A stretch of 64,000 nucleotides of DNA from Platanthera guangdongensis (Eukaryota > Streptophyta > Magnoliopsida > Asparagales > Orchidaceae): contig CM077157.1 in assembly GCA_039583875.1 (NCBI GenBank), positions 77,748,346-77,812,345 on the forward strand. The letters are read 5' to 3'. The translations under genes were made by a program, and so were the position numbers. Below, one piece after another: positions 1 through 64,000 of this stretch (the first letter of the stretch is position 1; each line of letters starts with the position of its first letter). Below the pieces are notes generated by a model. That model saw nothing but the letters and a program-made list of their open reading frames with translations, was not told the origin of the DNA and made no database searches.

Positions 1-192
1 GCTTTGTTGCTAGTGGCCGGTTATTTTATCATGGTTTAGATAGTGTTGGTATGATAATAATATTATAATACTATAGTGGGTGAGTATTATTTTAGCTTAT
101 CCCTATTCCTCTTTCCCAAACCCGACGGGAAGCTTCTAGTGGAAGGAATCAAGGAATAGGAATAAGCTCCCAGATAATCGAATGCAATGTTT
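1..192. other. Unassigned AT-rich flank with a near-perfect inverted repeat
   Basis: No coding sequence is seen. Positions 94-109 and 153-168 form an inverted repeat that matches at 15 of 16 bases around a 43-nt loop. Homology to the second copy of element A begins only at about 193, so this stretch is either a deletion junction or the end of a small inserted element. Confidence 0.4.
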
Positions 193-1773
193 TGATTCTT
201 CGTATGGCGGGCCTGCTTCAGGTTTCCACGCGTCTTCTGGTATGCTCACAAGCTGAGCATTGGGTAACCTCTTCCCTTAGCTTTTTATGATTTTAATTTC
301 TCCATTATATGCTGCTTTGTTTAGTTTAAGTCTGGGGGAGAGATTTGTTACCTATTGCACGTACACATCTCATGTGCATACTAGAAGCTTTTATTGTTTT
401 ATTTTGCTTAGTTCATTGCATCACACACCACTGCACCCACATGAGCGCGTGCTTAGCTTTTTGCGTGCTGCGAGTTAAACTCATTTCTTTGTTAGATTTG
501 GGAAAATTATGGTGCTGGTTTAGGATTGTGAGACTGAGTAAAATGTTGGCCTTGTTGTGTTTCTAGTCAATTGCTCTCGTCTCGTGTAGAAATTGAAGTA
601 GATTTAATTTTTCTATATGCTTATAGTTTTATATCTTTCTACTTGTGTAAAAACTTTTTATTCTACTCAAAAGTTGGTGAATCCGGTGTGAATCCGACGG
701 TAGCTTAGGGATGTGTGTAGACGGCCGTTAGTTTTATATTGCTCGAGTCGGGAGGAGGGATAGTCTTTCTCACTGGCTAAGAACTTTCCCCAAGCTATTC
801 TTGAAGCATGTGTATAGGTTAGTCATGCATGAGTGTGATGTAGGCCATCAATTTGGTCGGGTTGAGCTTTGTACCATTCCTAACGTCTTGTCCTCGCTAG
901 CCCCGTTGTGCCTACCCTTCTTTTGATTCAGCTCCACCTTCATTCACCAAAGCCTCATAGCCAATCCTAGTTGCACACCCAAGTCGAGTTTAGAGTTTTA
1001 TATTTTCATGTTGGGATGTGATGTGGTGTTATTATTTATGAAAATGTGGAAGTGCTCTCAAGTTTATATCTGCTGAATTGTGCAAATAAAATGAAGAAAA
1101 AGAAAAAAAAAACAGAGAGAAAAATATTTGTAAAGAAAAAGAAAAAAAAAGTGAAAAGGAAAAGTAAAATTGAAAATCCTATTTGAGATGTGCTTATTTT
1201 TGGTGTAGGCGGTGCACACACCCAAATGTTAAAAGTTTAGTTTGGGGGTATGGTGTACCCGCATATATTTTGGTTAGCTGATGGATTCCCTTCATACTAG
1301 CTCATTTGGGTTAGGTGCACAGCCTTCTTGTTTATCCTTATTTACCTCACCAAAACCCAAGCCCCATCTCTTCACCTAAAGTCCTTCTGATTCGTGTGTG
1401 AACCAAACCAGTGCCGTGGAGAGAATGTGAAAGGGCAAGCATATGGTCACCGACATTGGTTGATTCCTTTGGAGGTTATCCGGAGCCCCGATCTTTGGCA
1501 ATGCTCGCCTAGCGATTAGTCTACTTTCTCCCTACGCATGACCGTATGATTCACCGTGATTCCATTTTTGAGTAATAATAAAATTTTGATACGCCTTGTG
1601 AAAAGTATAAACTATTTTGTATACTTAGAAATTTCTTCTATTATATTTTTACGCGCGTGAGCATGCGACTTCGCATGGTACTTCGTATCGCAATTTCTTT
1701 GTTAACTAGTATTTTTCCCTATCTGCTTAGATTTTGTTTGCTCGGGACGTGCAAACAGTTAAGTCTGGGGGTG
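193..1773 (+). mobile_element. Element A, upstream tandem copy: 3' internal non-coding region (left-truncated)
   Basis: This is a second copy of 4898-6478: the same length (1581 bp), collinear and only a few percent different. It ends in a polypurine tract directly against an LTR. It encodes no recognisable protein; a 73-codon ORF at 345-566 is present in both copies but looks fortuitous. Polypurine-like motifs of the type AAGTCTGGGGG recur near 327-340, 1237-1250 and 1760-1773. With the complete unit downstream it gives the order internal-LTR-internal-LTR, as expected from unequal LTR recombination or tandem integration. Confidence 0.8.
1760..1773 (+). other. Polypurine tract of element A (upstream copy)
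   Basis: TAAGTCTGGGGGTG lies immediately before the TG that opens the LTR, the usual place for the plus-strand primer of LTR retrotransposons. The corresponding tract at 6465-6478 has a G-to-T change within the G run. Confidence 0.75.
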
Positions 1774-3252
1774 TGATGAGTCCATGTTTTATACCTATTT
1801 CCGGACTCATCTAGGCTTGTTTTCCTTCGCTTGCACTTCACTTTTAGTTCGTTATCGTATATATTTCATCTTATCTTTATTTATATAGGAAGTACACATT
1901 TATGCCCGTGGTTGTGTATTTTGTTATTTATATAGTTTGTACTCCCTTTTGTGATTGTCTGGAATGTCTGCACAGATTAGTGATTGGTTTTTCCTTTCGG
2001 TACAGGGGTCGTGTGCGTGTTCCGGGATGGTTGTGAAACAGGAATACTGCGCACGACCACTGGTCGTGCGCCCCTGATCGTGCGCACTACTCTACGTTTT
2101 CCAGAATCAGCCTGGGGTAAGCGCACGACCACAGGACATATTGCGCACGACCACCGGTCATGCGCCACTGATCGTGTGCATTGATTCCTCATTTCTGGAG
2201 TCCTGTCTGGGTAATCGCACGATCATTGGACTTAGTGCGCACGACCACTGGTCGTGCGCCACTTCTCGTGCGCATTATCCCAGTTCTTCTTCCTGATATT
2301 CCATGCCAGTGCGCACGAGCACAGGACATAGTGCGCACGACCACTGGTCGTGCGCCTGGGATCGCTCATTTTCCTCCGCCGTTTTCCGCCTTCTCCGTGG
2401 TTCCCCTTCATCTTCCACCCTAGGGAGGTGCTCCGGGCAAGCTTTCACCGCCAAATCCGAGTCGGAGCTTCCTCTCGGCCTTCTCCTTCATCCGTGAGCT
2501 TCAAGTAGTGTTTGACGCCATAGCCATCAAGCAAAGGAAAGCTAGCAAACTTCGTCCGCTATCGTGAGACGAAGAAGACGGGCCATTGGAAGGTGATGAC
2601 AGCCCTTCTCTATCCCGGACACAGTTGAGGACCGAGCTTGGACGCGGAATGACAACCCGACGATTCCAACCGTGAATCCTCAGCAAGGCTTCGGATTCGG
2701 TCGATATCTTGACTTGTTCTTGCTTTCTTGTTGAATATTGGTGTTTAACTTTAGTTATATTGTCTAAGTATGTTTAGTTTGTAAAACGATTTTATACAAT
2801 CATGTCTATGTGATTTTGTATGTTTTCGTTATTTGCTTGAGTTGCGCCATATTCCATCCACCACCATCCATCCTTGCCGCACTAGCAATTGCTAGTGGCG
2901 TGCGTAGCGAAGAGGTGCTCACGACCATCATTCCGCCGTTCTAACCACCTCATCTGCTAGCCTTCTCGTCCATCCGCCTAGTGTTTCGGTGCATAGCGGC
3001 CCGACTAGTCTTCCATCCCGCCTTGCGAAGCATCGCATAGCGGCGTTGCATAGGAGTAGTTGATAGCTTTTTATTTTCTGTTTCCGCAATATCAAAACCT
3101 CCCCTTAGATAATTCCGACTTGAGGACTTCAATCTTAAGTCCTCCTCGAAATTAACTCCACCTTACTGTGTTCCTTGTGAGATCGATACATGGGAAAACC
3201 CCCATTTTATATTACTTGTGCGAGTGCTTCACTGTCGTGATCTTTAGCATCA
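1774..3252 (+). repeat. LTR of element A, upstream copy (TATA region deleted)
   Basis: It starts TGATGAGTCC after a polypurine tract and ends TTTAGCATCA six bases before the primer-binding site. It is 90 bp shorter than the downstream LTR. The largest gap, at about 2360, corresponds to 7085-7154 of the other copy and removes the TATA box. The gap is bounded by direct GATCG repeats, one of which remains. A second gap of roughly 23 bp lies near 2048. This LTR would be the 5' LTR of the full unit and lacks a visible core promoter. Confidence 0.85.
2049..2355. repeat. Four hairpin-forming repeats, about 94-bp period, in LTR A (upstream)
   Basis: Inverted repeats with arms GCGCACGACC and GGTCGTGCGC around a 3-nt centre occur at 2049-2071, 2143-2165 (slightly changed), 2237-2259 and 2333-2355. 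The spacing is 94, 94 and 96 bp. Between them lie single arms followed by ACAGGACATA. Confidence 0.9.
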
Positions 3253-3258
3253 AGTTTT

Positions 3259-3276
3259 TGGTGTCGTTGCCGGGGA
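3259..3276 (+). other. Primer-binding site (tRNA-Asp type) of element A
   Basis: TGGTGTCGTTGCCGGGGA lies six bases after the LTR. It differs at one position from TGGCGCCGTTGCCGGGGA, the complement of the plant tRNA-Asp 3' end that primes Athila/Tat-type Ty3 elements. Confidence 0.85.
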
Positions 3277-3492
3277 ACACAGTCGTGTGAGTTTGTGGAG
3301 AGGGAGATAATAGATTGAAGCCCTTTTCCATTTGTGCATATCATTCTTTTTTCTTATTTGCTTTGGTTATTATAATTTTTCTTTTGCTTATTTCTTTTTA
3401 CACCCCTTTTCTGATTTTTAATTTAGATAGCAGATCAGTGCTATTTTTATTTTAGCTGTGTAGCACTTTTTCAGCAATTATTTTTGTTCGTG

Positions 3493-4809
3493 ATGGATTC
3501 TGATACTGAGTGTCGTATCCTTGACACTTTGCGCCGATCCATCGATTCCATTGCTGTTATGAATACCGAGCATTGCATTCGGTGTTTGTTATGTCAAGGT
3601 GTGGGCCACATGTTGAAGGATTGCCCTCGTTTGTGCAAGCCTTCTCCCTCTGATGGCGTGTAGACAACAACCTCCCATTCGCGGAATACTGTTGTGGACA
3701 GGCCTACCGGGGTGTTACCTGGCCCATACACTGATATAATTCACTTTGCTCATTCTTTACCCGTTTAGATTACTGAAGAATCTCTGGCCGCATACAACTC
3801 TTTCATGGGTCCCTCGATCCCTTTTTACGAGCTTTCCTCGAGTGATGATGATCACTCTGGTGTTAGCCAACAAAAAGAGGAGCAGGAACTCATGGGCGCT
3901 CCTGTATGGGACGATGAGATTGTTCCGGTCATCGACGGGGTGGCGTCAGTGAATGATTTTGCGATGGGACCTGCTCATTCAGTGCTTGATTTTGAGAGCA
4001 GCCTTGCCCCTCCGCAATTTTTGCCGGATTGTGCTATTCCTCTTTCTTGTGAGTCGGTTGATGATGCCGTGATTGTGGATGACTCGGTGCCCGAGGTTGT
4101 GCCGAAGTGGGATGATGATTCCTCTATCTCCGACGGAGAAGGTGGATCTTCGGAACACTTTTACGCACCCCGGTGGGATGAGGAATACCCTCTTTCCGAT
4201 GCAGAGGTTTGCACCTCCTTATTGGATGAGGCTGTTCCTCTTACCACCGTGGACCTCGAGTTCTCGGATTCCCCTCGGTACGACTCGTATGATACCGATG
4301 ATGATCTATGCTTGGATCCTGCTGAGAGTGATACCGGGATCACTCTCCCTATTTCTGATTATTTTAGTTCTTCTTCTCTTTTATTACTTGATCCCCCTTC
4401 TTTATCTGAGCCTATGCATGATGAGTCTCCATAGGTACGTTGGGATGACGATGAGCTTTGTGCTCATGTCGTTGCCATCGCCTCCTGCGGGCCTGTGATA
4501 GACGATACCTTGCTAGGCAAGGATTTATTTTGTGGTGAGATGAGTGAGGACCACGCCTCCTCCTCATCCTACTTCCTATTTCCTCTACCTGTGTTGGGCA
4601 GGTATGATTATTTAGGTAGATGGGTAACTGCTCTATCACCGTATTGGTACCCATTATCGAAACGGATATTAGGCCAGTTACCTGTGCACTTTTTATTTCA
4701 TAGACCCATTAGCAAGAACTGTTTAGAATTTAATAAGTCGTCCTGGGATGACAGTAACGCCAGTACTTATCTTTCATTTTCCGCATTTTATTTTTCATGT
4801 TTATTTTAG
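3493..4809 (+). pseudogene. Element A Gag-like ORF with zinc knuckle and acidic WDD repeats, broken by three TAG codons
   Basis: One frame of 439 codons runs from ATG 3493 to the stop ending at 4809. It is interrupted only by TAG at 3661-3663, TAG at about 3769-3771 and TAG at 4432-4434. Near codons 27-45 there is a CCHC knuckle, C-x2-C-x4-H-x4-C (CLLCQGVGHMLKDC), the RNA-binding signature of Gag. Downstream the protein is strongly acidic, with a recurring P-x-W-D-[DE]-[DE] motif (PVWDDE, PKWDDD, PRWDEE, and RWDDDE just after the third TAG). Continuation of the motif past the last TAG shows that the frame was once open. All three stops could be C-to-T changes of CAG. No other recognised domain; the function of the acidic part is unknown. 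Confidence 0.7.
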
Positions 4810-4897
4810 TTTTAGCATTTCTTTTTGTATATTTTTCTTTTGTTTTTGCGGAGCTCACCCCTGCAGGTATTCATAGCAAATCGCATTGGCGGGATTC
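4810..4897 (+). other. Spacer of element A
   Basis: T-rich non-coding stretch between the broken ORF and the 3' region that is shared by both tandem copies. Nothing else is seen. Confidence 0.5.
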
Positions 4898-6478
4898 TGA
4901 TTCTTCGTATGGCGGGCCTGCTTCAGGTTTCCACGCGTCTTCTGGTATGCTCACAAGCTGAGCATTGGGTAACCTCTTCCCTTAGCTTTTTCTGATTTTA
5001 ATTTCTCTATTATATGCTGCTTTGTTTAGTTTAAGTCTGGGGGAGAGATTTGTTACCTATTGCACGTACACATCTCATGTGCATACTAGAAGCTTTTATT
5101 GTTTTATTTTGCTTAGTTCATTGCATCACACACCACTGCACCCACATGAGCGCGTGCTTAGCTTTTTGCGTGCTGCGAGTTAAACTCATTTCTTTGTTAG
5201 ATTTGGGAAAATTATGGTGTTGGCGTAGGATTGTGAGACTGAGTAAAATGTTTGTCTTGTTGTGTTTCTAGTCAACTGCTCTCGTCTCGTGTAGAAATTG
5301 GAGTAGATTTAATTTTTCTGTATGCTTATAGTTTTATATCTTTCTATTTGTGTAAAAACTTTTTATTCTACTCAAAAGTTGGTGAATCCGGTGTGAATCC
5401 GATGGTAGCTTAGGGATATCTGTAGACGGCCGTTAGTTTTGTATTGCTCGAGTCGGGAGGAGGGATAGTCTTTCTCGTTGGCTAAGAACTTGCCCCAAGC
5501 TATTCTTGAAGCATGTGTATAGGTTAGTCATGCATGAGTGTGATGTAGGCCATCAATTTGGCCCGGTTGAGCTTTGTACCATTCCTAACGTCTTGTCCTC
5601 GCTAGCGCTGTTATGCCTACCCTTCTTTTGATTCAGCTCCATCTTCATTCACCAAAGCCTCATAGCCAATCCTAGTCGCACACCCAAGTCGAGTTTAGAG
5701 TTTTATATTTTCATGTTAGGATGTGATGTAGTGTTATTATTTATGAAAATGTGGAAGTGCTCCCAAGTTTATATCTGCTGAATTGTGCAAATAAAATGAA
5801 GAAAAATAAAAAAAAAACAGAGAGAAAAATATTTGTAAAGAAAAAGAAAACAAAAGTGAACAGGAAAAGTAAAATTGAAAATCCTATTTGAGATGTGCTT
5901 ATTTTTGGAGTAGGCGGTGCACACACCCATATGTTAAAAGTTTAGTTTGGGGGTGTGGTGTACCCGTATATATTTTGGTTAGCTGATGGATTCCCTTCAT
6001 ACTAGCTCCTTTGGGTTAGGTGCACAGCCTTCTTGTTTATCCTTGTTTACCTCACCAAAACCCAAGCCCCATCTCTTCACATAAAGTACTTCTGATTCGT
6101 GTGTGAACCAAACCAGTGTCGTGGAGAGAATGTGAAAGGGCAAGCATATGGTCACCGACATTGGTGGATTCCTTTGGAGGTTATCCGGAGCCCCGATCTT
6201 TGGCAATGCTCGCCTAGCGATTAGTCTACTTTCACCCTACGCATGACCGTATGATTCACCGTGATTCCATTTTTGAGTAATAATAAAATTTTGATACGCC
6301 TTGTGAAAAGTATAAACTATTTTGTATACTTCGAAATTTCTTCTATTATATTTTTACGCGCGCGAGCATGCGACTTCGCATGGTACTTCGTATCGCAATT
6401 TCTTTGTTAACTAGTATTTTTCCCTATCTGCTTAGATTTTGTTTGCTCGGGACGCGCAAACAGTTAAGTCTGTGGGTG
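4898..6478 (+). mobile_element. Element A: 3' internal non-coding region (complete copy)
   Basis: Collinear with 193-1773. It contains purine/A-rich stretches around 5795-5880, repeated polypurine-like motifs (about 5032-5045 and 5940-5953) and the terminal tract 6465-6478. No protein is recognised on either strand. Confidence 0.75.
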
Positions 6479-6776
6479 TGATGAGTTCATGTTTTATACC
6501 TATTTCCGGACTCATCTAGGCTTGTTTTCCTTCGCTTGCACTTCACTTTTAGTTCGTTATCGTATATATTTCATCTTATCTTTATTTATATAGGAAGTGC
6601 ACATTAATTCCCGTGGTTGTGTATCTTGTTATTTATATAGTTTGTACTCCCTTTTGTGATTGTCTGAAATGTCTGCACAGATTAGTGATTGGTTTTTTCC
6701 TTTCGGTACAGGGGTCGTGTGCGTGTTCCGAGATGGTTGTGAAATAGGAATACTACGCACGATCAAAGGATATAAT

Positions 6777-7080
6777 GCGCACGACCACTGGTCGTGCGCC
6801 CCCGATCGTGCGCACTACTCTACGTTTTCCAGAATCAACCTGGGGTAAGCGCACGACCACAGGACATATTGCGCACGACCACCGGTCATGCGCAACTGAT
6901 TGTGTGCATTGATTCCTCATTTCTGGAGTCCTGTCTGGGTAATCGCACGATCATTGGACTTAGTGCGCACGACCTCTGGTCGTGCGCCACTTCTCATGCG
7001 CATTATCCCAGTTCTTCCAGATATTCCATGCCAGTGCGAACGAGCACAGGACATAGTGCGCACGACCACTGGTCGTGCGC
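6777..7080. repeat. Four hairpin-forming repeats, 94-bp period, upstream of the TATA box of LTR A
   Basis: Arms GCGCACGACC / GGTCGTGCGC around 3 nt occur at 6777-6799, 6871-6893, 6965-6987 and 7058-7080, spaced 94, 94 and 93 bp. The last one ends 34 bp before the TATA box. Confidence 0.9.
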
Positions 7081-7114
7081 CTGTGATCGTGCGCATTGTT
7101 CATTTCTGCTTTTG

Positions 7115-7123
7115 TATAAATAG
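7115..7123 (+). promoter_or_regulatory. TATA box of LTR A
   Basis: TATAAATAG, directly downstream of the hairpin array. It is the only canonical TATA in this LTR and is absent from the upstream LTR. Confidence 0.7.
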
Positions 7124-8047
7124 TGCAGGTCTCGCCCTAATCCGGGGATCCGGAGATCGCTCATTTTCCTCTGCCGTTTTCTGCCTTCTCCGCCGTTCCC
7201 CTTCATCTTCCACCCTCGGGAGGTGCTCCGGGCAAGCTTTCACTGCCAAATCCGAGCCGGAGCTTCCTCTCGGCTTTCTCCTTCATCCGTGAGCTTCAAG
7301 TAGGGTTTGACGCCATAGCCATCAAGCAAAGGAAAGCTAGCAAACTTCGTCCGCTATCGTGAGACGAAGAAGACGAGCCATTGGAAGGTGGTGACAGCCC
7401 TTCTCTATCCCGGTCGCAGTTGAGGACCGAGCTTGGATGCGGAATGACAACCCGACGATTCCAACCGTGAATCCTCAGCAAGGCTTCAGATTCGGTCGAT
7501 CTCTTGACTTGTTCTTGCTTTCTTGTTGAATATTGGTGTTTAACTTTAGTTATATTGATGAAGTATGCTTAGTTTGTAAAACGATTTTATACAATCATGT
7601 CTATGTGATTTTGTATGTTTTCGTTATTTGCTTGAGTTGCGCCATATTCCATCCACCACCATCCACCCTTGCAGCACTAGCAATTTTTAGTGGCGTGCGT
7701 AGCGAAGAGGTGCTCACGACCCTCATTCCGCCGTTCTAACCACCTCATCTGCTAGCCTTCTCGTCCATCCGCCTAGTGATTTGATGCATAGTGGCCTGAC
7801 TAGTCTTCCATCCCGCCTGGTGAAGCATCGCATAGCGGCGTTGCATAGGAGTAGTTGATAGCTTTTTATTTTCTATTTCCGCAATATCAAAACCTCCCCT
7901 TAGATAATTCCGACCTGAGGACTTCAATCTCAAGTCCTCCTCGAAATTAACTCCACCTTACTGTGTTCCTTGTGAGATCGATACATGGGAAAACCCCCAT
8001 TTTATATTACTTGTACGACCGGTTCACTGCCGTGATCTTTAGCATCA

Positions 8048-8205
8048 GTCGACACCTTCTGGATTAGTGTCGACACCTTCTGGCTTAGTGTCGACAGCTT
8101 TTATCTTAGTGTCGACACCTTCTGGATTAGTGTCGACACCTTCTAGCTTAGTGTCGACACCTTCTAGCTTAGTGTCGACACCTTATGGCTTTGGTGTCGA
8201 GAGGG
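8048..8205. repeat. Tandem 20-21 bp repeat with core GTGTCGACAC
   Basis: About eight units of GTGTCGACACC plus TTCTGGATTA or a close variant. The core is a perfect decamer palindrome around a SalI-type GTCGAC. Later units (8205-8275) change to GAGAGGGACTCGACACC. The same decamer recurs in elements D', D'', E and F. Confidence 0.9.
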
Positions 8206-8436
8206 ACTCGACACCTTGTGCTGAGTGTCGAGAGGGACTCGACACCTTCTGTCTTAGTCTGGAGAGGGACTCGACGCCTTTCTCCTTAGGCTGGTGTTTT
8301 CTCCTGAGTTGGTTAGGATGGGTTTATTTCGGGTTGTTGATGTTTCTCGGCTAGTTTTGAAGGCCGAGTCGTGAATTATGGCAGGTGGTTTTGTTTGATG
8401 GCTCTGTGAGGGGTGGAGTGGTGTAGAGCCTTGGTC

Positions 8437-8570
8437 GCCACCATTTTGGCCCCGGGATGGGCTGTTTGTTTTGGTGTATTGCCACCATTTTTGCCCCGGG
8501 ATGGGCTGGTTATTTTGGTGTGTTGTCACCATTTTGGCCCTGGTTTGGGCTGGTTGTGTTGGTGTGTTGG
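8437..8570. repeat. Three tandem 44-bp repeats in LTR B
   Basis: Copies begin at 8437, 8481 and 8525, each opening with G-C/T-CACCATTTT and ending in TTGGTGTRTT-like sequence. The third copy is the most diverged. Confidence 0.85.
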
Positions 8571-9659
8571 ACCTTAGGGCTGCCGCCGTTGACCCTTGAG
8601 TATTTATGGGTATTTTGTTTGGATGAGGACTGTTTTTGGTCACCAACCCAGACCCATGGCTTTACCACTGCTAATGATGCACAAGTTAGAACTGTTAGTT
8701 CCTTTCGGTAAAGTTGTTATTTTCGCATATGCTTGCCTTGTTGCTGGTGCAGGTTTTTAGCAGGGCATGTTGTTTATTTCTCGCACTTGGTGCGTTTTGA
8801 TCTTGCCTTGGGCAGTGTTTTACCCTTGCTGTATTGTTCATTTTACCTTCGCTCTTTTGATAGCACTTGTTGTGTGGTAGGTAAGCCTCTCTTTTATTAC
8901 TTATGAATCTAATGCTCCACTTCTTTTCATTTATTCTTGCTGAGGTATTCTTTCTTTGAATGCCTCAGGTTCAGGTTGTGGCTGATTGAGCGGCTAGTGT
9001 TCTGGTGGAGCTTGCTTGTGGCCTCCAGGGTAGCTGAGTTTGCTGTTCCTCGATTTGGTGAGGTAGTTTTCTTCTTTCTGTATAGACATACATACTCACC
9101 AGTGGGTTCTTGTCAGTTTGTTGACGCCCACTGGTGGCTTGCTTGTGATGGTGGATATGAACTCAGAACTGCCATTTTTGCCTTTTTGGAGGTTGTTTAC
9201 TTGCTTCTGGGAATGTTTTATGCTAGGTTGCATGTTAGGTATTTTTAAACCCTAAAAGCATTACTATCTGTACCTCATGCACGTCATGTTTATAAAACTA
9301 AAGCATTACTTTCCCAAGTTACAAAAAAACTATGATAAATCTAGAGTCCTGCATTCCATGAGTTGTTCTTCGGGGTCGTTTACACTCATGTAGGATGTCA
9401 AATCAACTTAACCAAAGTATTTTCCGCTACGTATAAATATATTTTTTAATTGTGGACTAGCTGATCCACTGTGCCGAGGGACACGACCATCTAACTTAAC
9501 TGGTTTTCTTTCATATTAAATTATGATTTTATCTAAAGAAATAGATTATGGGGTATTGCCTGAGTGTGTACAGTTATCCCCTGCACGATGTGGCATCATG
9601 ACATTGATTTTCTCTTGCTCTGATATGATTTAATTGTTGAGAAAATGTGGGTCGGGACA

Positions 9660-10341
9660 GTTAGTATCAGAGGGAGGTTTCTTGACAATTGGTCTGGCAA
9701 CGTTCCCTTGTTAGTGTTAGTTGTTTAGTGTCATATCATACACACATCGATGTGTCATCAGTACGTCTTGGCTGAAGCATGAGCACTACGCTCATAAGCA
9801 TGACAAGAAGTATACGGGGCATATTATGTACTATGGGATGCATAATATGAGTTTGTATATGGATCCACCATAGGTGGCAACATGTGAGGGTTATGTAGTA
9901 TGAGATGCATAACCTCACCACATGAATGCCCTTTAGCACGTTTTCTTTTTTTTCGTTGCATGCAATGTCATGTAGTATGGGATGCATAACATTGCATGTG
10001 TACGCCGCTCATAACATGCATTAAGTCCTTTTTAGAATGCATAACACAACATTTATAGCATAACATAGCATAAGCACAATGTGCCAAGCTAAAGATTTAC
10101 ATGATGACATATGTACACACATTGTTTTGAGTCAAAAGGAATATAAATTCATGCATTCATGGTCTAAGCACATGAGTTAGTGTAATGATGGTGAATCATC
10201 CTAGGTTATGCATAACATCATTATTGAAATCCCAGAGCAAGTTAGCAGTTGAAGCTCATATTTAAGTATGTTTTGTCTGTACCGGATAGTTTTGTGCTAG
10301 CAATTGGGCTAGGACTTGATTGGTGCCAATTAGATTATAGG
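9660..10341 (+). other. Element B primer site and leader with dispersed ATGCATAAC repeats
   Basis: Positions 9662-9672 (TAGTATCAGAG) match a tRNA-iMet-type primer site, TGGTATCAGAG, with one change. The leader then carries at least five copies of (GG)ATGCATAAC, near 9838, 9904, 9979, 10035 and 10205, in a G/A-rich context. It ends in TATAG directly before G-ATG, the same acceptor-like sequence seen before gag in C, E and F. Confidence 0.6.
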
Positions 10342-11368
10342 ATGTCGAAGCGTCCTTCGACGAGGCTAACTCCCCAGTCTGAGGGTGAGTCTTAAGGTGC
10401 GCAGAGCAATACGATGATGGAGAGTCTGCGACAGAGCAATGAGGCCTTGTCAAGGTAGATGGTGGATGTGCAGTCCCAAATCCAGTCTATGTTATCAATT
10501 ATTTCTGGGCTAGCTCCGAGAGTGCAGGACCCTGCTGTGGGTCTAGCTATCCCTGCCCCTCCTGCTCCTCTGGTGCCTCTTGTAGTGGTTCCACCAGAGT
10601 TGATTTTTATCTCTCAGTTTCAGCGACTCAGGCCTCCTACTTATGATGGAAAGGCAGACTTTATCGTCTTGGATGATTGGCTTATATCGATCGAAGAGAT
10701 GTTTTCATACTTTGGAGTTACTCACGATCAGAGAGTGTTGATCGCCGCCTACCAGCTCAAGGGTTTAGCAAAAAGTTGGTGGCTGAGAGAGAAGGAGAGC
10801 TTGAAAGAAAAATGCTCTTGGGAGTATTTTAAGGAGATGCTACTGGGAAAGTTTCTACCCTTAGTCGAGCGGGACCGCCTGACAAATGATTTCTTACATT
10901 TGAAGCAGAGATAGCTCACAGTTAGTGAGTATGAGATCGAGTTCAGTAAGTTGAGTCGGTTTGCCCCCGGCTTGGTAAGCTCCGAGGCGGATCAAATTAA
11001 AAGATTTCTGGGTGGTCTAAGAAGTGACATCCAGTAGCTAGCTGGTGCTTATGGAGCAGTGAGTTATACCAGTATGGTAGAAGCTGCCTTGAAAGTCGAG
11101 GCAATCGACAATGTTAAGAACAGAGGCCAGCAAATGAGAAAGGATAAGAGGAAATTTTTTGAAGGAAAGAGCCCTCAGGTGCCTGATGCTGCTTCAAGGA
11201 AGAAGACCAAAGAGGTTTGTAGCTTCTGTAGCCGTTCAGTCCACCCCTTTGAGAGATGTTTCAAGAGTATCAGAGCTCAGAAGAAGGAGCAGGTTCTTGC
11301 GATTAAGGTTGCTCCTAAGACGGACTTGGAATGTGCCTTGTTCAAGAAGAAGGGGCTTGATGTTGCCC
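10342..11368 (+). pseudogene. gag: Ty3-type gag of element B, broken by four stops and truncated
   Basis: The frame opens at ATG 10342 and is interrupted by TAA 10393-10395 and TAG at 10456-10458, 10912-10914 and 11035-11037. It is then cut at 11369 by a Sirevirus-like LTR. The Retrotrans_gag domain is clear: RLRPPTYDGKADF, the DDWLISIEEMF block, the KSWWLREKE block and GLRSDIQ near the third TAG. A degenerate knuckle, C-x2-C-x4-H-x4-C (CSFCSRSVHPFERC), follows near 11218-11260. Protease and polymerase are missing. The three TAGs fit CAG-to-TAG decay. It is clearly a Gag, but not in the same subfamily as C/E/F. Confidence 0.8.
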
Positions 11369-11658
11369 TGTTGGGTACATTGGAAAATGTGTACCAGATT
11401 TGGAGAAGCCTAACATAGCTCAATGATATTCATCAAGGTGTATTTGATGTTGTTTTGAGTTTATATGTGCAGGTTAAGAATATGCAGGAAAAGTTTCTAA
11501 GTCCATTAGTCGACACCAGAAGAAGTTGTGTCAACACTTGTGAAGACTTGTGTCGACACTTGAGAAAAGCTGTGTCGACACCTGGAGTCAATTGTGTCGA
11601 CACTTGGAGAAGTAGTGTCGACACAGAGGACTTGTGTCGACACACAGAAAGCTCAGTC
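11369..11658 (+). repeat. 5' fragment of a Sirevirus-like LTR (D'') with a GTGTCGACAC array
   Basis: It starts TGTTGGGTACATTGG, the same opening as the reverse complement of 17563. It follows that LTR through a GTATTTGATGT...GCAGGTTAAG segment into an array of GTGTCGACAC at about 11507-11645. It is inserted in the gag of B and is cut by the LTR of C at 11659. Its other end is not in the window. Confidence 0.8.
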
Positions 11659-13831
11659 TGTAACGCCCCGAAAATTGTATTTGAGTTGGTCGCGTAAAAA
11701 GGGATTTTTGGTGCCGGTATAGGGGTACACGACCTAGGACACGGGCATGTCCAAGGCCGTGCCTGGCTGGTATTTTGGCCGTTTTCATCCCGTGAAGGAC
11801 ACGGCTAGAAACACGGCTGAATGACACGGGGGGTCATTTGACACGGGTGTGTGCCTAACCGTGTCTGTACCCGTGTTCCTGAAAGTCGATTGAGTTCGAC
11901 GAAAAGTGTTCGGGAGGAACACGCCAGGCGACACGGGCTTGTCTGGAGGGCGTGTCCCCCTGCATTCGACGATTGCCGAACGACGCTCGATGATTGTCGA
12001 GTGACCCTCTGCGTTCGACGATCGACGATTGTCGAGTGACACGGGCGTGTTCATACCTGTGTCCCTACCCATGTTCAGTTGGGTCGTGTTCGTTGTCTTG
12101 GCGGTTATATGTGATACGTCCCATGGTCACGGGCGTGTTGAGGACCCGACACGGGCGTGTCTGGTGAGACACGGGCGTGTCTATGCCAGTGTGTCTTTTC
12201 TTCGTTTGACGATCGTGCCTCGATCAAGGCACACAGCTTGGAACACGGCCGTGTGCGAGGCCATGTTCGGCCCAGGTCAGGGGATTTTTGTGCAGATCTA
12301 AGCCGTTCATTTTCTTTAATTGAGATCCAATGGCACAGGTGGTTTACTGCTCTGTTAAGGCCGGGAATGGGGGAGTTAACTCTTCATTTTCTCCAAGCCA
12401 TTCTATTTCCAAGGAGTTAGAGAGAGGAGGAAGAAGGAGGAGGATTCCGGCTGCTGGCGGAGCATTGGAGCACCGTTTGGAGAACCGAGAGCGGATCCAT
12501 GGAAGAAATTCCATTGTAAAGACTTCTATCCATGTAGTTTTTCCATGGGACAAAAGCGGACTTCAAGGGTAACGATTCTCCACTTGAGCATGTGAAGCTC
12601 TTCCTTTCTGCATAGGGAATCCCGCTCCCGCGTGTGTGCGGTGAGTGCGTGGTGTTCCTTGGGGTTGAGTGAATAGTCCCCCTTGTGTAACATATAGAGT
12701 CCGGAATCGAAGTACGGGCATAGGCATTGTGTGTGAAGCCTACCCGGACATGTTGGTCTGGATCGGTGATGTTGCATTGGTTATGTTTTGCCGGAGAAGA
12801 CTCCGTGCTTTGGGTTTTTCGTGTTTCTACGCTGTATATTGCAGCAGGAATCCTTGGGGATTAACTCCAAGGTACACCCGGAAATCTGAGCGGAAACATG
12901 TTCTGCTAACTTGGCGGTCAGGGAACCGACCTTGAACATAACTGGGTTATGTGATTGTTTGGAAAATGTTAGGATCCGAGAGAAGCTTGGCTCGTGCGTA
13001 CGTCTTAATGTGAACTACGCGGTTGAGCAATGGACAAGTGGAATTGGACCTGGGCTATGTGGTTCAGTGCGAGAGATCTGGAAAGGGGACTGGCCGTTGG
13101 CATAGTCGGGAGCCTTAGACTAGACAGGGTCAGGAAGGCTAAAATGCTCATGTAGTTTCCATCCTGGGGGTGGTGGTGAAGACGCTGAAGTGTCAGGATT
13201 CACCGTTAATGTGCCCTGAGTGCATGAGGTGTTTGGCCGTGCGAGCCTACACCTGTGGCGAAGTATGTTTTTTTTAAATAGTTGTTTAGCTGGGCTAATG
13301 ATATGTATGGAAGGAGCACCGCCATCCCGAGAAAGGGACGGGGTCGTTATAATTTGGTCGTCTTTGGCTGACCGTTGCTTTGTTTACCACCGTGCGGTGG
13401 AATGTTGCTTGCAGATGCTGCGGAGCCGAGTGCTAGATAGCGGGCTGGAGCAAATGTTGATGTGCTAGCCCTCGAATGCCATAAAGAATAGTTATTTTTA
13501 TTTTGTCATGTGTGGCCGGCCTGTGAGCCGATGTATGTAAGACATTATTTTGTTAAGTGAACATTTGTAAGACCATAAGGCCGTGTACCCTTTTCAGTGT
13601 ATTTGGGTTTCATTCCTGTTGTTTGGATGTGGACATTCATGATTATGGATTTAAGATTTAGGTTCTTTCAACTATTTAAAAGCTTCCGCTAGAATGCTCT
13701 GTGTAGGACGAGTAGTCTTAATTGGAATGTTTGAATATTCTTATGTAACCCTTCCGATTGTCTGTGGTATATGGCGTTGGCTTCCAGCTTGAGCTTATAT
13801 TATACGCCATGTGACGGATGGGGGTGTTACA
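11659..13831 (+). repeat. 5' LTR of element C
   Basis: It starts TGTAACGCCCCG and ends GGGGGTGTTACA, 2173 bp; primer site three bases later. The first ~600 bp hold many ACACGGGCGTGT-type palindromes and CGACGATCGTCGA-type repeats (11730-12270). A coding-like exon lies at 12545-12568. No clear TATA box was found between the array and that exon. Confidence 0.85.
12545..12568 (+). CDS. gag: Predicted exon 1 of gag (element C), inside the LTR
   Basis: ATG plus seven codons (MGQKRTSR) ends at AGG|GTAACG, a GT donor at 12569. Joining to the acceptor TTTTATAG|GCA at 14055/14056 keeps the gag frame (intron of 1487 nt). E and F have the same exon at the same relative place (MAPKRNSR, MAPKRNAR) with the same GTAACG donor. 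Without splicing, gag has no start codon here: an in-frame TAG directly precedes its first conserved codon. Splicing is inferred, not shown. Confidence 0.6.
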
Positions 13832-13834
13832 ATT

Positions 13835-13844
13835 TGGTATCAGA
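13835..13844 (+). other. Primer-binding site of element C (tRNA-iMet type)
   Basis: TGGTATCAGA lies three bases after the LTR end. The match to the initiator tRNA-Met complement stops after ten bases. Confidence 0.75.
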
Positions 13845-14055
13845 CTTCTGGTTATGGTCAGGCTTAACTGAATTCGTGGGCAAATTCTTTTAAGGGGTGG
13901 TGAGCACATGTGTGCGTCATCGTTATAACATCAAAAAGAACCCATGAATGTCCACTTAGGAATGAAAAATACACTTGTTTTGTGGAATCTGAGTGTTCCA
14001 ATGATTGTTTTTAGCAATTTGGTTGTCGTCTAATCGTGTGTCTTTGCTTTTATAG

Positions 14056-15199
14056 GCAGCTAGGAGTGGTGCTGGTCAATCAGAGCATCCGCAGTCAGCG
14101 GAAAGTGGTGCACCGAGAGACATGCCTACTACACCTCCTTCAGCGAAAACCATCAGGATGGTGGCTGAAGCCGTATTTGCGATGATTAATGCCCAACCTG
14201 TAGGGAAAATGCATCACACACCTCCTGCGAATGAGCAAGAACCGGTTAGGGAGGCAGAGTTGAGAGTGGTGGAGCGCGCTGCAGTTGATATGGTAGAGCC
14301 GAGGAGAGCTACGGAGAAGCAGCTTAGGCATGTAATGGGATTTCATCCTCCAGTATTTGACGGGACTGGAACGCCAGCTCAAGCTGATGACTGGCTCTCT
14401 ATGATAAAGAGGGTTTTGACAGCCACATTAACTGAGGAGTGGCAGAAGACCACCAGAGCGACCTTTCTTTTGGCGGGTGAAGCGAGGATGTGGTGGGATG
14501 AGTTGGAGTTTCATCTTCTAGTGGGAAGGAAACTTGCTGATGTGCCGATGGAGGAATTCTCTAGACTATTCTTTGTCAGATACCTACCCTCTGCTCAGAA
14601 GTTGGAGATGGAGAATCAGTATCTTGGGTTGACTCAGGGAGCCAGAAGCGTGGACGAGTATCTCCATGAGTTCACACAGTTTGGTCGGTATGCTGGGGCT
14701 ATGTTTACGGAAGAGGAAAGGAAGACCAACCGATTTTATGAGGGTCTTCGTGGTGTCCTACAGTTACTCCTTGCTGGGCCTAAGGCACAGGGCTTCCTAG
14801 CTATGGTCAACTCGGCCCGGTCTTTGGAAAAGGTTGCGAAGAGGGTGCAAAAGAAGAAGGACTCAGGAGAAAAGAAGGTAGAGTTCAAAGTGCCTAGTAC
14901 AAAGTCAGGATTCCGTAGATGGAACAAGAAGAAGAGGACTTCGAAATAAGCCCCTTCGGCTGGCGCATCGGGGGCAACCACAAGACGAGTCCCAGGAGCT
15001 TGCTACAACTGTGGGAAGACGGGGAATTTTGCTTGTGAGTGTTGGAGCGGACGTTCAAAGTCCGAGAGGAAGTCTGGAGCGACAAATAAGGAGAAAGGGA
15101 AGACGGTGGAGTCAACCGCGTCCCATCATGCTCCAGCCCAGCCTAAAGTTTACAACCTTGGCCTGCAAGAGGCCATAAAGTAAGCGGACGTGGTGACAG
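14056..15199 (+). pseudogene. gag: Ty3-type gag of element C (predicted exon 2), two stops
   Basis: The conserved frame begins right after TATAG at 14055 (A-A-R-S-G...); the first ATG is only at 14122. The Gag core is intact (FHPPVFDGTGTPAQADDWLS, then ARMWWDELEFHL, ERKTNRFYEGLR). TAA at 14947-14949 and TAA at 15181-15183 break it; element F has CAA at the latter codon. The knuckle CYNCGKTGNFACEC has lost its His (Asn instead), so it is unlikely to bind zinc normally. It ends at VVT before a predicted short intron. Confidence 0.8.
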
Positions 15200-15276
15200 A
15201 TATGAGTTAAATTACAGTGGTTTAACTTTTATAGTTGTTACCTTCGTATTTGTTAGCTTACTTTCGTTGGTGCTAG
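15200..15276 (+). other. Intron-like gap between gag and protease of element C
   Basis: It has the same position and size (77 nt) as in E, F and G, and its acceptor GGTGCTAG joins gag to protease in phase. The donor reads ACAG|ATATGA, so the canonical GT is missing here as in F. Confidence 0.45.
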
Positions 15277-15437
15277 ACTTTGTGTTGATCTTTGAGTTTC
15301 CGGCAAGAGCCCTGTTTGATACGGGAGCATCACATTCCTTCTTGTCCGAAAAATTCATATCGCGCATCGGGGTTCCGTCCTCGATGGAAAAAGACAAATT
15401 GGATGTGTTGTTGCCCAATGGGTGCTCAATGCGCGCG
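15277..15437 (+). pseudogene. pol: Aspartic protease start of element C, truncated
   Basis: It carries the active-site motif [10 protein letters not shown] and the following SRIGVPSSM block, collinear with 28490 onwards in F. It stops at 15437, where the LTR D' begins. Confidence 0.8.
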
Positions 15438-15696
15438 TGAAAGAAATTGTACCTAATCACCTAGAGGGGGGGGGGGGAGTGAATAGGTGACTAAATCTTT
15501 TTAGACTTTTTAGGCAGATTACAGATTATATCACAGAGTTATAATTACTTCTTCACAGAAAGCAATCAGCAATCACAGAATCAAACATGCACACAGTGAA
15601 CACACAGATTTATAGTGGTTCCCCAAGGTTTGGGTACATCCACTTTACCCCTTCGCCTATCTAGTAGTGTACTAGATTCGGCCAAACTCCACCACT

Positions 15697-15925
15697 ATCT
15701 CAGATCCTCAGATCTTACACTCAGAACCCCAAATGGTTCCTACAGCTCAGGCCCAAGGCCCTACAACTCAGTCTTCTCCAAAGACCTACACTCAGCCATA
15801 AGGCCTACACTCAGCCACAACAGGCCTACACTCAGAGATATGGATCTCCTACACTCAGGCACACAGGCCCTACCACTCAGCCTTTATAATTACAGGCTTA
15901 CAACTCAGATCCCTAAGGATCCTAC
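15697..15925. repeat. Array of ten small stem-loops with covarying stems (LTR D')
   Basis: The frame CTCA-[stem]-loop-[stem']-(C/T)TACA repeats ten times. Stems read on the plus strand: AGATC-ctca-GATCT, GAACC-ccaaat-GGTTC, GGCC-caa-GGCC, GTCTT-ctcca-AAGAC, GCC-ataa-GGC, GCC-acaaca-GGC, GAGAT-atgg-ATCTC, GGC-acacag-GCC, GCCT-ttataattac-AGGC, GATCC-ctaa-GGATC. Every unit is self-complementary although the stem bases differ. The array lies about 390-610 nt downstream of the LTR's TATA box, so it would be transcribed. Confidence 0.9.
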
Positions 15926-16310
15926 AAAAAATATAGAATACAAAGTATATACCTACAACTCAGAAAAAGAGAGATGAGTTGACAGGTTCTTGATGAGTTC
16001 TTGGAAGAACTCTGCTGAGATCAACCTCACTTGGCTTTCTTCAAAGCTTCTTAAATGTAGAACACAATAGGATTGATTCTCTACAGCTGATCTTCAATCA
16101 CTGCAACTTAAGATTCAGAACTAGGTCTGAACCCTTCTTCACAGCCTAGTTCCAACGGCTGTCTTCTTGGAAGGAGCTCTCTCTCTCCAACTTCTTAGAT
16201 CCTCACTTGATTCTTCAATGAATAGCTAGATGTTCTTCTTTGATTGTTGATCTCTTATTGTTAATCTATACAACTACTTTTCTGTTGACAAAATAAGCCT
16301 TTATATAGGC

Positions 16311-16317
16311 CTTCTTC
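16311..16317 (-). promoter_or_regulatory. TATA box of LTR D'
   Basis: GGCCTATATAAAGGC on the minus strand, directly downstream (LTR sense) of the GTGTCGACAC array. Confidence 0.7.
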
Positions 16318-16463
16318 ATGGTGACCGGCTGATCCGGTTCCTAACAACTTTCTGGCAACTCTGACAGTTGCAGTAGACCGGCTGGAATGGCAGCTGTCAT
16401 GTCATCCAGTCAATTCTTGAAATATCTATAACTGTCTGGAAGTGTCGAGACAATCTGTCTTTA

Positions 16464-17425
16464 AGTGTCGACACTTATAGAGCAAGTGTCGACACAAGTA
16501 GACTAAGTGTCGACACTAGCCTTCAAGGTATCGACACAACTCCTTGTGTTGTAGAATTTATATCTCGACACTGCTTCTTCAATATGTGTCGACACAGAAA
16601 TTGTGTGTCGACACAACTCCTTGTTCTTCAGTACTCAGTTGAATTCTTGTAAGTGTCGACAAAACTCCTTTGTGTCGACACATCTTCATGTGTTGAACTT
16701 GTTCAGTGTCGACACATCTTCTTGGTGTCGACACATGTCTTCTGTGTTGATACTTGCTGAGTGTCGACACATCTCCTTGTGTCGACACATTCTTCTTCTG
16801 TTGAGACTTTGGCTGAGTGTCGACACATCTCCTTTGTGTCGACACTTGTACTTAGAATTTTTGTTGAACTTTGCTGAGTGTCGACACAGCCTCCTAGTGT
16901 CGACACTTTCTTCATGTATTGAGTCTTCTGCTGTGTGTCGACACATTCTTCATTGTGTTGGCACTTACTTCATGTGTTGAGTCTTCTGCTGTGTGTCGAC
17001 TCATTCTTCATTGTGTTGACACTTTCTTCATGTGTTGAGTCTTCTGCTGTGTGTCGACACATTCTTCATTGTGTCGACACATATACTTAGACTCTGTTGA
17101 ATTTGCTGAGTGTCGACACAGCCTCCAAGTGTCGACACTTTCTGATGTAGACACAGTTCCTCTGGGTGTCGACACTGCTTCTAAGTGTCGACACTTCTTC
17201 ACTGGACATTTCTTCATTGAGTGTCGACACAGCCTTCATGTGTCGACACTTTCTGTCTGGTGTCGACTCTGCATCCCTGGTGTCGACACAATTACTCCAA
17301 GTGTCGACACTGCTTGTCTGGGTGTCAACACAAGTCTTCTTAAGTGTCGACACTTTTCTTCTGGGTGTGGACACATTTACTTCTTAAGTGTCGACACTTT
17401 CCTTCTGGGTGTCGACACATGGACT
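16464..17425. repeat. About 31 TGTCGAC palindromes (GTGTCGACAC array) in LTR D'
   Basis: Roughly 31 copies of TGTCGAC, mostly in full GTGTCGACAC form, at irregular 20-45 bp spacing. Spacers share short C/T-rich words (CTTCTTCATGTG, TTGAGTCTTCTGC). It fills the LTR's presumed U3. Not a CRISPR array: spacers are related and lengths vary. Confidence 0.9.
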
Positions 17426-17563
17426 TAGAAACTTTTCATCTTTCCCTGCAAATACTTAACCTGCACAAGGCAACTCAAAATACATCAAATACATTTTGAT
17501 GTATATCATTGAGTAGGGTGAGGCTTCTTCAAATCAGGTACATTTAAACCAATGTACCCAACA

Positions 17564-17868
17564 ATCTCCCCCTATTTGGTGAAGTCATAACCCTTAGTCA
17601 ATGATATACACCATACATAACAAAATTACAGTATGATGTAAAACAGGATTATGCAATTAAGGAAAGTACATAAACATATATTAAACAAAACATGTGAACA
17701 CAGATATCTCAAAACAATTATGTAATAGATTTATCACACATCATATTGTTCTAACAACTTTGTCATATTCATTATACAAAAGTTTACAGAGTGTTTAAAA
17801 TCAAAAGATTACAACTGTAAACTAAAGATAATTCTATTCTATTTTTGCACAGCCTCCTTGATAACTAT
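17564..17868 (-). mobile_element. Stub of D' internal region with polypurine tract
   Basis: 17564-17579 is the polypurine tract (minus strand AAATAGGGGGAGAT). The rest is AT-rich, non-coding, similar in style to 55744-55912 of element H, and is cut at 17869 by the LTR of E. Confidence 0.7.
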
Positions 17869-20151
17869 TGTAACACCCCCTATCCGTCACATAGCATAAA
17901 GCAGTAGGTCCGGCCGGGGCCCGACGCCGTATGCCACAGACAGACCGGGTGGTTACTTATGGAAACCATCCAACCAATCTCAACATCCTACACAAAGCAT
18001 TCTAGCAGAAGCAGTTTAAAAAAAGGTTGTAAACAAGAACCCAGCATCAAAGCACGAATGTCCACTAATATAAAATAGGAATGTTATACAAAAATACCTA
18101 AAACAAGCCTTAAGGCCTTACAAAATGTTTCACTTGAATATTACATGTTTTACAAACCACGGCACGCATGCCGGTCATACATGAATAAAACAGTAAACAT
18201 TTCCATTTGGGCCTTCGAGGGCCGGCTTCACAAAAAGGGCTTTAGCCCGCTATTGACCGCTTGGTCCAGCTGCACCTGCAAGAAACAAACCACCGCACGG
18301 TGGCAAAACAAGGCAACGGTCAGCTATGCTGACCAAATTATAACGATCCCGCCCCCAACTCGGGGCGGCGATGCTCCTTCCCTGCATTTCATTAGCATAA
18401 GCGAGCAATGTATATATATATAGCCATTTCATCACAGACGTTGGCTCGCACGGCCACACGCCCCGTGCTCTCAGGGCACATTCTCAGTGAACCGTTCGAT
18501 GTCACGTCAATTAAAGCCATAGATATTCCGGACTCACCACCGCCACTTGTCTTCCTGGCCTGGGTCACGACAATTTAAGCCATTGACCGCCGAATACCCT
18601 ACTCTATGCCAATGGTAAGTGCCACGTGCCTTTAGGTCTCTTTAACAGAACGACATAGAACGGGTACGGTTCCATCTAACCCGTGCTCACATCGCAACGA
18701 CAATTTAAGCCATTTGCGCGGGTCAAACTTCCGCCGAGTCCCATTTCCATCACAAGTCACATAACCCGGTTATGTTCAAGTTGGCTCTCAAGCCACCAAG
18801 TTGGCAAGATCTCGTATCCGCCCAGTTTTCCGGGTGCACCTTTGGGTTAGTCCCCAAGGCTCCCTGCTGCAATCTACCGCGTAGAAAACCCGAAAAACAA
18901 CCAATAGCACGGAGTCTTCTCCGACATTATGCAATGCAACATCACCGATCCAGACCAACATGTCCGGGTAGGCTTCACACATCATGCCTGTGTCCGTTCT
19001 CGCTTACGAACTCTAAACAACGGGGACTTCACATATCTACCCGAAGGAACGCCTCCAACTCTCCGCAAACTCGCGAGAGCGGGCTTCCTATGCTAAGAAA
19101 GAGAGCTACTCATGCTCAAGATGAGGATCGTTACCCTTGAGTTCCTCTTTGGCGCCATTGAAAAGTAATCGGATGGAAATAACCGCACTAGCATTGCCTC
19201 CGTGGATCCGGAGTCGGCTTGCGATTCGGAGCTCCGAAGCTCCTCCAATGGCGGATCTAGCTCCTTCTTCCTCCCTTGGCTCTCCTCTCTCTCCAAGGAT
19301 TTAGAAAGATGATAAGGTATGAAAAGTGAGGGTTTTCCAAGTCCACTCACGGGTATATCCCTTCAGGAACAACCCCCAGCCGTTGGATCTTCAGTTAAAG
19401 AAATGAACAGCTTCGATTCGGGGCTGAAATGCCCAATCTGGACCGAACACGGCCTGGCACACGCCCGTGTCCAGGGCTGTGTGCCGCATTCGCCGTGAAA
19501 ATCGAATCGCCTGGAACCTCACACGGGTATCAAACACGCCCGTGTTCGAGCTGACACGCCCGTGTTCCACCTCACACGGCCGTGTGGTCGGCCGTGTACC
19601 CCATGATTTTTCCCCATTTTTAACCGGAGCACTGCACGGGTTCTAGTACATGCCCGTGTCCTTGCCCGTGTCACCTTGACACGCCTGGGCCCTAGGCCGT
19701 GTACACGGGACACTTCGTCGAGTGAAGATCGACGATTTGATGACACGGCCTTGGACACGCCCGTGTCCTAGGCCGTGTGCCTTGCCTCGACGATCGTCGA
19801 GGGAATCTCGACGACTCCCCGGGACGATCGTCGACACGGGTCGACACGCCCTGCGACACGCCCGTGTCGCAGGCTGTGTGCCCACTCTCGACGAATCGTC
19901 GAGTAAATCTCGACGACTTCGTGGCTAAGTGTCGACACGGGTCGACACGCCCTGCGACACGCCCGTGTCGCAGTCCGTGTGCCCACTCTCGACGAATCGT
20001 CGAGTAAATCTCGACGTCTTCGCGGCTAAGTGTCGACACACGCTTGACACGCCCTGGGACACGCCCGTGTCCCAGGCCGTGTGCCTGCTGCCAGAACCCA
20101 AACTGGCCCAAAACGTCCCCCTTTTGCTCCTTTGAGTTTCGGGGCGTTACA
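17869..20151 (-). repeat. 3' LTR of element E
   Basis: Minus strand TGTAACGCCCCG... to ...GGGGGTGTTACA, 2283 bp. It contains CACGGGCGTG-type hairpins and TCGACGA/TCGTCGA repeats at about 19440-20090. It also carries a copy of the predicted gag exon 1 at 19135-19158 (MAPKRNSR) followed by the GTAACG donor. Confidence 0.9.
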
Positions 20152-21213
20152 ACTCTCCCCCTCTTAAAAGAATTTCGCCCACGAAATTAAATAAAGGAAA
20201 GACATGTACAAAACCAAAATTTGTACCGGAGCGGAACAACTCCGGATATTCGTCAAGCATAGTCTGCTCTCGCTCCCAAGAGAGCTCCTCACGACCGCAA
20301 TTGTCCCACCGGACCTTGACCATCCTGATCTCTTTATTGCGTAGCCGCTTGACCTCCGAGTCCTCGATCCGCACGGGCTTGACCTTTGTCGTTAACCCAC
20401 TATCCACCGACACTTGATCAACAGCGATCACTTGCGTGGGCTCTTGCACCGCCTTCCGAAGCACCGAAATGTGGAATACATCATGTAAACCACTAAGCTC
20501 CACTGAAAGCTTCAACCTATAGGCCGCTTCACAACTCGCTCCAGAACCTCAAACGGTCCAAGGTACCTCGGGCTTAGCTTTTTCAATCGCCGCACCCGCG
20601 AGACACCCTTGAACGTCTTGATCTTTAAGTATACATAATCGCCCACAGCAAACTCCACGTTCCTGTGCTTGGCATTATAGTACTTTGCTTGCCGATCCTG
20701 AGCGATAAGCAACCTCTCCCGAACGGTTCTCACCAAAGAAGTAGCATCCTCCACTTCCGATCGCTTATACAACTTTGACTCACCCGTTTCTAACCAAGAC
20801 AACGGCGTCCGACACTTCCTACCATATAGGGCCTCGAAAGGCGCCATCTGAATACTCGCTTGGTAGCTGTTGTTGTATGCGAACTCCACCAAATAAAGGT
20901 GGTCTTCCCATTGCTTTCCGAAATCCAAGACACACATGCGAAGCATGTATTCCATAGTTCGGTTGACCCTCTCGGTCTGCCCATCCGTTTGCGGATGGAA
21001 GGCTGTGCTGAATTTCAACTTTGTTCCCAACATTTGTTGCACCATCCTCCAATCATTGGACGTGAACCGCCCATCTCGGTCACTCACAATGCTGCGGGGC
21101 ACACCATGAAGCCGTACTATGTTATCTACATAGAGCTTTGCCAACTTCTCCACCGGATCATCCTTCCTATGCGGAATAAAATGCGACACTTTCGTTAAAC
21201 GATCAACAACCAC
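20147..21213 (-). pseudogene. pol: Element E integrase core and chromodomain-like C-terminus
   Basis: From 21213 the integrase core reads [18 protein letters not shown], then [13 protein letters not shown] and [17 protein letters not shown], giving the D-D-E catalytic triad apart from the first Asp region split by the upstream stop. A one-base loss near 20534 shifts the frame. The second part (20515-20147) carries HDVFHISVLRKAV and the VKVRWDNCGREELSWERE block, a chromodomain-type tail of chromoviruses that in this family targets integration to chromatin. It runs into the polypurine tract. Confidence 0.85.
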
Positions 21214-21228
21214 CCAAATGGCATCGTT

Positions 21229-21708
21229 TCACTTCTGCGACCTTGGTAAACCGTGCACAAAGTCCATAGAGATGTCGTCAAATTTCCACTCCGGAATAGG
21301 CAAGGACTTAAGAAATCCTCCCGGCTTTTGGCACTCCGCCTTTACCAAGGAGCAGGTTTGGCACTTCGCTACGTATAACGCCACATCCTTTTTCAAACCC
21401 GGCCACCAAAACAGTTTCTTCACATCACGGTACATCTTCGTGCTCCCCAGGTGAATCGAGTACTTGGTATGGTGTGCCTCGTACAACAACTCCACCCGTA
21501 AATTGCCCACACTTGGGACGCACAATCGACCGTCTTTCCAAAGCAATCCGTCCTCCACGACGAATCGGGAATTTGACCCATCCAGAGCCTCTACCATGAA
21601 CTGCTTCATATAAGCATCCATATCCAAACCATGCCGAATACGATCAGCCAGGTCATATTGGACTTCAGTCCAATTCAGAACTGCTTCAGCACTTGATTGC
21701 CTGTCCAC
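21229..21708 (-). pseudogene. pol: Element E integrase N-terminal zinc domain
   Basis: It contains the HHCC zinc finger ([10 protein letters not shown]... and CQTCSLVKAEC) and [15 protein letters not shown] before a TGA where F reads GGA. It is bounded upstream by a TAG at the codon that is GAG in F (GAG to TAG). Confidence 0.85.
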
Positions 21709-21717
21709 ACAAACAAT

Positions 21718-22934
21718 CTACAAAGCCTCCAACTCCCGCACCAACCGCTCATCATGCACCGATAGCCAATTGGCTTGAGCTGGGGCTCGACGACTCAACG
21801 CGTCCGCAACCGCATTCCCTTTGCCAGGCACGTATTGGATCTTGAATGTATAGTCCTCCAGGAATTCCATCCATCTACACTGCCGCATATTTAGATCCTT
21901 CTGATCAATTAGATACTTTAGGCTCATGTGATCGGTGTAGATATCAATCTTCACACCGTACAAATAGTGTCTCCACAGCTTCAAGGCAAAAATCACGGCC
22001 GCTAACTCCAAGTCATGGACCGGATAATTCCTCTCGTGCACATTTAGCTGTCTCGAGCCATAAGCTATCACGCTTCCGTGTTGTAGTAGCAGGCAACCCA
22101 AACCGCTACCCGAAGCATCGCTATATATCTCATAGCCTTCGGTTCCACATGGAGAACTCAGCACAGGCGCCGTGGTCAACCGACACTTCAACTCCTCGAA
22201 AGCTCGCGCGCACTCCGGCGTCCAAATGAACTTATGCTCCTCCCTCGTCAAAGTAGTGAGAGGTAACGCTATCCGCGAGAAGTTCTCTACGAAGCGCCTA
22301 TAATAGCCGGCAAGCCCCAAAAAGCTCCGGACTTCTGCTATCGTAGCAAGCTTAGGCCACACCCGTATCGCAACAATCTTCGCCGGATCCACAGCAATAC
22401 CCTCTCCACTCACTATATGACCGAGGAACGCTACTGAGGATAGCCAAACTCGCACTTCGAGAACTTGGCATACAACTGATTTCTCCTTAGCGTCTCCAAC
22501 ACCAAATGAAGATGCTTGAAGTGATCTTCCTCACTTTGCGAGTACACCAAAATATCGTCGATAAAGACAATCACAAAATGGTCCAAGTACTCCCTGAACG
22601 TCATGTTCATCAAATCCATGAACACCGACGACGCATTAGTCAGCCCAAACGGCATGACCGTAAACTCATAATGCCCGTATCTCGTACTAAACGCTGTCTT
22701 CGGGATATCACTCTCCCTTATCCGCAGCTGATAGTACCCAGCCTTGAGATCTAACTTCGAGTACACCGTCGACCCGACTAACTGATCAAAAATATCATCA
22801 ATCCGGGGGATCGGGTACTTATTCTTCTCCGTCAGCTTGTTTAGCTCCCGATAATCAATACATAGCCTCAAGCTTCCGTCCTTCTTCTTAACAAAGAGGA
22901 CCGGTGCGCAAGAAGGCGAAGAACTCGGGCGCAC
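21718..22934 (-). pseudogene. pol: Element E reverse transcriptase and RNase H
   Basis: RT blocks [40 protein letters not shown] and the catalytic FIDD in [12 protein letters not shown] are present. RNase H follows ([39 protein letters not shown]). The frame is lost near 22439, where CGAGTTTGGC has one T less than in F. A TAA at 22941-22943 precedes it where F has CAA. Confidence 0.9.
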
Positions 22935-22940
22935 ATACCC

Positions 22941-23590
22941 TTACTCCAACAACTCTTGCAGTTGAACTTTCAGCTCCGCCATTTCCTTAGGCGCTAGCCG
23001 ATAAGGAGATCGTGACACAGGCTTTGCACCTGACACTAGCTCGATAGTAAAATCTATCTCCCGCTGAGGCGGGGCTCCCGGAAGATCTGCGAGGAACACA
23101 TCAGGGTATTCCGATACCACTGAAATACAATCCAACGCGGGCTTCGGCTTTGCAACCTCCACTAGTGTAAAGAACAGTTCTGCTCCAGCACGAACCGCCT
23201 TCACCACCTGAAGAGCAGACATCAATGTCTTGCTCGACCCCGTTAAGCCCGTAAAAGTCGTCTCACGACTCGCTCCCAGCTTAACTTCCTTGCTACCGCA
23301 ATCTATATGGGCCTGCTGCTCCGAGAGCCAGTCCATGCCAAATATGACGTCGAACTCCACTAACGGAAGTAAGGATGCCCGCAGGTCGAACTCCTGCTCC
23401 CCAATACGAGTCTTAACATTGCAGATCCTATCCGCTCGCATCGAACACCCACTGGGCAACAACACATCCAACTTGTCCTTCGCCATCGAAGAAGGGACTC
23501 CGATACGTGATATAAATCCTTCGGACAAGGAGTGTGAGGCTCCCGTATCGAAGAGTCCTCGTGCCGGATTTTCACAAATCAATACAAATC
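22941..23590 (-). pseudogene. pol: Element E protease and linker to reverse transcriptase
   Basis: Aspartic protease with LFDTGASHS; three bases (one Phe codon) are missing right after it compared with F. The frame is open through the PDVF...[12 protein letters not shown] linker until the CAA-to-TAA change. It begins directly after the predicted intron acceptor at 23591. Confidence 0.85.
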
Positions 23591-23666
23591 CTAAACAAGT
23601 AGTGGTAAGGTAACATGTGCATAATAAGTATTTAAAGAAATTGACTTGCTATAAATTAAACCGTAC
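23591..23666 (-). other. Predicted 76-nt intron between gag and protease of element E
   Basis: Donor ACAG|GTACGG and acceptor TTGTTTAG|GA are canonical. Removing the gap fuses ...VVT-G-FVLICENPAR... in one frame. Unspliced RNA ends Gag at a TAA a few codons into the gap. The homologous gap exists in C, F and G. Confidence 0.6.
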
Positions 23667-24755
23667 CTGTCACCACATCAGCTTGTTTAATGGCCTCTTG
23701 TTGGCCAAGATTGTAAACCCTTGGTTGGGCCGGAGCATAATGGGATGCGGTCGACTCCACCGCCTTACCCTTCTCTTCATAAGTAGCTCCCGGCCTCCTC
23801 TCGGACTTAGGACGTCCGCTCCAACAATCACGGGCAAAGTGCCCCGTCTTTCCACATGTAAAGCACGCGCCCGGGGTCCGACTCGTAGTCTCCCCAGAAG
23901 CACCAGAAGGAGCTGGACCCGAAGTCCTATGCTTATTGAAAGCCCTCCGATAGCCGAACTTTGTAGTAGTCAGCACTTTGTATTCAGATTTCTTCTTACC
24001 CAAGCTTTTCTTTGCTTGTACGTTCTTCATGTCCTTCTCCAAGGACCGGGCAGTATTGACCAAGGTTAGGAAACCCTGCGTCATCGGCCCCGAGAGTAGT
24101 AATCTCAACTCATTTCTCAATCCTTCATAGAAACGATTAGTCTTGCGCTCCTCATCCATAATGGTGGAGCTAGCATAACGACTCAGACGAGTAAACTCGT
24201 GGAGATATTCATCCACGCTCCTCTCACCCTGTACCAACTTTAGGAACTCATTCTCCAACGCTATCTTCTGCGTCGAAGGGAGGTATCTAGCCAAGAACAA
24301 TCCCGAGAACTCTTCCATCGGAACGTTTACAAGTTGTCTACCTCTCAAATGATGCAGCTCCAATCCTTCCCACCACATTCTCGCTTCACCGTCCAAAAGG
24401 AACGTAGCGATGGTGGTCATTTGCCACTCCTCCGCCTCCGTTGCTATCATAACTCTCTTCACCCTGGAGAGCCAGTCTTCAGCCTGATATGGGGTTCCCA
24501 ACCCCGAGAATAACGGAGGGTTAAAGCTCATTACATGCTTTAGCTGCCTCTCAGTTGCCCTCCTTGGCACCACCGGTTCTACAACCACTTGCTCCACTCT
24601 CCTCGGCTCAGCCTCTTGCAGAGGTTCTTGCTCCATCACAGGAGCGGGCTGCTGCGTTTGTCTTCCAGGCTGCGCATTAATCACGGCCAACACCGCTTCA
24701 GCCACCAATCGAATATTCTCGGCCGACAGAGGTGTTGCGGGAGCAACATCCGGTG
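23667..24755 (-). CDS. gag: Element E gag, main part of predicted exon 2 (5' end beyond F)
   Basis: Open without a stop. It has Retrotrans_gag blocks (FNPPLFSGLGTPYQAEDWLS, ARMWWEGLELHHLRGRQL, ERKTNRFYEGLRNELRLLL) and an intact CCHC knuckle (CFTCGKTGHFARDC) near 23850-23895. It ends at VVT before the intron donor. Its 5' 55 nt lie at 34227-34281 on the other side of F, and the two halves join in frame through the CGGTG target site. Confidence 0.85.
24751..24755. other. Target-site duplication of element F (left)
   Basis: CGGTG, identical to 34222-34226. Confidence 0.95.
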
Positions 24756-24830
24756 TGTAACACCCCGAAACTCAAAGGAGCAAAGGGGGACGTTTTGGGC
24801 CAGTTTTGGTTTCTGGCTGACGGCACACGG

Positions 24831-25160
24831 CCTGGGACACGGGCGTGTCCCAGGGCGTGTCAAGTGTGTGCCGACACTTAGTCGCGAAGTCGTCGAGTTA
24901 TACTCGACGATTCGTCGAGAAAGGGCACACGGCCTGCGACACGGGCGTGTCGCAGGGCGTGTCGACCCGTGTCGACACTTAGCCGTGAAATCGTCGAGTT
25001 ATTCTCGACGATTCGTCGAGAATGGGCACACGGCCTGCGATACGGGCGTGTCGCAGGGCGTGTCGACCCGTGTCGACGATCGTCAAGGTGAAATCGTCGA
25101 GATTCACTCGACGATCGTCGAGACAAGGCACACGGCCTAGGACACGGGCGTGTCCAAGGC
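24831..25160. repeat. Four hairpins at about 102-bp period in LTR F, with covarying stems
   Basis: Inverted repeats start at 24831, 24933, 25033 and 25136. The stems are CCTGGGACACG-gg-CGTGTCCCAGG, CCTGCGACACG-gg-CGTGTCGCAGG (twice, one with a mismatch) and CCTAGGACACG-gg-CGTGTCCAAGG. Each is flanked by ACACGG and GGGCGTGTC. Between them lie GTGTCGACAC and TCGTCGAGT-n3-ACTCGACGA. The same block is in LTR2 (32006-32340) and in E. Confidence 0.9.
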
Positions 25161-25751
25161 CGTGTCATCCAGTCGTCGTTCTCCCCTCGACGAAATGTCC
25201 CGTGTACACGGCCTGGGGGCCCAGGCGTGTCAATGTGACACGGGCAAGGACACGGGCGTGTCCTAGAACCCGTGCAGTGCTCGGGTTGGAAACGGGGGAA
25301 AAATCATGGGGTACACGGCCGGCTACACGGCCGTGTCATCTGGAACACGGGCGTGTCAACTCGAACACGGGCGTGTTCGATACCCGTGTGCGTGTTCAGA
25401 AGATTTGATTTTGACGGCGAATGCGGCACACGGCCCTGGACACGGGCGTGTGCCAGGCCGTGTTCGGCCCAGTTTGGGCATTTCAGCCCCGAATCAAAGC
25501 CGCTCGTTTTCTTAGGTTGAGATCCGACGGCTGGGGATGGTTCCTGAGAGGATATACACGGGTTTGACTTAAGAAAAATCCATTTTTCCTTCACTTGATC
25601 ATCTCTCCAAACCCTTGGAGAAAGAGGAAAGCTATTGGAGGAAGAAGAGCTAGATCCGCCATTGGAGGAGCTTCGGAGCTCCGAATCGCAAGCCGACTCC
25701 GGATCCACGGAGGCAACGCAAGCGCGGTGATTTCTATCCGATTACATTTCG

Positions 25752-25775
25752 ATGGCGCCAAAGAGGAACGCAAGG
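25752..25775 (+). CDS. gag: Predicted exon 1 of gag (element F), inside the LTR
   Basis: Eight codons, MAPKRNAR, ending AGG|GTAACG. Acceptor CACTATAG|GTG at 27271/27272 gives a 1496-nt intron and a phase-0 join to the gag frame. Read without splicing, this ATG runs to a TAG within about 60 nt. Counterparts are at 12545 (C) and at 19158 and 35818 (E). Confidence 0.65.
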
Positions 25776-27050
25776 GTAACGATCCTCACTTGTGAGCATG
25801 ATAGCTCTCTTTCTTAGCATAGGAAGCCCTCTCTCGCGAGTTTGCGAAGAGTTGGAGGCGTTCCTTCGGGTAGATATGTAAAGTCCCCGTTGTTTAGCGT
25901 CCGTATGCGAGAACGGACATAGGCATTTTGGTTAAAGCCTACCCGGACATGTTAGTCCGGATCGGTGTTGTTGCATTGCATAAGGCCGGAGAAGACTCCG
26001 TGCTATTTGGTGTTTTTCGGGTTTTCTACGCGGTAGATTGCAGCAGGGAGCCTTGGGGACTAACCCAAAGGTGCACCCGGAAAACTGGGCGGACACGAGG
26101 TCTTGCCAACTTGGTGGCTTGGAAGCCAACTTGAACATAACCGGGTTATGTGACTTGTGATGAAAATGGGACTCGGTAGAAGTTTGACCTGCGCATATGG
26201 TTTAAATTACCGTTGCGGGCGCATATGGTTTAAATTACCGTTGCGTTGTGAGCACGGGTTAGATGGAACCGTACCCACTCTATGTCGTTCGGATTAGGGC
26301 CGTTGGCATAGATGAGGGTCTTCGGCGGTCTATGGTTTTAATTACCGTGACCCATGCCAGGAAGACAAACTGCTCATTGTTTGGCCGTCCAAGAGAGGAT
26401 GGCGGTGAGTCGGCAGACTTAGACTGCGTTCACCAAGAATGTGCCCTGAGTGCACGGGGTGTGTGGCCGTTGAGCCTCCGCCTGTGATGAAATGACTATA
26501 TTTAAAATGCTCGCTTATGCTAATGAAATGCAGGGAAGGAGCATCGCCGCCCCGAGTTGGGGGCGGGATCGTTATAATTTGGTCAGCATTGCTGACCGTT
26601 GCTTTGTTTGCCACCGTGCGGTGGTTTGTTTGCTTGCAGGTGCAGCTGGACCGAGCGGTCAATAGCGGGCTAAAGCCCTTTTTTGCGAAGCTGGCCCTCG
26701 AAGGCCCAAGTGAAATGTTTTCTATTTTTATTCATGTATGGCCGGCCTGCGTGCCGAGGTTGGTAAATCATGTAATAGACAAGTGAAACTTTTTGTAAGG
26801 CCTTAAGGCCAATGTTTGGGTATTTTTGTATACATTCCTAAATGTGGTATTAGTGGACATTCGTGCTCTTATGCTGGGTTCTTGTTTACAACTTATATTA
26901 ACTGCTTCCGCTAGAATGCTCTGTGTAGGACGTTGAGATTGGTTGGATGGTTTCCATAAGTAACCACCCGGTCTGTCTGTGGCATATGGCGTCGGGCCCC
27001 GGCCGGACCTACTGTTATATGCTATGCGACGGATAGGGGGTGTTACAATT

Positions 27051-27060
27051 TGGTATCAGA
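27051..27060 (+). other. Primer-binding site of element F (tRNA-iMet type)
   Basis: TGGTATCAGA, three bases after the LTR; identical spacing in C and E. Confidence 0.8.
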
Positions 27061-27271
27061 CTACTGGTTTTGGTCGGGCTTAAAGGAATTCGTGGTCGAA
27101 TTCTTTTTAAGGGGTGGTGAGCACATTGTGTGCGTCATCGTTATAATGGTAAAAGAACCCATGAATGTCCACTTAGGAATGAAAATACTCGTGTTTGAGG
27201 AACCTGCGTGTTCCTATAATTGCTGTTTGCAATGTTATTTGGTCGCTTAACGGTGTTTTGTACCACTATAG

Positions 27272-28426
27272 GTGACCCGAAGTGGTGTTGGGCCGTCAGA
27301 ACGCCGAGGTTCTGAGGCTAGTAGTGCACCAGAAGTTGCTCCCGCAACACCTTTGTCGGCTGAAAATATAAGATTGGTGGCTGAAGCGGTGTTGGCCGTG
27401 ATAAATGCGCAGCCTGGGAGGCAAGCGCAGCAGCCCGCTCCTGTGATGGAGCAAGTACCTCTTCAAGAGGCTGAGCCGAGGAGGATGGAGCAAGTGGTTG
27501 TAGAACCAATAGTGCCAAGGAGGGCGACTGAGAGGCAGTTGAAGCATGTAATGAGCTTTAACCCTCCGTTATTCTCGGGGTTGGGAACCCCATCGCAGGC
27601 TGAAGACTGGCTCTCTAGGGTGAAGAGAGTCATGACAGCGACGGAGACGGAGGAGTGGCAAATGACCACCATCGCTACGTTCCTTCTGGATGGGGAAGCG
27701 AGGATGTGGTGGGAAGGTTTGGAGCTGCATCATTTGAGAGGTAGACAACTGATAGACGTTCCGATGGAAGAGTTCTCGGAATTGTTCTTAGCAAGATACC
27801 TCCCTTCTAATCAGAGGATTTCAATGGAGAATGAGTTCCTGAAGTTGGTGCAGGGTGAGAGGAGCGTGGATGAATATCTCCACGAGTTTACGCGGTTGAG
27901 TCGTTATGCTGGCTCCATCATCATGGATGAGGAGCGCAAGACTAATCGTTTTTATGAAGGCTTGAGGGATGAGCTGAGACTATTACTGTCGGGGCCGATG
28001 ACGCAGGGTTTCTTAACCTTGGTCAATACTGCCCGGTCCTTGGAGAAGGACATGAAGAGTGTACAAGCGAAGAAAGGCTTGGGCGAGAAGAAATCTGGGT
28101 TCAAAGTGCCGACTACTTCAAAGTCTGGCTATCAAAGATTCTTTAAGAAGCATAGGACTTCGGGTCCAGCTCCTTCTGGTGCTTCTGGGGCGACTACGAG
28201 TCGGACCCCGGGCGCGTGCTTTACTTGTGGCAAGACGGGGCACTTTGCCCGTGATTGTTGGAGCGGACGTCCTAAGTCCGAGAGGAGGCCAGGAGCTACT
28301 TATGAAGAGAAAGGTAAGGCGGTGGAGTCGACCGCATCCCACTATGCTCCGGCCCAACCAAGGGTCTACAATCTTGGCCAACAGGAGGCCATTAAACAAG
28401 CTGACGTGGTGACAGATATGGTTTAA
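27272..28426 (+). CDS. gag: Element F gag (predicted exon 2)
   Basis: Intact frame of 384 codons from GTG at 27272, which directly follows an in-frame TAG, to TAA at 28424-28426. The next in-frame ATG is too late to include conserved N-terminal residues, so the start is probably supplied by the LTR exon. It forms the nucleocapsid/capsid protein of the virus-like particle. Domains: Retrotrans_gag at about residues 85-250 (FNPPLFSGLGTPSQAEDWLS, RMWWEGLELHH, ERKTNRFYEGLRDELR) and a CCHC knuckle (CFTCGKTGHFARDC) at about residue 315. The last codons (VVTDMV) are probably intron if splicing occurs at 28416. Confidence 0.9.
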   Translation: MTRSGVGPSERRGSEASSAPEVAPATPLSAENIRLVAEAVLAVINAQPGRQAQQPAPVMEQVPLQEAEPRRMEQVVVEPIVPRRATERQLKHVMSFNPPLFSGLGTPSQAEDWLSRVKRVMTATETEEWQMTTIATFLLDGEARMWWEGLELHHLRGRQLIDVPMEEFSELFLARYLPSNQRISMENEFLKLVQGERSVDEYLHEFTRLSRYAGSIIMDEERKTNRFYEGLRDELRLLLSGPMTQGFLTLVNTARSLEKDMKSVQAKKGLGEKKSGFKVPTTSKSGYQRFFKKHRTSGPAPSGASGATTSRTPGACFTCGKTGHFARDCWSGRPKSERRPGATYEEKGKAVESTASHYAPAQPRVYNLGQQEAIKQADVVTDMV

Positions 28427-28489
28427 TTTATAGCAAGGCAATCTTTATATGCTTGTTATGTATATGTTACCTTACCACTGCTTGTTTAG
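28416..28489 (+). other. Intron-like gap between gag and protease of element F
   Basis: 74 nt, acceptor TTGTTTAG|GA identical to E. The donor position reads ACAG|ATATGG, a G-to-A change from GT. If the donor is dead, F should make Gag but little Gag-Pol. Confidence 0.5.
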
Positions 28490-28962
28490 GATTTGTAATG
28501 ATTTGTGAAAATCCCGCACGAGCACTCTTCGATACGGGAGCTTCACACTCCTTCTTGTCCGAAGGATTTATATCACGCATCGGAGTCCCTTCTTCGATGG
28601 CGAAGGACAAGTTGGATGTGTTGTTGCCCAATGGGTGTTCGATGCGAGCGGTTAGGATCTGCGAGGTTAAGACTCGTATTGGAGAGCAGGAGTTCGACCT
28701 GCGGGCGTCTTTACTTCCGTTAGTGGAGTTCGACGTCATATTTGGCATGGACTGGCTCTCGGAGCAGCAGGCCCATATAGATTGCGGTAGCAAGGAAGTC
28801 AAGCTGGGAGCAAGTCGTGAGACGACTTTTACGGGCTTAAAGGGGTCGAGCAAGACGTTGATGTCTGCTCTTCAGGTGGTGAAGGCGGTTCGTGCCGGAG
28901 CAGAACAGTTCTTTACACTAGTGGAGGTTGCAAAGCCGAAGCCCGCGATGGATTGTATTTGA
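28490..28962 (+). pseudogene. pol: Element F aspartic protease and linker, ended by TGA
   Basis: Contains [15 protein letters not shown] and the conserved DVIFGMDWLSEQQAHIDC block. TGA at 28960-28962 stands where E has TCA (Ser); the frame continues without loss beyond it. It cleaves the polyprotein in functional relatives. Confidence 0.9.
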
Positions 28963-30888
28963 GTGGTATCGGAATACCCTGATGTGTTCCCCGCAGATCT
29001 TCCTGGAGCCCCGCCACAACGGGAGATAGATTTTACGATCGAGCTAGTGCCAGGTGCAAAGACTGTGTCACGATCTCCGTATCGACTAGCGCCTAAGGAA
29101 ATGGCGGAGCTGAAAGTTCAACTGCAAGAGTTGTTGGAGCAAGGGTATGTGCGCCCGAGTTCTTCGCCTTGGAGCGCACCGGTCCTCTTTGTTAAGAAGA
29201 AGGACGGAAGCTTGAGATTATGTATTGATTATCGGGAGCTAAACAAGCTGACTGAGAAGAATAAGTACCCGATCCCTAGGATTGATGATCTCTTTGATCA
29301 GTTAGTCGGGTCGACGGTGTACTCGAAGTTAGATCTCAAGTCTGGGTACTATCAGCTGCGGATAAGGGAGAGTGATATCCCGAAGACAGCGTTTAGTACG
29401 AGATACGGGCATTATGAGTTTACGGTCATGCCGTTTGGGCTGACTAATGCGCCGTCGGTGTTCATGGATTTGATGAACAGGACGTTCAGGGAGTACTTGG
29501 ACCATTTCGTGATCGTCTTCATCGACGATATTTTGGTGTACTCGCAAAGTGAGGAAGATCACTTCAAGCATCTTCATTTGGTGCTGGAGACGCTAAGGAG
29601 AAACCAGTTGTATGCCAAGTTCTCGAAGTGCGAGTTTTGGCTATCCTCAGTAGCGTTCCTCGGGCATATAGTGAGTGGAGAGGGTATTGCGGTGGATCCG
29701 GCGAAGATTGTTGCGATACGGGAGTGGCCTGAGCTTGCTACGGTAGCAGAAGTCCGGAGCTTTTTGGGGCTTGCCGGTTATTATAGGCGCTTCGTAGAGA
29801 ACTTCTCGCGGATAGCGCTACCTCTCACTACTTTGACGAGGAAGGAGCATAAGTTCGTTTGGACGCCGGAGTGCGCGCGAGCTTTTGAGGAATTGAAGTG
29901 TCGGTTGACCACGGCGCCTGTGTTGAGTTCGCCGGTTGGGACCGAAGGCTATGAGATATATAGCGATGCTTCAGGCAGCGGTTTGGGTTGTGTGCTACTG
30001 CAGCACGGAAGCGTGATAGCTTATGGCTCGAGACAGCTAAAAGTGCACGAGAGGAATTATCCGGTCCATGACTTGGAGTTAGCGGCCGTGATTTTTGCCT
30101 TGAAGCTGTGGAGACACTATTTGTACGGTGTGAAGATTGATATCTACACCGATCACAAGAGCCTAAAGTATTTGATTGATCAGAAAGATCTGAATATGCG
30201 GCAGCGTAGATGGATGGAGTTCTTAGGGGACTATACATTCAAGATCCACTACGTGCCTGGCAAAGGGAATGCGGTTGCGGACGCGTTGAGTCGCCGAGCC
30301 CCAGCTCAAGCAAATTGGCTATCAGTGCATGATGAGCGGTTGGTGCAGGAGCTGGAGGCGTTGGAGATTGTTTGTGTGGATAGACAATCTAGTGCTGAAG
30401 CAGTGCTGAATTGGACTGAAGTCCAATATGACCTGGCTGATCGGATTCGGCAGGCTTTGGATATGGATGCTCATATGAAGCAGTTCATGATAGAGGCTCT
30501 GGATGGGTCAAATTCCCAATTCGTTGTGGAGGACGGATTGCTGTGGAAAGACGGTCGTTTGTGCGTCCCAAGTGTGGGCAATTTACGGGTGGAGTTGTTG
30601 TACGAGGCACACCATACCAAGTACTCGATTCACCCGGGGAGCACGAAGATGTACCGCGATATAAAGAAACTGTTTTGGTGGCCGGGTTTGAAAAAGGATG
30701 TGGCGCTATACGTAGCGAAGTGCCAAACCTGCGCCTTGGTAAAGGCGGAGTGCCAAAAGCCGGGAGGATTTCTTAAGTCCTTGCCTATTCCGGAGTGGAA
30801 ATTTGACGACATCTCTATGGACTTTGTGCACGGTTTGCCAAGGTCGCAAAAGGGAACGACGCCATTTGGGTGGTGGTCGATCGATTAA
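28963..30888 (+). CDS. pol: Element F reverse transcriptase, RNase H and integrase N-terminal domain
   Basis: 641 open codons. [53 protein letters not shown] and catalytic FIDD ([12 protein letters not shown]) near residue 190. RNase [18 protein letters not shown], the [11 protein letters not shown] block and [10 protein letters not shown]. Integrase zinc domain: [10 protein letters not shown] and [11 protein letters not shown] near residues 550-595. A one-base deletion (AAA to AA) near 30857 throws the end out of frame, so the last ~9 residues are not native. It copies the element's RNA to DNA in the particle. Confidence 0.92.
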
Positions 30889-31918
30889 CGAAGGTGTCGC
30901 ATTTTATTCCACATAGGAAGGACGATCCGGTGGAGAAGCTGGCAAAGCTTTATGTGGATAACATAGTACGGCTTCATGGTGTGCCCCGCAGCATCGTGAG
31001 TGACCGAGATGGGCGGTTCACGTCCAATGATTGGAGGCTGGTGCAGCAAATGTTGGGAACAAAGCTGAAGTTTAGCACAGCCTTCCATCCGCAAACGGAT
31101 GGGCAGACCGAGAGGGTTCAATAGAACCATGGAAGACATGCTTCGCATGTGTGTCTTGGACTTTGGAAAGCAATGGGAGGACCACCTTTATTTGGTGGAG
31201 TTCGCATACAACAACAGCTACCAAGCAAGTATTCAGATGGCGCCTTTCGAGGCCTATATGGTAGAAGATGTCGCACGCCGTTGTCTTGGTTAGAAACGGG
31301 CGAGTCGAAGTTGTATAAGCGATCGGAAGTGGATGATGCTACTTCTTTGGTGAGAACCATTCGGGAGAGGTTACTCATCGCTCAGGACGGCAAGCAAAGT
31401 ACTATAATGCCAAGCACAGGAACGTGGAGTTCGCTGTGGGTGATTATGTGTACCTAAAGATCAAGCCGTTCAAGGGTGTCTCGCGGGTGCGACGGTTGAA
31501 AAAGCTAAGCCCGAGGTACCTTGGACCGTTTGAGGTTCTGGAGCGAGTTGGAGAAGCGGCCTATAGGTTGAAGCTTTCTGTGGAGCTAAGTGGTTTACAC
31601 GATGTATTCCACATTTCGGTGCTTCGGAAGGCGGTGCAAGAGCCTACGCAAGTGATCGCGGTCGATCAAGTGCCGGTGGATAGTGGGCTAACGACAAAGG
31701 TAAAGCCCGTGCGGATTGAGGACTCGGAGGTCAAGCGGCTACGCAATAAAGAGATCAGGATGGTCAAGGTCCGATGGGACAATTGCGGTCGTGAGGAGCT
31801 CTCCTGGGAGCGAGAGCAGACTATGCTTGACGAGTATCCGGAGTTGTTCCGCTCAGGTACAAATGTTGTTTTTGTATATCGTTTCCTTTATGTAATTTCG
31901 TGGGCGAAATTCTTTTAA
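30870..31918 (+). pseudogene. pol: Element F integrase core and chromodomain-like tail, frameshifted
   Basis: Core blocks [26 protein letters not shown] and [17 protein letters not shown] are present but spread over frames. There is one extra T near 31118, one C missing near 31253 and one base missing near 31386. From 31424 the frame is open again: GDYVYLKIK, the [17 protein letters not shown] block, HDVFHISVLRKA, then the chromodomain-type VKVRWDNCGREELSWERE. Two of the four indels in pol, counting the one at 30857, are in homopolymers. Confidence 0.9.
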
Positions 31919-31930
31919 GAGGGGGAGAGT
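31917..31930 (+). other. Polypurine tract of element F
   Basis: AAGAGGGGGAGAGT immediately before LTR2. Confidence 0.9.
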
Positions 31931-34221
31931 TGTAACACCCCGAAACTCAAAGGAGCAAAGGGGGACGTTTTGGGCCAGTTTTGGTTTCTGGCTGACGGCA
32001 CACGGCCTGGGACACGGGCGTGTCCCAGGGCGTGTCAAGTGTGTGCCGACACTTAGTCGCGAAGTCGTCGAGTTATACTCGACGATTCGTCGAGAAAGGG
32101 CACACGGCCTGCGACACGGGCGTGTCGCAGGGCGTGTCGACCCGTGTCGACACTTAGCCGTGAAATCGTCGAGTTATTCTCGACGATTCGTCGAGAATGG
32201 GCACACGGCCTGCGACACGGGCGTGTCGCAGGGCGTGTCGACCCGTGTCGACGATCGTCAAGGTGAAATCGTCGAGATTCACTCGACGATCGTCGAGACA
32301 AGGCACACGGCCTAGGACACGGGCGTGTCCAAGGCCGTGTCATCCAGTCGTCGTTCTCCCCTCGACGAAATGTCCCGTGTACACGGCCTGGGGGCCCAGG
32401 CGTGTCAATGTGACACGGGCAAGGACACGGGCGTGTCCTAGAACCCGTGCAGTGCTCGGGTTGGAAACGGGGGAAAAAATCATGGGGTACACGGCCGGCT
32501 ACACGGCCGTGTCATCTGGAACACGGGCGTGTCAACTCGAACACGGGCGTGTTCGATACCCGTGTGCGTGTTCAGAAGATTCGATTTTGACGGCGAATGC
32601 GGCACACGGCCCTGGACACGGGCGTGTGCCAGGCCGTGTTCGGCCCAGTTTGGGCATTTCAGCCCCGAATCAAAGCCGCTCGTTTTCTTAGGTTGAGATC
32701 CGACGGCTGGGGATGGTTCCTGAGAGGATATACACGGGTTTGACTTAAGAAAAATCCATTTTTCTTCACTTGATCATCTCTCCAAACCCTTGGAGAAAGA
32801 GGAAAGCTATTGGAGGAAGAAGAGCTAGATCCGCCATTGGAGGAGCTTCGGAGCTCCGAATCGCAAGCCGACTCCGGATCCACGGAGGCAACGCAAGCGC
32901 GGTGATTTCTATCCGATTACATTTCGATGGCGCCAAAGAGGAACGCAAGGGTAACGATCCTCACTTGTGAGCATGATAGCTCTCTTTCTTAGCATAGGAA
33001 GCCCTCTCTCGCGAGTTTGCGAAGAGTTGGAGGCGTTCCTTCGGGTAGATATGTAAAGTCCCCGTTGTTTAGCGTCCGTATGCGAGAACGGACATAGGCA
33101 TTTTGGTTGAAGCCTACCCGGACATGTTAGTCCGGATCGGTGATGTTGCATTGCATAAGGCCGGAGAAGACTCCGTGCTATTTGGTGTTTTTCGGGTTTT
33201 CTACGCGGTAGATTGCAGCAGGGAGCCTTGGGGACTAACCCAAAGGTGCACCGGAAAACTGGGCGGACACGAGGTCTTGCCAACTTGGTGGCTTGGAAGC
33301 CAACTTGAACATAACCGGGTTATGTGACTTGTGATGAAAATGGGACTCGGTAGAAGTTTGACCTGCGCATATGGTTTAAAATTACCGTTGCGGGCGCATA
33401 TGGTTTAAATTACCGTTGCGTTGTGAGCACGGGTTAGATGGAACCGTACCCACTCTATGTCGTTCGGATTAGGGCCGTTGGCATAGATGAGGGTCTTCGG
33501 CGGTCTATGGTTTTAATTACCGTGACCCATGCCAGGAAGACAAACTGCTCATTGTTTGGCCGTCCAAGAGAGGATGGCGGTGAGTCGGCAGACTTAGACT
33601 GCGTTCACCAAGAATGTGCCCTGAGTGCACGGGGTGTGTGGCCGTTGAGCCTCCGCCTGTGATGAAATGACTATATTTAAAATGCTCGCTTATGCTAATG
33701 AAATGCAGGGAAGGAGCATCGCCGCCCCGAGTTGGGGGCGGGATCGTTATAATTTGGTCAGCATTGCTGACCGTTGCTTTGTTTGCCACCGTGCGGTGGT
33801 TTGTTTGCTTGCAGGTGCAGCTGGACCGAGCGGTCAATAGCGGGCTAAAGCCCTTTTTTGTGAAGCTGGCCCTCGAAGGCCCAAGTGAAATGTTTTCTAT
33901 TTTTATTCATGTATGGCCGGCCTGCGTGCCGAGGTTGGTAAATCATGTAATAGACAAGTGAAACTTTTTGTAAGGCCTTAAGGCCAATGTTTGGGTATTT
34001 TGTATACATTCCTAAATGTGGTATTAGTGGACATTCGTGCTCTTATGCTGGGTTCTTGTTTACAACTTATATTAACTGCTTCCGCTAGAATGCTCTGTGT
34101 AGGACGTTGAGATTGGTTGGATGGTTTCCATAAGTAACCACCCGGTCTGTCTGTGGCATATGGCGTCGGGCCCCGACCGGACCTACTGTTATATGCTATG
34201 CGACGGATAGGGGGTGTTACA
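31931..34221 (+). repeat. 3' LTR of element F
   Basis: 2291 bp, nearly identical to LTR1. It repeats the hairpin array (32006-32340) and the exon 1 copy (at about 32926-32949). Confidence 0.95.
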
Positions 34222-34226
34222 CGGTG
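34222..34226. other. Target-site duplication of element F (right)
   Basis: CGGTG, matching 24751-24755. Confidence 0.95.
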
Positions 34227-34281
34227 CACTACTAGCCTCAGAAACTCGGCGTTCTGACGGCCCAACACCACTTCTGGTCAC
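34227..34281 (-). CDS. gag: Element E gag, 5' end of predicted exon 2
   Basis: It begins GTGACCAGAAGTGG right after CACTATAG (acceptor at 34282). It encodes V-T-R-S-G-V-G as in F and then breaks at the F target site. Rejoined with 24755 downward it keeps frame. Confidence 0.8.
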
Positions 34282-34503
34282 CTATAGTGGTACAAAACAC
34301 CGTTAAGAGACCACATAAATTGTAAACAGCAATTATAGGAACACACAGGTTCCTCAAACACGAGTATTTTCATTCCTAAGTGGGCATTCATGGGTTCTTT
34401 TTACTGTAATTACGATGACGCACACAATGTGCTCACCACCCCTTAAAAAGAATTCGCCCACGAATTCAGTTTAAGCCCAACCAAAACAAGTAGTCTGATA
34501 CCA
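34282..34503 (-). other. Element E leader and primer-binding site
   Basis: TGGTATCAGACTAC on the minus strand at 34490-34503, three bases inside the LTR. The rest is non-coding leader, predicted to be the 3' part of the gag intron. Confidence 0.75.
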
Positions 34504-34506
34504 AAT

Positions 34507-36316
34507 TGTAACACCCCCTATCCGTCACATAGCATAAAGCAGTAGGTCCGGCCGGGGCCCGACGTCGTATGCCACAGACAGACCGGGTGGTTACTTATGG
34601 AAACCATCCAACCAATCTCAACATCCTACACAGAGCATTCTAGCGGAAGCAGTTTAAAAAAGGTTGTAAACAAGAACCCAACATCAAAGCACGAATGTCC
34701 ACTAATATAAAATAGGAATGTTATACAAAAATATCCAAAACAAGCCTTAAGGCCTTACAAAATGTTTCACTTGAATATTACATGTTTTACAAACCACGGC
34801 ACGCAGGCCGGTCATACATGAATAAAACAGTAAACATTTCCATTTGGGGCTTCGAGGGCCGGCTTCGCAAAAAGGGCTTTAGCCCGCTATTGACCGCTTG
34901 GTCCAGCTGCACCTGCAAGCAACAAGCCACCGCACGGTGGCAAAACAAGGCAACGGTTAGCTATGCTGACCAAATTATAACGATCCCGCCCCCAACTCGG
35001 GGCGGCGATGCTCCTTCCCTGCATTTCATTAACATAAGCGAGCAATATATATATATAGCCATTTCATCACAGACGTTGGCTCGCACGGCCACACGCCCCG
35101 AGCTCTCAGGGCACATTCTCGGTGAACTGGTCGATGTCACGTCAATTAAATCCATAGACATTCCGGACTCACCACCGCCACTTGGACGGCCAAACCTATG
35201 AGCAATTTGTCTTCCTGGCCTGGGTCACGACAATTTAAGCCATTGACCGCCGAAGACCCTACTCTATGCCAACGGTAAGTGCCACGTGCCTTTAGGTCTC
35301 TTTAACCGAACGACATAGAACGGGTACGGTTCCATCTAACCCGTGCTCACATCGCAACGACAATTTAAGCCATTTGCGTGGGTCAAACTTCCGCCGAGTC
35401 TCATTTCCATGACAAGTCACATAACCCGGTTATGTTCAAGTTGGCTCTCAATCCACCAAGTTGGCAAGATCTCGTATCCGCCCAGTTTTCCGGGTGCACC
35501 TTTGGGTTAGTCCCCAAGGCTTCCTGCTGCAATCTACCGCGTAGAAAACCCGAAAAACAACCAATAGCACGGAGTCTTCTCCGGCATTATGCAATGCAAC
35601 ATCACCGATCCAGACCAACATGTCCAGGTAGGCTTCACACATCATGCCTGTGTCCGTTCTCGCTTACGTACTCTAAACAATGGGGACTTCACATATCTAC
35701 CCGAAGGAACGCCTCCAACTCTCCGCAAACTCGCGAGAGCGGGCTTCCTATGCTAAGAAAGAGAGCTACTCATGCTCAAGATGAGGATCGTTACCCTTGA
35801 GTTCCTCTTTGGCGCCATTGAAAAGTAATCGGATGGAAATCACCGCACTAGCGTTGCCTCCGTGGATCCGGAGTCGGCTTGCGATTCGGAGCTCCGAAGC
35901 TCCTCCAATGGCGGATCTAGCTCCTTCTTCCTCCCTTGGCTCTCCTCTCTCTCCAAGGATTTAGAAAGATGATAAGGTATGAAAAGTGAGGGTTTTCCAA
36001 GTCCACTCACGTGTATATCCCTTCAGGAACAACCCCAGCCGTTGGATCTTCAGTTAAAGAAATGAACGGCTTCGATTCGGGGCTGAAATGCCCAATCTAG
36101 ACCGAACACAGCCTGGCACACGCCCGTGTCCAGGGCCGTGTGCCGCATTCGCCGTCATAATCGAATCGCCTGGAACCTCACACGGGTATCGAACACGCCC
36201 GTGTTCGAGCTGACACGCCCGTGTTCCACCTCACACGGCCGTGTGGCCGGCCGTGTACCCCATGATTTTTCCCCATTTTTAACCTGAGCACTGCACGGGT
36301 TCTAGGACACGCCCCT
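34507..36316 (-). repeat. 5' LTR of element E, truncated
   Basis: Collinear with 17869-19650. It lacks about the first 500 bp; homology breaks at about 36316. The predicted exon 1 (MAPKRNSR) is at 35795-35818 with the GTAACG donor at 35794. Confidence 0.9.
35795..35818 (-). CDS. gag: Predicted exon 1 of gag (element E), inside the 5' LTR
   Basis: ATG plus seven codons (MAPKRNSR), AGG|GTAACG. It would join to 34281 over a 1513-nt intron in phase 0. One residue differs from F, and the frame and both splice-site words are unchanged. Confidence 0.6.
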
Positions 36317-37436
36317 AATAGTGTGGGTCACCTCGATAATGCAACTTTAGGCCTCTTTGATTTGTAAAGAGATTTCGATCAAAGCATCTATAAGTTAGGA
36401 GACTTAATGCTCTTGCGAGATTTTGTCTTATTTTCGGATCCGTCACGGTCGAGTATGATTTGCAAATTTAAAACTATGCCTTTTCATCACTCTCATTTCG
36501 TTTTATGGTGAATCTTCGATCGAATGCTAGCCTTTTATTATAAAGTATTTTCGTCTAAAAAATTCTCTTTCGTTTTAGTTTAAAAATTCTCAAAACCCAT
36601 TTTCTTTCGGTAGGATAATAGTTCAAGCGTGAGTAGCAGTACTTGACAACCCCGTTTTTAAATACAACCTTGATACTACAATTCGACAGGTACACTTGCC
36701 TGTTCGGGTTTTAGCCCATCAGGATGTTATAGCTGCACTAGAATCAAGTCTCGGGCCGCTCTTGCCAATCAACAATAGGTATTTGAAGTTAAACTTGGGG
36801 GTGGAGGCCTAGGTTAAAAGATCAGAAGGGAAAACAAAAGTTAGATCCAACAATCTCCAGTCAAGCAGGAGTGGCGATCCGAGATCTCAGCAACGGTAAA
36901 AGAAGGCGAGTCACGTTCTTTGGGGAAGGATCTAGAATAAGGGTGCACTCGCCTACGTCAACAACAAAAAGGCGAGTCGAACCGCATCCCTAGCTCATAC
37001 ATAGCTTCTGGAGGGATACACGAGAGTTGCCGAACGAGTCAAGGCTATTGCCGGCAACAACATTCCAACCTACAAAGATTTTACTTGGGAAATTTTGGCC
37101 TAGAGGAAAGAAACCCCGAGGCAAGCTGGATGGTCGCGGGTCCAGTGCGGCGAGTGGTCTGTCCCTACCATTAAGGGGTGGCGGGATCTTAAGGCCTCTG
37201 CGCGGATATGTGTCCTAAATCAATAAATACATTCTAGCGACGAGTTATACCTTAGAGAGGTCGCCTAGCGAGGGGGTGATGCACACGCATGAGTGTAATA
37301 CATAAAGTAAATATAGTAGAATTTGAAAATACACTAAGTCTTTTAATTGATGTATATCTTCTATTACAAAAGCACTTCCCTCGGCGAGGTTACAAAATAG
37401 GGGGGAGATCATTACAAAAATAAAAAAATATGCGAG
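36317..37436. other. Unassigned region, probably decayed retroelement DNA
   Basis: No intact gene. A polypurine-like TTAAACTTGGGGGTGGAGG lies at about 36786-36806, and GCGAGGGGGTGATGCACACG at about 37268-37287. A short plus-strand frame at about 37022-37220 reads like protein (NNIPTYKDFTWEILA, then VPTIKGWRDL) with one in-frame TAG, but no family can be named. The minus strand next to 37437 would be the 3' untranslated region of the coiled-coil gene. Confidence 0.4.
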
Positions 37437-37836
37437 CTAGTTCTCGCCATCCCCTCCAGAACGGTCATCCTTGAAGCCTGGTAGATATTTGAAGAGTGAG
37501 TTGAAGTTGTCCTGCATCTCACTAGGGGGAAGCGGGGGGGGGGGGGGGGGATAGCTCCGGCACCAGGTTCTTTGCAATCATCTCCTCGCAATCTGTCATC
37601 AACAACTGCATATCTCGTGTGACCTGCAGGGTGTAAACATCAGTGCTAATAGAGTTAACCTGCAACTTCTCGGCGACCTCCACCTCACTGAATATCTTCA
37701 GCCTCTTGGATGGGATGCCCGACTTTCTGCTAGAGGGGGGAACGAAGTTGTCCATCAGGCGAGTGAGCTGGCACTTGAGCCACTTATTGTGAACTTCCAA
37801 TTTATTATTTTTCTCCTCCAACTTGGCGGAGCGAGC
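37437..37836 (-). pseudogene. Unidentified coiled-coil protein gene, 3' part (split by element G)
   Basis: From the G insertion site the frame reads ARSAKLEEKNNKLEVHNKW, a heptad-like coiled coil. Then come KCQLTRLMDNFVPPSSRKSG, a region rich in charged residues, and a proline run encoded by a 17-C tract (G run 37534-37550 on the plus strand). In the present frame it stops at about 37522. In the next frame it continues with a plausible tail, MQDNFNSLFKYLPGFKDD, to TAG at 37437-37439, so the homopolymer probably slipped. No family is recognised; it could be a host gene or the ORF of another transposon. Confidence 0.55.
37534..37550. repeat. 17-base poly-G run
   Basis: It encodes a proline run on the minus strand. 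Homopolymer length is probably unstable, and the reading frame downstream depends on it. Confidence 0.85.
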
Positions 37837-38081
37837 TGTAACATCCCTCAAACAACTAGACCCCTAGGAATGGTTTTGTCATGAGCAGGTCATGACAAAA
37901 CCCATGTAACCCCAAAGAGACCTAGGTCAAACCAACCCTATTTCTGGTCAACCAAGACCAAATAGGCTAACCCAAGCTCAAACCTCCTCATGTGGCTTCT
38001 TTAGCGAATAATGTGCGAGGAAGGGCTGCAAATAGTCCTTCAGATTGACCAAGTCAACTTGGTGCTTGGAGAGAGGGTGAG

Positions 38082-38740
38082 TGTAACAACCCAAATTCTG
38101 GGAGTAGCAAAATTTGGGTGACACGGCCTGGGACACGGGCGTGTCCCAGGACGTGTCCCGCTCGGGTTGGAGAGTTGGGCACTCCGTCGATGAATTTTGG
38201 TCAACAAAGTTTTTGAGTGGTCACGCACTATAACACGGGAGTGGCAGGGGGCGTGGCCCCTCGGTTCGACGAACTATCGAGCGTCGATCATCGAGTGCCG
38301 ATCGTCGATCTTCGAGTGTCGATTGTCTAGCATGGGGTACACGGCCTGTGACACGGGCATGTTACAGGGCGTGTCCCGCTGTGTCGAAAGGTGAGTGTCG
38401 ATCATCGATCGTCGATCGTCGAGTGCCGATCATCGATCATCGAGTGTCGATCGTCGAGCATGGGGTACCCGGCCTAGGAAATGGTCATGTCGTAGGGCGT
38501 GTCCCGCTGTGTCGAAAGGTGAGGGTCGATCGTCGATCGTTGATCATCGAGTGCCGTTCGTCGATCGTCGAGTATGGGGTACACGGAATATGACACGGGC
38601 GTGTCACAGGGCGTGTCCCGTTGTGTCATCGACGATTTTCTCTCGATTGGGTGTCGGGTGGGTTATACGCCCTGCGTCACGGGCATGTATTGGACGACAC
38701 GATCGTGTCTTGGCCGACACAGGCGTGTACCGCGCGTCAC
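38082..38740. repeat. Hairpin and TCGTCGA palindrome array in LTR G
   Basis: CCTGGGACACG-gg-CGTGTCCCAGG at about 38127, a TGTGACACG/CATGTTACA version at about 38347, and TATGACACG-gg-CGTGTCACA at about 38588. Between them are runs of GATCGTCGA, CATCGAGTG and similar. This is the same vocabulary as C, E and F although the rest of the LTR is unrelated. LTR2 carries it at about 47930-48565. Confidence 0.85.
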
Positions 38741-39095
38741 AGTAAGCTCCTTATCTGTGATAATGGAGGAGAGATAAATGAGGAATAAGGGGGAAGGAAA
38801 CGGTTTGAGGGGAGGCCAAAGGCCACATTTAATTGCTGAATTCAATTCCCCAGGGAAGGGGAGAAGTTTCCAGCCGTTTCCCCTGGCCATCAGACTCTAT
38901 TCATCCCCCCTCCTCCATGGCCGAGCCTATCCATTAATGGATTTGAAGGACATTAATGATCCAGCCCATCCTCTCCCCATCTGAAGCTTTAAACACCACC
39001 AGTGAGTTGACAGGAGGCTTTCCCAATCCTTACCCGAAGAAACCGAGCCTACCCACCTTCCATTTGTAGAAACCGAGCGACGCACGCTTTCAGAA

Positions 39096-39137
39096 ATGGC
39101 TTCCCGGCGATCTTCCCGACTTCAGGCCGCCAACAAG
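39096..39137 (+). CDS. Possible exon 1 of gag (element G), inside the LTR
   Basis: ATG plus 13 codons (MASRRSSRLQAANK), kept in LTR2 at 48925-48966 with one residue changed. It ends AAG|GTCTAA (LTR2 AAG|GTCCTA), a weak donor. A CCGCAG|GGG acceptor at 42970/42971 would join it in frame to gag. Since gag also has its own ATG at 42947, this is only a candidate. Confidence 0.3.
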
Positions 39138-42100
39138 GTCTAATCCTTCTCCTCTCTATGCGTGCTAGATCTAGACTTATTTAGGTTGAGAAATCGGTCT
39201 CAATTGAGCCTGATTAGGAGCTTGTAATTTCAGATTTTCATGGAAAATGGTGGTGTTGAGTTCGTCGGAAACCGCCGCCTCCGGCGGCATGCTCTCCGCC
39301 AAACGCTAGCCACCACCTCATTGGAGGTGGTGGTGGTGGTGGCCGGCCAGGGAGGTGGTCGGGGTGGCCGGAAAGTTGGCTGGAAGAGGCTCCAGGTCGG
39401 GCCCATCTCGGCCCTTGGCTGGAGGTTGAGGATGAGCAGATATTGTCCGTTTTGATCAAATATTTTAATAATATTAATTGATTTCCTGGAAATTATTAAC
39501 AGTAGATGGTTTTAATTATTAAAAATATTTAGAGGCCTCTACTGCAAAAGTGTTCAACATGAACAATGTAGCCCTTGATGTTTAGTGTAATTCAAAATTG
39601 ATTTCACTCAATTTGGAGTCTTGGTGTGACCACAACACTCGTTTTGGGGCAACCTATATATAGGCATGACCAGACATTAGAATTAGTGCTCACACCAAAC
39701 CACTCATCCAAATGCTTTGAAACTTTAAACATATTCTCCTCATAGCCTACATCTTAGACTTTCCAAAAATAAGAATTTTTGGAAAATAATTTTCTATTGT
39801 TTTTAGAAAAATTTAATAAATCAATTATAAATCAATTAGGGGTCATAAACACCTCAAAATCCACCAAATTTGGGTGGGTGATCTTAGAGAGCATGTTAGG
39901 TCTCTGGTAAAAATTTCATCTCCTTTGGAGATGTTTTGATTAGGTTCTATCCAACCATAAGTTGACCCTTATAGGGTTAATTAGGTCAAAACACCCCCTT
40001 TGGGTTTGAGTGGTCAAATCACCTCAACAGAGGCTGATATTTTGGCCACTGATTCTCTATGGTATGACACACCCTCCAATGGAATTTGGGGTGGTTAAGA
40101 GTAAGGTAGCCCTAGAACCCTAGTGTAGGTCCCTTAATGTGGATTCTTAGGGTTTGAAGGTCATGGGGCCAAATGACCTTGGAATGACTTGAAAATTGGT
40201 GGAGAGGACCATAGGGTTGGTAAAGTCCTCTGGTTAAAACTTTAGGGAATTTGGAAGCCTCAAACCACCTCATACCCTAACCCTAGTTTAGGGCACCAAA
40301 CCTAATTTGGAGTATTAGGCTAACAAATCACTTTAAAATCACTTGAAAATTTGGGTAGAGTAGTGTTTAAAGTTAGTACAAGCTTTGGAGATTTTGTTTT
40401 GAATTTAGGATTATTATTTTGGATACTTCATTAACAATTTAGCAATTTGTATTATTTACATAGAAATTTATTATGAAGTAACTACTTGCTGGAAATTGAT
40501 GAACATAAGCTGAAGGACTCCTTATTAAGTTTTAAAGCTCTGTGAATTTTTATGGGATTTTTGGAAGACTATTTCTAAGGGTTGCTTCATTAAGTAGTGT
40601 TTCCCATGAAAAATTAATATAATTTATTTTGGAGTTTAGCAAGCCTCTAAAATTATGATTTTGTACAATAATCTTTTCTGAACCATAGTAAGATTCTGTA
40701 ACTTTTATATAATTTTCTGATGAATAATTTTGATACTTCCTTCTTTACATACGATTAAGGGAATTATTTTGGATAAATTAATTAGAGGTCACATATTTTC
40801 TGAAAAATTATGGAAATTACTATCTAGTAATAGATCTCTGCTATTTAGTGATCAAATGTTTTGGGTGGCCATTACTTGAGTAGATCATATAGTTCATGTT
40901 CAAAATTTCCCATTGCCAAACATTTGGGAAAATTCAATAAATATCAAATTAATTAGAAAAATTATGATTCTCTGATTTTAGACTAAACTTGTTATGATAT
41001 ACCTCTGGTAAATTTTATAGGAGATTTGGAAGACAATCCGGAGTACCTCCTTTATACATCTCATATAGTATAGGGTGGTCTGCATATAGTAACTGCGGAA
41101 ACTGAACTAGAGTGGGTAATTAATTTGAAGAGTTGAATCCTTAGTAGGTTGCTGGTTTGGGGAAATAAATGAGAGATCTGATCAAGGGTAGAAATCAACA
41201 ATATTAAGTGTCTTGTGAAATGGAGCTTTGGGCGTAATCCCATCATAGTTTCTAGTGCCTTCGAGAGCCCTTCACGGGGAATACCTTGGGCAGTCCTGGC
41301 CTAATGTAAACTTTAGGAATAAATTGGGCAAGAGTAACCCTAATAATAGTTTCACATTACACTCACACTTGTACACGTAGGGAGATGAATTGCTAGTGAA
41401 AGGATAGCATAGGCATGTGGCCCAAGGGCTTACTGGTAGAGTTAAATGGACTCTGTATTGATTTGGAAGTCCGGGGAGCTATATGCTCGGGGATATGGAA
41501 ACAAAAGAGACTTGATTAGTCCAGGGAGCCGTGGGCTCGGGAATATGGTGAACTAGTAGGCTTGGTAGTCTAAAGAGCTGGAGGATCAGTATTATAATTA
41601 GATACAACTATCATGGTTACATGTGCGTAACAGTGGTGGGTCCTTGGTATTGGTCGAGCGATCACACCGTCGTCGGTACGTTGACTCGGGGAGACTACAT
41701 GGTTTGCTAGGAATAGTACGAAAACGTACGAGAGGGGCTAGGCATGGTAGTGTGGTTACCAGTCTAGGAGTGGAGAGGCCCAACCCACTGTCTCCGTTGG
41801 CCACGACGAGAGGCTCCTGAGAGTTTAGCTAACTCCAAAAAGGGGAACTAAAGGTTTGTGCGCATAGAGTCGTGTGTGTGAGTTGCACTTGCATGTGCAT
41901 ACCATAACATACATGTATGTCATAGCATAATCATTGCATTTAACCCCTGACACCTATCATATAAAATGGTATGAGACGTTTTATAAGATCAGCACCGCAA
42001 AACGACCCCTTGGTCTATAGGGGTAATCCCTATAAATCAACAGTTATATTTCTCGTTGCTCTTACTTACTCTTCTTGCTACTTTTACTTACTTGCTACTC

Positions 42101-42754
42101 CTTACTGCTTACTTTTGTAACATACTTGTTTACTCATGTTTAATTATTGTGATACCCCTGCTATACCTTATTATTTTATTCCTTAGGGTAGTTGTCACCT
42201 GCTTGATTATGCCCTGCTTTTGGTACTCCTTTTCACTCCTTTCTGCCTGGTGCCTAGGAGCCACAGGTAGAGGGGTGGGGGATTGTTGACTGAGTTTAGT
42301 TTGACCGACGGTCGTTTGACCACCATATTTTAGATGCTCCGGATGGGAGACAGGGAACAGCCACAGGAGACGCAACCCCAATAGGGTACGGTGCAGATGG
42401 TGATGGGCCAGTGTAGCTCGGGTGTACATGCATCCAGATCCGTGAGTGGAGCCGAGTATTAGTAGTTTTACTTTTATGAGTGAATTGTAGTGAGGTTATC
42501 ATGTACCAGGCTTAAGCCCGTATTAACTTTTTGGTGTTGACTTGTTTTATCGCACGATTTCCTCCTTTATACTATTGTGGACTTGGATGCTTACACTTTC
42601 ATTCATTATACATTTTGTCGATGGTGATCGATTTGGCCGGCAGGATCGGCATTTTGTAGTGATGACCTTCCCGGGTGCGAAGGTGTCACCGCAAAGCGGC
42701 GGTTCTGGGCCTAAGACCCCGGTGGTTGTTGCAAAAAAAATGGGATCTTACAAG

Positions 42755-42766
42755 TGGTATCAAAGC
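42755..42766 (+). other. Primer-binding site of element G
   Basis: TGGTATCAAAGC, two bases after the LTR; one change from the tRNA-iMet complement TGGTATCAGAGC. Confidence 0.8.
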
Positions 42767-42946
42767 GAAACTTCGATCCGACAAAATGTAGTCCACAAAA
42801 CATGGGACACCCCGCGCGGGCTTAGTTTGAGGACAAACTAGCAACGGAAGCAATGGTGTGCCCATGGGAGGATTCACGTGCAATGCTCACCAGTAACAAA
42901 GAGTTTTAGGTCAATTTACTAAACTTAAGACCGTCTTTTGTATTGT

Positions 42947-44068
42947 ATGATGAATCCTCCCCTGCCGCAGGGGACACCTCCAACCCCGATTGTGATTCCA
43001 CCCCCGCCGGCTCCGACCCCGTTGCAGCAGACGGAGCTGGGACAAACTTTGACAGTCATCTTGGAGGACTTTAGGGCACAGGAGGCTCCGGCTCCTCAGC
43101 CGAACCACGGAGCGAACTGGTTGAGTGCATTCCGGGGCCTTGCCCCCCCATCCTACTTGGGGACAGAGACGACAGTGCGCACGGAGGAGTGGCCAGATAT
43201 TATGTACGAGATGTTGGTGGGAATACAGTGCCCGGTGGACCTGGTAGTATTGTTGGTGGTTTCTTGTCTAGAGTCGCATGCGAAGAGGTGGTGGAAGTCG
43301 GTGATGGACACCACTTATGTGGGAGTGGAGATCGCGGTCATTACTTGGGAGGAGTTTAGGGCGGCACTACTGGAGCATTTTGTGTCGCAGTCCGCAAGGG
43401 ATGAATTAGAGGATAGATTCTTGCAGTTGAAGCAAGGGAACAAGACAGTTCTGGAATATCACCAGGAGTTTACTCATTTGGCCCAGTTTGCGGATTCTTA
43501 CAAGCTGGATGACGTGGGTTACGCCAAGAGGTTCTACAAGGGCCTCCGTGATGACCTGAGGCAGGCCCTCTTGTTCGTGTCTGATGGTACCATGGCCAGG
43601 ATCTTAGAGATGGCCAAGAAGCTGGAAGTGGACCAGCTTGCAGTCCGGGGCAGGAAGAGACATGGGGAAGAGGCAGTGCTAGGAGGGATAAGGGACCCAC
43701 AGAGGGGCCGGGTCATGGGAGAGAGAAGGAACAAGGATCAACCCGCCAGGAGGAAAGGCAGGAACCAAGGGAGCAGACAGTGCTGGCCCCGCAACCGCTA
43801 CAGATGAGGGAGGTGCCTAGGATAGGGCAGGGACCACCCACACCACAGCGTTGCTATCACTGCCATCAGCCAGGGCACATTCGGATTAATTGTCCGACGA
43901 GGAATGGTGCCATACCTGGTGCACAGGGTGGCCCACAGGCTCACCATATGGGAGGTCGTGGACGTGGTCGCGGATGCAGATTTCAGGGCGGTGAACACAA
44001 GTAGGATGGGGAGCAGGTCTACGCTCTGGACTTAGAGCAGCCCCAGAACCCGAACAGGGTTATTGCAG
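42947..44068 (+). pseudogene. gag: Element G gag, frameshifted
   Basis: Starts ATG 42947 (proline-rich N-terminus). Retrotrans_gag core: HGANWLSAFRGLAPPSYLG, the AKRWWKSVMDT block, FLQLKQGNKTVLEYHQEF and DVGYAKRFYKGLRDDLRQ. A one-base shift near 43775 ends the frame at 43807. It continues from about 43780 with the CCHC knuckle (CYHCHQPGHIRINC) and a G/R-rich stretch. TAG at 44002-44004 follows, and the frame remains open to the predicted donor at 44069. Confidence 0.85.
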
Positions 44069-44160
44069 GTATGAGAGTAATTTTTAGTATTGGTAGAATT
44101 ATTACACAACCTAGGTTAGAAAACTTTAGACCTAAGCTATTTTTCCTTTAACTAATTTAG
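44069..44160 (+). other. Predicted 92-nt intron between gag and protease of element G
   Basis: Donor TTGCAG|GTATGA and acceptor CTAATTTAG|GA, both canonical, with a T-rich stretch before the acceptor. Removing it fuses [16 protein letters not shown] in frame. It is the same codon position and phase as the gap in C, E and F. Confidence 0.65.
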
Positions 44161-45943
44161 GAATAGTGATGGCGTGCGGCAAACCTGTCCGTACCCTGTT
44201 CGACACGGGGGCATCACACAACTTTGTGTCGGAGGATTTCATCAAGGATCTGGGCCAGATTCGATATTATACGGGAGATGCCAGGAGGGCACGTCTCCCC
44301 AATGCGATGGAGATCCAGTCCATAGAGAAGTGCCTCCTGACGGTTACCATAGATGGGTTAACACTCGAGGACCCGGCGACGATCATGAGAATGCCGGACT
44401 TCGACCTTGACTTGGGCATGATATGGCTTGTCTGGAACTATGCCCAGATTGACTGCCCGACGGGGAGGGTCATGGTGAGACACAACGACACTTATACGAC
44501 ATTCGAAGGTACTACTCCGGTTTCCCGCCGCCTCCTTTCATCTATTCAGGTCGTCAAAGCCCACCTACAGGGAGAGGAGGTATATCAGGTGCTGTTCGAG
44601 ATGACTGAGGAGAAGAACCTGATTGTTAGCATTCCGGTGTTCTGTGACTACACCGATGTATTTCCAGAGAAGCTGTCAGGACTGCCTCCGCAGAGGGAGA
44701 AGGACTTTCAGATTCAGTTGGTTCTAGGGGCTAAGAATTTATCCAAGGCCCCTTACCGGATGGCCCCAAGGGAGCTGGCAGAATTTCGGACACAGTTGCA
44801 GGAGTTGGTGGAAGCAGGATTCATCAGACCAAGTTCCTCATCATGGGGAGCTCCGGTGCTATTCGTGAAGAGGAGGAATGGCACTCTTCGCATGTGCATC
44901 GACTATCGAGCACTAAACAGGCTGACCGTCTAAAATACCTATCCTCTCCCAAGGATAAACGAGTTGTTCGATCAGCTGGAGGGAGCCCATTATTTCTCGA
45001 AGATGGACTTGAGGTCCGGCTACTACCAGCTGCGGATCTAGGAGGAGGATATTCCGAAGACGGCCTTCAGTAGAAGATATGGACTGTATTAGTTCATCGT
45101 GATGCCCTTCGGGCTCACGAATGATCCATCCGCATTTATGTGCCTCTTGAACCGGGTCTTCGAGACTTATTTGGATTTGTTTTTCATAGTATTCATAGAC
45201 GACATCCTTATCTACTCTAGGACGGAGGAGGACCATGCACGGAACCTGGCACTGACTTTGGAGAGATTGCGGGAGCATCGCCTCTATGCAAAGTTCATCA
45301 AGTGTCAGTTCTTATTGAAGGAGGTGGCTTTCCTGGGCCACATTATCAGCAGAGCTGGGTTAGTGGTGGACCCTGCAAATGTACAGGCAGTTAGGGATTG
45401 GACACCACTGAAGACGGCCACGGACGTGCGGAGTTTCCCGGGGCTTGCCTGTTATTACCAGAAATTTGTGGAGGGGTTTTCTCGGATCTCCCTTCCACTC
45501 ACTTTGTTGACGAAGAAGGACGTGCCCTTTGTATGGATGCCACAGTGTGAGGTAGCCTTCCAGGAGTTGAAGAACCGACTCATCTCAGCCCCTATTCTGG
45601 CCCTTCCATCTGGGAAGGAAGGATTCTAGGTGTATACTGACGCATCAAATCAGGGGATGGGAGAGGTGCTGATGCAAAACAGACACGTCATAGCATATGC
45701 CTCCCGCCAGCTGAAGACCCATGAGAAGAACTATCCAATACATGACCTGGAGATGGGAGCAGTTGTATTCATATTGAAGATATGACGACACTACCTATAC
45801 GGAGTCCACTGTGATATATACTCAGATCATAAGAACCTTAAGTACGTGGACACGCAGAAGGAACTGAACATCAGGCAGAGGCGGTGGGTGGAGTTTCTAT
45901 CTGACTATCAGTACGAGATGCACTACCACCCGGGAAGGCGAAC
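44161..45943 (+). pseudogene. pol: Element G protease, reverse transcriptase and RNase H
   Basis: Protease [65 protein letters not shown] and FIDD ([12 protein letters not shown]); RNase [12 protein letters not shown], the [13 protein letters not shown] block and [10 protein letters not shown]. In-frame breaks: TAA 44931, TAG 45039, TAG 45090, TAG 45627, TGA 45783 (a Trp codon in relatives) and a one-base loss near 45936 in the [13 protein letters not shown] region. Confidence 0.88.
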
Positions 45944-46945
45944 GTGGTAGCGGATGCACTGAGTAGGAGAGCCGCCACGGCGGGATCAGAGCCTCAACTG
46001 ATATCTATGGAGCTGCTGCAGAGACTAGAGGAAATGCACATTACTCTGGTGTTGTCTGACGACCCTGAGATCTATGAGGAGTACTTGGCCGGGATGGGCG
46101 TCACCGATGACATCAGAGACCGAGTCAGAGAAGGACAGAGGCAGGATGCCAAGTTAGAGCTCATCTTCCAAACCTTGGAGGCAGGCACAACAGGAGATTA
46201 CACACTGAGGGACGGCCTGGTGTGCTTCAGAGGACGGGTGTATATACCGGAGGGAGGCCAGAACCGGGAGGATATTATGATGGAGGCGCACTACAGCCGG
46301 TACTCTGTGCACCCGGGTATCACAAAGATGAAGGCTAATTTAAAGAAGACTATGTTCTGGCCGGGCATGATGAAGGATGTCACTTACTTCGTGACCCATT
46401 GTGAGACATGTCAGCTAGTGAAGGCGGAGTGCAGGAACCCCGCAGGATTGTTGCAGCCACTCCCGATTCCAGAGTGGAAGTTTGATGACGTAGCCATGGA
46501 CTTCATACATAGGCTTCCCTGGTCTCGGACAGGGAACGACTCGATCTGTGTGATCGTTGATCGGTTGACGAAGGTGGCTCGATTTATACCGATCAGGAAG
46601 GACGATTCAGTGGGAGTACTGGTGCGGAAGTTTGTGGAGCAGTTCATTCCCTACCATGGCGTGCCCAGGTCAATAGTGTTAGATCGTGATGGGCGGTTTA
46701 CATCCAGGGAGTGGCGGTCAGTTCAGGTATACTTGGCCACCCGACTAACCTTTAGCACATCCTTCCACCCTCAGACGGACGGGCAAATAGAGCGCACAAA
46801 TCGGACATTGGAAGACCTGCTACGTCTGTGCATTCTAGACCGAGGAGAGCCATGGGTGAAGATGCTGCCACTGGTGGAGTTCTCATACAACAACAGCCAT
46901 CAGGTTAGTATAGGTATGGCCACTACGAGGCTCTATATTGACTAA
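45944..46945 (+). pseudogene. pol: Element G integrase zinc domain and catalytic core
   Basis: It opens with VVADALSRR (end of RNase H). It then has the HHCC region (YSRYSVHPGITKM... CETCQLVKAEC), [43 protein letters not shown] and LPLVEFSYNNSHQ. The D-D-E residues are kept. The frame is lost at about 46918 by a deletion in the MAPYEALYG block. Confidence 0.85.
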
Positions 46946-46976
46946 GGTGCAGGACTCCCCTGTCATGGATACAGGA

Positions 46977-47533
46977 TGAGGACACAAAGGTCATGGGCTC
47001 AGAATTTTTGGAGGACACCGAGGCCAAGTGAGACTGATACAGGACCGGATGTTGGAGGCACAGAGCAGACATGCCAAATATTACGACGCACGACATCGAC
47101 AGGTGGAGTTTCAGGTAGGAGACAGAGTGTTTTTGAAGATACGGCCGATGCACGGTGTCTCTCGAGTTCGCGGGTGGAGGAAGAAGCTCAGCCCGAGATA
47201 CATGGGGCCCTACAGGATCCTGGAGCGGATCGGCCCCTTAGCATACATGCTGGAGCTGCCGCCAGAGCTGGAAGGCCTGCACGATGTTTTCCATGTCTCC
47301 TCCCTCAGGAGGGCCTTATTACGTCCAGAGCAGTAGATAGACACCATGGATGGGACAGTAGCATCTGTCCGGTCAGTGCACATGGAGCCGGTCCGGATTG
47401 ATGACACGGGTATGCGGGTCTTATGCCGCAAGAAGGTCCCACTGGTCAAGGTTCTTTGGAGAAATCACGGCCCGGAGGAGCACACTTGGGAGCCCCAAGA
47501 CTTGATGCAGCAGCGGTACCTGGAACTCTTCAG
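46977..47533 (+). pseudogene. pol: Element G integrase C-terminus and chromodomain-like tail
   Basis: From about 47028: DRMLEAQSRHAKYYDARHR, VGDRVFLKIRPMHGVSRVR, LSPRYMGPYRILERIG and HDVFHVSSLRRA. TAG at 47334-47336, then VPLVKVLWRNHGPEEHTWE, the chromodomain-type motif of chromoviruses. It ends shortly before the GAATTTCGAGGACGAAAATT region upstream of the LTR. Confidence 0.82.
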
Positions 47534-47645
47534 TCAGGTATTACTCTCAGCCTTTCGGGATGTTACAATTTTTCTTGCATACTTGAAACCCCGTAGGCCT
47601 AACTAGAATTTCGAGGACGAAAATTTTTTGTTATATATTGGGATT

Positions 47646-50600
47646 TGTAACATACCTCAAACACCTAGACCCCAAGGAATGGTTTTGTCATGACCAGGTC
47701 ATGACAAAACCCAAGTAACCCCAAAGAGACCTAGGTCAAACCAACCCTATTTATGGTCAACCTAGCACAAATAGGCTAACCCAAGCTCAAACCTCCTCAT
47801 GTGGCTTCTTTAGGGAATAATGTGCGTGGAAGGGCTGCAAATAGTCCTTCATATTGACCAAGTCAACTTGGTGACTAGGAGAGAGGGTGAGTGTAACAGC
47901 CCAAATTCTGGGAGTAGCAAAATTTGGGTGACACGGCCTGGGACACAGGCGTGTCCCAGGGCGTGTCCCGCTCGGGTTGAAGAGTTGGGCACTCTCTCGA
48001 CGAATTTTGGTCGACGAAGTTTTTGAGTGGTCACGCCCTATAACACGGGAGTGGTAGGGGGCGTGTCCCCTCAGTTCGACGAACTATGGAGCGTCGATCT
48101 TCGAGTGCCGATCGTCGATCGTCGAGTGTCAATCGTCGAGCATGGGGTACACGGCTTGTGACACAGGCGTGTCACAGGGCATGTCTCGCTGTGTCGAAAG
48201 GTGAGTGTCGATCGTCGATCGTCGATCGTCGAGTGCCGATCGTCGATCATCAAGTGTCAATCGTCGAGCATGGGGTACACGGCCTATGACACGGGCGTGT
48301 CACAGGGTGTGTCCCGATGTGTCGAAAGGTGACTTCGATCGTCGATCGTCGATCGTCGAGTGCCGTTCGTCGATAGTCGAGTATGGGGCACACGGCCTGT
48401 GACACGGGCGTGTCACAGGGCGTGTCCCGCTGTATCATCGATGATTATCTCTCTACTGGTTGTCGGCTGGGTTACATGCTCTGCATCACGGGCGTGTATT
48501 GGCCGACACGGGCGTGTCTTGGCCTACACGGGCGTGTCTTGGCCGACACGGGCGTGTACCGCGGGTCACAGTAAGCTCCGTTTCTGTAATAATGGAGGAG
48601 AGAGAAATTTGGAAGAAGAGGGAAGGAAACAGTTCGAGGGGAGGCCAAAGGCCACATTTAATGTCTGAATTCAATTCCCCAGGGAAGGGGAGAAGTTTCC
48701 AGCCATTTCCCCTGGCCATCAGACCCGATTCAACCCCCCTCCTCCATGGCCGAGCCTAGCCATTAATGGCTTTGAAGGACATTAATGATCCAGCCCCTCC
48801 TCTCCCCATCTGAAGCTTTAAACACCACCAGTGAGTTGAGAGGATGCTTTCCCAATCCTTACCCGAAGAAACCGAGTCTCCCCACCTTCCAGTTGCAGAA
48901 ACCGAGCGACACAAGATTTCAGAAATGGCTTCCCGACGATCTTCCCGACTTCAGGCCGCCGGCAAGGTCCTATCCTTCTCCTCTCTATGCGTGCTAGATC
49001 TAGACTTGTTTAGGTTGAGAAATCGGGCTCAATTGAGCCTGATTGGGAGCTTGTAAATTCAGATTTTCATGGAAAATGGTGGTGTTGAGTTCGCCGGAAA
49101 CCGCCGCCTCCGGCGGCATGGTCGCCGCCAAACGCTAGCCACCCCCTCAACGGAGGTGGTGGTGGTGGTTGCCGGCCAGCGAGGTGGTCGGGGTGGCCGA
49201 AAAGTCGGCTGGAAGAGGCTCCAGGTCGTGGCCATCTCGGCCCTTGGCTGTAGGTTGAGGATGAGTGGATGTCGTCCGTTTTGATCAAGTATTTTAATAA
49301 TATTAATTGATTTCCTGTAAATTATTAACAGTAGATGGTTTTAATTATTACAAATACTTAGAGGCCTCTACTGCAAAAGTGTTCAACATGAACAATGTAG
49401 CCCTTGATGTTTAGTGTAATTTAAAATTAATTTCACTCAATTTGGTGTCCTGGTGTGACCATAGGACTCATTTTGGTGCAGCCTATACATAGGCATGACC
49501 AGACATTAGAATTAGTGCTCACACCAAACCACTCATCCAAATGCTTTGCAACTTTGAACATAGGCTCCTCATAGCCTACCTCTTAGACTGTCCAAAAATA
49601 AGAATTTTTAAAAAATAGTTTTCTATAGTTTTTAGAAAAATTTAATAAATCAATTATAAATCAATTAGGGGTCATAAACACCTCAAAATCCGCCAAATTT
49701 GGGTGGGTGATCTTAGAGAGCATGTTAGGGCTCTGGTAAAAATTTCATCTCCTTTGGAGATGTTTTGATTAGGGTCTATCCAACCATACGTGGACCCTTA
49801 TAGGGTTAATTAGGTCAAAACACCCCCTTTGGGTTTGAGTGGTCAAATCACCTCAACAGAGGCTGATATTTTGGCCAATGATTCTCTATTGTATGACACA
49901 CCCTCCAATGGAATTTGTGGTAGTTAACAGTAGGGTAGCCCTAGACCCTAGGGTAGGTCCCTTAATGGGGATTCTTAGGGTTTGAACGTCATGGGGCCAA
50001 ATGACCTTGGAATGACTTGAAAATTGGTGGAGAGGACCATAGGGTTGGTATAGTCCTTTGGTTAAAACTTTAGGGAATTGGGAATCCTCAAACCCCCTCA
50101 AAACTCTTACCCTAGTTTAGGGCATCAAACCTAATTTTGAGTATTAGGCTATCAAATCACTTTAAAATCATTTGAAAATTTGGGTAGTGTAGTGTTTGAA
50201 GTTAGTACAAGCTCTGGAGATTTTGTTATGAATTTAGGATTATTATTTTGGATACTTCATTAATAATTTAGCAATTTCTATTATTTACTTAGAAATTTAT
50301 TATGAAGTAACTACTTGCTGGAAATTGATGACCATTAGTTGAAAGACAGCTTATTATGTTTTAAAGCTCTGTGAATTTTTATGGGATTTTTGGAAGACTA
50401 TTTCTAAGGGTTGCTTCATTTAGTAGTGTTTCCCATGAAAAATTAATATAATTTATTTTGGAGTCTAGCAAGCCTCTAAAATTATGATTTTTGTACAATG
50501 ATCTTTTCTGAAGCATAGTAAGATTCTGTAATTTTTATATAATTTTCTGATTAATAATTTTGGTACTTCCTTCTTTACATACGATTAAGGGAATTATTTT

Positions 50601-52579
50601 AGATAAATTAATTAGAGGTCACATATTTTCTGAAAAATTATGGAAATTAGTATCTAGTAATATATCTCTGTTATTTAGTGATCTAAAGTTTTGGGTGGCC
50701 ATTACTTGAGTAGATCATATAGTTCATGTTCAAAATTGCCCATGGCCAAATATTTGGGAAAATTCAATAAATATCAAATTAATTATAAAAATTATGATTC
50801 GCTGATTTTAGACTAAACTTGTTATGATATACCTCTGGTAAATTTTATAGGAGATTTGGAAGACAATCTGGAGTACCTCCTTTATACATCTCATATAGTA
50901 TAGGGTGGCCTGCATAAAGTAACTGCGGAAACTGAACTACAGTGGGTAATAAATTTGAAGAGTTGAATCCTTAGTAGGTTGCTGGTTTGGGTAAATTAAT
51001 GTGAGATCTGATCAAGCGTAGAAATCAATAATATTAAGTGCCTTGCGAAAGGGAGATTTGTGAGTAATCTCATCATAGTTCCTAGTGCCTTCGAGAGCCC
51101 TTCACGGGGAATACCTTGGGCAGTCCTGGGCTAACATAAACTTTAGGAATAATTTGGGCAAGAGTAACAATAATAATAGTTTCATCTTACACTCACACTT
51201 GTACACGTAGGGAGATGAATTGGTAGTGAAAGGATAGCGTAGGCCCGTAGCCTAAGGGCTTACTGGTAGAGTTAAATGCACTCGGTATTGATTTGGAAGT
51301 CCGGGGAGCTGGATGCTCGGGGACTTGGAAAAAAAGAGACTTGATTAGTCCAGGGAGCCATGGGCTCGGGAAAATGGTGAACTAGTAGGCTTGGTAGTCT
51401 AAAGAGTTGGAGGCTCGGTACTATAATTAGATACAACTATCATGGTGGAATGTGCATAACAGTGGTGGGTCCTCGCTATTGGACGATCGATCACACCGTC
51501 GTCGGTACGTTGACTCAGGGAGACTATCTAGTTTGCTAGGAATAGTACAGAAATGTACGAGAGGGGCTAGACTGAGTAGTGTGATTACCAGTCTAGGAGT
51601 TGAGATGCCCAACCCATTGCCTCTGTTGGCCACGACGAGTGGCTCCCGAGAGTTTAGCTAACTCCAAAAAGGGGAACAAAAGGTCTGTGCGCATAGAGTC
51701 GTGTCTGTGAGTTGCACTTGCATGTGCATACCATAGCATACTTGTATGTCATAGCATAATCATTGCATTTAACCCCTGACACATATCGTATAAAATGGTA
51801 TGGGACATTTTATACGATAGGCCCCGCAAAATGACCCCTTAGTCTATAGGGGTAATCCCTATAAATCAATGGTTATATTTCTCGTTGCTCTTACTTACTC
51901 TTCTTACTGCTTTTACTTACTTTCTACTCCTTACTGTTTACTTTTGTTACATACTTGTTTACTCATGTTTAATTATTGTGATACCCCTATTATACCTTAT
52001 TATTTTATTCCTTAGGGTAGATGTCACCTGCTTTATTACGCCCTGCTTTTGGTCCTCCTTTTCACTCCTTTCCGCCCGGTGCCTAGGAGCCACGGGTAGA
52101 GGGGTGGGGGATTATTGACTGAGTCTAGTTTGACTGATAGTCGTTTGACCACCATATTTTAGGTTTTCTGGATGGGACACAGGGAACAGCCGTAGGAGAC
52201 GCAACACCAGCAGGGTACGGTGTAGATGGAGATGGGCCAGTGTAGCTCGGGTGGACTGGCATCCGGATCTGTGAGTGGAGCCAGGTATTAGTAGTTTTAC
52301 TTTTAAGAGTGAATTGTAGTGAGGTTATCATGTACCGGGCTTAAGCCCGTATTCACTTTTTGGTGTTGACTTGTTTTATCGCATGATTTCCTCCTTTATA
52401 CTATTGTGGACTTGGATGCTTACACTTTCATTCAATATACATTCTGTCGATGGTGATCGATTTGGCCGGCAGGATCGGCGTTTTGTAGTGATGACCTTCC
52501 CGGGTGCGAAGGTGTCACCGCAAAGCGGCGGTTCTGGGCCTAAGACCCCGGTGGTTGTTGCAAAAAAAATGGTCGTAGA
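47646..52579 (+). repeat. 3' LTR of element G
   Basis: 4934 bp, collinear with the 5' LTR. The last bases read GGTCGTAGA instead of GGGATCTTACA, so the end is altered, but the CGAGC duplication follows directly. Confidence 0.9.
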
Positions 52580-52584
52580 CGAGC

Positions 52585-52940
52585 AAGCAGGCGGCTCGCG
52601 GTTTCGGCATCCTGCGATGCATGTGAGGGTAAGGGAAGAAGTCATAAAACTTTAAGCAAAATGAAGAGGGGTTTGCTGACACTTACCACCCTGCCGGTTC
52701 CCTTTAGAATGACGAACTCAACCATTCCCATTCGCCTCGCCAAGTCGCCGGCATCGTCCATGGCTGTGTCCCGCTCCTGCACGGCCTTGAGCAGGTTATG
52801 GCTGAGGCTGAAATCACGGCGAACCGCCATGTGCGCCAGCTCTATAGCCCATATTTGAGCTCGCGAGCTCTCATGGCTGATCCGCTGGAGGGACATGCCC
52901 TTATAGGCCTCGACATCCTCGCGGACAAATAGCCCGAAGC
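52585..52940 (-). pseudogene. Unidentified coiled-coil protein gene, 5' part with a 75-nt intron
   Basis: The exon 52940-52687 reads SFGLFVREDVEAYKGMSLQR, then an ELAHMAVRRDFSLSHNLLKA block and EFVILKGTGRV. A canonical intron follows (GGTG|GTAAGTGTC at 52686, CATCGCAG|GATG at 52611). The next exon (52611-52585) runs into the G target site and joins 37831 in frame, so the two halves belong to one gene. The 5' end is cut by LTR J at 52941. No family is recognised. Confidence 0.6.
52612..52686 (-). other. 75-nt spliceosomal intron in the coiled-coil gene fragment
   Basis: GTAAGTGTC donor and GCATCGCAG acceptor; both flanking exons are open and in phase. Confidence 0.65.
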
Positions 52941-53756
52941 TGTTGGGAATTGTTTCCTACAATGTTCCTCAGGCTTTGAAGAGGCATCACCAATCATGGT
53001 AAGGGGCATAATGTATTTGATGTGTGCTTTAATTCATGCAAGCAGGTTGTCCATGATTGGACAGGTGAACAAAAAGAGTATGATGAAAGATCTAGAATTC
53101 GTCGAGCTGAGTTCACAATTCGTCGAGCTCAGCTCCCCATTCGTCGATCTGAGCTCACCATTCGTCGAGCTAAACTCAGAAGTGTGGGACTCAGAATTCG
53201 TCGAGCTTAGCTCACCATTCATCGATCTGAGCTAACCATTCATAGAGTGAAATTCAGAAGTTTGGGATTCAGAATTCATTGAGCTCAGCACACCATTCAT
53301 CGAGCTGAACTCACCATTCATTGAGATAAATTCAGAATCTTGGGATTCATAATTCGTCGAGCTCAGCCCACTGATCGTCGAATACAGTTCAACATTCGTC
53401 GAACTAAAGCCAGACAATTTAACTAAGGCAAAACTGCTGAGACAGCTGAGAAGTATATCTCAGCATAACCGCTGAGACAAAGCAAGCTGGATTTCATTAA
53501 GTCCAGAAGCATTGAGTGAAGCATGTTCACTCAACGCTTCTAATGAATAAGAAAGCATTGAGCCTGCTCAGAAGAAACCGCTGAGACAAGAGACAGTCTC
53601 AACTGAGAAGAAGAAGCGTTGATACCGCTGAGAAGAAACCGCTGAGACAGGAGATAGTCTCAGCTGTGAAGAAGAAACCGCTGAGACAGCTGAGAAGTAA
53701 CCGTGGAGACAAAGCCAGTGAAATTTCTCTAAGTCCAGAAGAGTTGAGTGAGATAG
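52941..53756 (+). repeat. Sirevirus-like LTR fragment J with two palindrome arrays
   Basis: It starts TGTTGGGAATTG, with the same segment order as LTR D' (TACAATG..., GTATTTGATGT, GCAGGTT). It then has ATTCGTCGAGCT repeats (53095-53410), including a 79-bp higher-order period (53182, 53261, 53340). GCTGAGAC/CTCAGC repeats follow (about 53430-53710). It is cut by LTR H at 53757. Confidence 0.75.
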
Positions 53757-53973
53757 TGAAAGATAATAGTTGCCAACCTAAATCACCTAGAGGGGGGTGA
53801 ATTGGTGAGTTGTGCGTCTTTTTGCAGAATAAAAAAAATCTCAATCAAAGCACAGAACTATCTACCAAACAAGCAAACACAGACGAGGCAATATTTATAG
53901 TGGTTCCCCAACCTTGGGTACATCCACTTTCCCACACCGATCTAGCAATATAATAGACTCGGCTACTCCACTA

Positions 53974-54112
53974 TCTCGGATTGGAAAACAATCTTACCCT
54001 CGGAACAAGGTTCCTACAAACTCGATCCACAAACGGATCTACACTCGGAAGACAAAACTTCCTACAATCTCGGAGTTGAACAACCCCTACACTCGGAGAA
54101 ATCTTCTCCTAC
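53974..54112. repeat. Array of six small stem-loops with covarying stems (LTR H)
   Basis: Frame CTC-[stem]-loop-[stem']-TACA. Stems: GATTG-gaaaa-CAATC, GGAAC-aag-GTTCC, GATCC-acaaac-GGATC, GGAAG-acaaaa-CTTCC, GTTG-aa-CAAC, GGAGAA-atc-TTCTCC. It sits in the same place as the array at 15697-15925, but the stems differ. Confidence 0.9.
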
Positions 54113-54504
54113 AATAATAAAATACAGCAGTACAGAAATACAAATTGTAAATATCTAGTTCAGATCTGCAACAGAAATCAGAAAATCCTTCTTCTAGGCG
54201 TGCGGCTTTATCAGAATATTGAAGAAGAATTTCGGCAAGATCAGATCTGAACCTTCTCGACTTTACACGATCGAAAGAGTAGATGAACCATTGAGCGGAG
54301 ATCTCGATCTGTAGAGTCTACTTAATCTGAATCCTCTGAAAAGAAGAAACCCTAGCCGGTCGGAATTTAGCGATGGCGGCGGCGGTGAGTTTCCGGTTCT
54401 TGCAGAGAGAGAGAGGAGACAGAGTTCTTTTGGAAAGAGACGGCTGCAAAAACTTAGAATAATTTTCTTATTGAAAACTTAGGGTTTGTCGGTTTGACAA
54501 GACC

Positions 54505-54511
54505 TTTTATA
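54505..54511 (-). promoter_or_regulatory. TATA box of LTR H
   Basis: CTCCTATAAAAGGTC on the minus strand, between the CTCGAG array and the stem-loop array. Confidence 0.65.
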
Positions 54512-54634
54512 GGAGACAAGAAGATTAGACTTAAATGATTCATAAAGAGAAAGACACGTGGACCAATCACATCGAAGTTTAAGAATAAGACCGTTAGGTT
54601 TGGACTTAAGGAATTTCTGAAAATTGTAAGTTAG

Positions 54635-55425
54635 TTACTCGAGTCAAGCAGAACTACTCGAGTATATGTAGCACTACTCGAGTAGGTAGAAAGGACTACT
54701 CGAGTACATGATAAAACTTACTCGTGAGATATAGAAATCATCACTCGAGTGCATGGAATCAACTACTCGAGTAAATAAGAATGAGAGGGACTCAGTTTCT
54801 CGAGTAACAAAAATGACTTACACGAGTACTTAGGTACTTACACGAGAGGTGGAGTATATTACTCGGGTTCAAGAAGTACTACTCGAGTATATAAAAATGA
54901 ACTACTCGAGTATATCAGAAACTTACTCGAGACAAACACTTGGAAAAAATTCTGGAGCAGGAAAAATTGAACTACTCGAGTATGTAACATGGACTACTCG
55001 AGTATATAACATGAACTACTCGAGTAAATCACTTAGTGAAATTTTTCTAGAAAAGAATTCTGGATTACACGAGTAAAATCATTTAACTACTCGAGTAGTA
55101 GATGAACTACTCGAGTATATGAGTTAGACTACTCGAGTAACTAGAAACCTCACAAGAGTCAGAATACCATTAACTCGAGATAGAAGATAGAACAACTCGA
55201 GTATATATAATACTACTCGAGTATTTCACTTAGACAAATTTGAGAAGAGAGAATCTAGAAACTCAAGAGATAAGAGGAAATTACTCGAGTATACAAGATG
55301 AATTACTCGAGAACCATAATTGGATGACTCAAGTACATCATGACTACTCGAGTAAGTGAATTACTACTCGAGTATAAACTCAGTAACTTACTCGAGTAAA
55401 TAAGAAGGTACTCGAGTACTTTACT
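54635..55425. repeat. About 25 CTCGAG palindromes (TACTCGAGTA array) in LTR H
   Basis: The decamer TACTCGAGTA or close variants recurs about every 20-45 bp, with AT-rich spacers (TATATGAAC, AAATTTTTCT). It corresponds in position to the GTGTCGACAC array of D'. Confidence 0.9.
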
Positions 55426-55743
55426 TGGGAATTATTTTTCTGACAGATTTTCTTCTTCTAAGGGAAATCAGCATCAAGTCTTTTTCTCATAGTCCTAGAG
55501 CTTGAATATGAAGTGTATCCCAATAGAGAGGCTACACATGAGTCAACACTTTGGAACACACAATGAGGGATTACATTGTATGGTCCTGTGTTTGGTGACC
55601 CATTGTAAACTGACATAGGTCTACACTTCCTATTAGAATCCTGCAAACACATAACTCAAACCAAGCATCAAATATAACTTAATTCATCTTAGTTCAAGGG
55701 TGACTTCATCAAATCTGGGTTAGTGCGGATACAATACCCAATA

Positions 55744-55912
55744 ATTTCCCCCTATTTGTAGAAGTCAGAACCCTTTACACTAAGGTGAATTATATACATA
55801 AAAAGAATGCTAAGTAATCAAGTAGTGTAAGCAAACAAGGAACTATGAAAAAGATAATAAGATCAAAACTTTGAATTATATAAATATGATTATCCAGAAA
55901 TATCATAAACAA
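55744..55912 (-). other. Element H: polypurine tract and 3' non-coding region
   Basis: Minus strand AAATAGGGGGAAAT at 55744-55759 next to the LTR; the rest is AT-rich and non-coding. Confidence 0.7.
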
Positions 55913-56731
55913 CTAAAATCCATTTCCATGGCTCATGAGTCTATTGGGCTTGCTCTGATGATGTTGCTTGTCTTGTTTCTCTTGCTGTCTTCTCTGATAG
56001 TTATAGGGTTTAGTATAATATTTGGGTGGTCTGGGAGGAGCAGCTGGATTATTTCTTCCATACTCTCTGTCATAGATTCTCCTTTTGGTCATGGACTTCT
56101 CATACAACTCCCATTCATGGGAACTGTACTGAATGTTTCTGCTTTCATGGAAATCCAGAACTAACTTGAGAGTGTCCAGTATGAGAGACTTGGAAGTAGG
56201 AGACCAGACTTCAGCATGTTCAGGAGCTTTAGCAGGAACAGACTTGCTAGCAGAAGGACCTTCACCATATTTCCTTTTCTTCTTGTAAGTCAATATCTCA
56301 GGAGGGGCTTTGAGAAAGATATCAGCAGGATCATCTTCCCAATCCTGAGCATAAGAGTCTAGAGGAGCAACAGAATCACCAGGCTTTGGAGAGAATGTTG
56401 GTTGCAGAGGAGGAGCAGGAGCAGGAGCAGGAGCATCAACAGTAGCTAGTAGATTTAGGTGATGAGGAATAATGTTAGGATCAACAACAAATTCTGGCAG
56501 AATCTGGTTGTGCATCCAAACAACAGTATCATAAGTTTGGAATTTGACACTCTGTATCTGAGCTAGAACATCATCATGAATCTCTTTAACTTTAGCTTCC
56601 CATACTTTTTTCTGGATAGCATTAGATTGTTCTAAATGTTCTTTTACCAACTTCTCCCCCTTTCTGACTTCAACAGATAGCAGGGAGATGGCATCATCTT
56701 TGAAAATTCCAACTTCTTCATATATCTTCAT
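55913..56731 (-). pseudogene. Element H accessory (env-like?) ORF, C-terminal part
   Basis: 272 codons. An N-terminal coiled coil (AISLLSVEVRKGEKLVKEHL and onwards) is followed by a Pro/Ala stretch (DAPAPAPAPPLQPTF), basic KKKRKYG, and a very basic, Arg/Gln/Tyr-rich tail. It sits between the middle part and the 3' LTR, where Sireviruses carry a proline-rich, coiled-coil env-like gene. No signal peptide or membrane segment is seen, so the env label is positional only. A one-base shift near 56745 separates it from the middle part. Confidence 0.55.
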
Positions 56732-57675
56732 CTTGTCTGTTTCAGCCCTTTGTCCAGTTCCATTTGATTGTTGGCAAGAGTCAGGCCTTGCTTCATAACC
56801 TGTCCAATACTGGTGATGGTGTGGTCTAAAGCTTTGCCACTAATCTAGAAGAGATGTTTTAGCTGATCAATGTTGTGCTAAATCTCAGCAAATCCTCTGC
56901 TCATCTCAGTTTCTAGAGCAGTAACTTTGTCTGTGATAGTCTTGATACAAGTATCAAAGTATGTTTTCTGGTTTTGAAGAAGAAGTACAATCTGATTTAT
57001 CAAGTCTGTGGAGGCAGGAGCTGGATCAGCAAGAGGAGCAGAAGTTGATGGAGCAGAAGGAATGGGAGGAGCGACCCATGGAGAAATTTTAGAGAGAGTG
57101 ACTGAGCTCTGAGCTCTCGTAGTGGGTATCATGGCATCCTCTTCATTCATAATCTGAGGGATAGTAAAATCCAAATTTCTGGGAGGAGCTTCAGCTTGCT
57201 CGGGTGAGAGCTCATCAGAAATGAGAATTGTGTCTTGTTGATCTTTGGGGGCAGCAGGAGATTGTGCTGGTGTCCTTGCTGGAGAATTGTCTGGAGATTG
57301 TCTCGGAGTTGGGTCCTTGTGAATTTCAGTGGATGGAGCTGGAGGAGATAGAGGAGGAGGAGGAGGAGGTATATCTGCAGTTAACTCTTCTATCATTTCA
57401 TTTATAGCAGCATCAGTAGAAAGCAGTGCTTCTTGAACTTGTTGATCTGAGAGAAAATCTTCTAGAGTGACTGGAGGAGGAGTAGGTGGCCTGGCCTGAA
57501 CAGTAGGAGCAGGCTCCCCCTCAATAGGTGCACCAGAGGAGCTGGGGACCTGATATGGAGAAGGAGATGGGGTCTTGTCCTCTATGTCTGCAACTTCAGT
57601 AATTTTGGCAGCTTGAGAGGGATTTTGCAACTTCAACTCCCATCTTTGGATGGAGGATATGGAGACCTTCTTCAT
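56732..57675 (-). pseudogene. Element H accessory ORF, middle part (proline-rich)
   Basis: ATG at 57675 overlaps the TGA of the upstream part (ATGA). 265 open codons rich in Pro, Ser, Ala, Gln and Glu (TPSPSPYQVPSSSGAP, DIPPPPPPLSPPAPS, RQSPDNSPARTPAQ) then a C-terminal coiled coil (LINQIVLLLQNQKTYF...TALETEMSRGF). TAG at 56878-56880 and TAG at 56845-56847 interrupt a frame that stays protein-like to about 56745. Both fit CAG decay. Confidence 0.55.
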
Positions 57676-58009
57676 GTGGTGAATGATACTTCCTTTAAGA
57701 AACTAAAAACCTCTGGATTGGTCTCATGGAGAAGCAGAGAAATTATCCTTTCATAGTTTGCAGACTTTATACTCTCCTTAATCTTAGTCAGAATTAACAT
57801 GCCAAATTGAAATGCTTTTCTACAGACTATTGCTTGCATCAATTCAAAGAAATAAAGGGGTATGACCCTGATGGATTTGGTTTTTCATAGAAGAATCTTA
57901 CCAATAACATCAGCCAGAAATTTCCCTTCAGCATGCATATCAGACCTATTGATGTATCTAGCATCAGTAGAAAGTCCACAGAATGAACAGGTTCTGGAAT
58001 AGTCTTCAT
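57676..58009 (-). pseudogene. Element H accessory ORF, N-terminal part after the element I insertion
   Basis: Continues in frame from 63507 across the TTCAT target site: DYSRTCSFCGLSTDARYINR, then TGA at 57885-57887 (probably a Trp codon), then VIPLYFFELMQAIVCRKAFQ. It stops at TGA 57672-57674. No domain is recognised. Confidence 0.5.
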
Positions 58010-58392
58010 TGTTAGAAAGTAGAGAACAAGAAGCGAAAAGAAGAGAACAAGCGAACAAACTTTTGAATAATTGAAATTTTATTATCCAAAAAAGATATCA
58101 TTTACAAAGGTATGGCCTCCCTTATATAGAATGGAGGAGATAAGAAAGAGAGTATACAAACAATGTGGGACTAAACATTTACAGTACTGAGCGGCTAGAA
58201 TAATGGAGACCGCATAGGCCGCGCGGTTAGACAGATGGGCTAACCGCTCGGCAACTCCAGCAGGATAGAACAAACCGCAGAGGTAGACCGACAGACCGCC
58301 CGGTCTACAAACCGCTGGATCAGACCGCTAAGCCGCTCGGTCAACAAACCGCTGGATCAGACCACCAAGCCGCCCGGTCTAATACTTCAACA
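58010..58392 (-). repeat. 3' LTR of element I
   Basis: TGTTGAAGTATT to CTTTCTAACA on the minus strand. U3 holds GACCG..CGGTC and CCGCGCGG palindromes (58190-58385). TATA box TTATATA on the plus strand at 58122-58128. Confidence 0.95.
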
Positions 58393-58408
58393 CTCCCCCT
58401 CAAGCTGG
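58393..58408 (-). other. Polypurine tract of element I
   Basis: Minus strand CAGCTTGAGGGGGAG next to the LTR. Confidence 0.9.
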
Positions 58409-59737
58409 AGCATAGATATCAATCATGCCCAGCTTGTCACAAATGCGGAAGAAGGAAGTAGAAACCGGCTTGGTGAAGATATCTGCCAACTCCTTGTCAG
58501 AGGTGACAAAAGGAGTACAAATCTGATTCTTCAAAATCTCCTCCCGAATGAAGTGACAGTCAACCTCTATATGCTTCGTTCTCTCATGGAAGACCGGATT
58601 TCTGGATATGTGTATAGCGGCCTTGTTGTCACAGAACATAGGGAGAGGACAATCATATACCTCGCCCAGGTCAAGCATGAGAGCCCGCAACCACTTTAAC
58701 TCACACGTAGTTGACGCCATACTCCGGTATTCTGCTTCAGCACTGGATCTGGAAACAACAGACTGTTTCTTGCTCTTCCAACTCACGAGATTACCTCCAA
58801 CAAAGGTACAACAACCTGACGTGGATTTACGATCGCCTTTGTCATCCGCGTAACTTGAGTCTGAGTAGGCCTCAACCCTCAGATGGCCATTTTTCTGGAA
58901 GAGTAACCCTCTGCCCGGTGCTGCTTTGATATACTCTAAAATCTTCAGGGCGGACTGAAGATGACACTCCCTGGGAGCTTGCATAAACTGACTGACCTTT
59001 CCTACAGCGTAGGCGATGTCGGGTCTAGTCACCGTGAGATAGATGAGTTTCCCTACCAAACGTCTGTACCGTGTGACATCAGATAGAGGAGGCGATTCAT
59101 CCGTCCACGTTTTGTCTTCTCCAACAGCCATGGGAAGATGAGCTGGTTTGGCACCTGTCAAGCCTGCTTCTCGAAGAAGATCAAGGGCATACTTCCGTTG
59201 AGAGAGAACCAAGGAGTCAGGTTTCCGAGAGATTTCTATCCCCAAAAAGTATTTTGGGGAGCCCATATCCTTCGTGACCAAGTGCTGACGGAGGTGCTTC
59301 TTCGTCAAGTCCACCCCATCTCGGTCATCACCAGTAAGGAGAATATCATCCACATATACGGCCAAAACCACCAGTCCCGAGGCCGTTTTGCGAATGAATA
59401 AGGAGTGATCGGCCGAACTCCTTTGAAAGCCGATGGTTGCCACAATACCACTGAATTTTTCGAACCATGCCCGAGGGCTCTGCTTTAGGCCATAAATGGC
59501 CTTCTTCAAATGACAGACACGTGTCTCCCCCTGAGCAACATACCCAGGAGGTTGCTCTATATAGACGTCCTCCTGAAGATCGCCATAGAGAAAGGCATTC
59601 TTCACATCAAGCTGGGAAATATCCCAAGCCCGGTTAACAGCCACAGAAAAGAGAACCCGGATGGTGCTGAGGCGAGCAACCGGAGAGAAGGTATCAAAGT
59701 AATCAACGCCATAAGTCTGAGTAAAGCCCTTGGCCAC
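58400..59737 (-). pseudogene. pol: Element I reverse transcriptase and RNase H (copia)
   Basis: 445 open codons: KGFTQTYGVDYFDTFSPVA, LDVKNAFLYGDLQEDVYIEQ, catalytic YVDD (VLAVYVDDILLTGDD), KYFLGIEISR, and RNase H with YSDSSYADDKGDRKSTSGCC, SRSSAEAEYRS and NKAAIHISRNPVFHERTKHI. Same frame as the upstream part, separated by TAA at 59750-59752 and TAG at 59918-59920. It stops just before the polypurine tract. Confidence 0.92.
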
Positions 59738-62470
59738 CAGCCGGGCTTTTTAGCGATCCACAGTGCTGTCGGGGCGAAACTTCACAACAAAGACCCAGCG
59801 ACAGCCAACCACATCAGTGCCCACGGGAGGAGGAACCAGGGTCCAGGTACCCCGTTCAGTAAGAGTAGCCATCTCCTCATCCATGGCAGACTTCCAATGA
59901 GGGAGAGCGAGAGCCTCCTAGTAGGTACGAGGAGTAGAAGTAGCAGAGATAGCCAAGGCAAAACACCTGCGAGAAGGAGAAAGCTGATCATAAGAAACAA
60001 CAGCCGTGAGCGGGTGTTGAGTACACGCCCGCACCCCTTTGCGAAGGGCAATGGGAACATCCAGATCATCGGGAGCGTCGGCGACGGGAGCGTCAGCGAC
60101 CGGAGCGTCCGTGGCGGAGAAGGCTGGCCCGGGACTAGAGAGAGATGGCAGCGGAGAGGAGGGTGGAGGGGTGGGTGGGGAGACGGACTGAGAAGTAGTC
60201 GGTGGAGGAGGAGACGAAGGTAGGAAAACGTCGAGAGGTGTGGAAGGAACGGAGATATCAGAAGGAAGAGAAGGAAGAGAAGAGGAAGGAGAGAAATAGG
60301 AAGCATTTTCGAAAAAAGTCACATCTGCGGAGACAAACTGCTTGCGGAGAAGGGGGTCAAAGCAGCAATAGCCTTTTTGAGTGGTAGAGTACCCCAAAAA
60401 GACACATTTGGTGGAACGGGGGGAAAGCTTGTCGCGGGTAGCGGAGGGAGCGTGAACAAAGGCCGTACAGCCAAAGACACGGAGAGGAAGAGGAAAAGGT
60501 TCCTGGTGGGGGTAGAGAAGGGAGAAGGGAGTCCGACCGTGGAGGACCGTGGAGGGAATGCGATTGATAAGATAGCAAGCGAGGAGCACAGCGTAGCCCC
60601 AGTAGGAGCGAGGGACGTGCATCTGCGCCATGAGAGTACGCGCAACATCAAGCAGGTGACGGTTTTTACGCTCCGCCACCCCATTCTGTTGGGAGGTGTA
60701 AACACAAGTCGTTTGATGAATGAGGCCGTGTTGGTGAAAGAACGCGGAGAACTCATGAGACAGATATTCCTTGGCATTATCAGAACGTAAGACTTTAATA
60801 GAAATAGCAAATTGAGTCTTAATCATAAAGTAAAAAGATTGCCAAACAGAAAATAGTTCAGAGCGATCCTTTAAGAGATACACCCAGGTACATCGAGTAA
60901 AATCATCGATAAAAGTGACAAAATAGGAACTGCCCCGACCAACTGTGAGGGTAGGAGCAGGACCCCATACATCAGAATGAATAAGATCAAAAATGCGAGA
61001 GGAGCCACGGCCTTGCTTCGGCGGGAAGGAGGAGCGATGATGTTTGCCAAGCTGACACGCATCACAGTTGAGCGGAGAACTGGTGGGAGGTAAGTGGGGC
61101 AGAAGCTGACGAATAAGCCGAGGAGGAGGATGTCCAAGACGAAGATGCCACTGAAGGAGATCGGTGGAGGAGGAGTAGGCAGAAAGAGCGGAAACATCGT
61201 CGAGGAAGTAGAGGCCGCCGCTCTCAGTCCCAGTAGCAATCGTCCGCTGGGTCCTCGGGTCCTGAAAAGAACAAGTAGTGGGAGTGAATAAAACGGAGCA
61301 CTGAAGTTGTCGACATAAAGTAGTAACAGATAACAAATTGCACGGGAACTTCAGGACATAGAGGGTATCCTCCAAGCAAAGCGATGGAGTGAGTTGAACC
61401 ATGCCCGTCCCATGAACCGGAGACGGGGAACCATCCGCCACACGAACTGGGGGTAAGCGGTCATGGGTCTCAAGACGGGAGAAGCAATGAGGGTTGCCCG
61501 TCATATGATTGGTGGCACCGGAGTCAATCAGCCATTTAACTTGGGTAACGACGTTGGCACTACCTGACGTCGTGGCCACAGAGGCAGACGGCCTAGAAGA
61601 GGCGGAGGCCGAAGGATGAGGAGCATCACCGGAAGGGCGAAGATGAGGATGTTTCTGCCAGCAGCGGTCAACAGTATGACCAGTACGATTACAGTGAGAG
61701 CAGAAGAACCGGGAGGAACCCCATCCGCCAGAGGAGCTTCGGCCACTCGGGCCCCCCTGCTGAGCGTGGTGAGCAGAGGAGTCCTGGGAAGGGGGGGAGG
61801 CCAACAGAGGCCGCTGGAGGAGCGAAGTAACGGCGGCAATGCGAGCCGCAGTGGCATCCAAAGTAGGAGATTCCGCCTCACCCATGATCTGCTGGCGGAT
61901 CATATCATAAGAGTCGGGAAGACGAAGAAGATAACAAACAACCAGGAGTTCCTGGAAGTGTTTGTGTTGGTCGGCCAAGTCCGCGGAGAAGGGGCGATTC
62001 TGGAGGATTTCAGCCCCAAGGGCCTGAACCTGCTGATAAGCCGCAGCTGGGGACATGGAAGGGCGGGCGAAGAGGTCCGCATAGAGAGTATAAATGCGGG
62101 ACGTCTGTCCCCCCTTAGAATAGAGAGCAGCGAGGTGAAGCCATGCGGCCTTGACCGTCTCATCATGGCGAATGACGGGAAGGCACTCATCAGAAAGGCT
62201 GTTGGCCAGCCAGGTGCGAACAAGAGCATCACTCGCATCCCAGTCATCAAACTCAGGAGAGGTGCGAGGAGGAGGGTCATCAGTGAAGTGATGACGCTTG
62301 CGTTGAGAACGAAGGAGAAATGTGAAAGAGACCCTCCAATCGGGATAGTTGGAGCCCACAAGCTTGGAAAGGGTGCCAAGGTTGCCCGAAGGAGGAGGAG
62401 GAGAAGGAGCTGCAGGAGTAGTGGTGAGACCGGAGGTAGTCATAGAACCCGGAAGCAGAAGAAGCCGCAC
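59738..62470 (-). pseudogene. gag-pol: Element I gag, protease and integrase (copia), two stops at the 3' side
   Basis: Open from 62470 to TAG at 59918-59920; the likelier start is the Met at 62443 (MTTSG). Gag ends in a CCHC knuckle (CSHCNRTGHTVDRC) at about residue 260. Protease LIDSGATNHMTG at about residue 315. Integrase HHCC (HLRLGHPPPRLIRQLL, CDACQLGKHH) and D-D-E blocks (FVTFIDDFTRCTWVYLL, LRSDNAKEYLS, TSQQNGVAERKNRHLLDVA). After the TAG the frame is still typical (EALALPHWKSAMDEEM, WVFVVKFRPD) until TAA at 59750. The order protease-integrase-RT marks Ty1/copia. Confidence 0.92.
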
Positions 62471-63110
62471 GAACAGGAGCGGTTAGAAAACAGAGGAAGT
62501 CGTGCGAACAGTAGCGGCTAGAAAGAGGCACTGCGGGGAAGAGGTCGCGCGGACTGAAAAGGCCGAGCGAACAGAAGAGAGGAGAAGAGCAGGTGACTGC
62601 GACCAAGATGCGGGTAAGAAAGAGACAACCCGCACGGTCAGGCAGATCACTGCAGCGGCTAGAAGGCGGTCAAAGGCTCGGCGGGGAAGAAGTCGCACGA
62701 ACTGAGAAGCCCGAGCGAACAGAAAAGAGGAGAAGAGCTGGCGACCACGACCAAGATGCGGGTGAGAAAGGAACAACCCGCACGGTCAGGCAGATCACAG
62801 CAGCAAACCGCGAGTAGAGAGATAATACACACGCGGACAGGGACAGACCGCAACGACTAGGATGTCGGAGAGGCAAGAAAGAACAAGGAGCGCGGCGACA
62901 AAGAAACAGGTCGCTGCAACAACAAGGAGAAGGAGAAGAGAACCAAGAAGGAGCAAGCCGCGCGAACAGGTTGGCGGACAAAAACAAGCCGCGCGGATAG
63001 AAACAGGCCGCGCGGATAGAAGAGAGGGCAAGCCGCGAATCAAGTCGCAGAGCGCGGAAAAGAAGTCGCGAACAACAGAGGGCGCACAGAATCAAGAGGA
63101 ATTGACCGTG
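62471..63110 (-). other. Element I leader with a 148-bp direct duplication
   Basis: 62533-62663 and 62681-62812 are direct repeats at a 148-bp offset (GCGGGGAAGA, CCGAGCGAACAGAA, CAACCCGCACGGTCAGGCAG in both). The rest is rich in CGCGCGG and CCGCGCG words. No protein is supported. Confidence 0.75.
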
Positions 63111-63123
63111 TGCTCTGATACCA
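63111..63123 (-). other. Primer-binding site of element I (tRNA-iMet)
   Basis: Minus strand TGGTATCAGAGCA, directly at the LTR edge; a perfect initiator tRNA-Met complement. Confidence 0.92.
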
Positions 63124-63506
63124 TGTTAGAAAGTAGAGAACAAGAAGCGAAAAGAAGAGAACAAGCGAACAAACTTTTGAATAATTGAAATTTTATTATC
63201 CAAAAAAGATATCATTTACAAAGGTATGGCCTCCCTTATATAGAATGGAGGAGATAAGAAAGAGAGTATACAAACAATGTGGGACTAAACATTTACAGTA
63301 CTGAGCGGCTAGAATAATGGAGACCGCATAGGCCGCGCGGTTAGACAGATGGGCTAACCGCTCGGCAACTCCAGCAGGATAGAACAAACCGCAGAGGTAG
63401 ACCGACAGACCGCCCGGTCTACAAACCGCTGGATCAGACCGCTAAGCCGCTCGGTCAACAAACCGCTGGATCAGACCGCCAAGCCGCCCGGTCTAATACT
63501 TCAACA
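63124..63506 (-). repeat. 5' LTR of element I
   Basis: Identical to the 3' LTR except one G/A in the CCGCCAAGCC region. TATA box TTATATA on the plus strand at 63236-63242, downstream (LTR sense) of the palindrome block. Confidence 0.95.
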
Positions 63507-63680
63507 TTCATCACTCAGAAAATCGTCTGTATCTGGAGTTGGCAGTTGGAGATGTCGAGAGACAGAGGTTGTAGTGAGTTTAATGGTGATACCTTTGACT
63601 GAAGACTTCAAGACTGTTCCATGGTGCTTGACTTTGACATTCCTAAAAACTCTGCAACTTCGGGGAAGATGATACGACAT
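63507..63680 (-). pseudogene. Element H accessory ORF, start
   Basis: ATG 63678-63680 (MSYHLPRSCRVFRNVKVKHH) open for 58 codons to the target site of I; joins 58004 in frame. The start is chosen because it is the first long frame after a promoter-like leader, and upstream minus-strand sequence has stops in all frames. Confidence 0.5.
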
Positions 63681-64000
63681 GGTTCTTGGAGAACAAATGT
63701 TAAGCCGGTTGTGTCGAGCAAAATCAGAAGATTATGGAAATCGACGGATAGGTCTGCAATCCCTGCGGCGACTAATTACGAACCAACACTAATCTTAGAT
63801 GAGGCAGACATGATTCAGAAGTCTTGGGGATGGCGAAACCCTATAGAATGTCGACGGGGAGACGGGAAGAGGCGCGACTCTGCAATTGAAGGAGGAAGGC
63901 GAAGAGACAGTGGGGTACTCGAGAGACGAAAAAGATTTCGTGTAGATGAAATTTCTGGATTTTCTTATTTATATAACCCTAGGTTTAGGTCTAATTATTT
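63681..64000 (-). promoter_or_regulatory. Promoter-like leader before the element H ORF, with TATA box
   Basis: Minus strand GGGTTATATAAATAAG (TATA at 63966-63975), about 285 nt upstream of ATG 63680. The leader is C/T-rich like a plant 5' untranslated region and holds one short upstream ORF (63811-63776, 11 codons). It could be an internal promoter or part of a captured gene. The window ends before pol could be seen. Confidence 0.4.

Follow-up and report, generated by a model that had tools for sequence, protein, structure and literature searches.

Two long terminal repeats (LTRs) of Platanthera guangdongensis, here called D' and H, carry tandem arrays of short self-complementary units in which the frame stays the same while the bases inside it differ from unit to unit, which raises the question of what keeps these units paired, in which molecule, and for what role. 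Both LTRs lie within the window, the whole 64,000-nucleotide stretch of DNA analyzed here, and related leaders were collected from the rest of the genome. The arrays are tandem short hairpins with covarying stems and a near-fixed basal G-C pair, they belong to an AUG-poor leader, and they recur in many diverged leaders; the scope of the array, the leaders and the covariation is this one genome.

Anatomy and affinity of the D' and H LTRs

The sense strand of both elements is the minus strand, along which the features follow one another as polypurine tract, LTR start, U3 palindromes, TATA box, array, marker block and polyC signal. They are given below in window coordinates; here and throughout, comparisons with published elements refer to the accessible portions of Bousios et al. 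(2010; PMC2829016) and of PMC10760457.

15438..17563, minus strand: D' LTR, 2126 bp, starting with TGTTGGG at 17563 and ending with TTTCA at 15438
17562..17573, minus strand: D' polypurine tract AGGGGGAG, then AT and the TG that opens the LTR; motif as in PMC2829016
16463..17420, minus strand: D' U3 array of near-identical GTGTCGACAC palindromes, resembling known Sirevirus repeated motifs (PMC2829016, Table 3)
16298..16309, minus strand: D' TATA box CCTATATAAAGG; the transcription start is nominal, ~30 nt downstream
15995..16012, minus strand: D' leader hairpin GAGUUCU-ucca-AGAACUC
15699..15927, minus strand: D' array of ten tandem hairpin units, frame UGUAGG...CUGAG
15879..15898, minus strand: D' second unit, AGCCU...AUUAUAAA...GGCU, with stem and loop similar in several other leaders
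15660..15676, minus strand: D' post-array hairpin UCUAGUA-cac-UACUAGA
15614..15644, minus strand: D' two-tier hairpin AGUGG...CCCA...UGGG...CCACU, the conserved block that serves as marker for these leaders
15458..15489, minus strand: D' polyC "integrase signal" near the LTR end; motif as in PMC2829016
55739..55753, minus strand: H polypurine tract variant AGGGGGAA, then AT and an LTR start reading TA
54503..54513, minus strand: H TATA box CCTATAAAAGG
53975..54114, minus strand: H array of six tandem hairpin units, frame UGUAGG...CCGAG with variants
53899..53928, minus strand: H two-tier hairpin block, as in D'
53784..53801, minus strand: H polyC signal

The D' element is truncated, with the polypurine tract and a piece of internal sequence upstream of its LTR, and the extent of this LTR is supported by an LTR match of 2.03 kb between the pair of loci L006 and L007. 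The original prediction described these LTRs as Sirevirus-like, and most of the landmarks tested are present. In the accessible text, Bousios et al. (2010) describe Sirevirus polypurine tracts with an inverted repeat around the last one, U3 motifs, a TATA box, a primer binding site junction and a polyC signal. The polypurine tract AGGGGGAG followed by AT/TG occurs in the window copy of D' and at one of seven loci (L004), and the 9-nt primer binding site is found as TTTCA-AGTGG-TATCAGAGC at three of the seven D' loci (L003, L005 and L006) and in L055. The published arrangement is 9 nt after CA and a 5-nt spacer, ATTGG or AGTGG, with G at the second spacer position as a published variant (PMC2829016). 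Both window LTRs have the polyC integrase signal near the LTR end as well as a TATA box near the LTR middle. H has AGGGGGAA with a TA start, its final A being as reported for ToRTL1 and Tnd-1 (PMC2829016). The U3 palindromes of D' (GTGTCGACAC) and H (TACTCGAGTA) are present but lack the CGG-CCG core; U3 repeats are not genus-wide (13 of 21 published Sirevirus elements), and those of Tnd-1 are likewise without this core (PMC2829016). RVT_2 was detected in the polymerase piece of one D' element, most of the named matches among the 120 listed (of 7853) being Ty1/copia polyproteins of plants or plant proteins annotated as uncharacterised. The protein match P0101, a plant-type copia polymerase filed under the bacterium Robertmurraya kyonggiensis, is probably a contamination.

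Similarly to the leader arrays, the RM boxes of Sireviruses consist of many palindromic LTR units, and D' and H have arrays of that kind as well (GTGTCGACAC, TACTCGAGTA); the RM boxes, however, repeat a single palindrome at high identity and lie upstream of the TATA box (PMC2829016), whereas the leader array lies downstream of it and its stems differ per unit within a fixed frame. The accessible account of Sirevirus LTRs in PMC2829016 names no array downstream of the TATA box. In maize, secondary structure is also concentrated in Copia LTRs, within miRNA-like regions, but the commonest named motif there is one palindrome, CACCGGAC...GTCCGGTG, and the accessible text reports no covarying tandem units (PMC10760457). 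Rfam 15 at the gathering score gave no match anywhere in the window. The original prediction knew of no description of a covarying array of this type, and none was found among the titles and abstract openings of the literature searched, in which subscription papers were incompletely covered.

Frame-locked pairing and covariation

As predicted, the sixteen window units are self-complementary in one frame. The ten D' units abut without gaps from 15927 to 15699 and the six H units run from 54114 to 53975, each of them a short hairpin flanked by UGUAG, or a sequence close to it, on one side and by CUGAG (D') or CGAG (H) on the other. All 16 have at least three contiguous Watson-Crick pairs and 12 have at least four; the remaining four, units 3, 5 and 6 of D' together with unit 2 of H, have three, the last being a 6-bp stem when one G-U pair is included. 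Shuffles of the same composition never reached the observed summed stems: D' sums to 43 bp against a maximum of 30 in 20,000 shuffles of unit interiors and 34 in 7,427 half-mixings between units, and H to 29 against maxima of 21 (20,000 interior shuffles) and 20 (7,401 half-mixings). A window-wide scan for the frame with a stem of at least 4 bp returned 16 places on the minus strand, 12 of these inside the two arrays, and five on the plus strand, compared with 3.3 per strand in shuffles. When hairpins of at least four pairs were counted per leader (527-621 nt) irrespective of frame, the count lay beyond all 100 block shuffles in one of nine leaders, D'; the signal is frame-locked pairing, not hairpin number.

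Evenly spaced samples of the 4.25 Gb genome, 20 of 10 kb and then four more, were scanned for the marker block that follows the array. It was present in seven of the first 20 samples and, among the later four, twice in L054 and once in L055; L046, with a diverged marker block, was picked up by its hairpin cluster, and two leaders that ran off their samples (L050 and L051) were completed with added sequence. This gave 15 leaders including D' and H, one of which (L054a) is a near relative of D'. In-frame arrays were found in 13 of the 15 (11 of 13 beyond D' and H). The two off-frame leaders, L049 with hairpins at other junctions and L051 with a different design, were left out of the unit counts. 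Arrays hold 7 to 17 strict-frame units, an odd spurious one included, with 16 in L046 and 17 in L050, both of which have more than twenty by eye. The weakest array is that of L033, where two of seven frame units have at least three contiguous pairs; array starts were set by eye, and some of the units cut by the regular expression have wrong borders or are spurious (one each in L033 and H), so that the pairing counts come out too low. Genome-wide, the marker block occurs at 25,189 places at up to three mismatches (reversed control, 0), the arrays being known from the sampled leaders only, and a scan of viral contigs for the block found none.

Several features of individual leaders were noted along the way. 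On the minus strand of L054, upstream of its second marker block, several hairpin units are block-duplicated within one array (L054b), a possible route of array growth. In L051 (1-700) the same block and polyC signal accompany TTTGAGCACCTTATCAAAAGCTCA-type repeats, which replace the framed units. The D' second unit (15879-15898, AGCC...UUAUAAA...GGCU) has counterparts alike in loop and stem in L036, L039, L040, L047, L054 and L055, and could be a hairpin-embedded polyadenylation-type signal, or else some special binding site. The counterpart of the D' leader hairpin at 15995..16012 reads AGUUCU-ucca-AGAACU in L047, and the post-array hairpin (D' 15660..15676) has arms that differ yet remain complementary in L049 and L036.

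The expression TA[AG]...[CT]GAG, which uses no pairing information, defined 140 units in 13 arrays, 106 with at least three contiguous pairs and 82 with at least four. The stems of the first 124 units (12 arrays) add up to 474; mixing halves across arrays gave a mean of 251 and a maximum of 279 in 500 runs (z ~20), and mixing them within arrays a mean of 272 (maximum 315). Dropping three duplicates (137 units) and seven distinct units shorter than 13 nt left 130 distinct units of at least 13 nt, in which mirror positions were counted from both unit ends with no fitting. Mutual information at mirror positions 2-5 is 1.07, 1.17, 0.73 and 0.70 bits (130 units, 13 arrays), with maxima of 0.18, 0.18, 0.16 and 0.24 bits in 2000 permutations and values of at most 0.45 bits off the mirror diagonal. 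All four Watson-Crick pair types occur at each of these positions, and the pairs are Watson-Crick in 109/130, 111/130, 95/130 and 65/101 units, whereas the marginals predict 39.7, 37.2, 39.1 and 28.4. Covariation at mirror position 6 (n=65) is not significant, its 0.415 bits falling below the permutation maximum of 0.443. The 81 of 130 units with at least four contiguous pairs hold 51 distinct 5' stems, and 65 of the 81 have loops of 3-6 nt. Keeping one unit per distinct 5' pentamer (n=57) leaves pairs 2-5 in 41/57, 45/57, 40/57 and 32/49 units, against 16.2, 16.3, 15.4 and 12.6 expected. The base of the hairpin behaves differently from these stems: position 1 is nearly fixed, 121 of the 130 units having G and 118 having C there, so that pair 1 is G-C in 111/130 and carries no information. 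The search frame did not require this G-C pair, unlike pair 0, which belongs to the frame, and the junction UA[AG]...[CU]GAG, which sits in it and whose constancy is no independent result.

Outside the arrays, 1028 distinct same-frame matches, drawn from both strands of 24 samples of ten kb, pair at a near-chance rate that exceeds expectation by no more than 13% (pairs 2-4: 267, 289 and 297 against 255.6, 262.2 and 263.3). Stems thus covary from unit to unit, as the original prediction held, and chance, which it considered hard to invoke, is rejected on the basis of the half-mixings and of the same-frame matches outside arrays. Uncompensated variation of stems in related copies had been named as one outcome that would speak against it. 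Variation inside the D' family was largely of this kind, unlike that between families and units. In the 28 D' copies read (the window copy and 27 others, among 40 places listed), both sides of a pair had changed in one cell, to T-T, with no compensated cell, and stems are barely less variable than the rest (46/2408 against 114/4760 cells); uncompensated changes of this kind are expected from decay after insertion. When six related leaders were simply aligned, 8 of the 68 pairs predicted had changed on both sides with pairing kept in at least one sequence, and the RNAalifold covariation term for the six was not favourable (+1.32), which we attribute to gaps and misaligned units.

The array as part of the leader

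The arrays lie downstream of the TATA box and upstream of the primer binding site. With the transcription start nominal, this position supports the prediction that they belong to the transcribed part of the LTR, and the array looks like part of a scanned 5' leader. In 14 arrays AUG occurs 28 times against 104 expected from dinucleotides (CAT 22 against 25), and in the 200 nt before 13 arrays 12 times against 37 (CAT 35 against 46). Measured against plain base composition, AUG counts are 28 against 121 and 17 against 72, and CAT is depleted too, less than AUG (22 against 51 and 53 against 69). ATC is in excess in the arrays (102 against 42); this and other word departures are expected because the units are repeated. 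At the gag position of L006 an open reading frame begins 99 nt beyond the primer binding site, 943 nt from the nominal start of transcription and with three AUGs ahead of it, and it runs without a stop for 464 codons, as far as the locus extends. The corresponding AUG opens frames of 215 codons in L005 and 120 in L003, with three and four AUGs before it. One upstream AUG recurs in the two-tier hairpin of the marker block (15614-15644, 53899-53928), where L033 and L036 have ACG.

Little is known of the packaging and translation signals of plant LTR retrotransposons. We tentatively favour, at somewhat less than an even chance, a reading of the array as a modular structured RNA in a Sirevirus-type 5' leader, selected in the sense RNA as a multivalent Gag docking and packaging signal. 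As stem sequences are interchangeable while the base is held nearly constant, a protein would most likely contact the base and junction, and the hairpins would be exchangeable struts presenting the repeated junction (...CUGAG UGUAGG...) to a protein. The likeliest such protein would be the element's own Gag, the first candidate because genomic RNA contains the leader and the count of sites is free to vary; the array would then dock Gag multivalently and mark the genomic RNA for packaging, with avidity set by the number of units, which runs from six (H) to over twenty as judged by eye (L046 and L050). A parallel is offered by retroviral and Ty1 packaging leaders and by the multiple degenerate packaging stem-loops of single-stranded RNA viruses, where a coat protein of the element's own recognises a set of hairpins that share a short fixed motif but vary in their stems, as Gag would here. 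The array differs from these in having up to more than twenty head-to-tail units and in a fixed part that lies at the base and junction rather than in the loop.

The strongest alternative concerns translation, and the Gag packaging and translation roles may both hold. Small autonomous hairpins could stop a leader of ~0.9 kb from folding into long, stable structures and so let ribosomes reach the gag AUG by scanning or shunting; stems would be free to vary since local pairing alone matters. The depletion of sense AUGs in the arrays and in the upstream leader is better explained this way than by Gag docking, and a gag-position start ~940 nt downstream, behind three short upstream open reading frames (L006), fits it as well, as do the short stems and the loops of 3-6 nt in most of the well-paired units. 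On its own, however, it leaves the near-fixed G-C base beside freely varying stems unexplained, and sense folding is not cleanly local; taken as the whole explanation we consider it unlikely.

More loosely than the Gag docking reading itself, we suggest that the arrays could represent a new class of RNA architecture in Sirevirus-type elements, a beads-on-a-string design in which what is inherited is pairing and junction rather than the sequence of the stems, units evolve as modules that can replace one another, and unit number tunes Gag avidity. If so, tens of thousands of marker blocks in one genome would constitute a natural covariation experiment. The array is in any case a defined, testable RNA element, with strong covariation, a near-fixed base and a marker at those 25,189 genome places. 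Sireviruses make up 21% of the maize genome (PMC10760457) and the LTRs of Sirevirus elements share only 3.9% identity (PMC2829016), so a structure present in such LTRs would be missed by sequence similarity alone.

The strand probably under selection

The mismatches at pairs 2-4 of otherwise paired units comprise 16 G-T, 2 A-C and 24 others, where the marginals predict 40.8, 27.8 and 131.2 (low A-C share, p 0.007), and three other settings gave G-T to A-C ratios of 15 to 2, 19 to 3 and 21 to 4. With a free register there are 20 G-U against 1 A-C, compared with 14.6 to 6.6 in mixed units; other penalties gave 7 to 0 (null 3.2 to 1.9) and 22 to 2 (null 18.2 to 8.3). In the 28-copy D' family, where differences are taken as mostly later than insertion, changes produced 8 G-T and 9 A-C cells, and stem C-to-T and G-to-A changes number 9 each. 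Against this 8:9 background the Fisher p is 0.0019 for 20:1 and, one-sided, 0.010 for 16:2, a test of 18 cells of which some are shared by descent. The excess of G-U over A-C therefore favours pairing selected in the sense RNA.

Predicted folding leans the other way. At a span of 60, the mean pair probability of unit stems is 0.44 in the sense fold (46 of 106 units above 0.5) and 0.69 in the antisense fold (74 of 106). When real stems were compared with randomised ones (104 units, 12 arrays), the sense strand scored 0.437 against 0.472 (z -1.3) and the antisense strand 0.692 against 0.632 (z 2.3), a design test slightly in favour of the antisense strand. The fold z values for D' and H are -4.9 and -4.8 antisense and -2.2 and -1.8 sense. 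Wobble pairing competes in the sense model because the sense linkers are G/U-rich, and protein binding or cotranscriptional folding could override the predicted sense fold in the cell. The sense RNA as the selected strand is thus supported, but more weakly than the covariation itself.

These folding results are the main argument for minus-strand cDNA (strong-stop DNA) or an antisense transcript as the selected molecule, in which a G-poor linker would leave clean hairpins, for example for strand transfer; the antisense strand folds more cleanly (0.69 against 0.44) and slightly better than with randomised stems. Selection there predicts A-C mismatches at least as frequent as G-U in sense coordinates, and 2 to 16, or 1 to 20 under the other register rule, were seen, which leaves it quite unlikely. 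Very unlikely, in our view, is an origin without structural selection, by snap-back or template-switch copying during reverse transcription that makes and renews palindromes which tandem duplication then multiplies. Such copying is in keeping with how widely arrays differ in size (six units in H, but 16 in strict frame in L046 and 17 in L050) and with the block duplication in L054b, but DNA palindromes should show no preference for G-U over A-C, and the near-fixed base pair beside saturated stems also speaks against it. Of the two causes offered originally, selection on RNA hairpins is supported, and snap-back copying is disfavoured by the stem mismatches (16 G-U to 2 A-C).

Most stems here are of 3-6 bp, too short alone as Dicer substrates, and a host-side role in which small RNA silencing acts on the hairpins or draws its small RNAs from them, along the lines suggested for the U3 palindromes of maize Sireviruses, is highly improbable. 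What it has in its favour is the concentration of miRNA-like structure in Copia LTRs and the excess of small RNAs cited at Sirevirus palindromes in the accessible text of PMC10760457.

Other palindrome arrays were noticed during this work. Dense arrays of the CCTGGGACACGGGCGTGTCCCAGG and TCGTCGAG...CTCGACGA type lie at 19667-20126, 24733-25380 and 31974-32556 of the window and at 6579-7094 of L037, within other genomic repeats that appear to be LTR elements. A cluster of 22 short palindromes, mostly TGTCG(C)GGGGGCGACA, occupies positions 4516-5063 of L053.
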